Positions 1 through 64,000 of a stretch of DNA of 64,000 nt are shown piece after piece. A program made the translations under genes and the position numbers. Every line of letters starts with the position of its first letter. Position 1 is the first letter of the stretch. The notes beneath the pieces were generated by a model. It was not told the origin of the DNA. It was given only the letters and a program-made list of their open reading frames with translations, and made no database searches. The stretch comes from a bacterium (GTDB lineage: Bacteria; Myxococcota_A; UBA9160; UBA4427): the NCBI GenBank assembly GCA_024742285.1, contig JANSYR010000009.1, positions 124,001-188,000 on the forward strand. Direction: 5' to 3'.

Positions 1-1
1 T

Positions 2-241
2 CCCGAAGAGGGCGGCTGGTCCACGCCCGAGGGCGTTCAAGGCGCGTTCCTCTCGGCTGGCTACGGGCGGGTCCTCTCGCTGGTGGACGAGGGGCAGACG
101 CGGGTGCGGAGGGGCCGGGCCGTCGAGGACGCCCTGGTGTTGCCGGAACCCAGCGCATTCGAGCCGGTCGGGGCGGTGGCGTACGAGGGGCTGCTCGCGC
201 TGATGGCGCGACTGGCGCGTGTCGACGCGTTCTCGCCCTGA
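2..241 (+). CDS. 3' end of an unidentified protein (partial)
   Basis: The window opens inside a coding frame that runs without a stop to a TGA at 239-241, giving 79 residues. Codon use is the GC3-rich pattern of the other genes, which is the main reason for accepting it. The peptide ends in a short helical stretch (EGLLALMARLARVDAFSP). I recognise no motif, and the upstream part lies outside the window. A long open frame on the opposite strand over 61-1431 is a shadow of this frame and of the next gene. Confidence 0.5.
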   Translation, partial: PEEGGWSTPEGVQGAFLSAGYGRVLSLVDEGQTRVRRGRAVEDALVLPEPSAFEPVGAVAYEGLLALMARLARVDAFSP

Positions 242-645
242 CCCGATTCCGACTCCGTGAAGCGCTCTGTGAAGCGACTGCAACGGCGTTTCGTTTGGGC
301 GCAATCGGTGGGACGCAGGCGGGCAACGCTCATGCGAAACCGGTCGGAGTGCCCATATCTATCTGATTTCTTTAGCGAATTCCCTTGCGCCTGCGGGAAA
401 TCGCTGCTAGTCTCCGCGCCCTTGGTTCCGGGGAATCCCCCCGTGAAGCCGACTTCTCGGATCGTGACCCCGTCGTCACACCCCGGCTGCACCGCAATCG
501 CGCCGGCCCGCCCCCACCGCGCTGCTCGAACCGGTCGTTCGTCGCGACCTGAGCGTTCCCGCTCCGCGTGTGCAAAGCGAGCCGACCCGATCGTCCGCCG
601 GCGAGCGACGGGGCACGCAACCAGCGAAGGAGCCAGCGCCGAAGT
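242..645. other. 404-base intergenic region, no convincing gene
   Basis: No frame here has both a good start and coding-like codon use. Around 335-380 there is a patch clearly richer in A/T than its surroundings, just upstream of the promoter-like hexamers at 385-413. The remainder would be a 5' leader of about 230 bases for the NRDE gene. I see no strong hairpin or known riboswitch motif in that leader. Confidence 0.5.
385..413 (+). promoter_or_regulatory. Candidate sigma-70-type promoter
   Basis: TTGCGC at 385-390 and TAGTCT at 408-413 are separated by exactly 17 bases and lie beside the A/T-rich patch. The only gene it could serve is the NRDE gene at 646. The -10 resembles the TAGGAT and TAACCT hexamers of other candidate promoters in this window. 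Prediction from sequence only. Confidence 0.4.
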
Positions 646-1599
646 ATGTGCACGCTGATCGTCCTCCATCGCTGCTTCGACGGTCGACCCCTCGTGGTCG
701 CCGCGAACCGGGACGAGTTCCTGGCACGGCCGGCGGAGGACTTCGCGATCCGCACTTCGGCCACCGGTCCGATCCTCTCTCCCCTCGACCTCGAGGCGGG
801 CGGAACCTGGGTCGGTCTCAGTCAGCGTGGTGTCTTCGCGGGTCTCACGAATCTTCGGCCGCTGCCCGGGAGCGCGATCGAGAACAAGTCGGCGAGTGAG
901 CTCGAGAGCCGCGGCGACGTCGTCATGATGGCGCTCGAGTCGGAGAGCGCCGCGGACACCGCCCGCAAGGCCGCGGCCCTCGAGACTGCCGCGTACAACC
1001 CCTTCCAGCTGCTGGTGGCGGATGGCCGCGACGCTTTCCTGGTCGTCTATCGCGATCGCGCGGAGGTCCTCGAACTCGAAGCCGGTCCGCACATCGTCGG
1101 GAACGTCGAGGACGAGGCCATCGCGGAGCGGCTCGGACGGACCTTCCTGCTCGACGGGCAGGACGATCGAGGCGACCTGGCGGCGAGCGAGTCGTACCCG
1201 GGCTTCGAAGGGCTCGAGAGCGTCGTCGATTCGCTCGGCGAGTCGGCGCGAGAGCCCCGCGCCCTCAAGCTGACGCGCATCCGATCGCGCGTAGAGAAGA
1301 TGGTGACGGAGCCGTCCTTCGATCTCTTCGATGGACTGGCCCGGATCTGCCGTGAGCACGTCGGCGGTGAAGGGATCGACAGCCCCTTCGAAGCGACCTG
1401 CGTTCACATTCCAGAGGCCAAGGGCGCCCACGATGCGCCCCGGCCCGATCGCTACGGAACGAGGAGCTCGCTCCTGCTGGAGCTCTCCGAAGACGAGGGA
1501 TCGAGTCGTCTCTGGACGACTGACGGGCCGCCGTGTGTGCGGCCCTTCGAGAATCGATCGGTACTGCTGAAGGACCTGGGCGTGAGGCTCGGGGGCTAG
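646..1599 (+). CDS. NRDE (TANGO2-like) family protein
   Basis: A 317-residue protein starting MCTLIV, with the family-defining NRDEF at residues 21-25 and the usual following region (GGTWVGLSQRGVFAGLTN). In this family Cys2 directly follows the initiator Met, an arrangement like N-terminal nucleophile hydrolases; the biochemical role is not settled (the eukaryotic homologue TANGO2 is linked to Golgi organisation and lipid/heme homeostasis). The ATG at 646 is chosen because it gives the Met-Cys N-terminus and follows a GAAGGAG-type ribosome site. The frame extends upstream to 568 without homology to the family. Confidence 0.85.
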   Translation: MCTLIVLHRCFDGRPLVVAANRDEFLARPAEDFAIRTSATGPILSPLDLEAGGTWVGLSQRGVFAGLTNLRPLPGSAIENKSASELESRGDVVMMALESESAADTARKAAALETAAYNPFQLLVADGRDAFLVVYRDRAEVLELEAGPHIVGNVEDEAIAERLGRTFLLDGQDDRGDLAASESYPGFEGLESVVDSLGESAREPRALKLTRIRSRVEKMVTEPSFDLFDGLARICREHVGGEGIDSPFEATCVHIPEAKGAHDAPRPDRYGTRSSLLLELSEDEGSSRLWTTDGPPCVRPFENRSVLLKDLGVRLGG

Positions 1600-1628
1600 G
1601 CAGGCCCTTACGATGCGAGGAAGAACCG

Positions 1629-1955
1629 TTGAGACGAATCGGTAGCAACATCCGAAAGAAGAGTTCCGAGGAGCGGTCCCACCGCCTGACGAAGAACATC
1701 ATCGAGTATTCGGATTCGGACGCCCCCAAGAACGACTACCCGCGCAAGATCGTGTCGCCGACGCGACCGTCGAGCTGCTGCACCGACGCCAACAAGATGG
1801 ACGTCGGCTCGGTGCGCGAGGTCGAGGGCTTCAAGTTCTGTTATCGCGTGTGCCAGGAGTGCGGCCACGCCGTGAAGTACTTCTACCCGTCGGTCGAGTC
1901 GACGAGCTCGGCGCTCAAGGCCTACCGCGAGCGACAGAAGTACATGCTCCAGTAG
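1629..1955 (+). CDS. Small Cys-rich protein, possible zinc-binding
   Basis: A 108-residue protein starting at a TTG preceded by GAGGAAG about six bases upstream. The N-terminal third is basic and Ser-rich. It contains adjacent cysteines 50-51 and the cluster C71, C75, C78 (CYRVCQECGH), which could form a four-Cys zinc site. There is no signal peptide or membrane segment. It follows the NRDE gene by 29 bases, so the two may be co-transcribed, and a hairpin terminator follows. I do not recognise the family and propose no function. Confidence 0.65.
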   Translation: MRRIGSNIRKKSSEERSHRLTKNIIEYSDSDAPKNDYPRKIVSPTRPSSCCTDANKMDVGSVREVEGFKFCYRVCQECGHAVKYFYPSVESTSSALKAYRERQKYMLQ

Positions 1956-2018
1956 TCGCGGCGCCCGCGAGGGTCGTTCCGGCCCGGTGCGCGCGAGCGA
2001 CGAACGGATATCGTTCGA

Positions 2019-2050
2019 GAGAAGGCGGTCAGGGAGCTGGCCGCCTTCTC
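2019..2050 (+). terminator. Stem-loop terminator after the Cys-rich gene
   Basis: GAGAAGGCGGTCA at 2019-2031 pairs with TGGCCGCCTTCTC at 2038-2050 (13 pairs, one G-T) around a six-base loop, followed by GTGTTT. The T tract is weak, but the stem is the strongest local one and sits between the small gene and folC. Confidence 0.6.
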
Positions 2051-2074
2051 GTGTTTCCAGATCGAGCGGAAAGC

Positions 2075-3481
2075 ATGCTTCCGACCCCCCCGGACATGGA
2101 TCAAGACCCGATTCGGACCGTCGACGACGCCGCGGCGTATCTCGAGGGCCTGATCAATCGCGAGCGGTCGACCGATTACGCGTATCGCCGGCTCGACCTG
2201 CGTCCGATCGAGGCGCTCCTCGACGCGCTCGGCCGTCCGGACGCTTCGCTCTCGATCATCCACGTCGCGGGCTCGAAGGGAAAGGGGTCGACCTGCCTCT
2301 TCGCGGAGTCGCTCCTGCTGGCGCTCGGTGAACACGTCGGGACCTTCACGTCCCCGCATCTCGTCAGCTGGGTCGAACGCTTCCGCGTCGACGGTCGCCC
2401 GATCGACGGGGCGACGCTCGCCGCCGCCGTGGAGCGGATCCGCCCGGTCGTCGAGTCGCTTCGCGAAGGTCCGGAGGCGACCCGTCCGAGCTTCTTCGAC
2501 GCGACCACCGCCGTCGCCCTCCTGCTCTTCGCCGAGGCCGGCGTGGATCGGGTCCTGCTCGAGGTCGGACTCGGCGGGCGGCTCGACTCGACCAACGCCG
2601 TCACCCCCGACGTCTGCTGCATCACGAGCATCGAGCTCGAGCACACGGACAAGCTCGGGGAGACCGAGGCGCTGATCGCCGGTGAGAAGGCCGGGATCCT
2701 CAAGACCGGCATCCCGGCGATCGTCGGTCCGCTCCGCGACGAGGCGATGAGCGTCGTGCTCACCCGCGCGAGCCAGGTCGGCACGCAGCTCCGCACCTTC
2801 GGCGACGACTATCGGATCGGAGCCGGGACCGAGCCGGACGAGGCGCTGCGGCTCGATGCCGTCGATGGCTTCCGCGTCTCCTGCGGCCTCGCGACGCCGG
2901 GCGAAGCAGCGCGAACGAACGCGGCGCTGGCGATCGCCTGCGTGCGCGCGCTCGGCGCCCATCCGGACGAAGCGGTCGTGCGCGCCTGCCGAACGGGACT
3001 CGCCGGCTGCGCGCTGCCCGGACGGGTCGAACGCCTCGCCGCGGATCCACTCGTGATCGTCGACAGCTCGCACACCGCGCGCTCCGCAGCGGATCTGGCG
3101 AAGACCCTCGAAGCGCTCGCCCCCGGCGGCTTCGACCTCGTGCTCTCGGTCTCCGGAGACAAGGAGCTCGAGAACGTGCTCGCGCCGCTCCTCGAAGCAC
3201 CCGGACGCGGACGGGTCGTGACGACCCGGGCGGAGCCCGCGCGCTCGCTGCCGGCGGACTGGCTGGCGAAGCGGATCGACGAGCTGGCGGAGCGACGCGG
3301 ACTCGGCTGGGGCGCGGTCGAACCGCTCCCCATCGAGGACCCCGAGGAGGCGGTCCGCGTGGCCCGCGCGCAGCTGGAGCCCGGGCGCATGCTGGTGGCC
3401 ACGGGCTCGGTCTATCTCGCCGGGATCGCCCGGCGCGTGCTCGGGGGCGTACCCGCCCAGGGCGACGCCCCGCGTCGATGA
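2075..3481 (+). CDS. folC: Folylpolyglutamate synthase / dihydrofolate synthase
   Basis: A 468-residue Mur-ligase-family enzyme that adds glutamate to dihydropteroate and/or folates using ATP. The P-loop HVAGSKGKGST is at about 63-73, followed by the FolC signature FTSPHLVSWVERFRVDG and later by the metal/ATP region LEVGLGGRLDSTNAV and SIELEHTDKLG. Length is close to the family norm. The ATG at 2075 follows GAGCGGAAAG; an in-frame ATG at 2096 is the alternative. Its stop overlaps the next start (ATGA at 3478-3481), implying translational coupling to the acetyltransferase. Confidence 0.93.
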   Translation: MLPTPPDMDQDPIRTVDDAAAYLEGLINRERSTDYAYRRLDLRPIEALLDALGRPDASLSIIHVAGSKGKGSTCLFAESLLLALGEHVGTFTSPHLVSWVERFRVDGRPIDGATLAAAVERIRPVVESLREGPEATRPSFFDATTAVALLLFAEAGVDRVLLEVGLGGRLDSTNAVTPDVCCITSIELEHTDKLGETEALIAGEKAGILKTGIPAIVGPLRDEAMSVVLTRASQVGTQLRTFGDDYRIGAGTEPDEALRLDAVDGFRVSCGLATPGEAARTNAALAIACVRALGAHPDEAVVRACRTGLAGCALPGRVERLAADPLVIVDSSHTARSAADLAKTLEALAPGGFDLVLSVSGDKELENVLAPLLEAPGRGRVVTTRAEPARSLPADWLAKRIDELAERRGLGWGAVEPLPIEDPEEAVRVARAQLEPGRMLVATGSVYLAGIARRVLGGVPAQGDAPRR

Positions 3482-4002
3482 GCGCCTTCGAGGTCGGTCC
3501 CGCGCGAGCGGAAGAGGTCGCGTGTTGTCCCGGGATCGAGGCGCGCGCGGCGGCCCGCTTCTCGCCGGAGGATCTGCCGCCGGGCGGAGCGGACGAGGTC
3601 ACGGACCTCGATACCCTCGATCGCGCGCGCCTCGAAGGGCGGCTGCTGGTCGCGCGGGTGGGCGAGACGGTCGCCGGCTTCGTCCTCCTCGAAGAGCACG
3701 GCGACGAAGCGCACCTCGAAGAGGTCGACGTGCTGCCCGAGTTCGGTCGGCGCGGGATCGGACGGGGACTCGTCGACGCCGCCTGCGCCTGGGCCCGGGC
3801 GAAGGGCTTCGCCTCGATCACGCTGTCGACGTTTCGGGACGTCGCCTGGAACGCGCCCTTCTATGCCCGCGCGGGATTCGAGGCGATCCCGAGGAGCGAG
3901 TGGACCGAATCGCTCCGCGATGCGGCGACGGAAGAGGCGGCTGCGGGGCTCGACCCGGAGCGACGCGTGATGATGCGGCGTCGGCTCGACGGGACGGCGT
4001 AG
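3478..4002 (+). CDS. GNAT family N-acetyltransferase
   Basis: A 174-residue GNAT protein. Motif A, which binds the acetyl-CoA pyrophosphate, is seen as RRGIGRGL after the beta strand HLEEVDVLPEFG; the C-terminal part has the typical WNAPFYARAGFEAI segment. The substrate cannot be inferred. It overlaps folC by four bases and is its likely operon partner. The architecture is complete with no sign of truncation. Confidence 0.88.
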   Translation: MSAFEVGPARAEEVACCPGIEARAAARFSPEDLPPGGADEVTDLDTLDRARLEGRLLVARVGETVAGFVLLEEHGDEAHLEEVDVLPEFGRRGIGRGLVDAACAWARAKGFASITLSTFRDVAWNAPFYARAGFEAIPRSEWTESLRDAATEEAAAGLDPERRVMMRRRLDGTA

Positions 4003-4058
4003 GCGTAGGGCCAGCGGGTGCCGTTTCCGGGGGGCGAACGAAAGAGCGCCCGGACCGG

Positions 4059-4085
4059 CTCCTCGCACGAATTGTGCGAAGGGAG
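4059..4085 (+). terminator. Hairpin after the GNAT gene (possible terminator)
   Basis: TCGCAC at 4063-4068 pairs with GTGCGA at 4074-4079 around GAATT, and the flanking CC/GG and CT/AG pairs extend the stem with a bulged A. There is no T tract on either side. It lies between the convergent acetyltransferase and methyltransferase genes, so either direction of termination is possible. Confidence 0.4.
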
Positions 4086-4323
4086 GGGTAGCCAGCCCGG
4101 GCGCGGGAATGGGGGCCCGCTCCTCAGAAGCGCCCCATGATTTCCGCGGTTCTCTACAGCAATGGGCGTGCCAAGTGTGGGGTTATGCCCCAAGTGATGC
4201 TGAGGCGTCCCGCGCGATGCGGGCCCTTCGCTTCCGAGAAGGACGCCGGCAACGCGAAGGATCCGAGCAGGCAGGGCGGCCGGGCGGCTGACACAAATTG
4301 TCGTCGGGGGGTGACGGCGGGCG
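4086..4323. other. Non-coding part of a 321-base convergent gap
   Basis: Together with the hairpin at 4059-4085 this fills the 4003-4323 gap between two convergent genes. It holds a second small perfect hairpin, TGGGG (4178-4182) and CCCCA (4188-4192) around TTATG, and a patch at about 4138-4195 lower in GC than its neighbours. Small open frames here lack ribosome sites and coding-like codon use. No known RNA family was recognised. Confidence 0.45.
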
Positions 4324-5301
4324 TCAGTCGGTCGGTGTCGCCCGTCGGCGCCGAGCGAGGGCAGCGACGTGGTCCGGTGTCGTCCCGCAGCAGCCGCCGA
4401 GGATGCGCAGCGTCGGCCGCGCGGGCCAGGGCGCCAGGCGGGCCGCGAAGGCGTCGGGCGAGAGGGCCTCGCTCCGCGAGAATCCGGTCTCCTCGTCGGG
4501 CTCGCCGAGATTGGGCGAGACGAGGAGCGGCGCATCGAGGGCCCCGAGGCATTCGAGGGAGGCGGGCAGCGTCGAGGGGGGCACGCAGTTCACGCCGACG
4601 GCGGCTGCGCCGGTGTCCAGGACCGTCCTTGCTGCGCGCGCGAGATCGTCGCCCGAGAGCAGACGACCCGGCGCCCAGGAGACGAACGAGACCACGAAGG
4701 GGAGGCCGCTCGCCGCGGCCGCCCGGGCGGCGCATTCCGCCTCCAGCGCGCTGTTCATCGTCTCGATCAACACGAGATCGACGCCCGCCTCGCCTAACAG
4801 GTCGACCTGGCGGCGATGTTCGCGGTCGAGCTCGTCGCGGGCGGGAACGCGCTCGGGCGCATAGCAGTCCTCGAGTGGCGGAAGCGAGCCTGCGACCCAG
4901 CGCGGTCCGGCGACGCCGGCATCCAGCACGGCGCGACGGACGAGCTCGACCGCGAGCCCGGTGAGCGCGCGGTCGCTCTCCGCGGGAAGGCCGGCGCGGT
5001 CCAGGGTGCGCGCCTGGGTACGGAACGTGTTCGCCGTGACGATTTCGGCGCCGGCCCGGAGATGCGCGCGGTGGATCGCCGCGACCGAGTCGGGGGCCTC
5101 GAGCAGAGCATGGGTCGACCAGAGCGGGAGCCCGGTCGGGATCCCGGCGCGCTCGAGCTCGGTTCCCGTCGCTCCATCGAGGAGCAGCGGCGGGCCGTCG
5201 CCGGAGAGACGCGCCGCCAGCGCTTCCGCACGCCTTCGCGTCCGGCCGGGATCGCGACCGGCAAGGGTCGTCCCATCTGCCCGATCCGACTGGGCTCGCA
5301 C
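4324..5301 (-). CDS. Homocysteine S-methyltransferase family protein
   Basis: A 325-residue TIM-barrel methyltransferase of the betaine-homocysteine / S-methylmethionine-homocysteine methyltransferase family. The N-terminal signature LLLDGATGTELERAG is present, as are the three zinc-ligand cysteines: GVNC at about 239 and GGCCGT at about 304-305 near the C-terminus. The methyl donor is not predictable (S-methylmethionine, betaine or another). The start is a GTG at 5301 because GGAGG lies at 5311-5315, nine bases away; the frame stays open far upstream but overlaps the phosphatase gene. It is divergent from the HAD phosphatase gene. Confidence 0.85.
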   Translation of the reverse strand: MRAQSDRADGTTLAGRDPGRTRRRAEALAARLSGDGPPLLLDGATGTELERAGIPTGLPLWSTHALLEAPDSVAAIHRAHLRAGAEIVTANTFRTQARTLDRAGLPAESDRALTGLAVELVRRAVLDAGVAGPRWVAGSLPPLEDCYAPERVPARDELDREHRRQVDLLGEAGVDLVLIETMNSALEAECAARAAAASGLPFVVSFVSWAPGRLLSGDDLARAARTVLDTGAAAVGVNCVPPSTLPASLECLGALDAPLLVSPNLGEPDEETGFSRSEALSPDAFAARLAPWPARPTLRILGGCCGTTPDHVAALARRRRATPTD

Positions 5302-5417
5302 CCTTCTGGTCCTCCGCGCCCCGCGCCCGCGTTCCCGTGGGAACCCGTTGCGACCGGGTTTTCGTTCCCGCCCGGGCGAGGATGCGCTACCCACCCAGCC
5401 GACGCGAGGACCCCGGA

Positions 5418-5462
5418 AATCGCGCACACGCGCCGGATCCGGGGGATCCCGGATTCGCGATT
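5418..5462. repeat. Nested inverted repeat in a divergent leader region
   Basis: AATCGCG at 5418-5424 is perfectly complementary to CGCGATT at 5456-5462. Inside it, CCGGATCC at about 5433-5440 pairs with GGATCCCGG at about 5444-5452 with one bulge. The 45-base element lies in the 246-base region between the divergent methyltransferase and phosphatase genes and would be in the 5' leader of one or both transcripts. Its consensus matches no methionine-related riboswitch that I know. Confidence 0.45.
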
Positions 5463-5547
5463 CGACGCCCCGCGCGGCCCGGCCGCGCCTGCCGTCCGCC
5501 CACGCTCCACGCGCTCCCATCCATCCACCCAGCCATCCGGTGAGATC

Positions 5548-6252
5548 TTGACCCAGGACACGCACAGCCTTCCCGCGGATCGACCGCTCGCGATCTTCTG
5601 CGACTTCGACGGGACCTTCTCGGTCCAGGACGTGGGGTCGACCCTCGCCCAGCAGCTCCTGCCCGAGCGCCGCGCCAATCTCTGGGAGCGCTTCGCCGAC
5701 GGTGAGTTCACCGCGTGGACCTACGTGATGGCGCTGCTCGACGGACTCGAGCTCCCGGAGAAGCAGCTCTACGAATTCCTCGAAACGATCGATCTCGACC
5801 CGGGCGCCGAAGACATGCTGGCGTGGTGCGAGGCCGAGGAAGTTCCCTTCCGGATCCTCTCCGACGGCTTCGACTGGAACCTCGAGCGGCTCCAGGAGAT
5901 CAACGGCGTGTCCTTCGAGTTCAACGCCAATCACCTCCGCTACGAAGGCCAGACCTGGCGGCTCTCGCCGGGACGACCGAACGAGGCCTGCGGCTGCGGG
6001 ACCGGCAGCTGCAAGCGCGGGCTGATCTCGACCTATCGCGCCGCGAATCCCGGTGCCTTCTGCGTGCACATCGGGAACGGCCGCGTCTCCGACCTGTGCG
6101 GCGCCCTCGAGGCCGACCTCGCCTACGCGAAGGACACCCTCGCGCCGGCGCTCGAGGAAGCGGACCATCCCTTCGTCGCGTTCGAGACGCTGCACGACGT
6201 GATCGCGCACCTACGCGAGCGTCGCGCCGCCCGTGAGGGTGGCAGCGAATGA
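5548..6252 (+). CDS. HAD-IB phosphatase, MtnX-like
   Basis: A 234-residue HAD-superfamily phosphatase. The nucleophile motif is CDFDGTFS (Asp19 and Asp21), motif II is RILSDGF, and the late acidic motif appears as HIGNGRVSDLCG. Overall order resembles MtnX/SerB-type phosphatases; MtnX acts in methionine salvage, which would fit the divergent homocysteine methyltransferase, but the substrate is an inference. Several Cys (ACGCGTGSCKRG) sit in the cap-proximal region. The TTG at 5548 is the only plausible start in frame. Its stop overlaps the next gene by four bases. Confidence 0.8.
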   Translation: MTQDTHSLPADRPLAIFCDFDGTFSVQDVGSTLAQQLLPERRANLWERFADGEFTAWTYVMALLDGLELPEKQLYEFLETIDLDPGAEDMLAWCEAEEVPFRILSDGFDWNLERLQEINGVSFEFNANHLRYEGQTWRLSPGRPNEACGCGTGSCKRGLISTYRAANPGAFCVHIGNGRVSDLCGALEADLAYAKDTLAPALEEADHPFVAFETLHDVIAHLRERRAAREGGSE

Positions 6253-7664
6253 GCGACGGGGCGCGGACGGGCGAGGCGGCCGCCGGCCAGCGGATCGCCG
6301 TGCTCGGCGCCGGCTTCGCGGGTCTTCGCGCGGCGACGACGCTTCGCGCGGCGGGGCATCGCGTCGAGGTCTTCGAGGCCCGTACGGCGGTCGGCGGGCG
6401 CGCGCGCGGCGAGTGGTGCGCCGGTCACTGGATGGACGGCAGCTGGCCGGTCCTCGGCGGTCGCGACGAAGCCCTCGCGCGCTTCGCCCGGGATCTCTCG
6501 GATCGTGGCGTCGGAGATCTGCTCACGCCGCTTCGCCCGGTGCAGACCGCCCTGCTTCGCGCCGGCGAGGCGCGGCCCGTCGACGGGTTGCAGCTGCGTG
6601 GCGTGGCGCGGATCCCGGGACCGCGGATCTGGGAACGGCCCAAGCTGCTGCGTTGGGGTCGGCTGATGGCTCGGTACGCGCCGCTGCTCGATGCGACCCA
6701 TCCCGAGCGGGCGGCGGACCTCGACTATCGGAGTCTCGCCGATCACGTGTCGCTCTACTTCGGTCGAGGCGCCCTCGAGTTCTGGCTCGCGCCGGAGGTC
6801 CAGAGCGTCTACGGCGATTCCGTCGACGAGCTCTCCCGCGTGGCGCTCCTCCAGCATGCGGCGGGCCAGGGCATCGGAGGTCGCCGTCCCGCGCCTCCCG
6901 GTCTCCCACGTCGCCCGCTGATCGAGCTCGCCCAGGCCGCCGCCGAGGGGCTCGAGATCGATCGCGCGACCCAGGTCCAGCGCGTCGACGAGCTCGCCGC
7001 CGGCGGCTATCGGCTCGAGCTGCTCGACGCCGACGGGCCGCGCGCGGAGTCGGGCTTCGACGCGACCGTGATCGCCGTCGGCGCGAGCGAGGCGGCGCGG
7101 ATCGCCGGGCCGCTGCTCACCCCGGCGGAGCGTGACTTCTTCGCCGCCGTGGAAGAGCGCCCGGTCGTGACCCTGGCGGTCGCACTCGAGGGAGTCCACT
7201 CGGGGCTGCCCCAGGAGATCCGCCTCCCGCGCCGGGAGGACTCGGCGATCGCGTCGATCGTGGTCGAGCCGGGGCAGAGCGGCGGCCGCGCACCAGAGGG
7301 TCGCAGCCAGCTCGTGATCCGCGCCCGCGACGCCTTCGCGGCGCGCTGGCGCGAGACGGCGAGCGACGTGGTCGCGAAGAACCTCCTCAGTTCTCTCGAG
7401 CTCGCGATGCCTGGAATCGGAGAGCGGGTCCGGACGACCCACGTCGGTCGCGCGAACCAGGCCTTCTTCGGCGTCGGCCACTACCGCGAGCTGGCGAATT
7501 TCGACCGGGTCCAGCGCGATCGGCGCAGTCTCGGCCGACGCGTCTACTACGCCGGTGACTACCTCGTCGGCCCGACCTTCGAGTCCGCGACCCGCGCGGG
7601 CCAGCGTGCGGCCGAGGCCCTGCTCTCGGATCTCGCTCGCGAAGGCGACGACCCGCTCGTCTAG
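6249..7664 (+). CDS. FAD-dependent amine-oxidase-type oxidoreductase
   Basis: A 471-residue flavoprotein. The dinucleotide-binding motif AVLGAGFAGLRAA lies at 17-29, followed by the acidic strand end (VEVFEART) and the GGRAR motif typical of protoporphyrinogen oxidase, phytoene desaturase and HpnE-like enzymes. The C-terminus has the second FAD motif (YYAGDYLVGPTFESATRAGQ). The substrate is unknown; a porphyrinogen, carotenoid or squalene-type polyene are the usual ones. It begins within the stop of the HAD gene (ATGA), so the two are translationally coupled. Confidence 0.82.
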   Translation: MSDGARTGEAAAGQRIAVLGAGFAGLRAATTLRAAGHRVEVFEARTAVGGRARGEWCAGHWMDGSWPVLGGRDEALARFARDLSDRGVGDLLTPLRPVQTALLRAGEARPVDGLQLRGVARIPGPRIWERPKLLRWGRLMARYAPLLDATHPERAADLDYRSLADHVSLYFGRGALEFWLAPEVQSVYGDSVDELSRVALLQHAAGQGIGGRRPAPPGLPRRPLIELAQAAAEGLEIDRATQVQRVDELAAGGYRLELLDADGPRAESGFDATVIAVGASEAARIAGPLLTPAERDFFAAVEERPVVTLAVALEGVHSGLPQEIRLPRREDSAIASIVVEPGQSGGRAPEGRSQLVIRARDAFAARWRETASDVVAKNLLSSLELAMPGIGERVRTTHVGRANQAFFGVGHYRELANFDRVQRDRRSLGRRVYYAGDYLVGPTFESATRAGQRAAEALLSDLAREGDDPLV

Positions 7665-7680
7665 CGGCGTCGCAGGCGGA

Positions 7681-8028
7681 TCAGGCCCCGGCGATCCCGG
7701 TCACGAAGGCGACGGTCGCCAGCACGACGGAGGCGGCCCACACGAGGCCGATCAGGAGCGCGAGGTTCCGGAACTGGGGCTCCTTGCGGGCGCGCAGGCT
7801 GATGTCGACGGTCAGGCCCGCGATCAGGACCAGGGCGGCCGCCGCGAACGGATTGCGGTCCACGCCCGTCAGGATCAGGACGGCGGCTCCGAAGGCCCCG
7901 CCGCTGCCGAGCACGACGACCACGACGGGCAGCAGGGCGGGCTCGCTCAGGAAGGTCCCGATCAGCCCGTCGAGGGACGGGAATTCGTCGTCGTCCTCGC
8001 GTCGTTCGTCGTCTTCTTCATCGCTCAT
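7681..8028 (-). CDS. Small three-helix membrane protein
   Basis: A 115-residue protein with a highly acidic N-terminus (MSDEEDDERREDDDEF) and three hydrophobic segments at about 31-52, 58-73 and 85-110, so probably an inner-membrane protein with a cytoplasmic acidic tail. The ATG at 8028 follows a GAGG-type site; an upstream in-frame start overlaps mutS2. It lies 32 bases downstream of mutS2 in the same direction and may be co-transcribed. No family recognised. Confidence 0.65.
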   Translation of the reverse strand: MSDEEDDERREDDDEFPSLDGLIGTFLSEPALLPVVVVVLGSGGAFGAAVLILTGVDRNPFAAAALVLIAGLTVDISLRARKEPQFRNLALLIGLVWAASVVLATVAFVTGIAGA

Positions 8029-8060
8029 CGGAACCTCGTCCCTGCGTCTTCCACAGGACA

Positions 8061-10478
8061 CTAGTCCTTCAGCAGGACGGCGCGGGTCGCGCCCGCTCCG
8101 CCCTCGTCGCGGGCCGCTTCGGCGGTCTCGACGACGTAGTGGGAGCGCGGGAGGTGCTCCCGCACGGCGCGTTTGAGTGCCCCGGTCCCGATCCCGTGGA
8201 TCACGCGCATCTCGTCCCGTCCTTCGGCGGCCGCCAGGTCGAGGGCCACGTCGAGCCGCTCGAGGGCCTCCTCGACGCGCAGGCCGCGGAGGTCCACCTC
8301 GACGATCCCCCCGATCCGCGCCGGCGGGAGCGGCTCGGCGCGCGGCTCCCGCTCCCGGGTCTTCGGGGGCGCTTCGGGGGCTCCCCCCGCGGCCGTGCTC
8401 GTCAGCTGGTCGCGCCCGAGGACGACCTTGCGCCCCGACACGCGGACGGAGACCCGGCCCTTCCGGTCGGGCAGCGCGACCAGCATGCCCTCGCCGCCGC
8501 CGGGGGTGCGGACCGGGTCGCCCACCCGCGCCTTCGGCCAGTCGACGGGCGCGAAGGCGGTCTCCACCGGGGCCTTCCGGGCCTCGAAGCCCTTCGCCTT
8601 CTGCACGCGCTCGGTCTCGTCGCGCAGGGTTTCGAGCTTCGCTTTCGCGTCGGCGGCGCGGCGGGAGGAGGGGGCGCGCTGGAGCTCCGCGATGATCCGG
8701 GAGACCTCGCCGTGGGCCTCCTTGAACGACGCGTCGAGCTCGCCGCGCATCTCGCCGAAGAGCTTGTCGCGACGCTCCTGGAGGCGCGAGAGCTTCGACC
8801 GGTACTCCTCGCGCGCCTGCTCACTCTCGGCGCGCAGCGTCGCCGCCGCGGCCTGCTCGCTCTCGAGAAGCGCGCGACTCGCGGCGAGCTCCGCGAGCAT
8901 GCGGTCGAGGCGCCGATCCTCGCGGTCGAGGAGGGCGGCGGCGCGGTCGAGCACGCCCTGCGGCATGCCCATGCGTGCGGCCACGGTCGTCGCGGACGAT
9001 GCGCCGGGTGCTCCGATCCGCACGCGGTAGGTCGGTGCCAACGTCTCGGGATCGAACTCGACGCTCGCGTTCTCGAAGCGGTCGTCGACCTCGGCCATCT
9101 CCTTCAGCAGGTTGTAGTGGGTCGTCGTGATGACCCGCGCACCGTCGTCGGCGAGCGCCTCGAGGGTCGACTGCGCGATGGCGGCGCCTTCGGAGGGGTC
9201 GGTGCCGACGCCGACTTCGTCGAGACACACGAGCGTGTCGGGACCCGCGGCGCGGAGGATTCCGGCGAGGTTCGCCATCGCCGCCGAGAAGGTCGAGAGG
9301 CTCTCGTTGATGTCCTGGTGATCGCCGATGTCGGCCAGTACGCAGTCGACGAGATCGACCCGTGCACCCGGATCGGCGGGCACGTGCAGCCCGGCCCGGA
9401 CCATGAGCGCGGCGAGGGCGATCGACTTGAGGGCGACGGTCTTGCCCCCCGCGTTCGGGCCCGAGAGGATGAGCACCCTGAAGTCGCTGCCGACGCGGAG
9501 GTCGTTCGCGACGCACTCGTTCGCCGGGATGAGGGGATGGCGTAGGCCGGGCAGCTCGAAAATGCCTTCGGTTCCGACGTCGGGGAGGACCGCGTCCATG
9601 TCGCGCGAGAGGGTCGCGCGCGCGATCGCCAGATCGAGCTGGCCGAGCCGTTCGAGGCTGCCGCGGATCGACTCCGCTTCCCGGGCGACCGCCGCCGACA
9701 GCTCGCGCATCACGCGGAGGATCTCGCGTTCGACCGTGAGCTCCGCCTGCCGGTGTTTGTTGTTGAGCTCGACCATCCCGTCGGGTTCGACGAAGAGCGT
9801 CGTCCCCGAACGGGAGGCATCGTGGACGATCCCGCGGACGTGCCCCTTCGAGTCGCTCTTCACCGGGAGGACGAAGCGCCCGTTGCGGACCGTGTAGTAG
9901 GCGTCGGAGAGATGCGGCTTGATGTCCTCGTGCTGGAGGCTGCGCTCGATTCGCGTCTGCAGCTCGGCCCCGAGCTTGTGCACGTCGCGCCGTGCGTCCG
10001 CGAGGGTGGGGCTCGCCGTGTCCCGCACCTCGCCGCTCGCGTCGAGACAGCGACCGATCTGTGCCTCGAGTCCCGGCGCTTCGCCGATCTGGATCGCGAT
10101 TTCGAAGAGCGTGGGCGCGGTCTCGCGGCGACGATCGAAGAAACGCAGCGTCGCGTGCAGTGCCTCGAGGGTGCGGCGCACGTCGGCGAGCTCCGCGGGC
10201 TCGAGGACGCCTCCCTTCTCGGCGCGGGCGACCGCGGGCCGCACGTCGACGCAGCCGCCGAGGGGCGGCGGGTCGTCGTCGTCGAGCAGCGCCCGGGCCT
10301 CGCTCGTCTCGTCGAGTCGCGCCCGGGCGCCTTCCTCCGTGTCTTCGAAGAGGTTCCGCGTGGAAGTTTCCGCGACGACGCGAGCACCGATCGGCGTGCG
10401 GCAGGCGATGCGCAGCGCGTCGGTGATCCGTGCCCATTCGAGGCTCTCGAGGGTGGATTCCGCGACTTCGAAGGGCAT
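8061..10478 (-). CDS. mutS2: Endonuclease MutS2 (ribosome-rescue/recombination ATPase)
   Basis: An 805-residue MutS2. The ABC-type ATPase has Walker A GPNAGGKT at about 340-347 and Walker B with signature LVCLDEVGVGTDPSEG further on, then a charged coiled coil, a KOW-like segment (RVGDPVRTPGGGEG) and a C-terminal Smr domain (VDLRGLRVEEAL, then RVIHGIGTGALK). The family suppresses recombination and in some bacteria splits collided ribosomes; which applies here is not visible. The mismatch-recognition domain of MutS is absent, as expected. It is divergent from murQ over a 97-base gap. Confidence 0.95.
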   Translation of the reverse strand: MPFEVAESTLESLEWARITDALRIACRTPIGARVVAETSTRNLFEDTEEGARARLDETSEARALLDDDDPPPLGGCVDVRPAVARAEKGGVLEPAELADVRRTLEALHATLRFFDRRRETAPTLFEIAIQIGEAPGLEAQIGRCLDASGEVRDTASPTLADARRDVHKLGAELQTRIERSLQHEDIKPHLSDAYYTVRNGRFVLPVKSDSKGHVRGIVHDASRSGTTLFVEPDGMVELNNKHRQAELTVEREILRVMRELSAAVAREAESIRGSLERLGQLDLAIARATLSRDMDAVLPDVGTEGIFELPGLRHPLIPANECVANDLRVGSDFRVLILSGPNAGGKTVALKSIALAALMVRAGLHVPADPGARVDLVDCVLADIGDHQDINESLSTFSAAMANLAGILRAAGPDTLVCLDEVGVGTDPSEGAAIAQSTLEALADDGARVITTTHYNLLKEMAEVDDRFENASVEFDPETLAPTYRVRIGAPGASSATTVAARMGMPQGVLDRAAALLDREDRRLDRMLAELAASRALLESEQAAAATLRAESEQAREEYRSKLSRLQERRDKLFGEMRGELDASFKEAHGEVSRIIAELQRAPSSRRAADAKAKLETLRDETERVQKAKGFEARKAPVETAFAPVDWPKARVGDPVRTPGGGEGMLVALPDRKGRVSVRVSGRKVVLGRDQLTSTAAGGAPEAPPKTREREPRAEPLPPARIGGIVEVDLRGLRVEEALERLDVALDLAAAEGRDEMRVIHGIGTGALKRAVREHLPRSHYVVETAEAARDEGGAGATRAVLLKD

Positions 10479-10575
10479 GGCGCGAGAGTCTACGTTTCCT
10501 GTCGGGACGTCGCCCGGTCCCGCGCCTCCAGTTCCCCTTCTTCAGTTCCCCTACGGGCGGCCGAAACGAACAGGG

Positions 10576-11418
10576 ATGGCCGATCGACGACCGACCGAGG
10601 CCTCTCTCCAGGGCTCCGCTGCCCTCGACGAGATGCCGACCCTCGAGATGCTCAAGCTGATCCATGCCGAAGACGGCGTCGCCCACGCGGCGGTGGCCGA
10701 GGTGTTGCCGCGCGTCGCCGAAGCCGCGGACGTGCTCGCGACCGCGATGGGCGGCGGCGGGCGTTGGTTCAACGTCGGGGCCGGGACGAGCGGCCGGATC
10801 GGTGTGCTCGACGCGTCGGAGATCCCGCCGACCTACGGGCTTCCGCCGCGCTCGGTGCAGGGGATCCTCGCCGGCGGAGACCGCGCGCTGCGCAGCGCGG
10901 TCGAGGGCGCGGAAGACGATCCGGAAGCGGGGGCGCTCGAACTCGAGGAACGCGGGGTGACGCTCGGCGACGTGATCGTCGGTCTCTCGGCGAGCGGCAC
11001 GACGCCCTTCGTCCTGGGCGCCGTCGAGGCGGCGAACAAGCTCGGCGCGCGGACCGTCGCGATCACCTGTGATCCCGATTCGCCCCTCGCGGAGTCCGTC
11101 GAGATCGCGATCGCGCCCAACGTCGGTCCCGAGGTGGTGACGGGCTCGACGCGCATGAAGGGCGGGCTCGCCCAGAAGATGATCCTGACCGCGCTCTCGA
11201 CCGCGGTCATGGTCCGACTCGGCCGCGTTCGCGGCCACCACATGACGCACGTGACGCCGGTCTCGAGCAAGCTTCGTGGCCGCGCCGTCCGCATCGTCAT
11301 GGAGCTCGGCGACGTCGATCGTGACCAGGCGCGGGATCTGCTCCGCACGACCGAGGGATCGGTCGAGGCCGCGCTCCAGATGATCGAGACGGAGCGTCGT
11401 CGCCTGCGGGGCGACTGA
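10576..11418 (+). CDS. murQ: N-acetylmuramic acid 6-phosphate etherase
   Basis: A 280-residue SIS-domain lyase that cleaves the lactyl ether of MurNAc-6-P to give GlcNAc-6-P in peptidoglycan recycling. The sugar-phosphate motif GAGTSGRIGVLDASE is at about 68-82 and includes the conserved glutamate; GLSASGTTPFV is the second SIS motif, and NVGPEVVTGSTRMK is the MurQ signature. Length is slightly below the usual 295-300. The ATG at 10576 follows a CAGGG-type site. NagZ at 23641 belongs to the same pathway. Confidence 0.93.
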   Translation: MADRRPTEASLQGSAALDEMPTLEMLKLIHAEDGVAHAAVAEVLPRVAEAADVLATAMGGGGRWFNVGAGTSGRIGVLDASEIPPTYGLPPRSVQGILAGGDRALRSAVEGAEDDPEAGALELEERGVTLGDVIVGLSASGTTPFVLGAVEAANKLGARTVAITCDPDSPLAESVEIAIAPNVGPEVVTGSTRMKGGLAQKMILTALSTAVMVRLGRVRGHHMTHVTPVSSKLRGRAVRIVMELGDVDRDQARDLLRTTEGSVEAALQMIETERRRLRGD

Positions 11419-11491
11419 CTCCCCTTCCGCGCCCCGCGCCGGTTATGCTCTGCGGACGGTGCCGGGTCCTCGTCTCGGCAGGAGGACGACC

Positions 11492-11929
11492 GTGCCGACC
11501 CGTCAGGAAGAGATCGAACGCCTCGCCGCCCTGGCACTCGCGCCCCTGGTGGAGGTCGCCTGGGCGGACGGCTCGGTGACCGAAGCGGAGCGGCAGGGCG
11601 TGCTCGAAGCCGCGAAGGCGATCGGCGTCGAGCAGCACGGCGAGTTCGCGCGGACGACGCTCCGTCGCTGGCTGCACGAGAGTCCGCCGACCGAGGCGCT
11701 CGAAGCCTGGCGGGCGCTGCTCGCGCCGACGCTCTCCGAGAGCGCGGCGCGCGCGGCGCGCAAGACGGAACGCAAGCTCCTCGACGAAGCACGTCGCATC
11801 GCGAAGATGGACGAGCGCCCCTTCGACGACGGGGCCTCGATCGATGCGCGCGCCGGGATCACCGCCGAAGAACAGCGCGTCCTCGACGAGCTCGCCGCGG
11901 CGCTCGCGCGGCTCGACGCGCAGGACTAG
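11492..11929 (+). CDS. TerB-like protein
   Basis: A 145-residue, mostly helical protein with the TerB signature near the N-terminus (LVEVAWADGSVTEAERQGVL): an acidic metal-binding-like helix pair found in TerB and DjlA proteins. TerB proteins associate with membrane or metal-stress complexes, but isolated copies are usually of unknown role. The GTG at 11492 is chosen because AGGAGG sits six bases upstream at 11480-11485; an earlier in-frame GTG at 11459 lacks one. It follows murQ by 73 bases. Confidence 0.75.
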   Translation: MPTRQEEIERLAALALAPLVEVAWADGSVTEAERQGVLEAAKAIGVEQHGEFARTTLRRWLHESPPTEALEAWRALLAPTLSESAARAARKTERKLLDEARRIAKMDERPFDDGASIDARAGITAEEQRVLDELAAALARLDAQD

Positions 11930-11939
11930 GCACCGCCTG

Positions 11940-11961
11940 ATCCGTCGCCTGCGGGCGCTCG
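11940..11961 (+). repeat. Dispersed intergenic repeat, copy 1
   Basis: This 22-base sequence is 20/22 identical to 40993-41014, and both copies lie just past a stop codon (11 and 5 bases downstream). The shared core is CTGCGGGCGCTCG. The context suggests a small intergenic repeat family, possibly degenerate terminator hairpins. Confidence 0.45.
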
Positions 11962-11978
11962 GCTTACCCTTCGCGGGC

Positions 11979-12659
11979 TCAACGCTCTCCGAGCTTGTCC
12001 GAGTGCTTCAGGTTGGTCGCCTCGGTGGCGAGCACGACTTCTTCGGCGATGTTGGTGGCGTGATCGCCGATCCGCTCGAGGTGCTGGGCGATGAAGATCA
12101 TGTCGATCTGCTGACGGGACTCGTCGGGATCGTCCTCGAGGCGGTCGATCGACGCGCGAATCAGTTCGTCTTCCTTGTCGTCGATCTTGTCGTCGTCTTC
12201 GAGGACCCTGCGCGCCGCATCGGCGTCGAGATCCGCGAGGGCCTGGACGGCGTTGCGCAGCGCGGCCCGGCTGTCGTCCGCGAGGCTGTGCAGCTGGGGC
12301 GGGAGCTCGATGGGAGGGACGTCGGAGAGGCGCCGGGCGCAGCTCGCGATGTTCCGCGCGATGTCCCCGACGCGCTCGAGGTCCGTCGCGACGGATTTGA
12401 CCGCGACGACCAGGCGAAGGTCGCTGGCGACCGGCGCGTCGAGGGCCAGGATCCGGAGGACCGTGTCGTCGATTTCGACGTCGAGGCGGTCGATCGCGAG
12501 GTCGTCGTCCTTCACTTCGAGGGCAAGGGCCGAGTCCCGCTCCCAGATCGCCTGGAGGCTCTTGTCGAGGATCGCCTCCGAGAGTCGAGCCATCTGCAGC
12601 ACGGTCTCCCGCAGGCTTCCCATGTCGCGGTCGACCCGTTTGTTGGCGCGCTGCGACAT
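11979..12659 (-). CDS. phoU: Phosphate signalling regulator PhoU
   Basis: A 226-residue all-helical protein with the two PhoU repeats and metal-binding signatures (DLERVGDIARNI in the first, HLERIGDHATNIAEEV in the second). PhoU couples the Pst transporter to the PhoR/PhoB two-component system and represses the Pho regulon in phosphate excess. The ATG at 12659 follows a strong AGGAGGAAC site. It is divergent from pstS and not part of a pstSCAB-phoU operon, since the permease and ATPase genes are absent here. Confidence 0.94.
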   Translation of the reverse strand: MSQRANKRVDRDMGSLRETVLQMARLSEAILDKSLQAIWERDSALALEVKDDDLAIDRLDVEIDDTVLRILALDAPVASDLRLVVAVKSVATDLERVGDIARNIASCARRLSDVPPIELPPQLHSLADDSRAALRNAVQALADLDADAARRVLEDDDKIDDKEDELIRASIDRLEDDPDESRQQIDMIFIAQHLERIGDHATNIAEEVVLATEATNLKHSDKLGER

Positions 12660-12759
12660 GTTCCTCCTGGCGCGAGAGTCGTCCCGCGGGCGTCATGGGG
12701 GGCGGATTCCAGCCGTTCTCCCGCGATGTGAACGCGCGGGCGGGCCTTCCGGCCTCGCC

Positions 12760-12789
12760 AGCATAGAGTTTCTTCCCTGATTTCGGCAA
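12760..12789 (-). promoter_or_regulatory. Candidate phoU promoter
   Basis: Reading the minus strand, TTGCCG (12789-12784) and TATGCT (12765-12760) are separated by 18 bases, about 100 bases upstream of the phoU start. It lies about 40 bases from the Pho-box-like repeat that faces pstS, so one regulator bound there could affect both genes. Confidence 0.45.
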
Positions 12790-12828
12790 CTTGCGGCGAT
12801 CGGGCTCGATCCGTGGCCGATCGGGGCA

Positions 12829-12857
12829 TCGTCACGGAACTGTCACCGTTCCTTCAA
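12829..12857 (+). promoter_or_regulatory. Pho-box-like direct repeats upstream of pstS
   Basis: TCGTCAC (12829-12835) and CTGTCAC (12840-12846) repeat with an 11-base period and a four-base spacer, matching the PhoB box pattern of two CTGTCA-like half sites. A degenerate third unit, CCTTCAA, follows at 12851-12857 in the same phase. A possible -10, CATACC at 12866-12871, lies at the distance expected for PhoB-activated promoters. Location between phoU and pstS supports the reading. No PhoB gene is in the window. Confidence 0.6.
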
Positions 12858-13001
12858 GGTGCGCGCATACCCGACGCGTAGATTCGCGGGCGTTCGAGGA
12901 CTGTCTCCTCGATCCCATTCGAGGCGCGAGCCCGAATGCCCACCCTGAGCCGGTCGGACCCTTCCGGGCCGAACACGGCTGCAATACGAAGGAATCGAAC
13001 G

Positions 13002-14042
13002 ATGACGATTCAGCGCATGGCCCTCACGGCGATGCTCGGCCTCTCCCTGGCCCTTGTCTTCACCCAGGGCGCGGCGGCGCGCGAGCAGATCCACATCGTG
13101 GGCTCTTCGACCGTCTTCCCGTTCTCGACGACCGTCGCGGAGCGCTTCGGCCGCAGCACCTCGTTCAAGACGCCGGTCGTCGAGAGCACCGGCTCCGGCG
13201 GCGGACTGAAGCTCTTCTGCCAGGGCGTCGGCGACCGCACACCCGACATCACGAATGCCTCCCGCCGCATCAAGTCGAGCGAGGTCGACCTCTGCGCGAG
13301 CAACGGCGTTGCCGAGATCGTCGAGGTCCAGATCGGCTTCGACGGCATCGTCCTCGCGAACTCCAAGAAGGCCGATCGGATCGAGCTCACGCTGAAGCAG
13401 GTCTTCCTCGCCCTCGCGAAGCAGGTCCCGGTCGACGGGAAGCTCGTTCCGAACCCCCACAAGAACTGGAGTGACGTCGATCCGTCGCTGCCGAACCGGC
13501 GCATCGAGGTCCTCGGCCCGCCGCCGACGTCCGGGACGCGGGACGCCTTCGTCGAGGTCGCCATGGAGGGCGGCGCGAAGAAGATCCCGATGCTGAAGGC
13601 GCTCCGGAAGGAGAACAAGAAGGAGTTCAAGCGCGTCGCCCACTCGATTCGCGAGGACGGCGCCTACATCGAGGCCGGCGAGAACGACAACCTGATCATC
13701 CAGAAGCTCGAAGCGAACCCGACGGCGCTCGGCATCTTCGGCTTCTCGTTCCTCGATCAGAACGAGGACAAGATCCAGGGCTCGATCGTCGACGGGGCGG
13801 AGCCCACGTTCGAGAACATCGCCGACGGCCAGTACGCGATCTCCCGCTCGCTCTACTTCTATCTGAAGAAGGCGCACGTCGGGAAGGTGCCCGGCCTTCA
13901 GGAGTTCGTGAGCGAGTTCACGAGCGACAACGCCTCGGGTGAGGAGGGCTACCTCGCGGACAAGGGGCTCATCCCGCTTCCGGACGGCGCTCGCGGCGAG
14001 GTGAAGCAGAGCGCCGCTGCGCTCGCCCCGCTCGAGCTCTAG
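13002..14042 (+). CDS. pstS: Periplasmic phosphate-binding protein
   Basis: A 346-residue PstS-type substrate-binding protein. A Sec signal peptide covers 1-26 (cleavage after GAAA), then the phosphate-binding loops HIVGSSTVFPFS, STGSGGG, DITNASRRIK and PPTSGTRDAF appear in the expected order. It captures phosphate in the periplasm for the Pst ABC transporter, whose other genes are elsewhere. The ATG at 13002 follows GAAGGA and places the signal peptide at the N-terminus. A strong terminator follows. Confidence 0.92.
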   Translation: MTIQRMALTAMLGLSLALVFTQGAAAREQIHIVGSSTVFPFSTTVAERFGRSTSFKTPVVESTGSGGGLKLFCQGVGDRTPDITNASRRIKSSEVDLCASNGVAEIVEVQIGFDGIVLANSKKADRIELTLKQVFLALAKQVPVDGKLVPNPHKNWSDVDPSLPNRRIEVLGPPPTSGTRDAFVEVAMEGGAKKIPMLKALRKENKKEFKRVAHSIREDGAYIEAGENDNLIIQKLEANPTALGIFGFSFLDQNEDKIQGSIVDGAEPTFENIADGQYAISRSLYFYLKKAHVGKVPGLQEFVSEFTSDNASGEEGYLADKGLIPLPDGARGEVKQSAAALAPLEL

Positions 14043-14103
14043 TGGCTCACTCCTTCGGGCACGTCGCCCGGATTCCCCTGAAACGCATCAGGGAAACCAA
14101 GAA

Positions 14104-14137
14104 GGCCCGAGTCGCGTGATGCGACTCGGGCCTTTTT
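14104..14137 (+). terminator. Rho-independent terminator of pstS
   Basis: GGCCCGAGTCGC at 14104-14115 pairs perfectly with GCGACTCGGGCC at 14121-14132 around a five-base loop, followed by TTTTT at 14133-14137. This is the clearest intrinsic terminator in the window. Confidence 0.92.
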
Positions 14138-14275
14138 GTTCGCTCGCGGCTCCGGAGGAACGAATTCCTACGACGAAGCCGGAGTGACGAGAAGCGCGGC
14201 GGGCGCCGCGGCGGGGGTGATGTCCGCCCGTATGACCGGGTCGGACTCACTGTGCGGCGCGCGGGCCTGCTGGGA

Positions 14276-14698
14276 TCAGGCCGCCTGCTGCTTCTCGAGG
14301 GTGCGGAGCTTCTTGTTGAGCTGCGCGATCTTGCGCTCGAGCTTCTTCAGCTCGTCGAGACGCGCGAGCTTGAGGCTCGTGTAGATCTGGTCGACACCGG
14401 CGTCGACGTTCTTCTCGACGCGCTCGGTCAGCTCGTCGCGGAGCTCTTCCGCCCGCTTGATCGCCGGAACCTTGCGCAGCTCCTTCTGGACCTGCTTGAC
14501 GTTCTTCTCGATCCGCTTCTGGCTCTGGGTGCGGAACTTCTCGCTGCGGGTCTGCAGCTCGTCGGTCCACTTCTCGAGCTCGGTCGTGATCTTGTCGATG
14601 CCTTCGCTCGCCCAGTCGGGGCGGAAGTCTTCCCAACTCCAGTCGGCGTTTCTCGCGGAGCGGGTGGTCTTCTTCGTGCGGGTCTTCGTCGTGGCCAT
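14276..14698 (-). CDS. Basic coiled-coil protein
   Basis: A 140-residue lysine-rich protein: a basic N-terminus (ATTKTRTKKTTRSARN), a Trp-rich linker (DWSWEDFRPDWAS) and a long amphipathic helical region from about 33 to the end with heptad-like spacing. It has no Cys, signal peptide or membrane segment. The composition recalls phasins or nucleoid-associated proteins, but I see no diagnostic motif and do not assign a function. It has its own strong promoter at 14860-14888 and a 5' leader of about 150 bases, suggesting independent expression at a high level. Confidence 0.7.
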   Translation of the reverse strand: MATTKTRTKKTTRSARNADWSWEDFRPDWASEGIDKITTELEKWTDELQTRSEKFRTQSQKRIEKNVKQVQKELRKVPAIKRAEELRDELTERVEKNVDAGVDQIYTSLKLARLDELKKLERKIAQLNKKLRTLEKQQAA

Positions 14699-15038
14699 GG
14701 CTTCGTCCTCTTTCCTGTCCTGTCAGTCGGATTCCGCGTCGACCCGGGGATGCGGGTTCCCGGAGCACGAACGGCGCCGGGGAGATGTGGCGGAAGGTTG
14801 GGGTGCCTGATGTTGCCTGTCGGGGTTGACGCGACGCGTCTTTCCCTGCGACGCGGCGGATCCTAGACACGCTGCGTCATAGGGTCAACCAGGAATCTCG
14901 GAAAAAGAAGAAAAAACTTTCGAAACAACTAGATAGCGGCGACGCAGAGCAGCAATTCGTTGCACCTGTGCCGCCCTCGGCGCGTTTTGACGCACTGAGT
15001 CGAGATCCGCTCTGGACGACGCGCTCGGGCGGCGGTCC
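14699..15038. other. Intergenic region upstream of the coiled-coil gene
   Basis: This is most of a 370-base gap (14699-15068). It holds the leader and promoter of the coiled-coil gene and, at about 14898-14940, an unusually A-rich stretch that on the minus strand lies just upstream of the -35 and could act as an UP element. No additional gene was seen. Confidence 0.55.
14860..14888 (-). promoter_or_regulatory. Strong sigma-70-type promoter
   Basis: On the minus strand TTGACC (14888-14883) and TAGGAT (14865-14860) are separated by exactly 17 bases, and a T-rich tract lies immediately upstream of the -35. This is the best promoter match in the window, and it reads toward the coiled-coil protein gene. 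Confidence 0.7.
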
Positions 15039-15057
15039 GGTCGGCTTCGGGCCGACC
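15039..15057 (-). terminator. Hairpin after fabH (possible terminator)
   Basis: GGTCGGC (15039-15045) and GCCGACC (15051-15057) form a perfect seven-pair stem around TTCGG, 12 bases past the fabH stop codon. No T tract follows, so termination is plausible but unproven. Confidence 0.45.
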
Positions 15058-15068
15058 CCGGGCGGGCC

Positions 15069-16079
15069 TCAGCCCCAGCGCAGGACCGCGCTCGCCCAGG
15101 TGAAGCCCGAGCCGAACGCCGTCAGCGAGACGAGCTGGCCCGGCTGCAGGGTCCCGTCCCGGGAGGCCTCGGCGAGCAGGATCGGGAGCGCGCCGGCGGA
15201 GCAGTTGCCGAGGCGCTGGATGTTGTTGCGGACCTTCTCCTCGGGAATCTCGAGCCGCTGGGCCACCGCCTCATTGATCCGCAGGTTCGCCTGATGGAAG
15301 AGGAAGAGGTCGACGTCGTCGAGCTTGAGGCTCGCTGCGCCGAGGGTCTCGAGCAGCACCTCGGGCATCCGGGTCACCGCGTGCTTGAAGACGAAGCGCC
15401 CCTCCATGTGCGGGAAGTGCTTCTTTTCCGCGAGCATCTGCTCGTCGATCCGAACCGGATAGCGCGCGGAGCTCGGTCCCTCGGTCCAGAGCCGGCGCGC
15501 ATGCTTGCCCTGCGCGTGGCAGCGCACCTCGAGCACGCCGGGCCCGTCGTCCTCGCCGTCGACCGCCTCGAGGAGCGTTGCGCCCGCGCCGTCCCCGAAG
15601 ATCACCGTGACGTCCCGCCCCTCGGTCGAGACGTCGAGCCCGGTCGAGTGGACTTCGGCTCCCACGACGAGCACGCGGCGGTGGGCACCCGTCCGAATCA
15701 GGGCGTCGCCCATCTGGAGCGCGTAGAGGAAGCCGCAGCACTGGGCACGGAGGTCGATGCAGGGGATGTCGCCCGCGTCGATCTCTTCGTGAAGGAAGAA
15801 GGAGGTTCCGGGGAAGTCGTGCTCGCCCGAGAGCGTCGCCAGCAGGATGCAGTCGATGTCCGCGACCTCGAGGCCGGCCTGCTCGAGGGCCTGGTGGGCC
15901 GCGCCCGCGGCGAGGGTCGAAGGGCGCTGGGTCTCGTCGATCCAGCGGCGCTCCTTGATGCCCGTCCGCTGCTCGATCCACTCCTCGGTCGTGTCCATCC
16001 ACTGGGTCAGGTCGGCGTTCGTGACGACGCGGTTGCCCACGCTCATCCCGGTGCCCGCGATTCGGGAGCGAAGCGGCAT
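15069..16079 (-). CDS. fabH: 3-oxoacyl-ACP synthase III family protein
   Basis: A 336-residue thiolase-fold condensing enzyme. FabH joins an acyl-CoA to malonyl-ACP to start fatty acid synthesis. The catalytic triad is visible: Cys (DLRAQCCGF, about C114), His (FLFHQANLRI) and Asn (RLGNCSAGALPI). The GERRW-like stretch near residue 42 is typical. Some family members make other products, so the starter unit is unknown. The ATG at 16079 follows GGAGGAAA. It lies 57 bases downstream of hflX in the same direction. Confidence 0.88.
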   Translation of the reverse strand: MPLRSRIAGTGMSVGNRVVTNADLTQWMDTTEEWIEQRTGIKERRWIDETQRPSTLAAGAAHQALEQAGLEVADIDCILLATLSGEHDFPGTSFFLHEEIDAGDIPCIDLRAQCCGFLYALQMGDALIRTGAHRRVLVVGAEVHSTGLDVSTEGRDVTVIFGDGAGATLLEAVDGEDDGPGVLEVRCHAQGKHARRLWTEGPSSARYPVRIDEQMLAEKKHFPHMEGRFVFKHAVTRMPEVLLETLGAASLKLDDVDLFLFHQANLRINEAVAQRLEIPEEKVRNNIQRLGNCSAGALPILLAEASRDGTLQPGQLVSLTAFGSGFTWASAVLRWG

Positions 16080-16136
16080 GTGGGATTTCCTCCAGAAGTC
16101 GGCCGGCCTGGCAGCGCCGGCGGGGTGGCGTCCGGC

Positions 16137-17876
16137 CTAACGTCCGGACGCGGCGAGGTCGACGAAGCGGTCTTCTTCTCCGGGGACGCGATCCTCGTCG
16201 TCCCAGAGGATCTCTTCCGCTTCGGTCAGGAGTTCGCGCAGGCCAACGCCCGTGAGCGCGGAGATCGGGATCGCCTGGTAGCGACGCGCGAGGGCCTGGG
16301 CCTCGGCCTCGTCCAGCCGGTCGATCTGGTTGAACACGAGCAGCTCCGGCTTCTGGTCGAAGCCGAGCTCGCCGAGCACGTCGCGGACGGCGCGAATCCG
16401 TCGATCGATGTCCGGACTCGCGGCATCGACGACGTGGAGCAGCAGGCTCGCGTCGCGAAGCTCCTCGAGGGTCGCGTGGAACGCGGCGACGAGGTCCTCG
16501 GGCAGGTCGCGGATGAAGCCCACGGTGTCCGTGATGATCACCTCGCGCTCACGCGGGAAGCGAAGCCGTCGCGAGACCGGGTCGAGGGTCGCGAACATCT
16601 TGTCCTCGACGTGGACGTCGCTCTGGGTGAGCGCGCGCAGGAGCGTGCTCTTGCCCGCGTTGGTGTAGCCGACGATCGAGAGGACGGGCACGCCGCGGCG
16701 GCCGCGCTTGCGGCGCCGTCCCTCACGTTGCTTCGTGAGCCGTTTCGCTTCGCGTTCGAGGCGGGTGATCCGGTCGCGGACGCGGCGACGGTCGCTCTCG
16801 AGCTTCGTCTCGCCGGGGCCGCGGCCGCCGATCCCGCCCGCGAGGCGAGAGAGCGAGAGATCCGCGCGTTGGGCGAGGCGAGGCATGCGGTAGCGGAGCT
16901 GAGCGAGCTCGACCTGGAGCTTGCCGTCTCCCGTGGACGCGCGCTGGGCGAAGATGTCGAGGATGAGCTGGGTCCGGTCGATGACGCGCAGCTCCATCCG
17001 TTCGGAGAGGTTGCGCGCCTGGGCCGGCGTCATGTCCTGGTCGAAGATGACGAGGTCGATGTCGCTCTGGAAGCATCGGATCACGAGGTCCGAGAGCTTG
17101 CCGGCGCCGATCACCGTGCGCGGATCGACCTTGGGACGCGACTGGGTCACGACGTCGACGACGTGGACCCCCGCGGCGCGGGCGAGCTCCCGGAGCTCGT
17201 CCACGTGCATCTCGAGGGTCTCGCGGTCACGGCCGGCGGTGACGGAAACGAGGATCGCACGTTCGCCTTCCGCGACTTCCTGGCCTTCGGTCGCGCGCGA
17301 GAGTTCGTTCTCGAGGTCGCGGATCCAGGTGCTGAACTCGAAGTCGAAGTTGGCCGGATGGACCGGGTCGAGCTTCTCGACCGAGCGGCCGTCGTCGTTC
17401 GCTGGCGCGAGGGACGCGGCGTGGGCGAGCCCGGGGAGGCCGTCGTCCCGGACTTCGATCGAAACGACCGCGTCGAGCCGGAGGAGGGCGAGGTCGGTCT
17501 CGTCGTCGCGGGTCAGCCCTTCGCCGGCGAGGTGCGTGTGGACGAGCCGCAGGCCCCGGAGGCGTCCGCGGCCGGCACGCAGGCGGCCCCAGTCGGGGAG
17601 CTCGATGCCCGAGCCGCTGCCGATCATCACGTGCTGGACGGATCCGGAGCGGTCGAGCAGGACCCCGACCTGGCGACGCACGTCGCTCGAGAGCTCGGTC
17701 AGCTCGCGAGCGAGTTCATTGGTGACGAGGAGATCGTCCGAGAGGCGGCGGCGTCCGAGACGTTCGAGGGCCTTGACCTGGCTGGCCTTGAGGCCGGTCG
17801 TGTTTCCGTGGACCTGGATGGGAGGGCTCCTGCGACGCGCGTGGTGGACGAGGTCGCTGGCGGAGGGCGCTGGCAT
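16137..17876 (-). CDS. hflX: Ribosome-splitting GTPase HflX
   Basis: A 579-residue HflX-family GTPase. The HflX domain carries DPRTVIGAGKLSDL and the family signature SLSRLAGGIGGRGPGETKLE; the G domain has G1 GYTNAGKS (about residue 405), G3 DTVGF and G4 NQID. HflX binds 50S subunits and separates stalled ribosomes. The protein is longer than E. coli HflX (about 426) because of a roughly 200-residue N-terminal extension, also common in related long forms. The ATG at 17876 is the annotated start; the exact start is uncertain. Confidence 0.9.
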   Translation of the reverse strand: MPAPSASDLVHHARRRSPPIQVHGNTTGLKASQVKALERLGRRRLSDDLLVTNELARELTELSSDVRRQVGVLLDRSGSVQHVMIGSGSGIELPDWGRLRAGRGRLRGLRLVHTHLAGEGLTRDDETDLALLRLDAVVSIEVRDDGLPGLAHAASLAPANDDGRSVEKLDPVHPANFDFEFSTWIRDLENELSRATEGQEVAEGERAILVSVTAGRDRETLEMHVDELRELARAAGVHVVDVVTQSRPKVDPRTVIGAGKLSDLVIRCFQSDIDLVIFDQDMTPAQARNLSERMELRVIDRTQLILDIFAQRASTGDGKLQVELAQLRYRMPRLAQRADLSLSRLAGGIGGRGPGETKLESDRRRVRDRITRLEREAKRLTKQREGRRRKRGRRGVPVLSIVGYTNAGKSTLLRALTQSDVHVEDKMFATLDPVSRRLRFPREREVIITDTVGFIRDLPEDLVAAFHATLEELRDASLLLHVVDAASPDIDRRIRAVRDVLGELGFDQKPELLVFNQIDRLDEAEAQALARRYQAIPISALTGVGLRELLTEAEEILWDDEDRVPGEEDRFVDLAASGR

Positions 17877-18308
17877 CTCGCGGCAGACTGCGAGGGACGG
17901 TCACCGCCTCGGCGCGCGGCGGATGACACCCACCGAGGGTAGGGAAGCGGCGCTGGACGGAACAGGCTCGCGAGTCCAATCCATGGGTCGTGGACGGCAC
18001 GGTCGTGCCCCGAAGGGTGTCCGTCCCAAGACGTTCCGGGGGCGTGGGGAGTCGGCGACGCGACCGGTGCGGGGATCCGCCATACCCTCGGTGCCCTCCG
18101 CGTGCCTGACCCGGCCGCTGGCGGTCTCCGTCCTGCAGGCCGGATTCTCCAATGTTGCGGGTAGGTTGCGCGCTTGAGTCCGCCAGTCGGCGGGCCGATG
18201 CAGACGGCGTGTTTTCCCGCCTCCTAACGACGCGGGAAGGACACTCACCCGGGCGGGCCGGATTCGCGTGCGAGGGCGGGTCGGGCGCCCGGACGGAGGA
18301 TCAGCGAG
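17877..18308. other. 432-base divergent gap between hflX and glmU
   Basis: It must contain the hflX and glmU promoters, but I could not find a hexamer pair with good spacing on either strand. A 17-codon frame beginning TTG at 18174 ends just before glmU; it lacks a ribosome site and is not called. The glmU ribosome site GGAGG is at 18295-18299. Confidence 0.4.
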
Positions 18309-19826
18309 TTGAGCGAGGTGTCGGTGATCGTCCTGGCCGCGGGTCAGGGTACGCGCATGAAGTCCCGCCGCGCGAAGGTGCTCCACGAGCTCTGTGGTGT
18401 TCCGATGCTCGGCCACGTGCTCCGCAACGCGCGCCGCCTCGATCCCGCTCGCCTGATCGTGGTCGTCGGCCGCGATGCCGACGAGGTGAAGGAGCGCTTC
18501 GAAGGCGAGGCCGAATTCGTCCTCCAGGAGGAGCAGAACGGGACCGGGCACGCGGTGCGGGTCGCGATGCCGACCCTCGGCGAGGTCGGGGGCGACGTGC
18601 TCGTCCTCTACGGCGACACCCCGCTCCTCTCTCCCGAGACCCTCGAGCAGATGGCGAAGACGAAGCGCGAGCGCGGCGCGGATCTCGCGGTCCTGACCGC
18701 GCGCACCCGAAACATTCCCGGTCGCGTGGCCCGGGACGAGCAGGGTCGTGTCTCCCGGATCATCGAGGCCCAGGACGCCACGCCGGAAGAGCTCGAGCTC
18801 GAGGAGCGCAACACCGGCGTCTATCTCTTCTCCGCGGATCTCCTCCGCGACGGGCTCGCCGCGCTTCGCCCGAACAACGCCCAGGGCGAGCTCTACATCA
18901 CCGACATCGTCGGCTTCGCCGTCTCGCGCGGTCTGCGCGTCGAGGCGGTCGAGACTCCCGACCCCGACGAGTGCATGGGCATCAACAACCGCGTCGAGCT
19001 CGCCGACGCGACCGCCTACATGCGCCGGCGCATCGCCCGCGAGCACATGGCCGAGGGCGTGACCTTCATCGACCCGGACACGGTCTACATCGACGCGGAC
19101 GTCACGATCGGTCGCGACTCGATCATCGAGCCCGGCGTCGTGATCACCGGCGACTCTTCTCTCGGCGAAGGCTGCCACGTGAAGGCCGGCTGCGTGATCG
19201 AGGAGAGCCGCCTCGGGAACGACGTCACGATCGGCCCGTCGGCCCATCTGCGCCCCGGCAGCCGCCTCGGCGAGGGCGTGAAGATCGGCAACTACGTCGA
19301 GATCAAGAACTCCACGCTGGGTCCCGGTAGCAAGGCCGCCCACCTGGGCTACATCGGCGACGCCGACGTCGGCGCCGGCGTGAACTTCAGCTGCGGCGCG
19401 ATCGTCGTGAACTACGACGGCTACAAGAAGACCCGGAGCACGATCGGCGACCAGGCCTTCATCGGCTGCAACGCCAACCTCGTCTCGCCCGTCACGATCG
19501 AGCCCCACGGCTTCGTCGCTGCCGGGTCCACGGTCACGAAGGACGTCCCGGAGGACGCTCTCGCCTTGGCGCGCACGAAGCAGCGCAACATCGAGGGCTG
19601 GGTCGCCCGCAAGGAAGGCCGCGCCCGGCCTCGTTCCTCGACCTCCGCCGAAGCCGGAACCGACGCCCCGTCAGCGGCATCTGCTCCGAAGTCCGTCCCG
19701 AAGAAGCGTCCGACCCGAAAGAAGAAGGCCGCGGCGAAGAAGAAGGCTGCAAGAAAGAAGGCAGCCAAGAAGGCCACGAAAAAGAAAGCCTCGAAGAAGC
19801 AGCCCGGCGCGAAGCGCCGCAAGTAG
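18309..19826 (+). CDS. glmU: Bifunctional UDP-GlcNAc pyrophosphorylase / GlcN-1-P acetyltransferase, with lysine-rich tail
   Basis: A 505-residue GlmU making UDP-GlcNAc from GlcN-1-P, acetyl-CoA and UTP. The N-terminal nucleotidyltransferase has VLAAGQGTRMKS and the K in KVLHELCG; the C-terminal left-handed beta helix shows hexapeptide repeats and the acetyl-CoA-site segment AHLGYIGDADVG. E. coli GlmU is 456 residues. Here a Ser/Ala-rich linker is followed by a tail at about 463-505 in which over half the residues are Lys or Arg, like histone H1 repeats. The TTG at 18309 is preceded by GGAGG. glmS follows. Confidence 0.93.
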   Translation: MSEVSVIVLAAGQGTRMKSRRAKVLHELCGVPMLGHVLRNARRLDPARLIVVVGRDADEVKERFEGEAEFVLQEEQNGTGHAVRVAMPTLGEVGGDVLVLYGDTPLLSPETLEQMAKTKRERGADLAVLTARTRNIPGRVARDEQGRVSRIIEAQDATPEELELEERNTGVYLFSADLLRDGLAALRPNNAQGELYITDIVGFAVSRGLRVEAVETPDPDECMGINNRVELADATAYMRRRIAREHMAEGVTFIDPDTVYIDADVTIGRDSIIEPGVVITGDSSLGEGCHVKAGCVIEESRLGNDVTIGPSAHLRPGSRLGEGVKIGNYVEIKNSTLGPGSKAAHLGYIGDADVGAGVNFSCGAIVVNYDGYKKTRSTIGDQAFIGCNANLVSPVTIEPHGFVAAGSTVTKDVPEDALALARTKQRNIEGWVARKEGRARPRSSTSAEAGTDAPSAASAPKSVPKKRPTRKKKAAAKKKAARKKAAKKATKKKASKKQPGAKRRK

Positions 19827-19835
19827 AAAACCGAA

Positions 19836-19932
19836 CGCCAGAAACGCAGGCCGCGATTTCTGGCGCCACACGTCGAGCATTTCCAACGCAGAGTGGCGTC
19901 AGAAGCAGAAGGCGCGGCCGGGAACCAACTCA
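19836..19932 (+). repeat. glmS leader element, copy 1
   Basis: First of two tandem copies between glmU and glmS. Part A (19840-19868) is followed by part B (19869-19905), which is identical over 37 bases to 19992-20028. CGCCAGAAA (19836-19844) pairs perfectly with TTTCTGGCG (19857-19865); the same right arm can instead pair with TGGCGTCAGAA (19894-19904), with one G-T pair. The two folds are mutually exclusive. The element ends with a near copy of the glmS ribosome-site region. Confidence 0.7.
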
Positions 19933-20050
19933 AGAAACGCAGGCTGCGATTTCTGACGCCAGTCAAGGCGGAAAGCGGAGGCGTGCTCCCGCACGTCGAG
20001 CATTTCCAACGCAGAGTGGCGTCAGAAGGCGCGGCCGGGAGCAAGCTCAA
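19933..20050 (+). repeat. glmS leader element, copy 2
   Basis: Second tandem copy. Part A (19933-19961) differs from copy 1 at two of 29 bases; a 30-base insertion follows, then the identical 37-base part B (19992-20028). TTCTGACGCCA in part A (19951-19961) pairs perfectly with TGGCGTCAGAA in part B (about 20017-20027). The last 23 bases contain GGGAG (20037-20041), the probable glmS ribosome site. It does not match the glmS ribozyme consensus as I know it. Confidence 0.7.
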
Positions 20051-21886
<1,836 letters not shown>

Positions 21887-21925
21887 TCTCTCTCCGTCGC
21901 TCGCCGGGAGCGGCGGGAGGGATCG

Positions 21926-22267
21926 ATGCACCGTTCGTTCGCGTTCGTCGCGGCCGTCTTCTCCGCGGGCCTGATCGGCTGCGCGCCGACCCTCGAGTCG
22001 CAGGGCGCCGAGGGCGGCGCCGAGGCCTTCGCTCTCGCCTGCGCTCATTGTCACGCCAGCGGCCTGTCCGGGGTGCCCGCCGCGGGGGTACCCGGAGATT
22101 GGAACGCGCGCGAGACCCGGGACTTCGAGGTCCTGCTCGAGCGCGTGATCGCTGGACACGGGAACATGCCGCCGCTCGGCAGCTGCGCCTGGTGCAGCGA
22201 GTCGGAGCTCCGCGCGGCGATCGCGCTGATGGTGACGGGGTCGGAGATCGAGGTTCCGACGCCGTGA
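21926..22267 (+). CDS. Cytochrome c5-like lipoprotein
   Basis: A 113-residue c-type cytochrome. A signal peptide ends in the lipobox LIGC (Cys19), so it is probably a membrane-anchored periplasmic lipoprotein. The heme site is CAHCH (39-43), a likely axial Met is in GHGNMPPLG, and a second Cys pair (SCAWCS) near the end resembles the extra disulfide of cytochrome c5. GGAGGG precedes the ATG. Its stop overlaps the GTG of the next gene, a flavin oxidase, for which it is a plausible electron acceptor. Confidence 0.85.
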   Translation: MHRSFAFVAAVFSAGLIGCAPTLESQGAEGGAEAFALACAHCHASGLSGVPAAGVPGDWNARETRDFEVLLERVIAGHGNMPPLGSCAWCSESELRAAIALMVTGSEIEVPTP

Positions 22268-23637
22268 AGAACTGCACGCGACGGGAGCTGATCCGGGACG
22301 GTCTCGCGGCGATGGCGCTCGTTTCGATTCCCGGTTGTGCCGCGCCGACGCCGGAGCGCCGCCTCGCCTGGCGCAACTGGGCCGGGGATCACGCGTGCCG
22401 GCCGGCGGCGCGTCTCGCGCCCCGGGACGAGGACGAGCTCGCGTCGATCCTGCGGCGCGGCGCCGGCCCGATCCGCCCGGTGGGTTCGGGCCATTCCTTC
22501 ACGCCGGTCGCGGCGACCGACGGGACCCTCGTCTCCCTCGATCGGATGCGCGGTGTGATCGCGGCGGACGCCGCGGGCCGCCGCGCCGACATCTGGGCGG
22601 GGACGCGTCTGCACGCCCTCGGACCGGAGCTGGCTCGGCACGACCAGCTCCTGACCGTCCAGCCGGACATCGACGACCAGGCCCTCGCCGGTGCCCTCGC
22701 GACGTCGACCCACGGAACGGGACCCGCGTTCGGCTCGATGTCTTCGTACGTCGAGGCGTTGACGCTCGTGACGCCATCGGGGGACGTCCTGACCTGCGAT
22801 CGAGAGCGGGAGGCCGAGGTCTTTCACGCGGCGCGCTGCTCGGTCGGCGCGCTCGGGGTGACTTCCCGCGTTCGGATGTCGAACACGGTGCCGATGAACG
22901 TCGAGGAGCGGACCTGGACGGCGCCCGTCGAAGAGGTGCTGGCGAACGCTGAGCGCCTCGCCGCGGATCACATGCACATGGAGTTCATGCCGATGCCCCG
23001 GTCCGGGCTCTCGCTGGTGATGACGACGGACGCGACGGATTCGACGGAGATCGACCTCCACGAGGACCCGACCGCCGTCGAGCAGCTGCGTGCGGCCTGG
23101 CAGGCCGTCGGCGGCGACCCGGCGGTCTATCGCCAGGTGGTCTGGGAGGCGCTCGGCGAGGGGGCCGCCGACGTGCGCTCCGGTCCGGCCCATCTCGTGC
23201 GCGCCCACGCGCGCTTCACGCGCTTTCGGGAGATGGAGTACATGGTGCCGGCGGAGGTCGGTGTCGATTGCGTGCGTGAGATCCTGGACGCGATCGATCG
23301 GACGAACCTCCCACTCGTGTTCCCGATCGAGGTCCGGTACGTGAAGGAAGACGACGTCTGGCTCAGCATGTTCGAAGGTCGCGCCGGCTGCACGATCTCG
23401 GTTCATCAGTTCGCCGACGAAGATCAGCGCCCGGCCTTCGATCTGATCGAGCCGATCCTCGTCCGCTACGAGGGACGTCCGCACTGGGGAAAGATGCATG
23501 GCCTCGATGCCGACGCGCTGCGCGAGCGCTACCCGAGATGGGACGATTTCCAGCGGGTGCGCCGAGCGCTCGATCCCCGCGGCCGCATGCTGAACCCGTG
23601 GCTCGAGCGGACGCTCGTGACCGCGGACGCGAGCTAG
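22264..23637 (+). CDS. FAD-linked oxidase, sugar-lactone oxidase type
   Basis: A 457-residue VAO-fold flavoenzyme similar to L-gulono-lactone / D-arabinono-lactone oxidases and alditol oxidase. The FAD domain shows GSGHSFTPVAATDG, whose His is the usual covalent flavin ligand, and GALATSTHGTG; near the C-terminus HWGKMHG is the ALO-domain signature. The N-terminus (CTRRELIRDG, hydrophobic stretch, IPGC) looks like a Tat signal with a lipobox, so the enzyme is probably exported folded. The GTG at 22264 overlaps the cytochrome stop. The substrate is unknown. Confidence 0.85.
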   Translation: MKNCTRRELIRDGLAAMALVSIPGCAAPTPERRLAWRNWAGDHACRPAARLAPRDEDELASILRRGAGPIRPVGSGHSFTPVAATDGTLVSLDRMRGVIAADAAGRRADIWAGTRLHALGPELARHDQLLTVQPDIDDQALAGALATSTHGTGPAFGSMSSYVEALTLVTPSGDVLTCDREREAEVFHAARCSVGALGVTSRVRMSNTVPMNVEERTWTAPVEEVLANAERLAADHMHMEFMPMPRSGLSLVMTTDATDSTEIDLHEDPTAVEQLRAAWQAVGGDPAVYRQVVWEALGEGAADVRSGPAHLVRAHARFTRFREMEYMVPAEVGVDCVREILDAIDRTNLPLVFPIEVRYVKEDDVWLSMFEGRAGCTISVHQFADEDQRPAFDLIEPILVRYEGRPHWGKMHGLDADALRERYPRWDDFQRVRRALDPRGRMLNPWLERTLVTADAS

Positions 23638-23640
23638 CCC

Positions 23641-24717
23641 GTGTCGGCCGCCGCCCATCCCGGCCAGCTCCTCTTCGTCGGCTATCCCGGCCACGAGGTT
23701 CCCGACGATCTCGCTGCACTCGTTCGAACGGGTCGCGTCGGTGGCGTGATCCTCTTCAAGCGGAACGTCCGCGATCCGGAGCAGGTGCGTCGGGTCGTCG
23801 CCGAGCTCCACGCGCTCGCGCCGAGCGAGGCCCCGCTCGTCGTCGCCCTCGACCAGGAAGGCGGCCGGGTCCAGCGCCTGCGCGCGCCCTGGACGGAGTG
23901 GCCACCGATGCGCGCCCTGGGGCAGCGCACGCCCGAGGACACCGCGCGCTTCGCCCGTGCCCTCGCGATGGAGCTCCGGGACTGCGGCTTCGATCTCGAC
24001 TTCGCGCCCGTGGTCGACGTCGACAGCAACCCGGACAATCCGGTGATCGGAGACCGGAGCTTCGGGGGGACGCCCGAGATCGTCTCCGCCCACGCGACCG
24101 CGTTCATCGAGGCGCTGCAGGACGAAGGCGTCGCGGCCTGCGCGAAGCATTTCCCCGGCCACGGGGATACCGATCTCGACAGCCATCTCGCCCTCCCGAA
24201 GCTCGACCTGGATCTGGCGCGCCTGCGCGAGATCGAGCTGCCGCCGTTCCGGGCGGCGGTCGAGGCGGGGGTCGCGAGCATCATGACCGCTCATGTGCTC
24301 TTCCCGCGCCTCGACGAAAAACGCCCGGCCACGCTCTCCGGGGACGTCATGCAGATCCTGCGCGGCGAGCTCGCCTACGATGGCCTCGTCTTCAGCGATG
24401 ACATCGAGATGCGCGCGATGGCGGATCACTGGTCTTCCCATGCGTGCTCGATCGGCGTTCTCGAGGCGGGGGTCGACTCGATCCTGGTCTGCTCGAAGGC
24501 CGATCTCCGGGACGAGGTCCTGGCCCATCTGGAGTCGGCGCCCGACGCGCTCCTCGAAGCGCCGCTTCGTCGGATGCAGGCCTTCAAGGAGTGCTTCGGT
24601 GGCGGACGGGCGGCGACGCGATCCGCTCCTCCCTACGCCGAGCATCTGGCCCTGGCGGAGACCTTCGTCGCCGGGCGCCCGACCGACGTGACGTCGGACC
24701 CGACCGAACGCGCCTGA
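23641..24717 (+). CDS. nagZ: Beta-N-acetylhexosaminidase (family 3)
   Basis: A 358-residue single-domain GH3 enzyme that removes GlcNAc from muropeptides in cell-wall recycling. The family motifs are LDQEGGRVQRL, CAKHFPGHGDTD (catalytic dyad His) and FSDDIEMRAM (nucleophile Asp). No signal peptide is visible, as expected for the cytoplasmic NagZ. The GTG at 23641 begins three bases after the preceding stop, so it is probably co-transcribed with the cytochrome/oxidase pair. Its stop abuts the stop of the convergent FG-GAP gene. Confidence 0.92.
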   Translation: MSAAAHPGQLLFVGYPGHEVPDDLAALVRTGRVGGVILFKRNVRDPEQVRRVVAELHALAPSEAPLVVALDQEGGRVQRLRAPWTEWPPMRALGQRTPEDTARFARALAMELRDCGFDLDFAPVVDVDSNPDNPVIGDRSFGGTPEIVSAHATAFIEALQDEGVAACAKHFPGHGDTDLDSHLALPKLDLDLARLREIELPPFRAAVEAGVASIMTAHVLFPRLDEKRPATLSGDVMQILRGELAYDGLVFSDDIEMRAMADHWSSHACSIGVLEAGVDSILVCSKADLRDEVLAHLESAPDALLEAPLRRMQAFKECFGGGRAATRSAPPYAEHLALAETFVAGRPTDVTSDPTERA

Positions 24718-25965
24718 CTAGCGCCGGCGGACCATGCGCAGCCCCGCGAAGCCCGCGGCGAGGAGCGCCCCGATCGCGGCGCCGCCGAGGCCGAGACCCG
24801 GAACCGGCGTCGGCGCCTGGCCGAGGTAGACCCTCAAGAAGTCTCCCCCGAAGTCCGCGAGCGCGAGGTCGGGGCGCCCATCCTCGTTGAAGTCCGCGGC
24901 CACGGCGCCGAAGAAGCTGCTGACGGAGGGCACGACGGTCGGCGCTCCGAAGGTGCCGTCGCCGACTCCGGGATAGACGCTGAAGCTTCCGTTGTTCGCC
25001 GTCACGAGGTCGAGCTCGCCGTCGCCGTCCATGTCCTCCGCGAGGATCCAATACGGATTGTCGCCGGCCCCGGGGCCGATCCCGTAGCGAACGGGCGCGG
25101 CGAAGGTCCCGTTGCCATTGCCGAGCAGGACCGCGATCTCGTCCGACTGGAAGCAGGCGACCGCCACGTCGACGTTCGCGTCGGCGTCGAAGAAGCCTGC
25201 GACGACGGACTCCGGACGAGTGCAGGTCGTGGGAATCGCCGTCGGCGGACCGAAGGTGCCGTCTCCGTCGCCCAGGACCAGGCCGAGCGAATTGTCCGCG
25301 CTCTGCGCGTTGCTCGTGATCACGTCGAGCAGGAGATCGCCGTCGAAGTCGGCGACCGCGAGATCGGTCGGGAACGCGGCCGCGGACCCGATCGGCGTGC
25401 GGATCTCCGGGCCGAACGTGCCGTCCCCCTCGCCCAGAAAGACCGAGATGTTGCCGCGCTGTGCGTTCGGCGTGACGAGGTCGAGGGCGAGGTCGCCGTC
25501 GAAGTCGACCGCCTGGACGCTGCGCGGACCGTCGTCGGTCACGCCGATCACTGGAGTCTGGAACGTCCCGTCGCCGTTGCCGAGCCAGGCGGAGACGTTT
25601 CCCGTATTGAACGGAACGCTCGTCGTGACGAGGTCGATTCCGCCGAGGCCGTCCAGGTCCGCCGCGATCACGCCCTGCGGAAAGTTTCCGACGGCGAAGG
25701 TCTCGATCAGCGTGAAGCCGCCGGCGCCGTCACCGGCGAAGACGTTCGCGTCGTCGGAAGCGCGGTTCACGACGATCAGGTCGAGGTCGTCGTCGCCCGT
25801 CCAGTCGGCGGCGGCGACCTGGGAGGGGTTGAGCCCGGTGGCGAGCGAGACTGGCGGTGCGAAGGCGAACTGGGCCGAGGCGGGAAGCGCGGTGAGACAG
25901 AGAAGGATGGACGCGAAGAGGATCGGAGGCGTCGAACCGGGACGGGGGGACAACAGCATGAGCAC
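24718..25965 (-). CDS. Secreted FG-GAP/VCBS-repeat protein with C-terminal sorting-like tail
   Basis: A 415-residue exported protein. A signal peptide at about 12-31 is followed by about seven FG-GAP/VCBS repeats with calcium-loop signatures such as DWTGDDDLDL, DFDGDLALDL and DMDGDGELDL and linking GDGTFG motifs, predicting a beta propeller. The C-terminus is a short Pro-containing linker (TPVPGLG), a hydrophobic helix and a basic end (RMVRRR), the tripartite layout of PEP-CTERM-type sorting signals. This suggests surface display, with unknown ligand. The start could be any of the first two Met codons. Confidence 0.85.
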   Translation of the reverse strand: MLMLLSPRPGSTPPILFASILLCLTALPASAQFAFAPPVSLATGLNPSQVAAADWTGDDDLDLIVVNRASDDANVFAGDGAGGFTLIETFAVGNFPQGVIAADLDGLGGIDLVTTSVPFNTGNVSAWLGNGDGTFQTPVIGVTDDGPRSVQAVDFDGDLALDLVTPNAQRGNISVFLGEGDGTFGPEIRTPIGSAAAFPTDLAVADFDGDLLLDVITSNAQSADNSLGLVLGDGDGTFGPPTAIPTTCTRPESVVAGFFDADANVDVAVACFQSDEIAVLLGNGNGTFAAPVRYGIGPGAGDNPYWILAEDMDGDGELDLVTANNGSFSVYPGVGDGTFGAPTVVPSVSSFFGAVAADFNEDGRPDLALADFGGDFLRVYLGQAPTPVPGLGLGGAAIGALLAAGFAGLRMVRRR

Positions 25966-26184
25966 CTCGAGCGTGACCGGACCCGTTCATCGTAGCGAGC
26001 GGAAGCCTTTACAGGAGGACGCGCGGTCGCACGGGTACCCGCGGGCGTGGTCCGGGGCCGCGCACGCTCGCCACGCCTCGGCACGTCGAGTAGATTCCCC
26101 GGACCCCGTCCACGCGATCGCGTCCCCCCAACGCCGCTCGCCCCCTCCTGGCCGAACTCTCGGCCCGACACCCTCGGACAGCGC

Positions 26185-28512
26185 GTGAACTCCGACTTCG
26201 ACGCCGATCTCGACGAACTCTTCGACGGCCCCGCCGAGCCCGAACCGCATCCTTCCGCGACGCCGGGCGACCTGACGGAGCAGATCTTCGCCGGCCTGAA
26301 TCCGGCCCAGCGCAAGGCGGTCGAGACGACCGAAGGCCCGCTCCTCGTCCTGGCCGGGGCCGGCTCCGGCAAGACCCGCGTCCTCACGAACCGGATCGCC
26401 TACCTGGTCGGCGTCTGCGGGATTCCGGCCGAGCAGATCCTGGCCGTCACGTTCACGAACAAGGCCGCCGGCGAGATGAAGGAGCGCGTCGAGAAGCTCC
26501 TCGGTCCGGCGATGGGCGACATCTCGATCGGGACGTTCCACTCGATCGGCGTTCGGATCCTCCGGCGTGACATTGGCCATCTCGCGCGCAGCCGCGGCTT
26601 CGTGATCTACGACGACGCGGACACCCTCGGCGTGATCAAGGAAGTGCTCAAGGCCGACGGCCTCGACCCGAAGGTTCACGATCCGCGGCGCATTCGCTGG
26701 CAGATCGACCAGTGGAAGAATGCCGGCCTGCTCCCGCCTGCCGCCGCGGAGCGTGCCAAGGATCTCGACGAGGAGATGATCGCCGGGCTCTACGCGAAGT
26801 ATCAGCGCAAGCTCGGCGATGCCGAGGCCCTCGACTTCGGGGATCTGCTGCTCCTGACCGCGGAGCTCTTCCGCAAGCACCCCCGTGTCCTCGACTACTA
26901 CCGTGATAAGTACAGCTACATCCTCGTCGACGAGTACCAGGATACGAACGGCGTGCAGTACGGCCTGATCGGTCAGCTCGCCGCGGGCCATCGGAACCTG
27001 TGCGTCGTCGGCGACCCCGACCAGTCGATCTACGCGTGGCGCGGCGCGGACATCCGGAACATCCTCGACTTCGAGCAGGACTATCCCGACGCGACGGTGA
27101 TCAAGCTCGAGCAGAACTACCGCTCGACCCAGCCGATCCTGTCCGGCGCCTCCGCGGTCATCCAGAACAACTACGACCGCAAGGACAAGGACCTCTTCAC
27201 CGAGCAGGAAGGCGGCTCGCCGATCCGCTTCTACGAGGCCGAGGACGACCGGGAAGAGGCGCAGTTCGTGGTCAAGAACATCCTCGCCGCGAATCGCGCC
27301 GAGGACGTCCCCTTCGGCCACATCGCGATCCTCTACCGGACCAACGCCCAGTCGCGCTCCTTCGAAGAAGAGCTCCTCAAGTACGACATCCCCTACACGA
27401 TCGTGGGCGGCCAGCGCTTCTACGAACGCAAGGAGATCAAGGACATCCTCTCCTATCTCCGGCTGCTCGTGAATCCGCGCGACGACGCGGCGCTCCGGCG
27501 GATCTACAACGTGCCGGCCCGCGGGATCGGCAAGGCGAGCTGGGAGAAGATCGAGGCGCACGCGGTCACGCGCGGCCTCCCGCTGATGGAGGCGATGCGC
27601 GAGGCGGTCGAGGGGCAGCTGATCGGGCGCACGAGCGGCAAGGTCGCCGCCTTCCTCGACATGCTCGACAACTTCCGCTCGTCCCCGGAAGGCGGTCTCG
27701 CGATCGGCGGAACCCTGGAGGGCCTCCCGCTCGAGGACATGATCGCCCGCGTGATGGACGCGACCGGCTACATCCGCGCCCTCGAGAAGGAAGACACGCC
27801 CGAAGCCGAGGCGCGACTCGACAACCTTCGCGAGCTCCTTTCGTCGGCGCGGGACTTCCACGCCGTGAACGAGGACGAGCTCGCCGACGAGGAACGGAGT
27901 GAGCTCGAGCTCTACCTCGACCAGGTGGCGCTCATCTCGGACCTCGACAACTACGAGGACCGGGAAGACCGGGTCTCGATGATGACCGTCCACTCGGCGA
28001 AAGGCCTCGAGTTTCCGATCGTGTTCCTGGTCGGGATGGAGGAGCGGATCTTTCCGCACGCGTCCTCGAGTCGAGACGAGGCCGGGCTCGAGGAGGAGCG
28101 GAGACTCTGCTACGTGGCGATGACCCGCGCGATGGACCATCTCTTCCTGACCTGCGCAGCGGAGCGCTTCCGTTACGGCGATCGCTCCTACCAGTCGCCG
28201 AGTCGATTTCTGCAGGAAATTCCGGACGAGCTGATCGAGACGCTCGGCACGGCGAACCGCGGCGCGCGATCCCGCTACACGGACTCGAGCGAATCGCGCT
28301 CGTCGAGCGGATACGACTACTCCTATGCCCAGGACGAGCCGGGCGAGGGGGAAGGCGTCGCGATCGGGACCCAGGTCCGCCATCCGGTGTTCGGGCGCGG
28401 CGAAGTCCTCGCGGTGCTCGGCAGCGATCTGAACCAGAAGCTGCGGATCAAGTTCGAGCGCGCCGGCGTGAAGACCGTGATGGTCAAGTACGCCAACCTC
28501 GAACTCGCCTGA
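26185..28512 (+). CDS. UvrD/PcrA-type DNA helicase
   Basis: A 775-residue superfamily 1A helicase, 3'-5', acting in repair and replication-fork processing. Motifs in order: Q-motif GLNPAQRKAV, Walker A GAGSGKTR, VTFTNKAAGEM, DEYQDT, GDPDQSIYAWRGA, NYRST, MTVHSAKGLEF and YVAMTRA. The C-terminal end (HPVFGRGEVLAVLG) is the Tudor-like RNA-polymerase-binding domain of PcrA/UvrD. The GTG at 26185 is preferred because homology begins soon after it; the upstream extension to 26047 looks non-coding and the ribosome site is weak. Confidence 0.92.
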   Translation: MNSDFDADLDELFDGPAEPEPHPSATPGDLTEQIFAGLNPAQRKAVETTEGPLLVLAGAGSGKTRVLTNRIAYLVGVCGIPAEQILAVTFTNKAAGEMKERVEKLLGPAMGDISIGTFHSIGVRILRRDIGHLARSRGFVIYDDADTLGVIKEVLKADGLDPKVHDPRRIRWQIDQWKNAGLLPPAAAERAKDLDEEMIAGLYAKYQRKLGDAEALDFGDLLLLTAELFRKHPRVLDYYRDKYSYILVDEYQDTNGVQYGLIGQLAAGHRNLCVVGDPDQSIYAWRGADIRNILDFEQDYPDATVIKLEQNYRSTQPILSGASAVIQNNYDRKDKDLFTEQEGGSPIRFYEAEDDREEAQFVVKNILAANRAEDVPFGHIAILYRTNAQSRSFEEELLKYDIPYTIVGGQRFYERKEIKDILSYLRLLVNPRDDAALRRIYNVPARGIGKASWEKIEAHAVTRGLPLMEAMREAVEGQLIGRTSGKVAAFLDMLDNFRSSPEGGLAIGGTLEGLPLEDMIARVMDATGYIRALEKEDTPEAEARLDNLRELLSSARDFHAVNEDELADEERSELELYLDQVALISDLDNYEDREDRVSMMTVHSAKGLEFPIVFLVGMEERIFPHASSSRDEAGLEEERRLCYVAMTRAMDHLFLTCAAERFRYGDRSYQSPSRFLQEIPDELIETLGTANRGARSRYTDSSESRSSSGYDYSYAQDEPGEGEGVAIGTQVRHPVFGRGEVLAVLGSDLNQKLRIKFERAGVKTVMVKYANLELA

Positions 28513-28543
28513 TCGCAGGGTCCCCCACAGACGGAGGTCCGTC

Positions 28544-29317
28544 ATGAAGGTCCGAACCGAAGTGGACGGCGGTCTCTTCGTCGTCACGATCACACGGCCC
28601 GAGGTCCGTAACTGCGTCGATCGCGAAACGGCCGCGGCCCTCGCGGACGCGTTCCGGAAGTTCGACGAGGACGACGCGCTCGAAGTCGCGATCCTGAACG
28701 GGGAGGACGGCTGCTTCTGCGCCGGCGCCGACCTGAAGGAGGCGAGCGGCGGGGGATCGAACGCGAACAAGGTGATGGAGGACGGCGACGGGCCGATGGG
28801 ACCGTCGCGGATGCTCCTCGGCAAGCCGGTGATCGCGGCGGTCGAGGGCTTCGCCGTCGCGGGGGGACTCGAGCTCGCGGTCTGGTGTGACCTGCGCGTC
28901 GCCGCGCGGGACGCGGTCTTCGGCGTCTATTGTCGCCGCTGGGGCGTGCCGCTCGTGGACGGGGGCACGATCCGGCTGCCCCGCCTGATCGGTCAGAGCC
29001 ATGCGATGGACCTGATCCTGACCGGTCGCGGCGTCTCGGGCGACGAGGCGAAGACGATGGGCCTCGTGAACCGGCTCGTCGAGCCGGGAGGGGCGCTCGA
29101 GGCGGCGAAAGCGCTGGGGCGCGAGATCGCCGCGTTCCCACAGAGGTGCATGCGCAACGACCGGATGTCCGCGATCACCCAGTGGAGCCTCGATCTGGAT
29201 TCGGCGCTGCTCGCGGAGACGAAGCTCGGCCTCGAAGTGATCCGATCGGGCGAGACCCGCGAGGGTGCCACGCGCTTCGCGAAGGGCGCGGGGCGCCACG
29301 GCAGCTTCAGCGGCTAG
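28544..29317 (+). CDS. Enoyl-CoA hydratase/isomerase (crotonase) family
   Basis: A 257-residue crotonase-fold protein. The CoA-binding and oxyanion-hole segments are visible (FCAGADLKE and EGFAVAGGLELAVWCDL), including the first catalytic Glu. The second catalytic position lies in GVPLVDGGTIRL, where Asp stands in the place usually occupied by Glu, so the reaction may differ from simple hydration. GGAGG precedes the ATG. It follows the helicase by 31 bases and precedes an SDR epimerase. The substrate cannot be assigned. Confidence 0.85.
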   Translation: MKVRTEVDGGLFVVTITRPEVRNCVDRETAAALADAFRKFDEDDALEVAILNGEDGCFCAGADLKEASGGGSNANKVMEDGDGPMGPSRMLLGKPVIAAVEGFAVAGGLELAVWCDLRVAARDAVFGVYCRRWGVPLVDGGTIRLPRLIGQSHAMDLILTGRGVSGDEAKTMGLVNRLVEPGGALEAAKALGREIAAFPQRCMRNDRMSAITQWSLDLDSALLAETKLGLEVIRSGETREGATRFAKGAGRHGSFSG

Positions 29318-29338
29318 GCTCCCCGCGGAGGAAACGTC

Positions 29339-30265
29339 TTGGGCGAATCGACGACGGAGAAGCGGGCGGGCGGCGTGCTGATCACCGGGGCGACCGGTCT
29401 GATCGGCGGCCTGTTGCTGCCCGGCCTGCGGGATCGCTTCGCGTGGGTCCGCTCGCTCTCGCGGTCCGGGAGCGCACCGGCCGCAGGAATCGAAGCGCGG
29501 ACCTGGGACGGACTCGATCCCGGCACGACCGCCCTCGACGGCGTCGACACGATCGTCCATCTCGCGGGCGAGCCGATCTTCGGCGGTCTGCCGAGCCGTG
29601 CCCGGCTGGCGCGGGTCCGCGCCAGCCGGATCGAGTCGACGCGGCGCCTCGTCGAGCGAATCGCCGAGCGCGCCGAGGCGGACCGACCGAAGACCCTCGT
29701 CTGCGCCTCCGCAGTCGGGATCTACGCGGACGGAGGTGATTCGCCGCTCGACGAATCGACGCCGGCCGGCGACGGCTTCCTTGCGAAGGTCTGTCGGGAC
29801 TGGGAGGCGGCGGCGGACGCGGCGACGGCCCTCGGGCTGCGCGTCGTCAAGATCCGGATCGGCGTCGTCCTCTCGAAGGAAGGTGGGGCGCTCGCCTTGA
29901 TGTACCGGCCCTTCGCGATGGGGGTCGGCGGTCGGCTCGGGAGCGGTCGTCAATTCTTCCCCTGGATCCACGCCGACGATCTCGTGCGGGTGATCGAGCG
30001 GGCGATCGACGAGCCGATCGAAGGCGCGATCAACGCCGTCGCCCCGGAGTCCGTGCGAAACGAGGAGCTCACCCGGTCTCTCGGAAAGGTGCTCGGTCGG
30101 CCGACGTTCCTGCCCGTCCCCGCTTTCGCGATCCGGACGGCGCTCGGCGAGGTCGCCAGCGAGCTGCTCGACAGCAAGCGGGTGGTGCCGGCGAGGCTCG
30201 AAGAGATGGGCTTCGCGTTCCGGTACCCGACGCTCGAGAGCGCCCTCGAGGCCGAGCTCGGCTAG
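29339..30265 (+). CDS. TIGR01777-type SDR epimerase
   Basis: A 308-residue extended short-chain dehydrogenase-like protein. The nucleotide-binding motif ITGATGLIGG is at 15-24, VHLAGEPIFGG and the SAVGIYADGG region follow, and a DUF1731-like C-terminus contains LPVPAFAIRTALGE and the helical end. The family is related to cell-division-associated SulA/YfcH proteins and its substrate is unknown. The TTG at 29339 is supported by GGAGGAAA. It is 21 bases after the crotonase gene. Confidence 0.85.
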   Translation: MGESTTEKRAGGVLITGATGLIGGLLLPGLRDRFAWVRSLSRSGSAPAAGIEARTWDGLDPGTTALDGVDTIVHLAGEPIFGGLPSRARLARVRASRIESTRRLVERIAERAEADRPKTLVCASAVGIYADGGDSPLDESTPAGDGFLAKVCRDWEAAADAATALGLRVVKIRIGVVLSKEGGALALMYRPFAMGVGGRLGSGRQFFPWIHADDLVRVIERAIDEPIEGAINAVAPESVRNEELTRSLGKVLGRPTFLPVPAFAIRTALGEVASELLDSKRVVPARLEEMGFAFRYPTLESALEAELG

Positions 30266-30273
30266 CCGAAGCG

Positions 30274-30287
30274 CGCGCCCGGGCGCG
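30274..30287. terminator. 14-bp perfect palindrome between convergent genes
   Basis: CGCGCCCGGGCGCG occupies most of the 25-base gap between the SDR stop and the aldolase stop. It would form a hairpin in both transcripts, which fits bidirectional termination, but there is no T tract. Confidence 0.35.
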
Positions 30288-30290
30288 GTC

Positions 30291-30956
30291 TCAGTCGCGC
30301 ACGGTCGCCTTGCGCCGGCGGTCGAGATAGGACGCCGCGAACTCTTCCCGGATCGCCGTCGGGAGCGGGATCGGTTCGCCCAGGGCCCGCGCGCCCCAGA
30401 CGATCCGCGCGGCGCGCTCGACGAGCTTCGTCAACTGGAGCGCTTCGGCGGCGCTCGCGCCGACGACCACGAGACCATGGTTCGCGAGGAGCACGGCGGC
30501 CCGGTCGTCGAGTCGCTCCGCCGCGGCCTCGCCCAGGGCCGCGGTCCCGGTCCGCTGATAGGGCGCCACCAGGACGTCGCCGCCCACGTAGTACTCGAAC
30601 TCCTCGAGCACGCACGGGATCGTCTGGCCGGCCACGGCGAACATCGAAGCGTGGACCGCGTGGGTATGGACGACGGAGCGGATGTCCGCGTGGCGACGCA
30701 GGCAGGCGAGATGGAGGTCGATCTCGGTGGTCGGCGCGCGATCGCCCTGCAGCACGCCCCCGTCGAGATCGGTCACGACGAGATCGTTCGCGGTCATGCC
30801 CGCATAGGGGAGGGCGGTCGGCGAGAGGACGACGCGGCCGTCGTCGGTGCGCGCGGAGACGTTGCCGGCGGTGCCTTCGGTAAGGCTCGCGCGGTCCATC
30901 TCCTGCAGCGTCTCGAGCACGTCGCGGAGCGTGGCTTCGAGGGCGGGATCAGCCAT
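30291..30956 (-). CDS. Class II aldolase/adducin family protein
   Basis: A 221-residue protein of the fuculose-phosphate aldolase / ribulose-phosphate 4-epimerase family. The zinc site is visible as THAVHAS plus a later His (LLANHGLVVVG), and the catalytic-acid Glu is in TTEIDLH. GTAGNVSARTDDG binds the phosphate in relatives. Substrate unknown. The ATG at 30956 lies inside the end of the VOC gene (8-base overlap), implying coupled translation in the ddl-VOC-aldolase operon. Confidence 0.85.
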   Translation of the reverse strand: MADPALEATLRDVLETLQEMDRASLTEGTAGNVSARTDDGRVVLSPTALPYAGMTANDLVVTDLDGGVLQGDRAPTTEIDLHLACLRRHADIRSVVHTHAVHASMFAVAGQTIPCVLEEFEYYVGGDVLVAPYQRTGTAALGEAAAERLDDRAAVLLANHGLVVVGASAAEALQLTKLVERAARIVWGARALGEPIPLPTAIREEFAASYLDRRRKATVRD

Positions 30957-31380
30957 CGCTCTCTCCGCGCGCCTTGAGCTCGACGACGTTCCCGTCGGGA
31001 TCGCGGATGTAGATGGAGGGTCCGAAGCCCGTCGCCCCGTACCGCTCGCCCGTGTCTCCGGCCTCGACGTCGTGGGCTTCGAGGTGGGCCCGGATCGCGG
31101 CTTCGTCGAAGGTGTCGAGGGTCAGCGCGAAGTGGTCGACGTTGCGGCCGTCCGGTGCGACCGGCCCTCCACCGGCGCGGCCGAGGCGCGTGTCGAGCCC
31201 GACGAGATCGATCAGCGCACTCCCCGCCCGGAGCTGGACGAGCCCGAGCTCGTCGAGGCGCCGCTCGACCGGGCAGCCGAGGATCTCGCCGTAGAAGGCG
31301 ACCGATCGCTCGAGGTCGGCGACCCGGAGGACGACGTGATCGAGTCCGCTCGGCCGGATCGGGGAGGTCGACGCGACCAC
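30949..31380 (-). CDS. VOC/glyoxalase family protein
   Basis: A 143-residue vicinal-oxygen-chelate protein with two beta-alpha-beta-beta-beta units. Metal-ligand positions appear as His in GLDHVVLRV and NVDHFAL and Glu in NVVELKA near the end. It could be a lactoylglutathione-lyase-like or dioxygenase-like enzyme; the type cannot be told. The GTG start at 31380 lies two bases beyond the ddl stop, and the end overlaps the aldolase start by eight bases. Confidence 0.82.
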   Translation of the reverse strand: MVASTSPIRPSGLDHVVLRVADLERSVAFYGEILGCPVERRLDELGLVQLRAGSALIDLVGLDTRLGRAGGGPVAPDGRNVDHFALTLDTFDEAAIRAHLEAHDVEAGDTGERYGATGFGPSIYIRDPDGNVVELKARGESDG

Positions 31381-31382
31381 GC

Positions 31383-32510
31383 CTAACGTTCCAGAGGAGG
31401 CGGAGCGTGGGTTTCGAGCTTCGACCGGTGATCGTGTCGTTCGAGGGCGAGCTCGATCAGGCGGTCGAGAAGCTCCGTGTAGGGCAGGCCGGTCGCTTCC
31501 CACAGCTTCGGATACATCGACACGCTGGTGAAGCCCGGCAGGCTGTTCAGCTCGTTCACGTAGATCTGGTGGGTCTCGCGATCGACGAGGAAGTCGACGC
31601 GTGCCATCCCTTCCGCACCGAGCGCACGGTAGGCCTCGATCGCGGTCGCGCGGATCGAGCCTGCGAGCTCGGGCTCGAGATTCGCGGGAATGATCAGCTC
31701 CGTCGCGTCGTCCCGATACTTCGCGTCGTAGTCGTAGAAGGCCTGGGTCGCGCGAATCTCGCCGACGACGCTCGCCTCGGGATGATCGTTGCCGAGGACC
31801 GCGACCTCGACCTCCCGCCCGTCCACGTTCGCTTCGACGACGACCTTGCGGTCGTAGCGCCGCGCCAGATCGATCGCGGCGACGAGGCTCGCGGTGTCGT
31901 CGGCGCGGGAGATGCCGACCGAGGAGCCCGAGTTCGCGGGCTTCACGTAGACCGGCAGACCGAGCTCGGTCTCGACGCGCTCCGCCGCGGCGGGGAGCCC
32001 TTCGCGGTCGAGCTCTGCGGGCGAGAAGGTGATCCACGGCGTGACCGGCAGACCGGCGTGGGCGAGCAATCGCTTGGCCACGTCCTTGTCCATCTGCGCG
32101 GCGGAGCTGAGCACGCCGGAGCCGACGTAGGGGAGCTCGGCCATCTCGAGCAGGCCCTGGAGCGCGCCGTCCTCGCCGCCGCGTCCGTGGATGATCGGGA
32201 AGACGACGTCGACACGACCCGCGGGCCCCGGCGCCGGCCCGGCGTTCGCGGCCTGCAGCTCGCTCGCCCCCGCCGTGGCGGGCAGAAAGACGTCGGGCTG
32301 GGCGAGGGCGTCCGAGAGACTCGCGTCCGGCAGCGCCTCGAGGGCATCGGCATCGATCAGGTGCCAGCCACCCTCTGGATCGACGCCGATCAACGACACG
32401 TCGTAGCGGTCCCGGTCGAGCGCACCGAGGATCGAGGCCGCCGATACGATCGAGACGTCGTGCTCGACCGAGCGACCTCCGAAGAGGAGCCCCACGCGCA
32501 GCTTTTCCAT
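31383..32510 (-). CDS. ddl: D-alanine-D-alanine ligase
   Basis: A 375-residue ATP-grasp ligase making D-Ala-D-Ala for peptidoglycan. Signatures: GGRSVEHDVS, PIIHGRGGEDGALQG, VKPANSGSSVGISR and the Mg/ATP end ARVDFLVD with VNELNSLPGFTS. The ATG at 32510 follows GGGGGGAAC and begins directly with the ligase fold; an in-frame Met 13 codons upstream is less likely. It heads a three-gene minus-strand operon with a VOC protein and an aldolase. Confidence 0.93.
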   Translation of the reverse strand: MEKLRVGLLFGGRSVEHDVSIVSAASILGALDRDRYDVSLIGVDPEGGWHLIDADALEALPDASLSDALAQPDVFLPATAGASELQAANAGPAPGPAGRVDVVFPIIHGRGGEDGALQGLLEMAELPYVGSGVLSSAAQMDKDVAKRLLAHAGLPVTPWITFSPAELDREGLPAAAERVETELGLPVYVKPANSGSSVGISRADDTASLVAAIDLARRYDRKVVVEANVDGREVEVAVLGNDHPEASVVGEIRATQAFYDYDAKYRDDATELIIPANLEPELAGSIRATAIEAYRALGAEGMARVDFLVDRETHQIYVNELNSLPGFTSVSMYPKLWEATGLPYTELLDRLIELALERHDHRSKLETHAPPPLER

Positions 32511-32647
32511 GTTCCCCCCGTCCATGACTCCGTCCACTCCCTCGGGCACCGTGGCCCCTGCGAGAGTTCGATGCGGGGAGGATACGGCGCCGCTTCGCAG
32601 GATGCCCGGCGGGGTGCGCCGGCAGCGCCCTCGAGCCGCCGATCGAG

Positions 32648-32676
32648 TTGAAATGCCTCGGGTCGCCTCGTAACCT
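32648..32676 (+). promoter_or_regulatory. larE promoter, probably giving a leaderless mRNA
   Basis: TTGAAA (32648-32653) and TAACCT (32671-32676) are exactly 17 bases apart. The larE GTG begins at 32683, the seventh base after the -10, which is where transcription would start. There is no ribosome-binding sequence between them. Start and transcription site would coincide. Confidence 0.6.
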
Positions 32677-32682
32677 CGCCGC

Positions 32683-33567
32683 GTGACCGCCCCCGCCGAT
32701 GCAGCCTCCGCCTCTTCTCCTGGCCCCGCTGAGGTCCCCGCCGCCCTGCGCGCGAAGGAGGACGCCCTCTTCGCGCGGCTGCGCCAGGCCGGCCGCGTGA
32801 TGGTCGCCTTCTCGGGAGGCGTCGATTCGAGCTATCTCGCCTGGGCGGCCCATCGCGCCCTCGGCGACGACGCCCTCGCCGTGACCGCCGTCTCGCCCTC
32901 CTATCCGGCGAGCCATCGCGAGATGGCGGAGGAGATCGTCGAACGCTTCGGCCTTCCCCACCGCTTCATCGAGACCCACGAGATGGAGAGCGCGGCCTAT
33001 CGCGCGAACGCGACCGATCGCTGTTACCACTGCAAGTCCGAGCTCTTCGAGACGATGGACCGCCTGCTCGGCGAGCTCGGATTCGACCACGTGTCCTACG
33101 GCGTGAACACCGACGACACCGGCGACTTCCGGCCGGGCCACCGCGCCGCCGACGAGCACGCCGTCCTCTCTCCCTTCCTCGACGTCGAGCTCTCGAAGCA
33201 GGAGATTCGTGACCTCTCCCGCGCGGTGGGGTTGCCGACGGCGGACCTGCCCGCCTCCGCGTGCCTCTCCTCGAGGCTGCCCTACGGAACCGAGGTCACG
33301 GTCGAGCGTCTCGGCCAGGTCGAGCAGGGCGAGGAAGCGCTGCGCGCGCTCGGGTTCGAGCAGGTGCGGCTGCGCCATCACGGCGAGCTGGCGCGGATCG
33401 AGGTCGATCCCGCCGAGCTGCCGCGCGCCCTCGATCCGGAGATGACGGCGCGGATCGTCGCCGCGATCAAGCCCCTCGGCTTTCGCTACGTCTCTCTCGA
33501 CCTCGAGGGCTACCGGACCGGTTCCCTGAACGAGGTCCTGCAGATCGCCCGCGACCCGATCCGCTGA
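32683..33567 (+). CDS. larE: LarE-type sacrificial sulfur transferase
   Basis: A 294-residue PP-loop ATPase of the LarE family, which adenylates and sulfurates pyridinium biscarboxylate mononucleotide with sulfur from its own cysteine to make the nickel-pincer cofactor of lactate racemase. The ATP motif SGGVDSS is at 44-50, RCYHCK is conserved, and the candidate sacrificial Cys is in SACLSSR (Cys194). LarB, LarC and LarA are absent from the window, so the user enzyme must be elsewhere. The GTG start fits a leaderless transcript. Confidence 0.88.
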   Translation: MTAPADAASASSPGPAEVPAALRAKEDALFARLRQAGRVMVAFSGGVDSSYLAWAAHRALGDDALAVTAVSPSYPASHREMAEEIVERFGLPHRFIETHEMESAAYRANATDRCYHCKSELFETMDRLLGELGFDHVSYGVNTDDTGDFRPGHRAADEHAVLSPFLDVELSKQEIRDLSRAVGLPTADLPASACLSSRLPYGTEVTVERLGQVEQGEEALRALGFEQVRLRHHGELARIEVDPAELPRALDPEMTARIVAAIKPLGFRYVSLDLEGYRTGSLNEVLQIARDPIR

Positions 33568-33659
33568 TCCGGGGCGCGCCCGTTCCCCCAAGGCCTTCGG
33601 GTCCTCGCGGCGACCGTCCTTCCTTCCCTCTTCAAGCCGACTCACGGATTCCCCCCACC

Positions 33660-34556
33660 ATGTTGATCACTCTCGACTGCGCCGGTCATCCCCGCGACAT
33701 GGGGCTCGCGCAGGGCACGGCGGCGCGCGATGCGATCCGCGCGGAGGCGGCTCGTCTCGGTCTTCCGCGCCGGCGTTCGCGCCTGCCGAATCTGCGCGCC
33801 CTCGCCGTCGGTCCGGTCCGCGGCGTGGGTTCGGGCCGCGAGTTCTTCCGCCACTTCGCGCACCTCGCCGAGCGGGTCGAGGGGGTCGCGAAGAGCGCGG
33901 ACCTGCCTCTCGATTCGGTCGTGGAGATGCACCTCCGCGTGCGGGCGGGGGGCGAAGCGGGTGGCCTCCTGTCGAGGCGCGCGACGGTGGCGGCGCGGGC
34001 CTTCGAGGCCGGCTCGTCGGACAAGCGCTGGACCCTCGAGCGCAGTCTTCCCGGGGCGTGCGGCGCGGAGTCGGACTGGGTGATCCGATCGAGTCGACCG
34101 GCCGTCGGGTTCGCGTCGGTCGAGGTCGGACTGCCCTGGCTGGTGTCTTCCGTCGCGGGCGTGAACGAAGCGGGGCTCGCCGTCGTCGCGGGGCCGCTGC
34201 TCTGGGGGCCGGAGGGACGAGACGGGGATCCGACCTCGCTCCTGCTGGTCCAGGAATGCCTCCAACGCTTCGGCGATCTCGACGGAGCGCTCGATTGGTG
34301 CGAGAAGCGACCGGTCGCGGGCGAGCAGTCCCTGGTCCTCGCGGATGCGGCGGGTCGACTCGCCACGGTCGTCGTCTCGCGCTCCGAGCGACGGATCCAG
34401 TTCGGGGAGAGCGAGCTCCAGCTCGAGGCCGGTGAGCCGGAGCCCGCCGAGGACGGGGCCCCGGAAGGGCGCGTGACCGTCGATCCCGTCGAGGGGCGAC
34501 TCAGCTTCCGGCGCGGCGGGGAGGCCCTCGACCTGCGACCGGGCGAGGGCGGCTGA
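33660..34556 (+). CDS. C45/AAT-like Ntn-hydrolase family protein
   Basis: A 298-residue protein resembling isopenicillin-N acyltransferase-like (peptidase C45) proteins. Family-like segments are GHPRDMGLAQG near the N-terminus, PLDSVVEMHL, SSVAGVNEAGLAVV and the end EQSLVLADAAGRLATV. In active members a Cys-Thr/Ser pair becomes the N-terminal nucleophile after self-cleavage; in the corresponding region here (about 100-125) I see no Cys, so this may be an inactive or divergent member. Assignment rests on pattern memory, not alignment. Confidence 0.6.
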   Translation: MLITLDCAGHPRDMGLAQGTAARDAIRAEAARLGLPRRRSRLPNLRALAVGPVRGVGSGREFFRHFAHLAERVEGVAKSADLPLDSVVEMHLRVRAGGEAGGLLSRRATVAARAFEAGSSDKRWTLERSLPGACGAESDWVIRSSRPAVGFASVEVGLPWLVSSVAGVNEAGLAVVAGPLLWGPEGRDGDPTSLLLVQECLQRFGDLDGALDWCEKRPVAGEQSLVLADAAGRLATVVVSRSERRIQFGESELQLEAGEPEPAEDGAPEGRVTVDPVEGRLSFRRGGEALDLRPGEGG

Positions 34557-34608
34557 GCGCCGGCCGAACGCTGGGGTCGCGCCGCGAAGCAGGCTACGTC
34601 GCGAGCGC

Positions 34609-35940
34609 TCAGGCTTCTCGACGAACCGAGTAGAGACGCGCGTCGCGCTTTTCGACGCGCGCGCCTGCGAGCCGGGCGTCGAGATCGAGGATCTCCCGGC
34701 CGCCCTCGAATCGCGCCAGCCAGCGCGTGAGCTCGCCGAACGCTGCAGCATCGGCCAGGCAGGGCGCCATCGCCTCCGCGATCCGACCGAGCATCCAGAT
34801 CTGGTACGGCACGACCATGCGCCGACTCGCGACGCCGTCGATCTCGAAGGCCTGGGTCAGTGGCCCGTCGCCGGTCTGCAATTCGACGAAGCCGGGCGTC
34901 GCCGTGAACGTCTTGCCCGGGAGCTCGCCGCCGGGCGAGTGGGCGTCGCTCGCGACGAAGGCGCGGAGCCGCTCGATCGCCTCGCGGAGCACCGGCCACA
35001 TCTCGGTGAAGAAGACGTCGAGGAGGGCCTCGAGGGTCTCGGGGACCGCGTCGTCGTCCAGCCACTCGGCCCCGTCGGAGGTCGCGAGGCGCGGAACGAG
35101 CTCGCCATCGTCGTCGAGCCCGTAGAGCGTCTGCCCGAACTGCCGGGCGTTGAGCGCGCCTTCGCCGTTGGTCCGTTCGACCCACTCCGCGACGAGGGGG
35201 AAGAAGGTGCGCAGGGCGAGTCCGGGGATCGCGTCCCGATAGAGATGGGCGTAGAGCGGACCGAGTAGCCCGAAGTCCCCGAGGCTCGGCCGACCGCCGA
35301 GGACGTAGTCGTGCTGCCCGAAGTGGACCTCGAGGGCCTGCAGCACGCGGTGCTGGCTGGCCTGCCAGGCGTGTTCGGTTCGCTCGTCGCAGCCGAGGTG
35401 GACGAGGCCCGCGTAGACGCCGGCGGGGTCCTGGCGCGAGTGCGAAATCCCGAACGCGGCCTCGAAGAAGCCCGCGCCGGCCTGCCGTCGCTCGGGACCG
35501 TCGGCGTCCGGCGCCATCACGGCGCCCCATTGCTGCTCGTTGAAGGCGCGGTGGTTCGGCTCGCGGCCGTCCTCGCTGAAGTACCAGCGCTGCCAGAAGG
35601 CGGGGACGACGATCCACTCGTCCGCGAGGAACTCGATCAGGTAGCTCGCGAGGCGCTGCTTCGGCCGGGACGCGTCGGGGATGACCGCGAACCCGGGGTG
35701 CGCCGCTTCGCAGACGTCGATGATCTCGCTCGAGTCCTGGACCCAGGTCCCGTCCGGCGTCTCCATCTGCGGGACCGCGCCGCTCCCGGAGCGCGGGTTC
35801 AGGCGTCCCGCGATCAGTTCCGGGGTCGCGAGGATGTCCTCGAAGCCCGGCCCGAGGGCACCCATTCGCTCCTTGAGTCGCAGGTAGGCGCGGACCTTGC
35901 CGGAGAAGTAGCTGTGCTCCCAGCTGTAGAGGCGGTACAT
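34609..35940 (-). CDS. Glutathione S-transferase family protein (long form)
   Basis: A 443-residue protein with a thioredoxin-like N-terminal GST domain: the strand/helix MYRLYSWEHSYFSGKVRAYL and the glutathione-binding segment AVPQMETPDGTWVQDSSEII. A helical GST C-terminal domain follows and, beyond it, about 200 extra residues, making it twice the normal GST length. Substrate unknown. The ATG at 35940 gives the correct N-terminus and follows AGAGGC. It is 49 bases downstream of the DEAD-box gene in the same direction. Confidence 0.75.
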   Translation of the reverse strand: MYRLYSWEHSYFSGKVRAYLRLKERMGALGPGFEDILATPELIAGRLNPRSGSGAVPQMETPDGTWVQDSSEIIDVCEAAHPGFAVIPDASRPKQRLASYLIEFLADEWIVVPAFWQRWYFSEDGREPNHRAFNEQQWGAVMAPDADGPERRQAGAGFFEAAFGISHSRQDPAGVYAGLVHLGCDERTEHAWQASQHRVLQALEVHFGQHDYVLGGRPSLGDFGLLGPLYAHLYRDAIPGLALRTFFPLVAEWVERTNGEGALNARQFGQTLYGLDDDGELVPRLATSDGAEWLDDDAVPETLEALLDVFFTEMWPVLREAIERLRAFVASDAHSPGGELPGKTFTATPGFVELQTGDGPLTQAFEIDGVASRRMVVPYQIWMLGRIAEAMAPCLADAAAFGELTRWLARFEGGREILDLDARLAGARVEKRDARLYSVRREA

Positions 35941-35989
35941 CGAGCCTCTCCGATCGAGCAGCTTCGACGCGACGAAACGCGTGCCCGGC

Positions 35990-37579
35990 CTAACGTCGTC
36001 GCCGCTCGCCGTCGCGCGACCCGCCGCCGCCGTTTCCGCCGCGTCGACCCCGCCCGCGACCGCTCCGCGGTCGACGGCGACCCCGTCCTTCGCCGTCGTC
36101 GCCCCGCTCCGCGTCTTCGCGGGCGCGTTCGGTCTCGCGATCCTCGACGGTCGGAACGTCGAGGTCGTCGTCCGCCGCCGCAACCGCTTCCGGCTCGGCC
36201 TTGGCCGGGCGCGCGACCAGGTAGGCCGCCGCGAAGCGAGCGAGCTCGGCCCGGCCTTCGTCGCTTCCCGCCAGATCGTCGACGAAGACCTTCATGCGGC
36301 CGACGCGCGCTTCCGCGTCCTCCGCCGGGATCGCCGCGAGGTCCTCGTCGGCCCGCTCACGAAGAGCGTCGAGCTCGCCTTCCTGCTCCTTGCGTTCGGC
36401 TTCCTCGGCCTCTTCGCTCTTCCGCTTCTCGAGGCGTCGCGCGACCGCGCGCTCGGTCGGGAGCTTCTTCTCCTTGATGGTCGTCCCGTTCACGGTCTGC
36501 ATGAACTTGAAGTTGCCGATGTCGAGGCCGGAGATGAGGGAGATCGCCACGCCGCTCTTGCCGGCGCGGCCGGTTCGGCCCGTTCGGTGGACGTAGACCT
36601 CGGGCGAGTCCGAGGTCGTGTAGTTCACGACGTAGGCGAGATCGCTGATGTCGATGCCGCGGGCGGCGACGTCGGTCGCGACCAGGAAGCGGAGCTTGCC
36701 CTTCTTGATCTTCGCGATCGCCTTCTCGCGCGCCGACTGCGGGAGATCACCGGAGATCTGGTCGATGTTGAAGCCGCGCTTCTGGAGGTAGGCCGTGATG
36801 AAGCGGACGTCGGCCTTGGTGTTGCAGAAGATGATCGCGCTGTCGGGGTTCTCGTACTGCAGGATCCGGGCGAGCGCGGCCTCCTTCTCGGAGGCCGGGC
36901 ACATGTAATAGAAGTGCTCGATCTTCTGGGGCGATCCGCCGTCGACTTCGATCGTGACGTCTTCGGGGTCCGTCAGGAAGAATCGCGACAGCGATCGCAC
37001 CTTCTCGGGCATCGTCGCCGAGAAGAGATGCGACTGGCGCTTCTTCGGGAGGAAGCTCGCGACCTCCTTCATGTCCGGCCAGAATCCGAGGGAGAGCATC
37101 TCGTCGGCCTCGTCGAGGACGAGGACCTTGGTCCTGCTGAGATCCATTCGATCGTTCTTCAGATGATCGAGGATCCGGCCGGGCGTCCCGACGATGATGT
37201 GCGCGCCCTTCTCGAGGCCCTCGAGCTGGGGGCCATAGGCGACACCCCCGTAGATGGGGAGGGTCCGGACGCCCCGGTACTGGCCGAGCTGGTCGAGCTC
37301 GACGGCGACCTGGTTGGCCAGCTCGCGGGTGGGAAGAAGGACGATCGCCTGGGTGTCGGTGCTCGCCGTGTCGATCGCCTCGACCAACGGGATCCCGAAG
37401 GCGCCGGTCTTGCCGGAGCCGGTCATGGCCTGGACGATCAGGTCTCCGCCCTCTCGCATCTTGGGAATCGCGGCGGCCTGGACCGGGGTCGGGGTGTGCC
37501 AGCCGAGATCCTTGATCGAGCGCTGGATGTCCTCGGCGACGTCGGCGAATAGCTCAGAAAGTTCTTGTGTTTCAGTCAT
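35990..37579 (-). CDS. DEAD-box ATP-dependent RNA helicase
   Basis: A 529-residue DEAD-box helicase. Q motif (PTPVQAAAIP), motif I AMTGSGKT, Ia PTRELANQ, GTPGR, DEAD, SAT, ARGIDISDL and HRTGRTGR are all present. The C-terminal 120 residues are acidic and then Arg/Gly-rich (GRGRGRRGGNGGGG), an RGG-like RNA-binding tail seen in CsdA/DeaD-type helicases acting in ribosome assembly and RNA decay. It is divergent from gatC over 86 bases. Confidence 0.93.
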   Translation of the reverse strand: MTETQELSELFADVAEDIQRSIKDLGWHTPTPVQAAAIPKMREGGDLIVQAMTGSGKTGAFGIPLVEAIDTASTDTQAIVLLPTRELANQVAVELDQLGQYRGVRTLPIYGGVAYGPQLEGLEKGAHIIVGTPGRILDHLKNDRMDLSRTKVLVLDEADEMLSLGFWPDMKEVASFLPKKRQSHLFSATMPEKVRSLSRFFLTDPEDVTIEVDGGSPQKIEHFYYMCPASEKEAALARILQYENPDSAIIFCNTKADVRFITAYLQKRGFNIDQISGDLPQSAREKAIAKIKKGKLRFLVATDVAARGIDISDLAYVVNYTTSDSPEVYVHRTGRTGRAGKSGVAISLISGLDIGNFKFMQTVNGTTIKEKKLPTERAVARRLEKRKSEEAEEAERKEQEGELDALRERADEDLAAIPAEDAEARVGRMKVFVDDLAGSDEGRAELARFAAAYLVARPAKAEPEAVAAADDDLDVPTVEDRETERAREDAERGDDGEGRGRRRPRSGRGRGRRGGNGGGGSRDGERRRR

Positions 37580-37649
37580 ATGCGGCCGGCACCGTACCCT
37601 TCGCCGGGGGGCGGCGCAATCGGGAGCCCCCCTTCGTCCCCGCAGGCCG

Positions 37650-37658
37650 TGCTAACGT
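37650..37658 (+). promoter_or_regulatory. Extended -10 element directly before gatC
   Basis: TG at 37650-37651, one base, then TAACGT (37653-37658) forms an extended -10. The gatC ATG lies eight bases after it, at the expected transcription start, with no ribosome site between. No good -35 hexamer was seen. This is the second candidate leaderless start, after larE, with the same TAAC core. Confidence 0.4.
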
Positions 37659-37665
37659 CGCCCGG

Positions 37666-37965
37666 ATGTCGACCATCGGCCCCGAAGACGTCGCCTACGT
37701 GGCACAGCTGGCCCGCCTCGCCCTCTCCGACGAGGAGGCGCAGGCGATGGCGCGGGACCTCGAGCAGATCCTCGGCCACGTGAAGTCCCTGGATGCCCTC
37801 GACACCGATGGAGTGGAGCCAACCGCCCACGGGTTCGAGCTGGCGACGCCGATGAGGCCAGATTACCCCGCCGATCCTTTCGATCCGGAGCTCGCCGTCT
37901 CGAACGCCCCGGCCGCCCAGGGCACTGCCTTCCTCGTCCCGAAGGTCCTCGAGGAGGAGGGGTAG
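37666..37965 (+). CDS. gatC: Asp-tRNA(Asn)/Glu-tRNA(Gln) amidotransferase subunit C
   Basis: A 99-residue GatC, the belt subunit that wraps GatA and GatB. It shows the conserved start [17 protein letters not shown] and the later VEPTAH segment followed by the extended Pro-rich strand. The ATG at 37666 gives a canonical N-terminus. gatA follows after four bases. Confidence 0.93.
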
Positions 37966-37969
37966 GCGG

Positions 37970-39463
37970 ATGGGCCAGGCAGAGGATCTCCTCGCGAAGG
38001 GCCTCGCGGAGCAGCGCGCGGCCCTCGACGGCGGTGACGTGTCGGCGTCGGCGCTGGTCGACGCCAGCCTCGCGCGGATCGAGGCGACCCGTGCGCTCTC
38101 GGCCGTCGTGTCGACCCGACCGGAAGCGGCGCGCGCCGAGGCGGAGGCCGCCACGGCGCGGATCGCCGAGGGCGGAGCGCGCTCGACCCTCGACGGCGTG
38201 CCGATCCTGCTGAAGGACAACATCGTGCAGGCGGGTGAGCCGGCGACCTGTGCCTCGCGGATCCTCGAGAACTTCGTCTCGCCCTACGACGCGACGGTGA
38301 CCGAGAAGCTCCGGGACGCCGGGGCGATCATCGTCGGCCGCGCGAACATGGACGAGTTCGCGATGGGCTCGTCGACCGAGAACACGATCTACGGCGAGGC
38401 CCACAACCCCTGGGATCCGTCGAAGGCCTGCGGCGGCAGCTCCGGCGGATCGGCCGCAGCGGTCGCGGCCGGGCTCGTTCCCGTCGCCCTCGGCTCGGAC
38501 ACGGGGGGCTCGATCCGGCAGCCCGCCGGGTGCTGCGGCGTCGTCGGCCTCAAGCCGACCTACGGACGGGTCTCGCGCTGGGGACTCGTGGCCTTCGCCT
38601 CGTCCCTCGACCAGATCGGCCCCTTCGGACGGAGCGTCGCCGACTGCGCGGCGACCCTCGAAGTGATCGCGGGACACGATGCGAAGGATTCCACCTCGGT
38701 TCCCGAGGAGGTCCCGAAGTGGACCGACGCCCTGGACGGCGAGGTCGCCGGGCTCACGATCGGGCTACCGGAGGAGTACTTCGTCGAAGAAGGCGTCGAC
38801 CCCGGCGTCCTCGCGCGCGTGCGCGAGGCGATCGGCGAGCTCGAGGGCGCGGGTGCCAAGACCGTGCCGGTCTCGCTTCCGCATACGGAGCACGCGATCG
38901 CGACCTACTACGTGATCGCGACCGCGGAAGCCTCGAGCAACCTCGCGCGCTTCGACGGCGTCCGGTACGGACGACGCGCGGATCGGCCCGCGGATCTGCA
39001 GGATCTCTACATGCGCTCGCGCTCCGAGGGATTCGGTCCCGAGGTGAAGCGTCGGATCCTGCTCGGGACCTACGTCCTCTCGGCCGGCTACTACGACGCC
39101 TACTACGGCAAGGCCCAGCGCGTGCGGACGCTGATCCGCCGCGACTTCGATCGCGCCTTCGCGTCCTGCGATCTGATCGTGACGCCGACCATGCCCGAGA
39201 CGGCCTTCGGCCTCGGCGAGAAGAGCGACGATCCGCTTTCGATGTACCTGTCGGACGTCTATACGACGTCGGTCAACCTGGCGGGACTGCCGGGGCTCTC
39301 GATGCCGTGCGGGCTCTCGGAGGGGATGCCGGTCGGACTTCAGCTGATCGGCAAGCCCCTCGACGAGGCGACGATCCTCCGGGTCGGAGACGCCTTCGAA
39401 CGGCGGACCGACCACCACGCGCTGCGCCCGCCGGAGGACTCCATCGGGCGGAAGGCTCCTTGA
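37970..39463 (+). CDS. gatA: Glu-tRNA(Gln)/Asp-tRNA(Asn) amidotransferase subunit A
   Basis: A 497-residue amidase that releases ammonia from glutamine for transfer to mischarged Glu-tRNA(Gln) or Asp-tRNA(Asn). The catalytic Ser-cisSer-Lys set is visible: [15 protein letters not shown] and [12 protein letters not shown]. Length is normal. The ribosome site GAGGAGGGG lies at the end of gatC, so gatC and gatA are translationally linked. Presence of gatCAB suggests the organism lacks GlnRS, AsnRS or both, not testable here. Confidence 0.96.
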
Positions 39464-39467
39464 CACC

Positions 39468-40988
<1,521 letters not shown>

Positions 40989-40992
40989 ACTC

Positions 40993-41040
40993 ATCCGCCG
41001 GCTGCGGGCGCTCGCCGGGCTGGCCGCTGCGGGCGCTCGC
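40993..41040 (+). repeat. Dispersed repeat, copy 2, plus a tandem half copy
   Basis: 40993-41014 matches 11940-11961 at 20 of 22 bases. The core GCTGCGGGCGCTCGC at 41001-41015 recurs exactly at 41026-41040, a period of 25. It starts five bases after the gatB stop. The GCCGGC/GCCGGGC flanks can pair, so a terminator role is possible. Confidence 0.45.
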
Positions 41041-41111
41041 GGAGGTCGTCTCTCATCAGGGCTACGCTTCTCCGTCGGTCGGGGCCCGAACGGAAGGGTG
41101 TCGGAGGTGCG

Positions 41112-44100
41112 TTGGCCAGAGTCGTACTCAAGCTCTTCGCCGCGATCATCGCGGTCGTGCTCCTCGTGGTGGGGGGGCTCGCCGTCGCGCTGCCGCGCCT
41201 GGTGAACAGCGACGAGTTCCGGACCGCCCTGCACGCGGCCGCGGCGGAGGCCCTCGGGACGCCCGTCGAGTGGAGCCGGCTCGACGCGGGAATCGTTCCG
41301 CTCCGGTTGACCCTCGAGTCGCCAGTCCTGGAGACGCCGATCGCCGATCCCGCGGACGCGCGGCTCTCGGCCCGCGCGATCGAGCTGCGGATCTCGGCGA
41401 TGACGCTGCTCGAACGGAAGGTCGAGGTCGAGAGCCTCGTCTTTCGCGGTCTGGAGCTGGTCGTCACGCGCACGCCGGAAGGACTGATCCTCCCGGTTCC
41501 GCCCGGGGATCCTTCGCCCGGAGCGCCGCCGTCGGCGGGGACGCCCTCGGAAGCGCCGTCACCGGAAGGCGACGGGGGGGCCGAAGAAGACGGGGGGCTC
41601 GAGCTCGCGCTTCGCCGGGTCGTCGTGGAGGAGGCCCGGATCGTCCTGCGCGACCGCACGCTGCCGCGCCCCCTCGACTGGCAGCTCGAAGGCTTCGCCC
41701 TCGAAGCGACGGGCGAAGATCTCGAACGACCTCTCTCCATCGATCTCGAGAGCCGCGTCGCCGCCAACGGAGCCCCTGCCGGGGCGCTCGCGATCGAGGG
41801 CGAGGTCTCCCTCGCCGGGCTCTTCGATCTCGCGATCGAGCTCGACGCCCTCCGGCTCGACACACTCCAGCCCTACGTCACCGAAGCGACCCTCGCCGGT
41901 CTCGCGTCGGGGCGGATCTCGGTCGAGGGCGCGTCCGACGTCGTGTCCCACTTCGACACCGACCTTCGCATCGAAGGGATGGACGTTTCGACCTTCGGCC
42001 TCGACCTCGAAGGGCGCCTCGATCTCGTTGCGTCGCAGGAGCTCGACCGACCGATCGCCTTCGACGCGACCCTCGATCTCGGTTCGCGGGGGAGCGCCGA
42101 TCTCGACGGCCGGGTCACGCTCGACGGCGCGCTCGATTCCGTGGTCGTCCTCGATGCCCTCGATCTCGTGCCCTTCGCCGCCCTGGCGGGCGACGAGATG
42201 GGGATCGAAGGACGCGCGACGGGCCGCGTCGTGGTGGCGGTCGCGACCGGGGGCGAGGTCACGAAGCTCGAGACCGATCTGCGGATTCCCGATGCGCGCT
42301 ACGCGGACGCGTCGGTCGATCTCCGCGGCGCGCTCGACCTGGGCCTCGGATTCGCGGGGCTCGAGAAGAACGATCCCTTCCGCTTCGACATCGCACTCGC
42401 CCTCGCGCAGCAGGGCGGACGGATCGACGCCGAGGGGACGGCGACGCTCGAGGGCGCCGTCGACGCGAAGCTGGTTCTCGGCAACGTGGACCTCGCACCG
42501 CTCGCCCCCTGGATTCCGGAAGGCACCAAGGTCGAAGGCCGACTGACGGGCGACGCGGATCTCGCCCGAACCGCCGGGGGCCGGATCGAACGAATCGCCG
42601 TGAAGCTCGCCCTCGCCGACGCGCGCGTCGTACGCGATCCCGTCGACGTCGCCGGGCGCTTCGATCTCACCGCTGGGATCGAAGGTGAGGGCCCGATCGA
42701 TCTCGTCGCGGCGCTCGCCCTGGACGATGGGAGCGGGCTGCGGATCGAAGGCACGTCCACCACCGCCGGCGTCGTCGACGTCCACGCCGATCTCGAGTCC
42801 TTCGACCTGGCGATCGTCCGGCCCTTCCTGTCGGATCCTGCGCTCCGGCTCGAGGGGCTCGCGACCGGCAAGGGTCGGCTGGTCGGCGACGCGACCGCGC
42901 CGGAGTTCCTCTCCTTCGACCTCGGCGTCGATCGCGGCGTGATCGCGAGCGGAGACGCCGCCCTCGAAGGTCCCTTCCTCGCCTCGCTCAAGATCAAGGA
43001 GCCCCTCTCGCGTCCTCGCGGTCGCGCCGAGCTCGACCTGACCGCGACGCAGCTTCGCTACGGCGAGACCTTCGCGAAGCCGGAGAACATGCGCGCGTTG
43101 GCGACCGCGCGCTTCGTTCCCGAGGAGACGGGAGAGATCGTCTTCGAGGCGACGGTCGCACTCCGGGACATCGACGAGCTGCTCGTTCAGGGCGCCGTCG
43201 GCGACACGACGACGGTGTCCGTCACGACGACCGACTTCGATCTCGAGGGGTGGGAGTCGATCCTGCCGGTACTGGCGCCGTGGTCGGCGCGAGGGAAGGT
43301 TGCCCTGGACGGTCTCGCGGTCGAGCTGATCGACGGCGAGCCGCGCCGATTCGGCGGCAAGCTGGCGCTGCGCGGGATCGCCCTGACCGTGCCCGATGCC
43401 GGGCGGATCCAGCTGCGTGGCACGATCGTCGGTGAGGAGACGCGGATCCGAACGGAGGGGCTCAAGGCGAAGCTCGGTCCGGCGGTGATCGGGATCAAGG
43501 GCGCGATCGAGGACCCCCTGCGCGAGGGGCGCTTCGATCTCGCGATCCGGACCGTGGGAGAAGTCGAGGCGAACGACGTGCTCTCGAACCTCACGTCGGC
43601 AAGGGACACCGTCTACGGCCCGCTCCAATTCGATGGAGACGTCACCGGGCGCCTCGATCATCCGGACGGCGTGACGGGGGATCTCGCCGGGGACGTCCGT
43701 TTCAGCGTCGGCGAACGCGAGGGGGGTCGCCTCCGCGGCGTGTCGCTCCTCCGTACGATCCTCGACCAGATTCCGTTCGTGGGAGGCGCCGCCCGGCTGA
43801 CCCGCCCCTTCCGCGGTGGCCGCTCCGTCGACGACTACTTCACGGAACGCTTCGAGATCATCGAAGGCGTGTTCCGGATCGGCGAAGGGCGTGTCCAGGC
43901 CGAGACCCTCCGGCTCGCGTATCCGGGCTACGAAGCGCGTCTGACCGGTCCGATGCGCCTCGCCGATCTCTCGATCGACATGACGGGCGAGGTCCTGCTG
44001 AAGGGCGACCTCGTCTCGACCCTGGGTGGGCTGGCGGGGGCGGACGTGCCGGACCGCGAGCCGATCCGGATCCAGCTGGCGAAGGTGACCAATACACTCG

Positions 44101-44243
44101 CGGAGCCGGAGATCGAGATGACCGCCGAGACCCTCGCCGCCGTCCCGAAGCTCCTCTTCCAGGGAACCGGCCTCGACACGATCACACGCGGGATCGGCAA
44201 GCAGGTCGGCGAGGCTCTCGACCGGGTGCTCGGCGCCGACTGA
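41112..44243 (+). CDS. AsmA-family envelope protein
   Basis: A 1,043-residue protein with one N-terminal membrane anchor (about 7-29, AAIIAVVLLVVGGLAVALP) and a long periplasmic part of repeated short beta-strand motifs such as LDLVPFAALAG, DLRIEGMDVST and LRIEGTSTTAG, typical of the AsmA/TamB/YhdP group of bridge-like lipid-transfer proteins. The AsmA-like C-terminal region (RTILDQIPFVGG to PEIEMTAETLAAVPK) is present. A role in phospholipid transport to the outer membrane is inferred from the family. The TTG at 41112 follows GGAGG. It stands alone between gaps of 123 and 199 bases. Confidence 0.85.
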   Translation: MARVVLKLFAAIIAVVLLVVGGLAVALPRLVNSDEFRTALHAAAAEALGTPVEWSRLDAGIVPLRLTLESPVLETPIADPADARLSARAIELRISAMTLLERKVEVESLVFRGLELVVTRTPEGLILPVPPGDPSPGAPPSAGTPSEAPSPEGDGGAEEDGGLELALRRVVVEEARIVLRDRTLPRPLDWQLEGFALEATGEDLERPLSIDLESRVAANGAPAGALAIEGEVSLAGLFDLAIELDALRLDTLQPYVTEATLAGLASGRISVEGASDVVSHFDTDLRIEGMDVSTFGLDLEGRLDLVASQELDRPIAFDATLDLGSRGSADLDGRVTLDGALDSVVVLDALDLVPFAALAGDEMGIEGRATGRVVVAVATGGEVTKLETDLRIPDARYADASVDLRGALDLGLGFAGLEKNDPFRFDIALALAQQGGRIDAEGTATLEGAVDAKLVLGNVDLAPLAPWIPEGTKVEGRLTGDADLARTAGGRIERIAVKLALADARVVRDPVDVAGRFDLTAGIEGEGPIDLVAALALDDGSGLRIEGTSTTAGVVDVHADLESFDLAIVRPFLSDPALRLEGLATGKGRLVGDATAPEFLSFDLGVDRGVIASGDAALEGPFLASLKIKEPLSRPRGRAELDLTATQLRYGETFAKPENMRALATARFVPEETGEIVFEATVALRDIDELLVQGAVGDTTTVSVTTTDFDLEGWESILPVLAPWSARGKVALDGLAVELIDGEPRRFGGKLALRGIALTVPDAGRIQLRGTIVGEETRIRTEGLKAKLGPAVIGIKGAIEDPLREGRFDLAIRTVGEVEANDVLSNLTSARDTVYGPLQFDGDVTGRLDHPDGVTGDLAGDVRFSVGEREGGRLRGVSLLRTILDQIPFVGGAARLTRPFRGGRSVDDYFTERFEIIEGVFRIGEGRVQAETLRLAYPGYEARLTGPMRLADLSIDMTGEVLLKGDLVSTLGGLAGADVPDREPIRIQLAKVTNTLAEPEIEMTAETLAAVPKLLFQGTGLDTITRGIGKQVGEALDRVLGAD

Positions 44244-44442
44244 GCGGACGCGTTCCCTGCGCAGCCTTCACGCAACCAGGCGGCAACGATCCTTCTCCGC
44301 TGCGTGCCTTCCGGTCCGGCGCACGCGGCGCGCCGACCGGTCCCCGTGAGCCGAATCACGAGCGGGTTCGGGTGCTTTCCCGACGTCAACGCACCTTCAT
44401 CCTCTCGGAGATGTCGCCGATACGGGAGGGAGGAGTCGCCCC

Positions 44443-46356
44443 ATGTCCGCCACCGTCCTGTGTATCCACGAAGACCGCACCGTCGCCCGCATCCATACGG
44501 AGATGCTCGAAGCCGAGGGATACGAGGTCGTCTGCGCCTTCGACGGTCGCCAGAGCCTCGAGATCCTTCGTACCCAGCCGCCGGACTTCACGGTCATCGA
44601 CGCCTACCTCCCGCGGCAGGACGGGTTCGAGATTCTCGCGGAGATGCGGACCCTCGAGGCCTGCCGGTCGACGCCGGTGCTCATGCTCTCGGACGGGGAC
44701 GTGACCGACGACATCGCGCAGCGTGCGAGCGCCCTCGGTGCGATCGGCGTCGAGGCCGCACCGCTGGCCGGGGACCGCCTCGTCGCGCGGATCGCCGAGC
44801 ACCTGAAGCCGGGGCCATCGGCGCGGTCCGAGGTCTCCGTCGTGCCGGAGTCCGGCTGCCTGCGGGAGCTCCCCGTGCCCGAGCTGATCCACGCGCTCCG
44901 CAAGGAGCGGCACGACGGCGTGCTCGTCCTCGAACACGGAAAGAAGAAGAAGGCCGTCGAGTTCAAGGACGGCTGGCCGGTCTCGGTCAAGTCCAATCTG
45001 CTCTCGGAATGCTTCGGCAACTTCCTCGTGCGCGAGGGCATCGTCGACGAAGTCCTGCTGAACGAGTCGGTGAAGCGCATGCGAGCCGGCGAAGGGATGC
45101 AGGGCGAGATCCTCGTCGCGATGGACGTGCTCGAAGAGGAGGCGCTCGTCGAGGCGCTTCGCGCGCACGGACTCGAGAAGTTCTTCGAGCTCTTCGGCTG
45201 GCGCGACGGTCGCTACGTCGTTCGTCCGCGGGCCCACGTCCAGCGGGGCTCGAGCATCGGAATCGAAGGTCACCCTGCGCGCCTCGTCGTCGAGGGCATC
45301 CGGCGGAAGTTCCCGCTCAAGCAGATCGATCGCTGGCTCGCGGCCCACGCGAGCGCGTTCCTCGTCCCCAATCCGGGCGGAGAGGCCGGTGTCGAGGACG
45401 CCCATCCCTCGCCGCAGGAGCGCGAGTGGATCTCGGGTCTGGACTCGACGCTCACGCTCGGCCAGCTCCTCGAAACGCCCGAGTGGGTCCGGCGCTTCGT
45501 GTTCGGGCTGATCACGATCGAGGCGCTCGCCGTCGACGGGCAGCAGGGCGACGCGGGGGACGCGCGGGCCTTCGCCGAACGAGCCGCGCGGGTGGCGTCG
45601 CCCTCGCTGTCGCAGGCCGACGAAGAAGCCCGGGCCGAGCTCGCGCGACTCGCGAACCGCATGCGCGGCAAGGATCACTACGGTGTTCTCGACGTGCCGA
45701 CGACCGCGGATGACGAGGAGATCCGGATCGCGTTCGCGAGCCTCTCCCGCAAGACCCACCCCGATCGCTACCACGGCGCGAGCAGCAGCGTCCGGCAGCT
45801 GGCGGCCCAGGTCCACGAGCGGATCGCGGAGGCCCACGTGGCCCTCTCGACCGAAGAGGGACGCGCCGACTACGCGAAGGTGCTCGCGCGGGGCGCTCGT
45901 GAGGACGCGGTCGAGGACGAGGGCCGGCGGGCCCTCGCGGCGGAGACCGAGTTCCAGAAGGGCGAAGCGCTCCTCGCCGACCGCGACTACGAGGGGGCGT
46001 TGCTCTGCTTCGGTCGGGCCATGCAGAACTTCCCGAGCGAGGGCGAGTACCGCTCCCACTACGGCTGGGCTCTCTATCTCTGCCACCCCGACAACGACGT
46101 GATGCTCGGCGAGGCCCTCGAACACTGCCGAGAGGGCGTCAAGCTGGCGAAGGATCGGGAGAAGCCCTACCTCTTGCTCGGCCGGCTCTACAAGGCCATG
46201 GGCAAGGCGGTCGCCGCGAAGAGGATGTTCTCGCGCGCCGTGCAGATCAAACCGCAGTGTGTCGAAGCGATGCGCGAGCTGCGAATCATGAACATGCGTC
46301 GCGGCAAGGACCAGGCTCCGGGCCTGGGCCGACTCAAGAAGCTCTTCAAGCGCTGA
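44443..46356 (+). CDS. Receiver / DUF4388 / DnaJ / TPR multidomain protein
   Basis: A 637-residue cytoplasmic protein. Residues 1-120 are a receiver domain with the phospho-Asp in [11 protein letters not shown], but the usual Lys of the last strand is Ala (VEAAPL). A DUF4388-like domain (about 140-260, [19 protein letters not shown]) follows, then a linker, a J domain at about 407-470 with intact HPD (KTHPDRYHG), and TPR-like helices to the end. The architecture is typical of deltaproteobacterial regulators; the output, probably chaperone recruitment or protein-protein scaffolding, is inferred. GGAGG precedes the ATG. Confidence 0.85.
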
Positions 46357-46468
46357 CGCGCCGGGGCGATCCGGGTCGAGCCCCGCTCCGGTCGTCCCTC
46401 GTCGCAATTCCGAGCGTGCCGGCGCGGCCGGTGCGACGACGAAGAAGAAGCAGAAGAGGAATGCTCTC

Positions 46469-47404
46469 ATGGGAGAGAACGCGGCGGCCGGTGTGACCGG
46501 CAAGGAGATCTGGCTCGACGGCGAGTGGGTCGCCTGGGACGAGGCCAACATCCACGTCCTGACCCACACGCTCCACTACGGGCTCGGAGTCTTCGAAGGC
46601 ATCCGCTGCTATGCGGGGGCCGACGGTCGTTCCGCGGTGTTCCGGCTCTCCGAGCACATCAAGCGCCTCTACGACTCGGCGAAGATCAACCTGATGGAGA
46701 TCCCGTTCTCCCGGACCGAGCTCGAGGCCGTGACCCTCGAGTCGCTCCGACGGAACGATCTCGCCGAGGGCTACATCCGGCCCCTCGCGTTCATCGGCGA
46801 CGGCGCCATGGGCCTCCACCCGGGGACGAACCCCGTGCGCGTGGCGGTGATCGCCTGGGCCTGGGGCGCCTATCTCGGCGACGAGGGCATGGCGAACGGG
46901 ATCCGCGCGAAGATCTCGACCTTCTCGCGTCATCACGTGAACGCGAAGATGACCAACGGCAAGACCTGCGGAGACTACGTCAACTCGATCCTCGCGAAGC
47001 GCGAGGCGCTGCTCGACGGGTTCGACGAAGCGATCATGCTCGACACCCAGGGCCTCGTCTCCGAGTGCACGGGCGAGAACATCTTCGTCGTCCGCAACGG
47101 GAAGATCCGCACGCCTCCGCTCTACAGCGTCCTCGACGGAATCACCCGCGACTCGATGCTCCACGTCGCGAAGGCCTGCGGCTACGCGATCGAGGAGTCG
47201 CCCATCACCCGCGACGATCTCTACGTGGCGGACGAGATCTTCCTGACCGGGACCGCCGCCGAGGTCACGCCGATCCGCGAGGTCGACCACCGCACGATCG
47301 GCGAAGGCAAGCGTGGCCCGATCACCGAAGAGCTCCAGACGGCGTTCTTCGACATCGTGACGGGCAAGGACGCCCGCTACGACCACTGGCGGGCGTTCCT
47401 GTAG
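46469..47404 (+). CDS. ilvE: Branched-chain amino acid aminotransferase
   Basis: A 311-residue class IV PLP enzyme performing the last step of Leu, Ile and Val synthesis. Family signatures: [16 protein letters not shown] near residue 32, a Lys region just before [13 protein letters not shown] ([11 protein letters not shown]) and the C-terminal [11 protein letters not shown] and [10 protein letters not shown] motifs. A small insert (MTNGKTC) lies near the PLP lysine, as in one IlvE subgroup. The gene is convergent with sthA, ten bases apart. Confidence 0.93.
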
Positions 47405-47414
47405 AGCGCTCCGG

Positions 47415-48794
47415 CTAGAGCCGATTCACGCCGTCGAGGGCGGCGATCCGGTAGGACTCGGAGAGCGTCGGGTAGTTGAAGACCGCGCTCAGGATGTGGT
47501 CCACGGTCGCGCCGGTGTGCACGAGCATCATGCCGATGTGGATCAGCTCGCTGGCCGCGACCCCGATCATGTGGACACCGAGGATCTGCTTGGTGTCTCG
47601 TCGGAAGATCAACTTGAGCATGCCTTCGTCGCGCACGATCTGGCCCCGCGGCGTCTCCTGCGTGCGGGCCACGCCGACCTCGTAGGGAAGGCCCTGGTCG
47701 CGGCACTGCTCTTCCGTCAGGCCGACCGAGGAGATCTCCGGGATCGTGAAGATCGCCATCGGAAGCACGGCTTCCGGGGGAATGGGCTGTCCGCTGGCGT
47801 GAAGGACGGCGAGCCGGCCCTGGTGCATGCTCGTCGACGCGAGCGCCGGGAAGCCGATCACGTCGCCGATCGCGTAGACGTTCTCGCAGGACGTCTCGTA
47901 CGAGTCGCTGACCTTGATCAGGCCCGTCTCCCCGACCTGGACGCCGATCTTGGCGAGGTCGAGAGATTCGACGTTCGACTCGCGCCCCGCAGCGACCAGC
48001 ACGCGCTCCGCGCGGATCGTCCGGCCGCTCTCGAGGTAGACGATGCCTTCGTGCTCGTGCTTCTGGGTCTCGATCCGGACGCCGCTGACGTTCTCCGATT
48101 GCATCAGTCGGATGCCGCGACTGCGCATCGAGTGACAGAGCGCATCGAGGATGTCGGGGTCGAGGAAGCGCAGGATGCGTTCGCGTCGGTCCACGACCGT
48201 GACCTTCGTGCCGAGGGCGGCGAAGATCGTCGCGTACTCGCATCCGATCACGCCGCTGCCGAGCACGGCGAGGCTCTTCGGGATCGTGTCGAGCTCGAGG
48301 AGCGAATCGCTGTCGACGATCACGCGGTCGTCGATCGGAATCGAGTCGGGACGCCGGGGTCGGCTGCCGGTCGCGATGATGATCGTCTCGGCTTCGATGA
48401 TCTCCTCGCCGTGTCGGTCGGCGACGCGGACACGATCGGGAGCGACGAACGAGGCCGAACCCGTGAAGACCCGGATCCGGTTGCGATCGAAGAAGGAGCG
48501 GATCGTCTGCTGATGGTGGGCGATCAGCTGGTCGCGCGGACCCCGCAGGTCCTGGATCGCGAGCGGGCGGAGCTGGGTGGCGTGGACGCCGAGGGTCGCG
48601 GCACGCCGGCTGTTCACGAGCTCGAGGACGGTGTGCCGCAGCGCCTTCGAGGGCAGCGTGCCCGTCCGGACGCAGGCGCCGCCGAGCATCAGCCCCTTCT
48701 CGACGACGGCGACGTTCAGGCCGAGCTTCGATCCCTGGAGCGCCGCCGACCAACCGGCGGGCCCCGCTCCGATCACGAGCAGGTCGTAGCGCAT
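47415..48794 (-). CDS. sthA: Soluble pyridine nucleotide transhydrogenase
   Basis: A 459-residue flavoprotein of the disulfide reductase family that equilibrates NADH and NADPH. FAD motif IGAGPAGWSAA at 8-18, NAD motif VLGSGVIGCEYA, dimer-interface signature near the end (GVHMIGVAASELIHIG). The region where lipoamide dehydrogenase has a redox disulfide reads GGACVRTGTLPSKAL: the second Cys is Thr, as in SthA. The ATG at 48794 gives a complete N-terminus; the upstream extension overlaps hspQ. Confidence 0.9.
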   Translation of the reverse strand: MRYDLLVIGAGPAGWSAALQGSKLGLNVAVVEKGLMLGGACVRTGTLPSKALRHTVLELVNSRRAATLGVHATQLRPLAIQDLRGPRDQLIAHHQQTIRSFFDRNRIRVFTGSASFVAPDRVRVADRHGEEIIEAETIIIATGSRPRRPDSIPIDDRVIVDSDSLLELDTIPKSLAVLGSGVIGCEYATIFAALGTKVTVVDRRERILRFLDPDILDALCHSMRSRGIRLMQSENVSGVRIETQKHEHEGIVYLESGRTIRAERVLVAAGRESNVESLDLAKIGVQVGETGLIKVSDSYETSCENVYAIGDVIGFPALASTSMHQGRLAVLHASGQPIPPEAVLPMAIFTIPEISSVGLTEEQCRDQGLPYEVGVARTQETPRGQIVRDEGMLKLIFRRDTKQILGVHMIGVAASELIHIGMMLVHTGATVDHILSAVFNYPTLSESYRIAALDGVNRL

Positions 48795-48906
48795 GGACTT
48801 GTCCCCCAGACGAGGTCGGGGGCGAGTATCCTCCCCGGCCTTTCCGATCCCATCGGAATGGCCCGTGTGGGGCTTTACGAACTCGGGAGAAAAGCGGGAA
48901 CCGGCC

Positions 48907-49230
48907 CTAGTTGAGGCTCCGGTCTTTCCCGTAGGTGCCGTCCTCGAAGCGGTCGAAGAAGTGCTCGAGGAGCGGGTGGCGGATCGGGGCGGGGGACGGG
49001 TCCGCTTCGAGGTGGCGCTCCGCGACGTAGGTCGCGTGCTCCGCGCCATCCACGAGGACGTGATACCAGGGCTTGTCCTTCGGAGGACGCGAGCGGGCCA
49101 CCTGCTCGTACCACTCGTCGGTCCCGGAGAAGACCGGGTCGACGTCGACGATCACGCCGCGGTAGTCGAAGCGGAGGTGCCGAACGACCTGGCCGGGGCC
49201 GAAGCGCGCGTCGAAGTCGTGGTCGCTCAT
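48907..49230 (-). CDS. hspQ: Heat-shock protein HspQ / hemimethylated-DNA-binding YccV-like
   Basis: A 107-residue HspQ, which in E. coli is a specificity adaptor for the Lon protease and binds hemimethylated DNA. It shows the family pattern GQVVRHLRFDYRGVIVDVDP, KPWYHVLVDG and TYVAERHLE. The ATG at 49230 follows a GAGG site. Next upstream on the other strand is the RHH/zinc-ribbon gene. A -10-like TATCTT lies at 49281-49276 (minus strand). Confidence 0.9.
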   Translation of the reverse strand: MSDHDFDARFGPGQVVRHLRFDYRGVIVDVDPVFSGTDEWYEQVARSRPPKDKPWYHVLVDGAEHATYVAERHLEADPSPAPIRHPLLEHFFDRFEDGTYGKDRSLN

Positions 49231-49294
49231 GGTCGCCTCGCTCACCGAGGGGCCCCTCGGGTCGTGCTCTCGTGCAAGATAGCGGGGTTTGGCG

Positions 49295-49346
49295 GTGCCA
49301 GAAAAGAATGGCACTGGCATCTGGATCACAATGGATCACGTTGTGA
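49295..49346. promoter_or_regulatory. Two dyads in the hspQ/RHH-gene intergenic region
   Basis: Dyad 1 is GTGCCA (49295-49300) and TGGCAC (49309-49314), spaced eight bases. Dyad 2 is TCACAA (49326-49331) and TTGTGA (49341-49346), spaced nine, and overlaps an exact direct repeat GGATCAC (49323-49329 and 49333-49339) with a ten-base period. Dyad 2 ends four bases before the RHH gene start. Repeats phased by one helical turn are typical of ribbon-helix-helix operators. Confidence 0.5.
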
Positions 49347-49349
49347 GCC

Positions 49350-50051
49350 ATGACGAACGACAATCACGACCGACGACATGGATCCTGCGGCGGTGGCGCC
49401 CGGCGGCGGGGCCGCGACGGTGGGCGCAGCCGACGCCGAGAGCGCGAGGGCCGGGAAGGCCCGCGAAGCCAGCGCCGCGAGCGTAAGGAAAAGGTCCTGC
49501 ACACGCGGATCTCCGAGCAGCTCGCCGACGACATCCGACGCTTCGCCGAAGAGGTCCGGGTCCCCGCTTCGAACCTGGTCCGCAACGTCCTCGAAGAGGT
49601 CTTCACCGTGGCCGACTCGATCCAGGACGACGTCGGCGACCTGATGGACGATCTGGCGGCGGAAGCCGAGGGCGTCCGCGACCGCGTGTGGCGGCAGCAG
49701 CGTCGCCGGTCCCGCGCGCGCCGCCAGCGCGACGGCGACGCGGACGTAGAGGCAGAGTTCCGGCGTGACGAAGCAGCGGAGGCGGACGACGCCGGGCGCG
49801 TCGCTCCGCCGGAGGCGCCCGCCGAGCCGGAGGCCGAAGAAGCCCCGCCGATTCCGCCCGCTTCGCAGCTCTTCCCGGACGTCCTCGGCTGGCAGCCCCT
49901 CGTCCTCAATCGGGACCTGGCCTGCGGTCGTTGCGGCCTCGATCTCCGCGCAGGCGAGAGCGCCTTCCTCGGCATGGCCGCGGGGGGGCTGACGGAGACC
50001 GCCCTCTGCGGCCCCTGTGCCTCCGGGAGTACGGGGCGGCGCGGACGTTAG
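49350..50051 (+). CDS. Ribbon-helix-helix protein with C-terminal zinc ribbon
   Basis: A 233-residue protein. After a 40-residue Arg/Gly-rich N-terminus, residues about 51-86 (HTRISEQLADDIRRFAEE onward) match the ribbon-helix-helix DNA-binding fold. A long charged, Ala/Pro/Glu-rich linker follows, and the end holds two Cys pairs, C192-x2-C195 and C220-x2-C223 (CGRCG and CGPC), a probable zinc ribbon. It is likely a transcription factor that binds its own upstream dyads. No known family was recalled for the whole protein. The ATG lacks a clear ribosome site. Confidence 0.7.
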   Translation: MTNDNHDRRHGSCGGGARRRGRDGGRSRRREREGREGPRSQRRERKEKVLHTRISEQLADDIRRFAEEVRVPASNLVRNVLEEVFTVADSIQDDVGDLMDDLAAEAEGVRDRVWRQQRRRSRARRQRDGDADVEAEFRRDEAAEADDAGRVAPPEAPAEPEAEEAPPIPPASQLFPDVLGWQPLVLNRDLACGRCGLDLRAGESAFLGMAAGGLTETALCGPCASGSTGRRGR

Positions 50052-50096
50052 GCGGAGGCGCGGTCGCGGGGCGGAGGGGCGCTCGCGCTTCGCGGC

Positions 50097-50951
50097 CTAG
50101 CCCAGCACGAATCCGCAGACCGCGCGCTCGAACCCTTCGGGGTTGTCCGTCGCGACGGAGTGGGCCGCCTGGGGAACGACTTCGAGCTTCCCGTTCTGGA
50201 GCACGTCGTCGACCATCTTGTCCGCCGTGTCGGGTGCCAGGATGTCGGAGGCGGCGCCGCGGACCACGAGGGTCGGGCAGGGCACCTTCGCGAGGGCGTC
50301 CCACTGCTGCTGGATGAAGGCCTCCTCGGCCTTCTTCGCCGACTCGTCGTTCGGGCGATCGCCGCGGAGCTTCGGATCCATCTTGAGCTCGAAGAGATCG
50401 TCGTCCCTCTGCTTGAGCGCGTACTTCGCCATGCGCTGGAGGGCGGCGGGCTGGCCGGCGGGATAGTTGAGCGAGAGCATGCGCGCATACTCTTCGACGC
50501 TCGTGAAGACCGGGGCGCGCTGCTCCGACATCTCCTGGCCGATCCGCGAGGTTCCGCGGGCGTCGAGCTCGGGGCCTATATCGACGAGAACGAGGCCCGC
50601 CAGGCGTTCGGGGTGACGGCCCGCGAAGACGGTCGAGACCCGGCCACCCATCGAGAAGCCGATCAGTACGAAGCGGTCGATCCCGAAGTGGTCGAGGATC
50701 CGCTCGAGGTCGTCGGCCATGTCTTCCGGGTGGTAGCGACCCTCGGCGTCCCAGTCGGAGTCGCCGTGGCCCCGCTGGTCGACGGCGAGCACGCGATAGT
50801 GCTCGGCGACCGCCGGGACGAAGTCGTCCCAGAGATGGGCCTCGTTTCCGTGGCCGTGCAGCAGGACCATCGGCACGCCCTCGGTGCTCCATTCGAGCAC
50901 GTGGAGGGCGTTGTCGTGGCTTCCGGTGACGCGATGGGAGGTCGGTTCCAT
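50097..50951 (-). CDS. Alpha/beta-fold hydrolase
   Basis: A 284-residue alpha/beta hydrolase. The oxyanion region VLLHGHGNEAHLWDDF, the nucleophile elbow GFSMGG (Ser) and the late Asp and His (DILAPDTADK and PQAAHSVATDNP) complete a catalytic triad. The cap segment between is about 90 residues. Substrate unknown; esterase, lactonase and haloalkane-type relatives all share these motifs. There is no signal peptide. It is convergent with the RHH gene. Confidence 0.82.
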   Translation of the reverse strand: MEPTSHRVTGSHDNALHVLEWSTEGVPMVLLHGHGNEAHLWDDFVPAVAEHYRVLAVDQRGHGDSDWDAEGRYHPEDMADDLERILDHFGIDRFVLIGFSMGGRVSTVFAGRHPERLAGLVLVDIGPELDARGTSRIGQEMSEQRAPVFTSVEEYARMLSLNYPAGQPAALQRMAKYALKQRDDDLFELKMDPKLRGDRPNDESAKKAEEAFIQQQWDALAKVPCPTLVVRGAASDILAPDTADKMVDDVLQNGKLEVVPQAAHSVATDNPEGFERAVCGFVLG

Positions 50952-51015
50952 CGCGCCAGCCTACCACGGAGAACGCGGCCCCGGGCCAGCTCGCCCGGGG
51001 CCGCGATCCGTCGGT

Positions 51016-53070
51016 CTAGAACCGGGCGCGCACCCCGAATCGGATGTTCCGACCCGGGAGGATCACCTCGTCCTTGTTGAAGGCCACGTGGTTGCGGCCG
51101 CGCACGTCCGTCAGGTTGCGCGCGACGATCGAGAACTCGATCGGGATCGCGTCCACGATCTCGATCTCGTGCGACAGCGACGCGTTCAGGTAGGTGAAGT
51201 TCTTCGTGTTGGTCTCGAAGTCCCCGACCTCGTCCTGCGCCTCGGTCCGGAGGAACCCGACCCGGGCGTTCGTCCGGTCGCCGCGGATCGAGACGCCGCC
51301 GCCCCAGCGGATCGGCGTGATCCGCGGCGCGTTGTTGCTGCCGCCGCTCACGCCGTTCCCGTCGAAGCGGGCGCGCACGTAGTCGAACTGCGCGTCGAGG
51401 GCGAAGGTGCCGCAGTCCTCGAGGGTGACGAGGTCGAGATCGCCCTGGACCTCGAAGCCGTAGAAGAGCGCGTCGCGGTCCGTGTAGAAGAGCTCGGCGA
51501 GATCACCGCCCGGCAGCCCGTCTTCGTCGACCAGATTTCCCGTCCGCGCGGCGAAGATGAAGTCCTCGTAGTGGGTCACGAAGCTCGACCATTCGATCCG
51601 TCCTCGTTCGTGGGTCGCCTCGATCCGGAAGTCGCCGGTATAGGAGGTCTCGAGATCGAGGTCCTCGTCACCGATCTCGAAGGTGGCGGTCGCCTCGTGA
51701 GCACCCCGAGCGAGGAGCTCCGCGATCTCCGGCGCGCGCTGGCTCACCGAGCCGTTCATGCCGATCGTCAGCCAGTCGGTCGGGGTCTTCACGAGGCCGA
51801 GCGAGCCGGAGACGGCGTTGAAGCTCTGGTCCCGGTTGATGTCACCTGCGTCGACGCCCTGCACCCGGGTGTTCTCGTAGCGGAAGCCCGCTTCGAGGCT
51901 CAGATCCTCGGTCAACAGCCGCTCTTCGAAGAGGTAGAACGCGACGGTTCGACGGTCGGCGGGGGAGAGGAATTCGGCGGCTTCGCCCTCGCCGCGGAAA
52001 TCGCGGTGCTGTCCGTGGATACCGAAGGCGCCGTGGAAGCCGGCGATCGGCTCGTGGAGGACTTCGAGTCGACCGTCGAACTCTTCGTTGCGATAGGTCT
52101 GACCGATCGCGCCGCCGGCGATCTCGTCGTGCTCGTAGTCGGTGTAGACGCCGCGGAGCCGGATCTCCTTCACGCCCGCGATCGGCGCGAAGAGATCACC
52201 CTCGAAGCGGAAGCGGTCGGCGTGCATGTCGATGTCGACCGCCTCGTCCTCTTCGGGGATGCCGTATTCGTTCTCGATCCGGGTGTAGGACACGCCGACG
52301 CGACCGACCTCGTTCGCGTAGGCCACGCCGCCGGAGCCCATCCACTGGTCGGTGTGGGTGCTCGACTGGATGCGCGGGCGATCGTCGTTCGGGATCGAGT
52401 AGTCGTTCGACTGGCGCATCAGGCCGTCGAGGTGGAAGGACCAGTTCCCCGAGGTTCCGTCGACCGTCGCGGCGAGGTCGCGTTCGTTCGCGACGAGGCC
52501 GATCCCGCCGAAGATCTCGGCGTCCAGGCCGTCCTCGCCGCCGCCGTTCGGGACGCGGTTGGTGATGACGTTCACGACACCCGCGGACGCGCTGCCGCCG
52601 TAGCGGAGCGTGCCGGGGCCGCGGACGATCTCGACGCGCTCGGCGACGAGGGGATTGGTCGGGACGGCGTGGTCCGGGCTCTCCCGGGACACGTCCTGGG
52701 TCCGGAGTCCGTCCTCGAGGACCTCCGTGCGGTAGGCGTCCTGGCCGCGGACGACCGGTCGGCTCGCGCCGGCAGAGAAGCCGGTGGACGTGATGCCGGG
52801 GATCTGGTTCAGGGTTTCGCCGAGCGTAGAGCCCAGGTTGAGGAGGAGCTCGTCCCGCTCGATCCGGTCGACGGGGACGGAGAGTTCGTCGCGGTCGTGC
52901 TCGAGGGGCGAGGCGGTCACGACGATCGTCTCGGTGACGCCGTGTTCGTCGTGTTCGTGGTCGTGGGCGTGCGCCGGTTCACCGTCTTCGGCGAAGGCGG
53001 AGGACGCGAGGGTCAGGAGGCCGGCGAGCGCGAGGCACGCGCGGCAGTGCGTACGGGAACGAGGGGACAT
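51016..53070 (-). CDS. TonB-dependent outer-membrane receptor, ZnuD-like
   Basis: A 684-residue receptor. A signal peptide (about 1-27) is followed by a His-rich stretch (HAHDHEHDEH), the TonB-box-like ETIVVTASP and a plug domain with LGETLNQIPGITS, GASRPVVRG, SPDHAVP and RGPGTLRYGGSASAGVVNVI. The remaining length fits a 22-strand barrel ending in the aromatic RARF. The plug pattern with DHAVP is that of zinc receptors such as ZnuD, so zinc uptake is proposed; iron or another metal is not excluded. The ATG at 53070 follows AAGGAAG. Confidence 0.83.
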   Translation of the reverse strand: MSPRSRTHCRACLALAGLLTLASSAFAEDGEPAHAHDHEHDEHGVTETIVVTASPLEHDRDELSVPVDRIERDELLLNLGSTLGETLNQIPGITSTGFSAGASRPVVRGQDAYRTEVLEDGLRTQDVSRESPDHAVPTNPLVAERVEIVRGPGTLRYGGSASAGVVNVITNRVPNGGGEDGLDAEIFGGIGLVANERDLAATVDGTSGNWSFHLDGLMRQSNDYSIPNDDRPRIQSSTHTDQWMGSGGVAYANEVGRVGVSYTRIENEYGIPEEDEAVDIDMHADRFRFEGDLFAPIAGVKEIRLRGVYTDYEHDEIAGGAIGQTYRNEEFDGRLEVLHEPIAGFHGAFGIHGQHRDFRGEGEAAEFLSPADRRTVAFYLFEERLLTEDLSLEAGFRYENTRVQGVDAGDINRDQSFNAVSGSLGLVKTPTDWLTIGMNGSVSQRAPEIAELLARGAHEATATFEIGDEDLDLETSYTGDFRIEATHERGRIEWSSFVTHYEDFIFAARTGNLVDEDGLPGGDLAELFYTDRDALFYGFEVQGDLDLVTLEDCGTFALDAQFDYVRARFDGNGVSGGSNNAPRITPIRWGGGVSIRGDRTNARVGFLRTEAQDEVGDFETNTKNFTYLNASLSHEIEIVDAIPIEFSIVARNLTDVRGRNHVAFNKDEVILPGRNIRFGVRARF

Positions 53071-53116
53071 CGGTCTTCCTTCGTGGCGGACGTCATGGGA
53101 CGCCGCCGTGGACGCT

Positions 53117-53134
53117 CGACACAAGAATGTGTCG
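53117..53134. promoter_or_regulatory. Palindrome upstream of the TonB receptor gene
   Basis: CGACACA at 53117-53123 and TGTGTCG at 53128-53134 form a perfect 7-base dyad around AGAA, 47 bases upstream of the receptor start. It could be an operator for a Fur/Zur-type repressor or a stem-loop between the two genes. It does not match the classical Zur box as I know it. Confidence 0.4.
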
Positions 53135-53201
53135 GACATCGCGAATACGAGCGGACGCGGCGACTCGAAGCGAGTGCGCGTCGGGTTTCGATCGGATGGG
53201 C

Positions 53202-53594
53202 TCAGCCGATCGGAGGCGCTCGTGTGGCAGGAAGGCCGGAGAAGGGGGCGCGAGCGGCGCCGGCGCTGCGTTCCGGCAGCGCCAGGGCGACGAGGTCCGT
53301 GGGAACGAGCCGTCCGCCGTCCGTTGCGGGTGTCGACTTCTCTTCGGAGGAGCGGCACCCGACGCAGGGAGCGTTGTCGACCGAGACATGGACCGAATGC
53401 TCGTGATGCGCATGGTCGTCCGAGACGACGGGGGTGTTGGAGGCGTCGAGGCTCCCGGATTCGGAGACGTGGGCGGGATGGACGTGACCGACGAGAAAGC
53501 CGAGGGCGAGCAGACCGAGAAGCGCCGCAACCCGCTGGAGGGGCGTACCGGTAGCGACGTGGAGACGGCTCGAGGAGGTCTGCATCCTTCGCAT
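53202..53594 (-). CDS. Small His-rich membrane protein
   Basis: A 130-residue protein with one hydrophobic segment at about 22-37, followed by a periplasmic-type region rich in His (HVHPAHV and DDHAHHEHSVHV, 37-69) and a CVGC pair (C77, C80). The C-terminal part is Ala/Pro/Arg-rich. It lies 131 bases upstream of the ZnuD-like receptor in the same direction, an arrangement common for metal-uptake loci; a metal-binding or buffering role is inferred. The start could be the first or second Met. Confidence 0.65.
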   Translation of the reverse strand: MRRMQTSSSRLHVATGTPLQRVAALLGLLALGFLVGHVHPAHVSESGSLDASNTPVVSDDHAHHEHSVHVSVDNAPCVGCRSSEEKSTPATDGGRLVPTDLVALALPERSAGAARAPFSGLPATRAPPIG

Positions 53595-53614
53595 GGCGGC
53601 CAGTGAGTAGCAGA

Positions 53615-53626
53615 GCGCACGTGCGC
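53615..53626. promoter_or_regulatory. 12-bp palindrome upstream of the His-rich gene
   Basis: GCGCACGTGCGC is a perfect palindrome 21 bases upstream of the His-rich gene start. Its position is that of a repressor operator for the putative metal-uptake operon, but GC-rich palindromes also arise by chance here. Confidence 0.3.
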
Positions 53627-53655
53627 CCGGCCACTCCAGAGGAAGCGCCCCCAGC

Positions 53656-53979
53656 TCAGCCCTTCTTCGGCAGCTCGATCCGCGGCTCTTCCGGATTCGG
53701 CCGGTAGAGGACGACCGTGTGTCCGACGACGCCGCAGAGCGCCGAGTGGCTCCGGTCGGCGAGCTCCTGGGCCGCGGCCTTCTTGTCCGGCGGCTGGCGC
53801 AGGCGGACCTTCACCAGCTCGTGCTGATCGAGGGCCTCGTCGAGGGCACCCACGACGGCGTCCGAGAGGCCGCCTTCGCCGACGAAGACGATCGGCTTGA
53901 TCGCGTGGGCAAGGCCGCGGAGGTGGCGGCGCTGGGCGCCGGTCAGGCTCGGGGCGGGCCGGGATTCGTTGGCGGACAC
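53656..53979 (-). CDS. yhbY: YhbY family RNA-binding protein
   Basis: A 107-residue CRM-domain protein associated with pre-50S ribosomal particles. Typical segments are LTGAQRRHLRGLAHAIKPIV, VGEGGLSDAVV and the later HELVKVRL. The GTG start at 53979 follows GGAG. It is transcribed toward the His-rich gene but with its own gap, and diverges from the PilT-type gene. Confidence 0.85.
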   Translation of the reverse strand: MSANESRPAPSLTGAQRRHLRGLAHAIKPIVFVGEGGLSDAVVGALDEALDQHELVKVRLRQPPDKKAAAQELADRSHSALCGVVGHTVVLYRPNPEEPRIELPKKG

Positions 53980-54177
53980 GGTGGGGCTCCAGGCGGCGGG
54001 CGGATTCTTGGGGGCGCCGAATGAGAAGGGTCGCGCACAGTAGCCTAATCCCGCGGGGGGAGCGGCCGGGAGGCCGCGAGTCGCGCCGTAGGCGTGGAGT
54101 CGCCGACAGGCGACGAGTCCGCCGCCGCAGGCGGCGGGAGCGGCGGACTGCCGAGGGGCGTCGCCGACGTCCCACCT

Positions 54178-54196
54178 CTCAGGAGACTCCCCTGAG
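54178..54196 (+). repeat. Stem-loop just upstream of the PilT-type gene
   Basis: CTCAGG (54178-54183) pairs with CCTGAG (54191-54196) and encloses an AGGAG ribosome-like sequence (54181-54185). Three ATGs follow at 54197, 54203 and 54216; only the last is in the PilT frame. The stem could mask ribosome access. Upstream (54100-54150) several smaller GC hairpins occur. Confidence 0.4.
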
Positions 54197-54215
54197 ATGC
54201 CGATGAACCCGAGCG

Positions 54216-55877
54216 ATGGCCACCAACAAGCCGATACCCCTGGTGGGGCGACTCGCGATCCAGCTCAAGATGCTGACCCAGGACGAGGTCAAGCGAGCGA
54301 TGACCGAGAGCGTCTCCTCTGGCAACCCGCGACTGGCGCAGGTCTTCCTGCAGATGGGGCTCCTCGATCGCGATCAGATCGCGCAGCTCCAGAAGGTCCA
54401 GAAGGACCTCGTCGAGAAGCACCGCGCCAAGAAGGCCGGCGCCGATGCCGCGCCCACGCCGCCGCCTGCCCGCGAAGCGCCGGCGCCGGTGGTGGAAACG
54501 GCGCCCGCGCCGCCGCCTGCCGCTCCCGACGTGAACGAAGCGGCGATGCACGCAGCGCAGGGGGCCTCGCCCATGCAGGGGGCCGACGTCGCGGCGCTCC
54601 ACGAAGCGCCGCCCGAGGCTGCCCGCCCGGCGCCGTCCGAACCCGTGGCCTCGTCGCCCGCAGCGGAGGCTCCCCCCGCCGCCGCGCCGGCTTCGCCCGT
54701 CGCGCCGCCGCCCCAGGCCACCGCACCGCCGCCGCAGGCCGCGCCTGTGCCCCCGGCGGCTCCGGCGGCCGGCGAAGACGGACCGATCAGCCTCGAGCTG
54801 CCGATCCCGAATCCCGGGGAGGCCGACCGGCAGAAGCTCGAAGCGATGCTCAAGCTCGGCGTCGACCAGAAGGCGTCCGACGTCCACTTCCACGCCTACG
54901 GCCCGCTCAAGCACCGGATCGCCGGCCAGCTCCAGGTGACCGAAGAGAACGTCGACGGCGAGTTCGTCGAACGGGTCGTCGTGTCCTCCCTCGACGAGGC
55001 CCAGCGGAAGGTGCTCCGTGACCAGGGCGAGATCGACTTCTGCTTCGACCTGCCCGGCGTCGGACGCTTCCGCGCCAACGCCTATCGGCAGCAGCGCGGC
55101 CTCGACGCGGTCTTCCGCATCATCCCGGACGAGCCCCCGACCCTCGAGTCCCTCGGCCTGCCCGAGGAGCTCAAGAAGTACACCGATTTCCACCAGGGCA
55201 TGGTGTTGATCACGGGGCCCGCGGGCTGCGGCAAGTCCGCGACGATGGCGGCCCTCGTGAACCACATCAACGAGACGCGGGAAGATCACATCCTCACCGT
55301 CGAGGACCCGATCGAGATCATCCACCCGTCGAAGAACTGCCTGGTGAACCAGCGTCACGCGGGTCACCACACGGCCAGCTTCTCCCGCGCGTTGCGCGGC
55401 GCGCTTCGCGAAGACCCGGACATCATCGTGATCGGCGAGCTGCGCGATCTCGAGACGATCTCCCTCGCGATGACCGCAGCGGAGACCGGTCACTTCGTGC
55501 TCGCGACGCTGCATACGGCGAACGCGGTGCGGACGGTGAACCGGATGATCGGCGCCTTTCCCTCGAACGAGCAGGATCAGGTGCGTGCCATGCTCTCGGA
55601 GTCGCTCCGCGCCGTCGTCTCCCAGCGACTCGTACCGAACGCGGAAGGGAACGATCGGATTCCGGCCCTCGAGCTGCTCGTCATCAATCGGGCGATCGGG
55701 AATCTGATCCGCGACGAGAAGACGACGCAGATCCGCTCGTCGATGCAGACGGGGAAGGCTCACGGCATGTATCTGCTCGAGCAGTCCCTCAACGAGCTGG
55801 TCGTCGAAGGCAAGATCACGCGGGAGACCGCCCTGGACCTCGCCGAAGAGAAGAAGCTGATCACCGCCGGCGCCTAG
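54216..55877 (+). CDS. PilT/PilB-family ATPase with N-terminal extension
   Basis: A 553-residue secretion ATPase. Residues 1-70 form a helical domain with two LxxMGLLD-like turns, similar to the N-terminal domains of PilB/GspE; about 75-195 is a Pro/Ala-rich linker. The C-terminal 350 residues are a PilT-like motor with P-loop GPAGCGKSAT (about 332), Asp box DHILTVEDPIEI, Walker B IIVIGELRDLETI and His box HFVLATLHT. It probably powers type IV pilus retraction or a related process. The ATG at 54216 has a weak ribosome site. Confidence 0.85.
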   Translation: MATNKPIPLVGRLAIQLKMLTQDEVKRAMTESVSSGNPRLAQVFLQMGLLDRDQIAQLQKVQKDLVEKHRAKKAGADAAPTPPPAREAPAPVVETAPAPPPAAPDVNEAAMHAAQGASPMQGADVAALHEAPPEAARPAPSEPVASSPAAEAPPAAAPASPVAPPPQATAPPPQAAPVPPAAPAAGEDGPISLELPIPNPGEADRQKLEAMLKLGVDQKASDVHFHAYGPLKHRIAGQLQVTEENVDGEFVERVVVSSLDEAQRKVLRDQGEIDFCFDLPGVGRFRANAYRQQRGLDAVFRIIPDEPPTLESLGLPEELKKYTDFHQGMVLITGPAGCGKSATMAALVNHINETREDHILTVEDPIEIIHPSKNCLVNQRHAGHHTASFSRALRGALREDPDIIVIGELRDLETISLAMTAAETGHFVLATLHTANAVRTVNRMIGAFPSNEQDQVRAMLSESLRAVVSQRLVPNAEGNDRIPALELLVINRAIGNLIRDEKTTQIRSSMQTGKAHGMYLLEQSLNELVVEGKITRETALDLAEEKKLITAGA

Positions 55878-55928
55878 CACGCGCCCCGGCCTGTCCGCTC
55901 CGCGCAGGCCAGGTGGAAAGGAACGAAT

Positions 55929-57011
55929 TTGGCCGCCATCGACTCGCTGCTCGTCCACATGAAGGAGAACGACGGCTCCGACCTCCATCTGGTCGCCGGT
56001 CAGCCGCCGCGCTTCCGAGCGAAGGGCAAGATCCAGATCATCCCGGGACACGACGTCCTCTCGAACGAGGCCCTGCGCGCGATGATGCACGAGATCGCGA
56101 CGACGCGAGCCTGGGACGAGTACGAGACGACGAACGATCTCGATTTCGCGTTCAGCCTCGAGGGGGTCGCCCGCTTCCGCGCCAACTACTTCGTCCAGCA
56201 GACGGGCGCCGCCTGCGTGTTCCGGATCATTCCCGAGGAGATCCTCTCCCTCGAGACCCTGAACATGCCCGAGGCGATCTGCAATCTCGCCGATCTGAAG
56301 GAAGGGCTCGTCCTCGTGACCGGCCCGACCGGCTCCGGCAAGTCGACGACCCTCGCGGCGATCATCGACAAGATCAACAAGACCTACTCGAAACACATCG
56401 TCACGATCGAGGACCCGGTCGAGTTCGTCCACGAGAACCGCAACGCGCTCTTCTCCCATCGCGAGGTCGGTCTCCACACCCAGGGCTTCGGCCCCGCGCT
56501 CAAGAGCGCGATCCGTCAGGACGCGGACGTGATCCTCGTCGGCGAGATGCGGGAGATGGAGACGATCAACCTGGCGATCACCGCCGCCGAGATGGGCATG
56601 CTCGTCTTCGGGACGCTCCACACGAACAACGCCGCCAAGACGATCGACCGGATCATCGATGCCTTCCCCGCGGAAGAGCAGAACATGGTCCGGATCTCGC
56701 TCTCCGAGTCCCTCGCCGCGGTCGTCTCGCAGCTGCTCCTCCCGAAGAAGGAGGGCGGCCGCGTCGCCGCGAACGAGATCCTGCTCAAGGCCTCCGGCCT
56801 GCCGAACGTGATTCGCGACGGCAATACGCCGATGCTCAGCCAGATCATCCAGGCCGGGAAGAGCCAGGGCATGCAGCTCATGGACGACGTGCTCTTCGCT
56901 TATGCGAAAGATGGGACGGTCAGCGCCTACGACGCCTACATGAAGGCGACGGACAAGGCGCGCTTCGAGCCGCTCCTCCAGGCCGAAGGCGAGGAGCCGC
57001 TTCCCGGCTGA
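55929..57011 (+). CDS. pilT: Twitching motility ATPase PilT
   Basis: A 360-residue PilT that drives pilus retraction. Motifs: SDLHLVAGQPP near the N-terminus, P-loop GPTGSGKST (about 131), Asp box IVTIEDPVEFVH, Walker B ILVGEMREMETI and His box GTLHTNNA. The TTG at 55929 follows GGAAAGGAA. It is 51 bases after the larger paralogue, and the two are probably one operon; the pairing resembles pilT/pilU. No pilin or assembly gene is adjacent. Confidence 0.93.
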   Translation: MAAIDSLLVHMKENDGSDLHLVAGQPPRFRAKGKIQIIPGHDVLSNEALRAMMHEIATTRAWDEYETTNDLDFAFSLEGVARFRANYFVQQTGAACVFRIIPEEILSLETLNMPEAICNLADLKEGLVLVTGPTGSGKSTTLAAIIDKINKTYSKHIVTIEDPVEFVHENRNALFSHREVGLHTQGFGPALKSAIRQDADVILVGEMREMETINLAITAAEMGMLVFGTLHTNNAAKTIDRIIDAFPAEEQNMVRISLSESLAAVVSQLLLPKKEGGRVAANEILLKASGLPNVIRDGNTPMLSQIIQAGKSQGMQLMDDVLFAYAKDGTVSAYDAYMKATDKARFEPLLQAEGEEPLPG

Positions 57012-57192
57012 CCCCGGAGGCGACGCGCTCCGAGCTCGAGCCGCGACAGCGTGTCGCATTCGTTTCGCCCCAATGGATGTCGATCCCCGCAGTCCGTCCG
57101 GGGCCTCGACTAACGCCGCGACGCATCCGTCGCGCCAGCCTGCTACACCTCGATGGTGCTCGCTTGGACGCGAGACACGAGGTGCGCCGCTC

Positions 57193-59658
57193 GTGGTTGG
57201 AGTTCGGGGAAAGATCGAGGAGGCGTTCGGCACGTGGTCGCGCGTGGTGGTGCGCTACCGCTGGGTCGCGATCCTGCTCGTGCTCGTCGCGACCGCCGGG
57301 CTGGCGACGCGCATCCCGTTGATGGAGGTCGAGACCTCCACCGACGACTACTTGCGCGACGGGGATCCCGAGAAGATCGCGTACAACGCGTTCCGAGATC
57401 AGTTCGGTCGCGACCAGGTCATCTTCGTCGTGGTCGAGCCGCCCGAGGTCTTCGACCTCGCCTTCCTCGAATGGCTGCGAGATCTCCACGAGGCCCTCGA
57501 AGAAGAGGTGCCCTACGTCTACGACGTCTCGAGCCTCGTCAACATCCGCTCGATCTACGCGGAAGGGGACACCCTCGTCGTCGACGACCTCCTGCAGAGC
57601 TGGCCCGAGGATCGGGCGGCGGTCGAGGCGGTGCGTGCCCGCGCGCTCTCGACCGAGAGCTACATCGACAACGTGATCTCCGCGGATGGCAGCGTGACCG
57701 CGTTGCAGGTGCGTTCCTACGCCTACTCGTCGGAAGAGTCCGAGGCGGACGAGCTCGGCGGATTCGACGACACGCCGCCGGACGTCCTGCGCGACAACCT
57801 CTCCGCGGTCGAGCACTCGGCGTACAGCCGCGGCGTGATCGAGGTCGTCGATCGCTTCCGCCGCGACGACTACACGATCCACCTGACCGGTCAGCCGCTG
57901 GTCGCCTATGGCCTCACGCGGTCGATGGCGCAGGACGTGCCGAAGATCTTCGGGGGCGCGCTGCTCCTGGTGGGCGTCATGATCGTCGCGCTCTTCCGGC
58001 GCCTTTCCCCGCTTCTGCTCTCCTCGACCGTCGTGATCCTCTCCCTGGTCTCGACCCTCGGGATCGTCCAGCTCCTCGGCTTCCCGATCAGCATCCCGAC
58101 CCAGATCCTGCCGTCCTTCATGCTCGCGGTCGGCGTCGGCTACGTGGTCCATCTGCTGACGATCTTCTTCCGCGCGCTCGGACGGACGGGCGATCGACAG
58201 GAAGCCCTCGAGCAGGCCCTTCGCCACGTCGGGCTCCCCATCCTGATGACCGCGGCGACGACGATCGCCGGGCTCGTCTCCTTCGTGGCGGCGGATCTCG
58301 AGACGGCGTACCAGCTGGGGATCTCGGGGGCGATCGGCGTCGCTGTCGTGGCGATCTATACCCTCGTCTTCGTGCCGGCGATCCTCTCGCTGCTGCCGCT
58401 CTCCGCGAAGCGCAATCGCGGCGGGCTCGAAGGCGGCTCGTTCTTCCTGACGGCGTGCGGCCGCCTCTCCGTGCGCCACCCGAAGAAGCTGACCGCGGCC
58501 GCGGCCGTGCTGGCGGTCGCCTCGATCGCCCTCCTGCCGCGCCTCGACTACTCCGCGAACCCGATGGACTATTTCCCGGATGGCCACTGGCTGAAGGAGG
58601 GCACGTTCTACACGGACGAGCGGATGGGCGGGATGCAATCCCTCGAGATCGTGATCGACTCCGGGCGGCCGGAGGGGCTCCACGAGCTCTCCGTTCTCGA
58701 AGGCATCGGCCGACTCGACGCGCTCGTCGCCGAGCTCGAGGCCGAAGGGGAAAAGGTCACGCGGACCTGGTCGATGCTCCAGATCCTGAAGGAGACGAAT
58801 CAGGCGCTCAACCGAGGGGATCCCGCCCACTACCGGATTCCCGACGACGAGCGGCTGATCGCCCAGGAGCTCCTGCTCTTCGAGCAGAGCGGCTCCGACG
58901 ATCTCGAGAAGATCGTCGATCGCCAGTTCAGCCAGGCGCGCATCAGCGTGCTGACCGGCTGGGAGGACGGCGTCGAGAAGCAGCGCTTCATCGACCGGAT
59001 CCGCGACCGGGTCGTCGACGCGGTGGGTGACGACGCGGAGGTCACGATCACGGGGGCGGTCGCGCTGATCGCGCGGACCGCTTCCGCCAGCTCCGAGAGC
59101 ATGATCCAGAGCTACTCCCTCGCGCTGCTCCTGATCACGCCGATGATGATCATCCTGATCGGGAGCCTGCGAGCGGGACTCGTGAGCATGGTCCCGAACC
59201 TCGTACCGATCCTCTCGTCCCTCGCCCTCATGGTCGTCGTCGGAATCGAGCTCGACCTGTTCACGATCCTCGGCGCGTGCATCGCCATCGGCCTCGCCGT
59301 CGACGACAGCATCCATTTCATCAGCGGCTTCCGTCGCCACTTCGAGCAGACCGGCGACCCGGAGCGCGCGGTCGAGCTCACGATGGAGTCGACGGGCCGG
59401 GCGCTGCTCTTCACGTCGGTCGTTCTCGCGGCGGGCTTCGCGACCCTCGGGCTCTCCTCGATGGCGAACCTGGGCTATCTGGGGCTCACGACGGCCTACG
59501 CGATCACGCTCGCCTTCGTTCTCGACGTGACGGTCACGCCGGCGCTGCTCGTGCTCACCCATCGAAAGGTCGGATCGCGGAAACGATCGGCGGACGCGAG
59601 CAGGGCGGATGCCTTCGGGGAGGACGACGAGCAGGAGATCGCGCGCGAGACCGGTTGA
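57193..59658 (+). CDS. RND/MMPL-family exporter
   Basis: An 821-residue integral membrane protein with the RND layout: N-terminal helix (WVAILLVLVATAGLATRI), a large periplasmic loop, a block of five to six helices (about 300-430), a second loop and a second block of helices (about 680-800) carrying GLAVDDSIHFISG. It belongs to the MMPL/HAE-3 group, which moves hopanoids, lipids or other hydrophobic compounds; the cargo is unknown. The GTG at 57193 is chosen because the upstream 40 codons look non-coding; an ATG at 57073 is the alternative. Confidence 0.82.
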   Translation: MVGVRGKIEEAFGTWSRVVVRYRWVAILLVLVATAGLATRIPLMEVETSTDDYLRDGDPEKIAYNAFRDQFGRDQVIFVVVEPPEVFDLAFLEWLRDLHEALEEEVPYVYDVSSLVNIRSIYAEGDTLVVDDLLQSWPEDRAAVEAVRARALSTESYIDNVISADGSVTALQVRSYAYSSEESEADELGGFDDTPPDVLRDNLSAVEHSAYSRGVIEVVDRFRRDDYTIHLTGQPLVAYGLTRSMAQDVPKIFGGALLLVGVMIVALFRRLSPLLLSSTVVILSLVSTLGIVQLLGFPISIPTQILPSFMLAVGVGYVVHLLTIFFRALGRTGDRQEALEQALRHVGLPILMTAATTIAGLVSFVAADLETAYQLGISGAIGVAVVAIYTLVFVPAILSLLPLSAKRNRGGLEGGSFFLTACGRLSVRHPKKLTAAAAVLAVASIALLPRLDYSANPMDYFPDGHWLKEGTFYTDERMGGMQSLEIVIDSGRPEGLHELSVLEGIGRLDALVAELEAEGEKVTRTWSMLQILKETNQALNRGDPAHYRIPDDERLIAQELLLFEQSGSDDLEKIVDRQFSQARISVLTGWEDGVEKQRFIDRIRDRVVDAVGDDAEVTITGAVALIARTASASSESMIQSYSLALLLITPMMIILIGSLRAGLVSMVPNLVPILSSLALMVVVGIELDLFTILGACIAIGLAVDDSIHFISGFRRHFEQTGDPERAVELTMESTGRALLFTSVVLAAGFATLGLSSMANLGYLGLTTAYAITLAFVLDVTVTPALLVLTHRKVGSRKRSADASRADAFGEDDEQEIARETG

Positions 59659-59722
59659 GAAGGCAGGGCAGGGCGTGCGAGACTGTCGACGGGGGTGAGG
59701 GTTGGAACGAAGGACCCTGCCG

Positions 59723-60016
59723 ATGCTGAATCACGCTGCTGCTCTCCGAACCTTCCTCTTCACCGTCGCGTTCGCGCTCGTCGCGACCGGCGCCTCTGCC
59801 CTCGATGGCATCGAGCTCTCCGAGCCGATCGAGCCCGCGGGCGAAGGCGAGTGCCCGCGGCTCGTCCAGATCAAGTATCCCTTCCTCTCGTGCGCGAGCG
59901 GCCAGATCGGTCAGTCCGACGCGAACGAGACCTGGGAGAACTCGCGGCAGCTGCCGCAGCAGGGCGCCTGGAACGAAGGCGACGGCGCCTGGGGTCCGGA
60001 CCAGAACCAGAACTGA
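59723..60016 (+). CDS. Small secreted protein
   Basis: A 97-residue exported protein: signal peptide MLNHAAALRTFLFTVAFALV ending in ASA (about 26), then a mature region with two Cys (ECPRL and LSCASG) and a Gln/Asn/Gly-rich end (WGPDQNQN). The Cys pair may form a disulfide. AAGGA precedes the ATG at 59723. It lies 64 bases after the RND gene. No family recognised. Confidence 0.6.
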   Translation: MLNHAAALRTFLFTVAFALVATGASALDGIELSEPIEPAGEGECPRLVQIKYPFLSCASGQIGQSDANETWENSRQLPQQGAWNEGDGAWGPDQNQN

Positions 60017-60056
60017 GCCCGCCCGGCGCGCGGCGTCGCGTGATCCGAGGAGCCCG

Positions 60057-60695
60057 ATGACGAGACCGGATCCTCCGGCCCCCGATCCGGGCCACGTGCT
60101 TCGCGACGCCCCCGCCACCCATCGCAACCGCGAGCCGATCCTCGAGGAGCTCGCGCGCTGGCTACCGCCGTCGGCGCGCGTCCTCGAGATCGCGAGCGGA
60201 ACCGGGCAGCACGCCGTCTTCTTCGCGGAGCGGATGCCGGGACTCACCTGGCTGCCGACGGACGGGGATCCCGAGAGTCTCGGGACGATCGAAGCCTGGA
60301 TCGCCGAGCGCGGCACGACGAACGTCGAGCCGCCGCGGCGGCTCGACGCGAGTCGGCCGGACTGGGCCGAGGCCGTCGGTCCCATCGACGCGATCTTCAA
60401 CGCGAACATGATCCACATCGCGCCCTGGGAGGTCGCACTCGGCCTCTTCGAAGGCGCCGGGCGCGCGCTCGCGACCGGCGGCCGGCTCCTGCTCTACGGC
60501 CCCTTCAAGGTCGGAGGCGCGCACACGTCCGAGAGCAACGCGTCGTTCGACGCGAGTCTCCAGGATCGCGACGCGCGCTGGGGCGTGCGTGACGTCGAGC
60601 GCGTGGTGGAGCTCGCGAACGCGGCGGGGCTCACGCTCGTCGAGACGAGGGAGATGCCGGCGAACAACAAGCTGCTCGTCTTCGAACGCGATTGA
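60057..60695 (+). CDS. SAM-dependent methyltransferase (DUF938 family)
   Basis: A 212-residue class I methyltransferase. The SAM motif VLEIASGTGQHAVFFAE is followed by the acidic LPTDGDPES and by FNANMIHIAPWEV; the late segment GGRLLLYGPFKVGG is characteristic of DUF938. The substrate is unknown. The ATG at 60057 follows GAGGAG. It is 40 bases after the small secreted protein gene and convergent with the DUF2889 gene. Confidence 0.82.
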   Translation: MTRPDPPAPDPGHVLRDAPATHRNREPILEELARWLPPSARVLEIASGTGQHAVFFAERMPGLTWLPTDGDPESLGTIEAWIAERGTTNVEPPRRLDASRPDWAEAVGPIDAIFNANMIHIAPWEVALGLFEGAGRALATGGRLLLYGPFKVGGAHTSESNASFDASLQDRDARWGVRDVERVVELANAAGLTLVETREMPANNKLLVFERD

Positions 60696-60710
60696 AGCGG
60701 TCGCTCGTCG

Positions 60711-61766
60711 TCAGCCTCGTGCGCGATCGTTCATCGTGAACGTGGCCTTCTCGATCGGTCCCCCTTCGCGCCACATGTAACAGGCGCCGGGGTTGCCGCC
60801 GAGGCGCGCGACGTCGGGCTCGATGCCCTCTTCGCGAGCGCGGGCCCGCTCTTCGAAGAAGAGGTCCATCTGGGCCGCGATGATCTGGATGAAGCCCGGG
60901 GCGAACATGAGGAGCGCGTCCCGGATGGCGCAGAGCGCGGTCGTCTCGTTGGTCAGGTCGAAGATCCGTTTGGCGAGGCCGGGCAGGACGGGGGAGCCGA
61001 CGAAGGACGAGAAGGTCCCGGTCTCGTCCCGCCATTCGACGTCTTCGAGGGAATCGGCGTCCCGGATCCGCTCGAGCACCTCGAACTCGCCGAACGCGAA
61101 GCGCTTGCGGTCGACGGTCGCCGCGATCTTCACCTCGTGGAAGCGCTCGACGCGCTCGAGCGAGTGGCTGTCCGCCGACCACGGCCGGGTCATCGAGTCC
61201 GTCAACCCGACCGCCACGTCGATCCGTTCGTCCTCGCGACGCAGGCCGTCGACGAAGACCGCCCGACGGAAGAAGCGATCGCCGACGGCATGGCGCGTCC
61301 CCTCGCGCCCCGCGCGCGCGTGCTCGATCGCGGCGGCGTGCGGAATCGCGGAGGCCATCAGCTGGAAGAGCGTGAGCAGGTGGCTGCAGCCGAGCGGGCC
61401 GCCGAACTTCGCCGAGAGCTTCGCCGGGAACGCGTCGTCGAGACATTCGCCGGCGAGCTCGTAGAGTCTCGGCGCGGGATCGCGGCAGCACTCGCCGCCG
61501 GTGGCCTCCGAGGGCTCGACGGCGACGAAGGGCTGCTCGACGCGGATCGCCTCCATGCGAAGCGATTCGGGGTCTAGGTCCAGCTCGATGCTCATCGAGT
61601 GGATCACGCCCGCCGGCTGGATGTCGTAGCTCGTGGGGACGAAGCCGTTCTTGCGCAGATCGATCACGTCGCCGCGGGCGAGCCAGCGGTCGTCCGCGGT
61701 CTTGCGAAGCGAGACGGTGAGCGAGCGCGTGTGAAGCGGCAGGCCCAGGACGGGAGCGGGAGCCAC
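60711..61766 (-). CDS. DUF2889 family protein
   Basis: A 351-residue protein. The pattern DVIDLRKNGF, IHSMSIELDLDPESLRMEAI and, later, KFGGPLGCSHLLTL corresponds to the DUF2889 family, whose function is unknown. A Cys pair (GECCRDP) lies in the first half and a strongly charged C-terminal third follows. The GTG start at 61766 is 10 bases after the ABM gene's stop, so the two form an operon; the extension further upstream would overlap that gene. Confidence 0.65.
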   Translation of the reverse strand: MAPAPVLGLPLHTRSLTVSLRKTADDRWLARGDVIDLRKNGFVPTSYDIQPAGVIHSMSIELDLDPESLRMEAIRVEQPFVAVEPSEATGGECCRDPAPRLYELAGECLDDAFPAKLSAKFGGPLGCSHLLTLFQLMASAIPHAAAIEHARAGREGTRHAVGDRFFRRAVFVDGLRREDERIDVAVGLTDSMTRPWSADSHSLERVERFHEVKIAATVDRKRFAFGEFEVLERIRDADSLEDVEWRDETGTFSSFVGSPVLPGLAKRIFDLTNETTALCAIRDALLMFAPGFIQIIAAQMDLFFEERARAREEGIEPDVARLGGNPGACYMWREGGPIEKATFTMNDRARG

Positions 61767-61776
61767 GGCCGGGATC

Positions 61777-62067
61777 TCAGCCGTGTTGGTAGGTCGTGTG
61801 CGTCGGTCGGCCGCGGAGGATGTTGAGCGCACCCCAGTTGGTGACCTTCTTGAAGGCTTCGCTCGCGATGAAGTCCTTGAAGGCCTGCTCGTTCTGCCAG
61901 TTCGACACGATCAGGTAGGTCGGCTCGCCGTCGCCCACTTCCTTGAAGATCGAGGACGAGTCGTGTCCGTCGATGCCGCTCATCGTCTCGACGACCTTCG
62001 CGCAGGCATCTTCGAAGACCTGCTCCTTGCCGGGGATGACGAAGTAGTTCATGCCGATCGTGACCAT
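61777..62067 (-). CDS. Antibiotic-biosynthesis-monooxygenase (ABM) family protein
   Basis: A 96-residue ferredoxin-like protein of the ABM/IsdG-type superfamily (MVTIGMNYFVIPGKEQVF, FKEVGDGEPTYLIVSNW, AFKDFIASEAFKKV). Members oxidise quinols, degrade heme or act without a cofactor; which applies is unclear. The ATG at 62067 follows GAGGAG. Downstream is the DUF2889 gene. Across a 281-base gap on the other strand is the histidine kinase gene. Confidence 0.78.
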   Translation of the reverse strand: MVTIGMNYFVIPGKEQVFEDACAKVVETMSGIDGHDSSSIFKEVGDGEPTYLIVSNWQNEQAFKDFIASEAFKKVTNWGALNILRGRPTHTTYQHG

Positions 62068-62208
62068 CGAGGCTCCTCTAGCGTTGCGCCGTTGGGTGTG
62101 GGGCACCCGGAAATCGGTCGCGCATCATAGCGGCGCGTCCCGGTCGCGGGCGGCGTCGATGCCCCGAGGGGTGCGGAACGCCCGACCCAGGTCGGTTCGC
62201 GACCCGGA

Positions 62209-62262
62209 GTGCAGCCAATCGACTGCACTGTCACCCGCCGGACTGCAGTACGCTTGCTGCAC
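62209..62262. promoter_or_regulatory. Tandem dyad operators around a candidate promoter
   Basis: Four CTGCA-type half sites form two dyads with the same 8-base spacing: GTGCAG (62209-62214) with CTGCAC (62223-62228), and CTGCAG (62243-62248) with CTGCAC (62257-62262). The dyads start 34 bases apart, about three helical turns. A TACGCT hexamer (62249-62254) lies inside the second dyad, so a bound protein would cover the -10. It faces the histidine kinase gene. Confidence 0.55.
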
Positions 62263-62348
62263 TTCGCCGGTCGCGTCGGGCTCTCGCGGCACCAGGGGCG
62301 GCGAGAGCTTCGACCGAAGTGGGCACGGGCCTTGCTCTACAGGAGCGC

Positions 62349-63710
62349 ATGCAAGGCACGGCACGAACCCGACCCCTCGATCGTCTGCGCGAATGCGGCT
62401 GGGACGGGGAATTCGCGGGCCCGGGAGGCGACGCGGTGGGAGACGGACGAGAGCGGAAGGGCGAGCGGGGCGATCTCCGCGGCTCCGATGCGGACGCGCC
62501 GGCCGACGAGCGCGGCCGGTCCCGTCGGCGCAGCCACCACGAACGAAAGGCCCATCGCCGCGCGGCGCGACTCGCCGACCAGGCCGCCCGCGCCGAGCGC
62601 AAGGCCGAGAAGGCGGCCCGCCGGGCCTGGCGCGAATCCGAACGGCGAAGGCGTCGCGACGAGAAGCGGCACCGCGCGCGGGAGCGAACCGAGCGCGAGG
62701 TCACGCCGGAGGAACGCGAGCACGCCCGCGCCGTGAAGCGCGCGCGGCGGCGCGCGAACCAGCGCATGGGCTTCGTGACCCACGCCGTGTCCTACGCCGC
62801 GACCCTCGGTCTCCTGATGGTCACGACCCGGAGCTTCCGGGTCGTTCTGATCGTCGCCCTCGCCTGGGGCATCGGCCTCTTCTGCCACTACTTCTGGGCC
62901 CTCGCGGCACCGCGCGTGCGCGATCGCTGGGTCGAGCAGGAAGTCGGCGCGCGCTCGCGAACGAAGGTCCGGCGCGAGCGCCGGCAGGTCGAGACGCGCA
63001 GCCGACGCTCGATGGAGGATCTCTCCGCGTCGATCGCCCACGAGATCCGCAACCCGATCACCGCCGCCAAGAGCCTCGTCCAACAGATGGGCGAGGACCC
63101 GGCTTCGGACGAGAACCTCGAATACGCAGGCCTCGCCCTCTCCGAGCTCGATCGCGTCGAGCGCTCGATCTCGCATCTGCTGCGTTACGCGCGGGACGAG
63201 GAACCCCGCTTCGCCCCGATGGCCCTCTCCGAGGTGGCCCGCGCCGCGGTCGTCGGGCTGCGCGACCGCGCGGCGGCCCAGGGTGTTTCGCTCGCCGTCG
63301 ACTTCGACGTCGAAGGCGAGATGCGCGGGGACGCCGAGAAGCTTCGGCGGGTGGTGGAGAACCTGGTGGCGAACGCGATCGATGCCCTCGCCGAGAGCGG
63401 GACGCAGCGTCCGACGGTGGAGCTCCTCGGCGGCGAGAACCTCGCCGGGGACGAAGTGTGGCTGCGCGTGATCGACAACGGTCCGGGGATTCCCGCCGAC
63501 GAGCGCGCGCGGATCTGGAGCCCCTTCTTCACGACCAAGGAGACGGGCACGGGGCTCGGCCTCGCGCTCTCCCGCAAGACCGTCGAGGCCCACGGCGGGA
63601 GCATCGAGCTGCTCTCCGACCCGCGGCAGGGAAGCGAGTTCGTGCTCTCCTTCCCGAAGGAGCCGAGCCCGACTTCACCCCCGAACGCGCGCGCGGAGAA
63701 CGAACGATGA
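62349..63710 (+). CDS. 2TM-domain sensor histidine kinase
   Basis: A 453-residue kinase. The first 130 residues are soluble and highly charged (Arg/Glu/Asp-rich), then a short two-helix membrane domain (RANQRMGFVTHAVSYAATLG and following, 2TM type), then HisKA with SIAHEIRNP (His about 232), N box NLVANAIDAL, DNGPGIP, FFTTKETGTGLGLAL. There is no periplasmic sensor domain, so it may sense inside the cell or the membrane. The ATG at 62349 is preceded by AGGAG with only three bases between; a GTG at 62319 is the alternative. It overlaps the next gene. Confidence 0.82.
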   Translation: MQGTARTRPLDRLRECGWDGEFAGPGGDAVGDGRERKGERGDLRGSDADAPADERGRSRRRSHHERKAHRRAARLADQAARAERKAEKAARRAWRESERRRRRDEKRHRARERTEREVTPEEREHARAVKRARRRANQRMGFVTHAVSYAATLGLLMVTTRSFRVVLIVALAWGIGLFCHYFWALAAPRVRDRWVEQEVGARSRTKVRRERRQVETRSRRSMEDLSASIAHEIRNPITAAKSLVQQMGEDPASDENLEYAGLALSELDRVERSISHLLRYARDEEPRFAPMALSEVARAAVVGLRDRAAAQGVSLAVDFDVEGEMRGDAEKLRRVVENLVANAIDALAESGTQRPTVELLGGENLAGDEVWLRVIDNGPGIPADERARIWSPFFTTKETGTGLGLALSRKTVEAHGGSIELLSDPRQGSEFVLSFPKEPSPTSPPNARAENER

Positions 63711-64000
63711 GCTGGACACACGCGACGAGACGAACGCCGGCGAGGGGTTTCGACTGGGGCTTCTCGCCGCCCCTGACCGACGAGGAGGGGGCGATGGAGA
63801 TGGAGAAGCCCGTGAAACGTTCGCGTCGCGGAAAGCGGAAGCGCCGCGGGCCGCGTCGCGAGGGCGGATCGTCTTCGCGACTGCGCCTGGACGGCCGCGT
63901 CGGCCACCCGCGTGAGCTTCGCGACGAGGCCGGCGATACGCTCGCCGAGATGGACGAGACGCTCCTCACCGAGGACGAACGGGCCTATCGCGATGCCCGC
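63707..64000 (+). CDS. N-terminus of the next gene (partial)
   Basis: An ATG overlapping the kinase stop (ATGA, 63707-63710) opens a frame that runs to the window edge, 98 codons. The peptide is basic (KRSRRGKRKRRGPRREG at about 37-52) and ends LLTEDERAYRDAR, which resembles the start of 2TM domains, so it may be a partner protein of the kinase. The rest is outside the window and no function is assigned. Confidence 0.5.
   Translation, partial: MSWTHATRRTPARGFDWGFSPPLTDEEGAMEMEKPVKRSRRGKRKRRGPRREGGSSSRLRLDGRVGHPRELRDEAGDTLAEMDETLLTEDERAYRDAR

Follow-up and report, generated by a model that had tools for sequence, protein, structure and literature searches.

Introduction

The omega/ParB protein of plasmid pSM19035 is a ribbon-helix-helix (RHH) protein whose dimers bind repeated half-sites over a promoter. 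The published account gives the half-site as 5'-WATCACW-3' and places it, as direct or inverted tandem heptads, over the protein's own promoter; the heptads are contiguous, follow one another with a 7-bp step in 7-10 copies, and serve as a plasmid centromere with ParA (PMC9499535). CdbA and CdbB of Myxococcus xanthus are RHH proteins of 67 and 86 aa that recognize a direct repeat one helical turn apart, and their description presents them as nucleoid-associated, c-di-GMP-binding proteins with a GC-rich site and over 500 sites rather than as classical repressors (PMC7156744). PhaR is reported to be a repressor of a storage-linked gene that is released by binding the granule (PMC3079617).

Here we analysed a gene in a 64,000-nucleotide stretch of bacterial DNA (contig JANSYR010000009.1 of assembly GCA_024742285.1; hereafter the window, in which positions are counted from its first letter). 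The original prediction, made from the sequence, was that its product joins an RHH domain to a four-Cys zinc ribbon through a long charged linker, and that a self-operator-like site lies directly before its start. In a search of non-subscription literature, in which CdbA and CdbB were the relevant RHH proteins of Myxococcota, we found no published account of an RHH-zinc-ribbon family, and the RHH / Cys-domain family appears to be undescribed.

Results

An RHH domain, a long helix and a variable Cys domain

The gene lies at 49350-50051 on the forward strand and encodes a protein of 233 aa; no Pfam or NCBIfam model matches it at cutoff, and all Pfam matches are below the curated cutoffs. When the RHH cores of 25 diverse family members were compared with Pfam (E up to 0.1), we found that CopG_antitoxin matched 22 of the 25 cores and RHH_5 matched 17, followed by RHH_3 and RHH_1 (10 each) and NikA-like (7), with best E values of 1.8e-6 to 7e-4. 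The cores are also weakly similar to NikA (2ba3), DinJ and VapB26 in the PDB. Together with the helices of an AlphaFold2 model (m059d7ff48261), these matches support the predicted RHH domain, which spans residues about 46-90 (49485-49619, forward strand).

In this model (39 homologues aligned in A1, which excludes L027 with its GYF_2 tail, L030 with a frame change or other tail, and L046 with a cut tail), helix A covers residues 54-69 and helix B, the second RHH helix prolonged, runs as one unbroken long helix from residue 73 to 145 (49566-49784, forward strand). What had been read as a long charged linker is thus in part a long helix. Residues 180-219 of the C-terminal beta domain have pLDDT above 90 and residues 1-46 are mostly low. 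The monomer model does not resolve the ribbon strand, and the VIA fold-match list, filled by the C-terminal domain and without RHH chains, is uninformative on the RHH part. H51 and R53 are the RHH strand residues at the predicted base-contact places. R53 is invariant in A3 (59 of 59 rows, made up of the window protein, 19 hand-picked nearer homologues and 39 of 40 distant loci, with L142 out) and aligns with a NikA arginine; position 51 presumably corresponds to N11 of Arc, a base-contacting residue.

The C-terminal beta domain (49863-50027, forward strand) was placed by pLDDT, a weak fold match and the Cys pattern, and it carries two CxxC pairs (C192, C195, C220 and C223). It weakly resembles the C1 domain 4b6d (Z 5.3, rmsd 2.2 over 47 residues) and PARP-1 fingers (Z 4-5); the best Foldseek E for the domain is 0.65. 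Across 134 homologues, all four Cys are kept in 89, part of them is lost or the pattern is different in 42, and 3 are without the domain or cut; C192 is kept in every row of A3 (59 of 59), and the tree shows recurrent Cys loss with 7 changes. The four Cys of the predicted zinc ribbon are present in the window protein, but the zinc site is variable and does not define the family, and the repeated loss weakens zinc sensing as the family's core. The Cys domain of L027 is exchanged for a GYF_2 domain, which Pfam recognizes (PF14237, E 9e-16); by eye, the tails of L168 and L169 resemble it.

Homologues at E up to 1e-3 were found in 35 of 60 genomes in a search of relatives and, phylum-wide, in 83 of 282, the window's own genome included in each; for many of the distant phylum homologues the similarity lies mainly in the RHH part. 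When named genomes were scanned with A3, 80 loci were returned; most belong to Myxococcota/Deltaproteobacteria MAGs, and Alcanivorax and Alloalcanivorax (Gammaproteobacteria) are represented as well. The closest relative with a name is 'Myxococcota bacterium isolate PW6.metabat2.187', at 62% over query residues 45-227.

Tandem heptamers before the start codon

Directly upstream of the gene, the window reads GGATCAC-AAT-GGATCAC-GTT-GTGAGCC-ATG. The first heptamer, GGATCAC at 49323-49329 (forward strand), agrees with the family motif; it is repeated 10 bp on at 49333-49339 (forward strand), and a third, inverted heptamer at 49343-49349 (reverse strand; GTGAGCC on the forward strand) abuts the start codon at 49350. 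The letters are as originally described, both for the repeat and for the dyad TCACAA-N9-TTGTGA at 49326-49346, which joins half-sites 1 and 3. This dyad has 0 mismatches and is the sole match in the 64 kb at up to 2 mismatches, a tolerance at which at least one match was found in 20 of 100 shuffles. The best palindrome is the inner GATCAC-GTT-GTGAGC within 49334-49350. A second dyad, GTGCCA-N8-TGGCAC at 49295-49314, had at least one match at up to 2 mismatches in 70 of 100 shuffles. Taken by itself, the window does not put either dyad strongly beyond chance, and it is conservation that decides.

A genome search for the repeats had been proposed as a check. In the genome to which the window belongs, the composite pattern GGATCACNNTGKATCACNNTGTGANNC (up to 3 mismatches) has a single occurrence, at this operator and promoter, as compared to 0 for the control. 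No sigma-70 promoter over the tool threshold was found at 49200-50140.

The operator is conserved upstream of homologues

For 42 homologues we searched the 110-bp upstream regions by EM, with L035 (C-terminal part at a contig end) left out beforehand. Start codons were chosen by hand, mostly as the last ATG before the conserved core, with L013 and L034 (GTG) as exceptions. The de novo motif is the 17-mer TATCACGTTGTGATACA (21.3 bits), with a log-likelihood of 443 as compared to 58.4, 60.7 and 62.6 in three shuffled sets. Its best match in the window's upstream region is at 49334-49350 (no strand assigned; 17.7 bits), -16 from the ATG. The half-site TATCACA (at most 1 mismatch) is present in all 42 upstream regions with a mean of 1.93 per region, and two or more are present in 29, whereas 178 control regions taken from these loci average 0.034 and 2100 shuffles average 0.185. 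Half-sites are most often offset from one another by 10, 8 (inverted pairs in scan register) or 20 bp. In most homologues no more than 30 bp separate the operator from the start codon; half-sites lie at -26, -16 or -18, and -8 in many, often at -26 and -16. The operator lies further upstream in several homologues (e.g. L009, L016, L017, L020, L021 and L023).

A promoter-like pair fitting a leaderless start is present in 16 of the 42 homologues as compared to 3% of shuffles, and only 6 of the 42 have a Shine-Dalgarno-like word. In many distant loci (e.g. L113, L116, L121, L122 and L130), a GTG start apparently lies within the last heptamer (GTGACACA); by eye, translation of these homologues begins V-T-Q or V-T-H (start as M).

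When we counted heptamers in 134 distinct homologues (identical protein tails merged; L027, L030 and L035 not scored), a heptamer of the listed classes was near the gene in 129 and none in 5. Sorted by residue 51, the heptamer-bearing loci are 98 of 100 with H51, 30 of 33 with Q51 and the 1 of 1 with N51. H51 loci carry GTATCAC/GTGATAC (124 sites) and GTGACAC/GTGTCAC (88), and Q51 loci carry GTAATAC/GTATTAC (21), GTACTAC/GTAGTAC (12) and, once, GTATCAC. GTATCAC or GTGATAC is found in 74 of 100 H loci as compared to 1 of 33 Q loci (p 9e-14; under broader class scoring, 24 of 134 loci, 16 H and 8 Q, are tied or have neither class), and H and Q separate only once on the tree, its supported branches giving one independent pair, so the match between residue 51 and operator is a clade-level difference and not independent evidence. 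We rejected this covariation as proof of a contact since it lies on one tree branch only. The operator is missing at some Q51 paralogues (L124, L125, L134 and L141). Directly upstream of operator-less Q51 paralogues there is a gene for a small helical protein of ~90 aa without a family (L226 8512-8781, reverse strand; L227 8919-9191, reverse strand; L134 1146-1538, forward strand), and at L226 an alpha/beta-hydrolase gene lies downstream of the paralogue.

Genome-wide scans place the operator at the family's own promoters

Site alignments kept 34 of the 42 best sites (A2) and 42 of 60 (A5), with duplicates and weak ones excluded. Model R1 holds 34 sites from the window's class and model R2 holds 42 distant sites; in each genome at most 150 candidates were scored. 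With R1, 18 of 20 genomes of the window's class had a match, and in 18 of 18 the best match was at the homologue's own promoter, with only four weak other places among the candidates scored. The own-promoter matches within this class are partly so by construction, and the scarcity of others is therefore the informative part. The operator is degenerate in the window's own genome, with no R1 match at E up to 10 there (G000), nor in G044.

Out of sample, in 20 genomes of other classes that supplied none of the sites, R1 found a match in 17. In 15 of these 17 the top match lies at the promoter of the homologue itself; in the remaining two, G064 and G143, it lies at the promoter of an alpha/beta-hydrolase gene. 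R2 was scanned on 39 genomes, many of which supplied sites, and gave a match at E up to 3 in 34; the best was at the own promoter in 31, with G080, G157 and G296 as exceptions. Alcanivorax sp. ih1 (Gammaproteobacteria) carries a variant of the site, for which a search of its genome at up to 3 mismatches gave a single match, as compared to 3 for a control pattern. Thus, footprinting across homologues, the other check proposed at the outset, and the genome-wide scans strongly support the self-operator-like site.

A conserved repeat in this position could also serve another regulator, or be an element of the promoter, with the RHH protein acting elsewhere. In many homologues the operator extends over the -10 region and the start, and the leaderless promoter-like pair is far more frequent than in shuffles, so promoter function could account for some of the conservation. 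In contrast, the site tracks the RHH gene family genome-wide, as in the 15 of 17 out-of-sample top matches, and does so in two phyla and beside varied neighbours; operator type tracks protein clade; and WATCACW-like tandem heptamers over a promoter are the kind of site that an RHH protein uses, as in omega/ParB (PMC9499535). On this evidence we consider another regulator's site or a promoter element improbable.

hspQ, the second dyad and recurring neighbours

The divergent neighbour of the RHH gene is hspQ (YccV; 48907-49230, reverse strand; TIGR02097 at 96.8 bits, cutoff 38.05), whose start is 120 bp from the RHH gene start. The site had been suggested to control hspQ as well, and the protein might even be a repressor of divergent hspQ whose autoregulation is a side effect: in 9 of 42 loci hspQ is divergent and less than 200 bp away (67-196 bp). 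But the operator of these nine loci is found on the side of the RHH gene start and not of hspQ, and in the other 33, where hspQ was not seen (some loci are short), the operator is still kept. Control of hspQ is therefore unsupported as a rule, hspQ was rejected as a general target, and we regard a dedicated hspQ repressor as very improbable. The second dyad, although its letters are real, is not conserved upstream of homologues: both arms are present only in the window, and a related TGGCATTG stands at -41 in the nearest homologues, L007 and L008. We rejected it as an operator.

Among neighbouring ORFs of 90 codons or more, only three families recur in at least 6 loci, namely an ABC1 kinase (22), a putative PLP/aldolase-like enzyme (8) and a branched-chain aminotransferase-like enzyme (6). 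In loci of the window's order the PLP/aldolase-like gene follows the RHH gene in 8, and the aminotransferase-like gene precedes it in 6 (L024, L025, L026, L028, L031, L039, L042 and L047 are the loci listed for the two). Weak Pfam similarity to the CopG, FitA, HicB and MazE-like antitoxin RHH domains would allow the protein to be the antitoxin of a toxin-antitoxin pair, and RHH antitoxins autorepress too, but there is no conserved small partner gene among the recurring neighbours of 90 codons or more, and we regard this as very improbable.

The operator at hydrolase and kinase genes

We found the operator at the starts of alpha/beta-hydrolase genes, in intergenic positions, in 6 genomes (L241/G293, L242/G143, L244/G064, L250/G183, L252/G178 and L262/G093). 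These hydrolases are 33-76% mutually identical where aligned and have an Arg-rich C-terminal tail; the Pfam check covered four of the six, and the four tested match no named NCBIfam group at cutoff. The operator is also found before ABC1/UbiB-type kinase genes in 3 genomes (L240/G211, L256/G124 and L271/G150). PF03109 matches the L256 kinase with E 6e-63 and the L271 kinase with E 4e-61, and the L240 kinase, which is cut by the contig end, was identified by 52% identity to that of L256 over 130 residues; these ABC1-type kinases are below the NCBIfam UbiB cutoff. A further site in G150 (L261) lies before an 86-aa helical protein without a family. Of the 134 loci, 22 have a kinase of the ABC1 cluster (blast cluster) beside the RHH gene itself, and in 21 of these the kinase gene lies downstream in the same orientation; the loci come from Myxococcota and Alcanivorax. 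The L192 kinase (4579-6372) matches PF03109 with E 2.5e-67.

In genomes of the window's class, there is no second strong operator among the candidates scored with R1, and ABC1 proteins from 14 genomes of this class share only 25-37% identity with the L271 kinase. In the window's clade the regulon thus seems to be reduced to the RHH gene itself, the only target seen there.

Secondary sites inside coding sequence were set aside as chance (L243, L246, L247, L249, L253, L254, L255, L257, L258, L259 and L264-L269). At L255 (G218:C235) and L269 (G080:C66), such chance operator-like matches repeat in long ORFs with repeated Cys motifs that look multihaem-like by eye. Two other secondary sites, ambiguous like that of L260, lie over ORF ends (L251) and about 250 bp from the next ORF (L263).

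Discussion

Taken together, these data suggest, with a probability that we put at roughly 85%, that a sequence-specific RHH DNA-binding protein represses its own promoter. The sequences are best read as a family of autorepressors whose regulon is small and varies between clades. We infer that the protein binds directly, represses rather than activates, and acts as dimers of dimers. RHH dimers would put their beta-ribbons into GTATCAC / GTGATAC heptamers every 10 bp, direct or inverted, so that all heptamers would lie on one face of the DNA just ahead of the start codon. Many promoters of the family are seemingly leaderless, and the operator would then also cover the transcription start. In other Myxococcota, the same operator would also control ABC1/UbiB-type kinase and alpha/beta-hydrolase genes.

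The RHH part and the operator are the constant pair, and it is the C-terminal module that changes, in keeping with an effector module carried by an autorepressor. Repression would be lifted by a signal or partner contact received through the long helix and the C-terminal domain.

PhaR belongs to a different DNA-binding family from RHH. By analogy with it, the RHH family of Myxococcota and Alcanivorax might sense storage lipid or polyester as a PhaR counterpart with a residue-51 operator code, an idea that we hold to be rather doubtful. Contact with the granule, or with a partner on it, would be made through the long helix and C-terminal domain, and the operators so freed would be those of the protein's own gene, the ABC1-type kinase, the alpha/beta-hydrolase and the small helical proteins; H51 with GTATCAC and Q51 with GTAATAC would keep paralogues apart. 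Only the content of the regulon is suggestive here, and no phasin or PHA depolymerase was found above cutoff in Pfam or NCBIfam.

Under the autorepressor reading, an unannotated ORF would become a family with a readable operator, whose targets could be searched for from DNA in any myxobacterial genome. The recurring ABC1-type kinase and hydrolase targets may be a first handle on what the RHH family senses. To our knowledge, the signals of ABC1/UbiB-type kinases in bacteria are unclear, and a dedicated repressor over such a kinase would offer testable ground.

How does the family compare with known systems? RHH antitoxins and NikA/CopG share the RHH domain and typically autoregulate, and the window protein's matches to their Pfam models stay below the curated cutoffs. 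The likeness to PhaR is one of logic only. Like CdbA and CdbB, the window protein is an RHH protein of Myxococcota with repeats one turn apart. Unlike them, with sizes that leave no room for a long helix or Cys domain, it has 233 aa and an operator unique in its genome at up to 3 mismatches; judged by length and site number, it does not fit the CdbA pattern of a short protein with GC-rich sites genome-wide. Unlike omega/ParB of pSM19035, the window family has a 10-bp step and about 2-4 copies instead of contiguous 7-bp heptads (direct repeats at 10 bp, inverted pairs offset by 8 in scan register) as well as a fused C-terminal Cys domain, and there is no ParA partner among the recurring neighbours of the RHH gene. 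Like omega/ParB, it has a half-site, TATCACA, that fits WATCACW, in direct or inverted tandem heptamers over a promoter.
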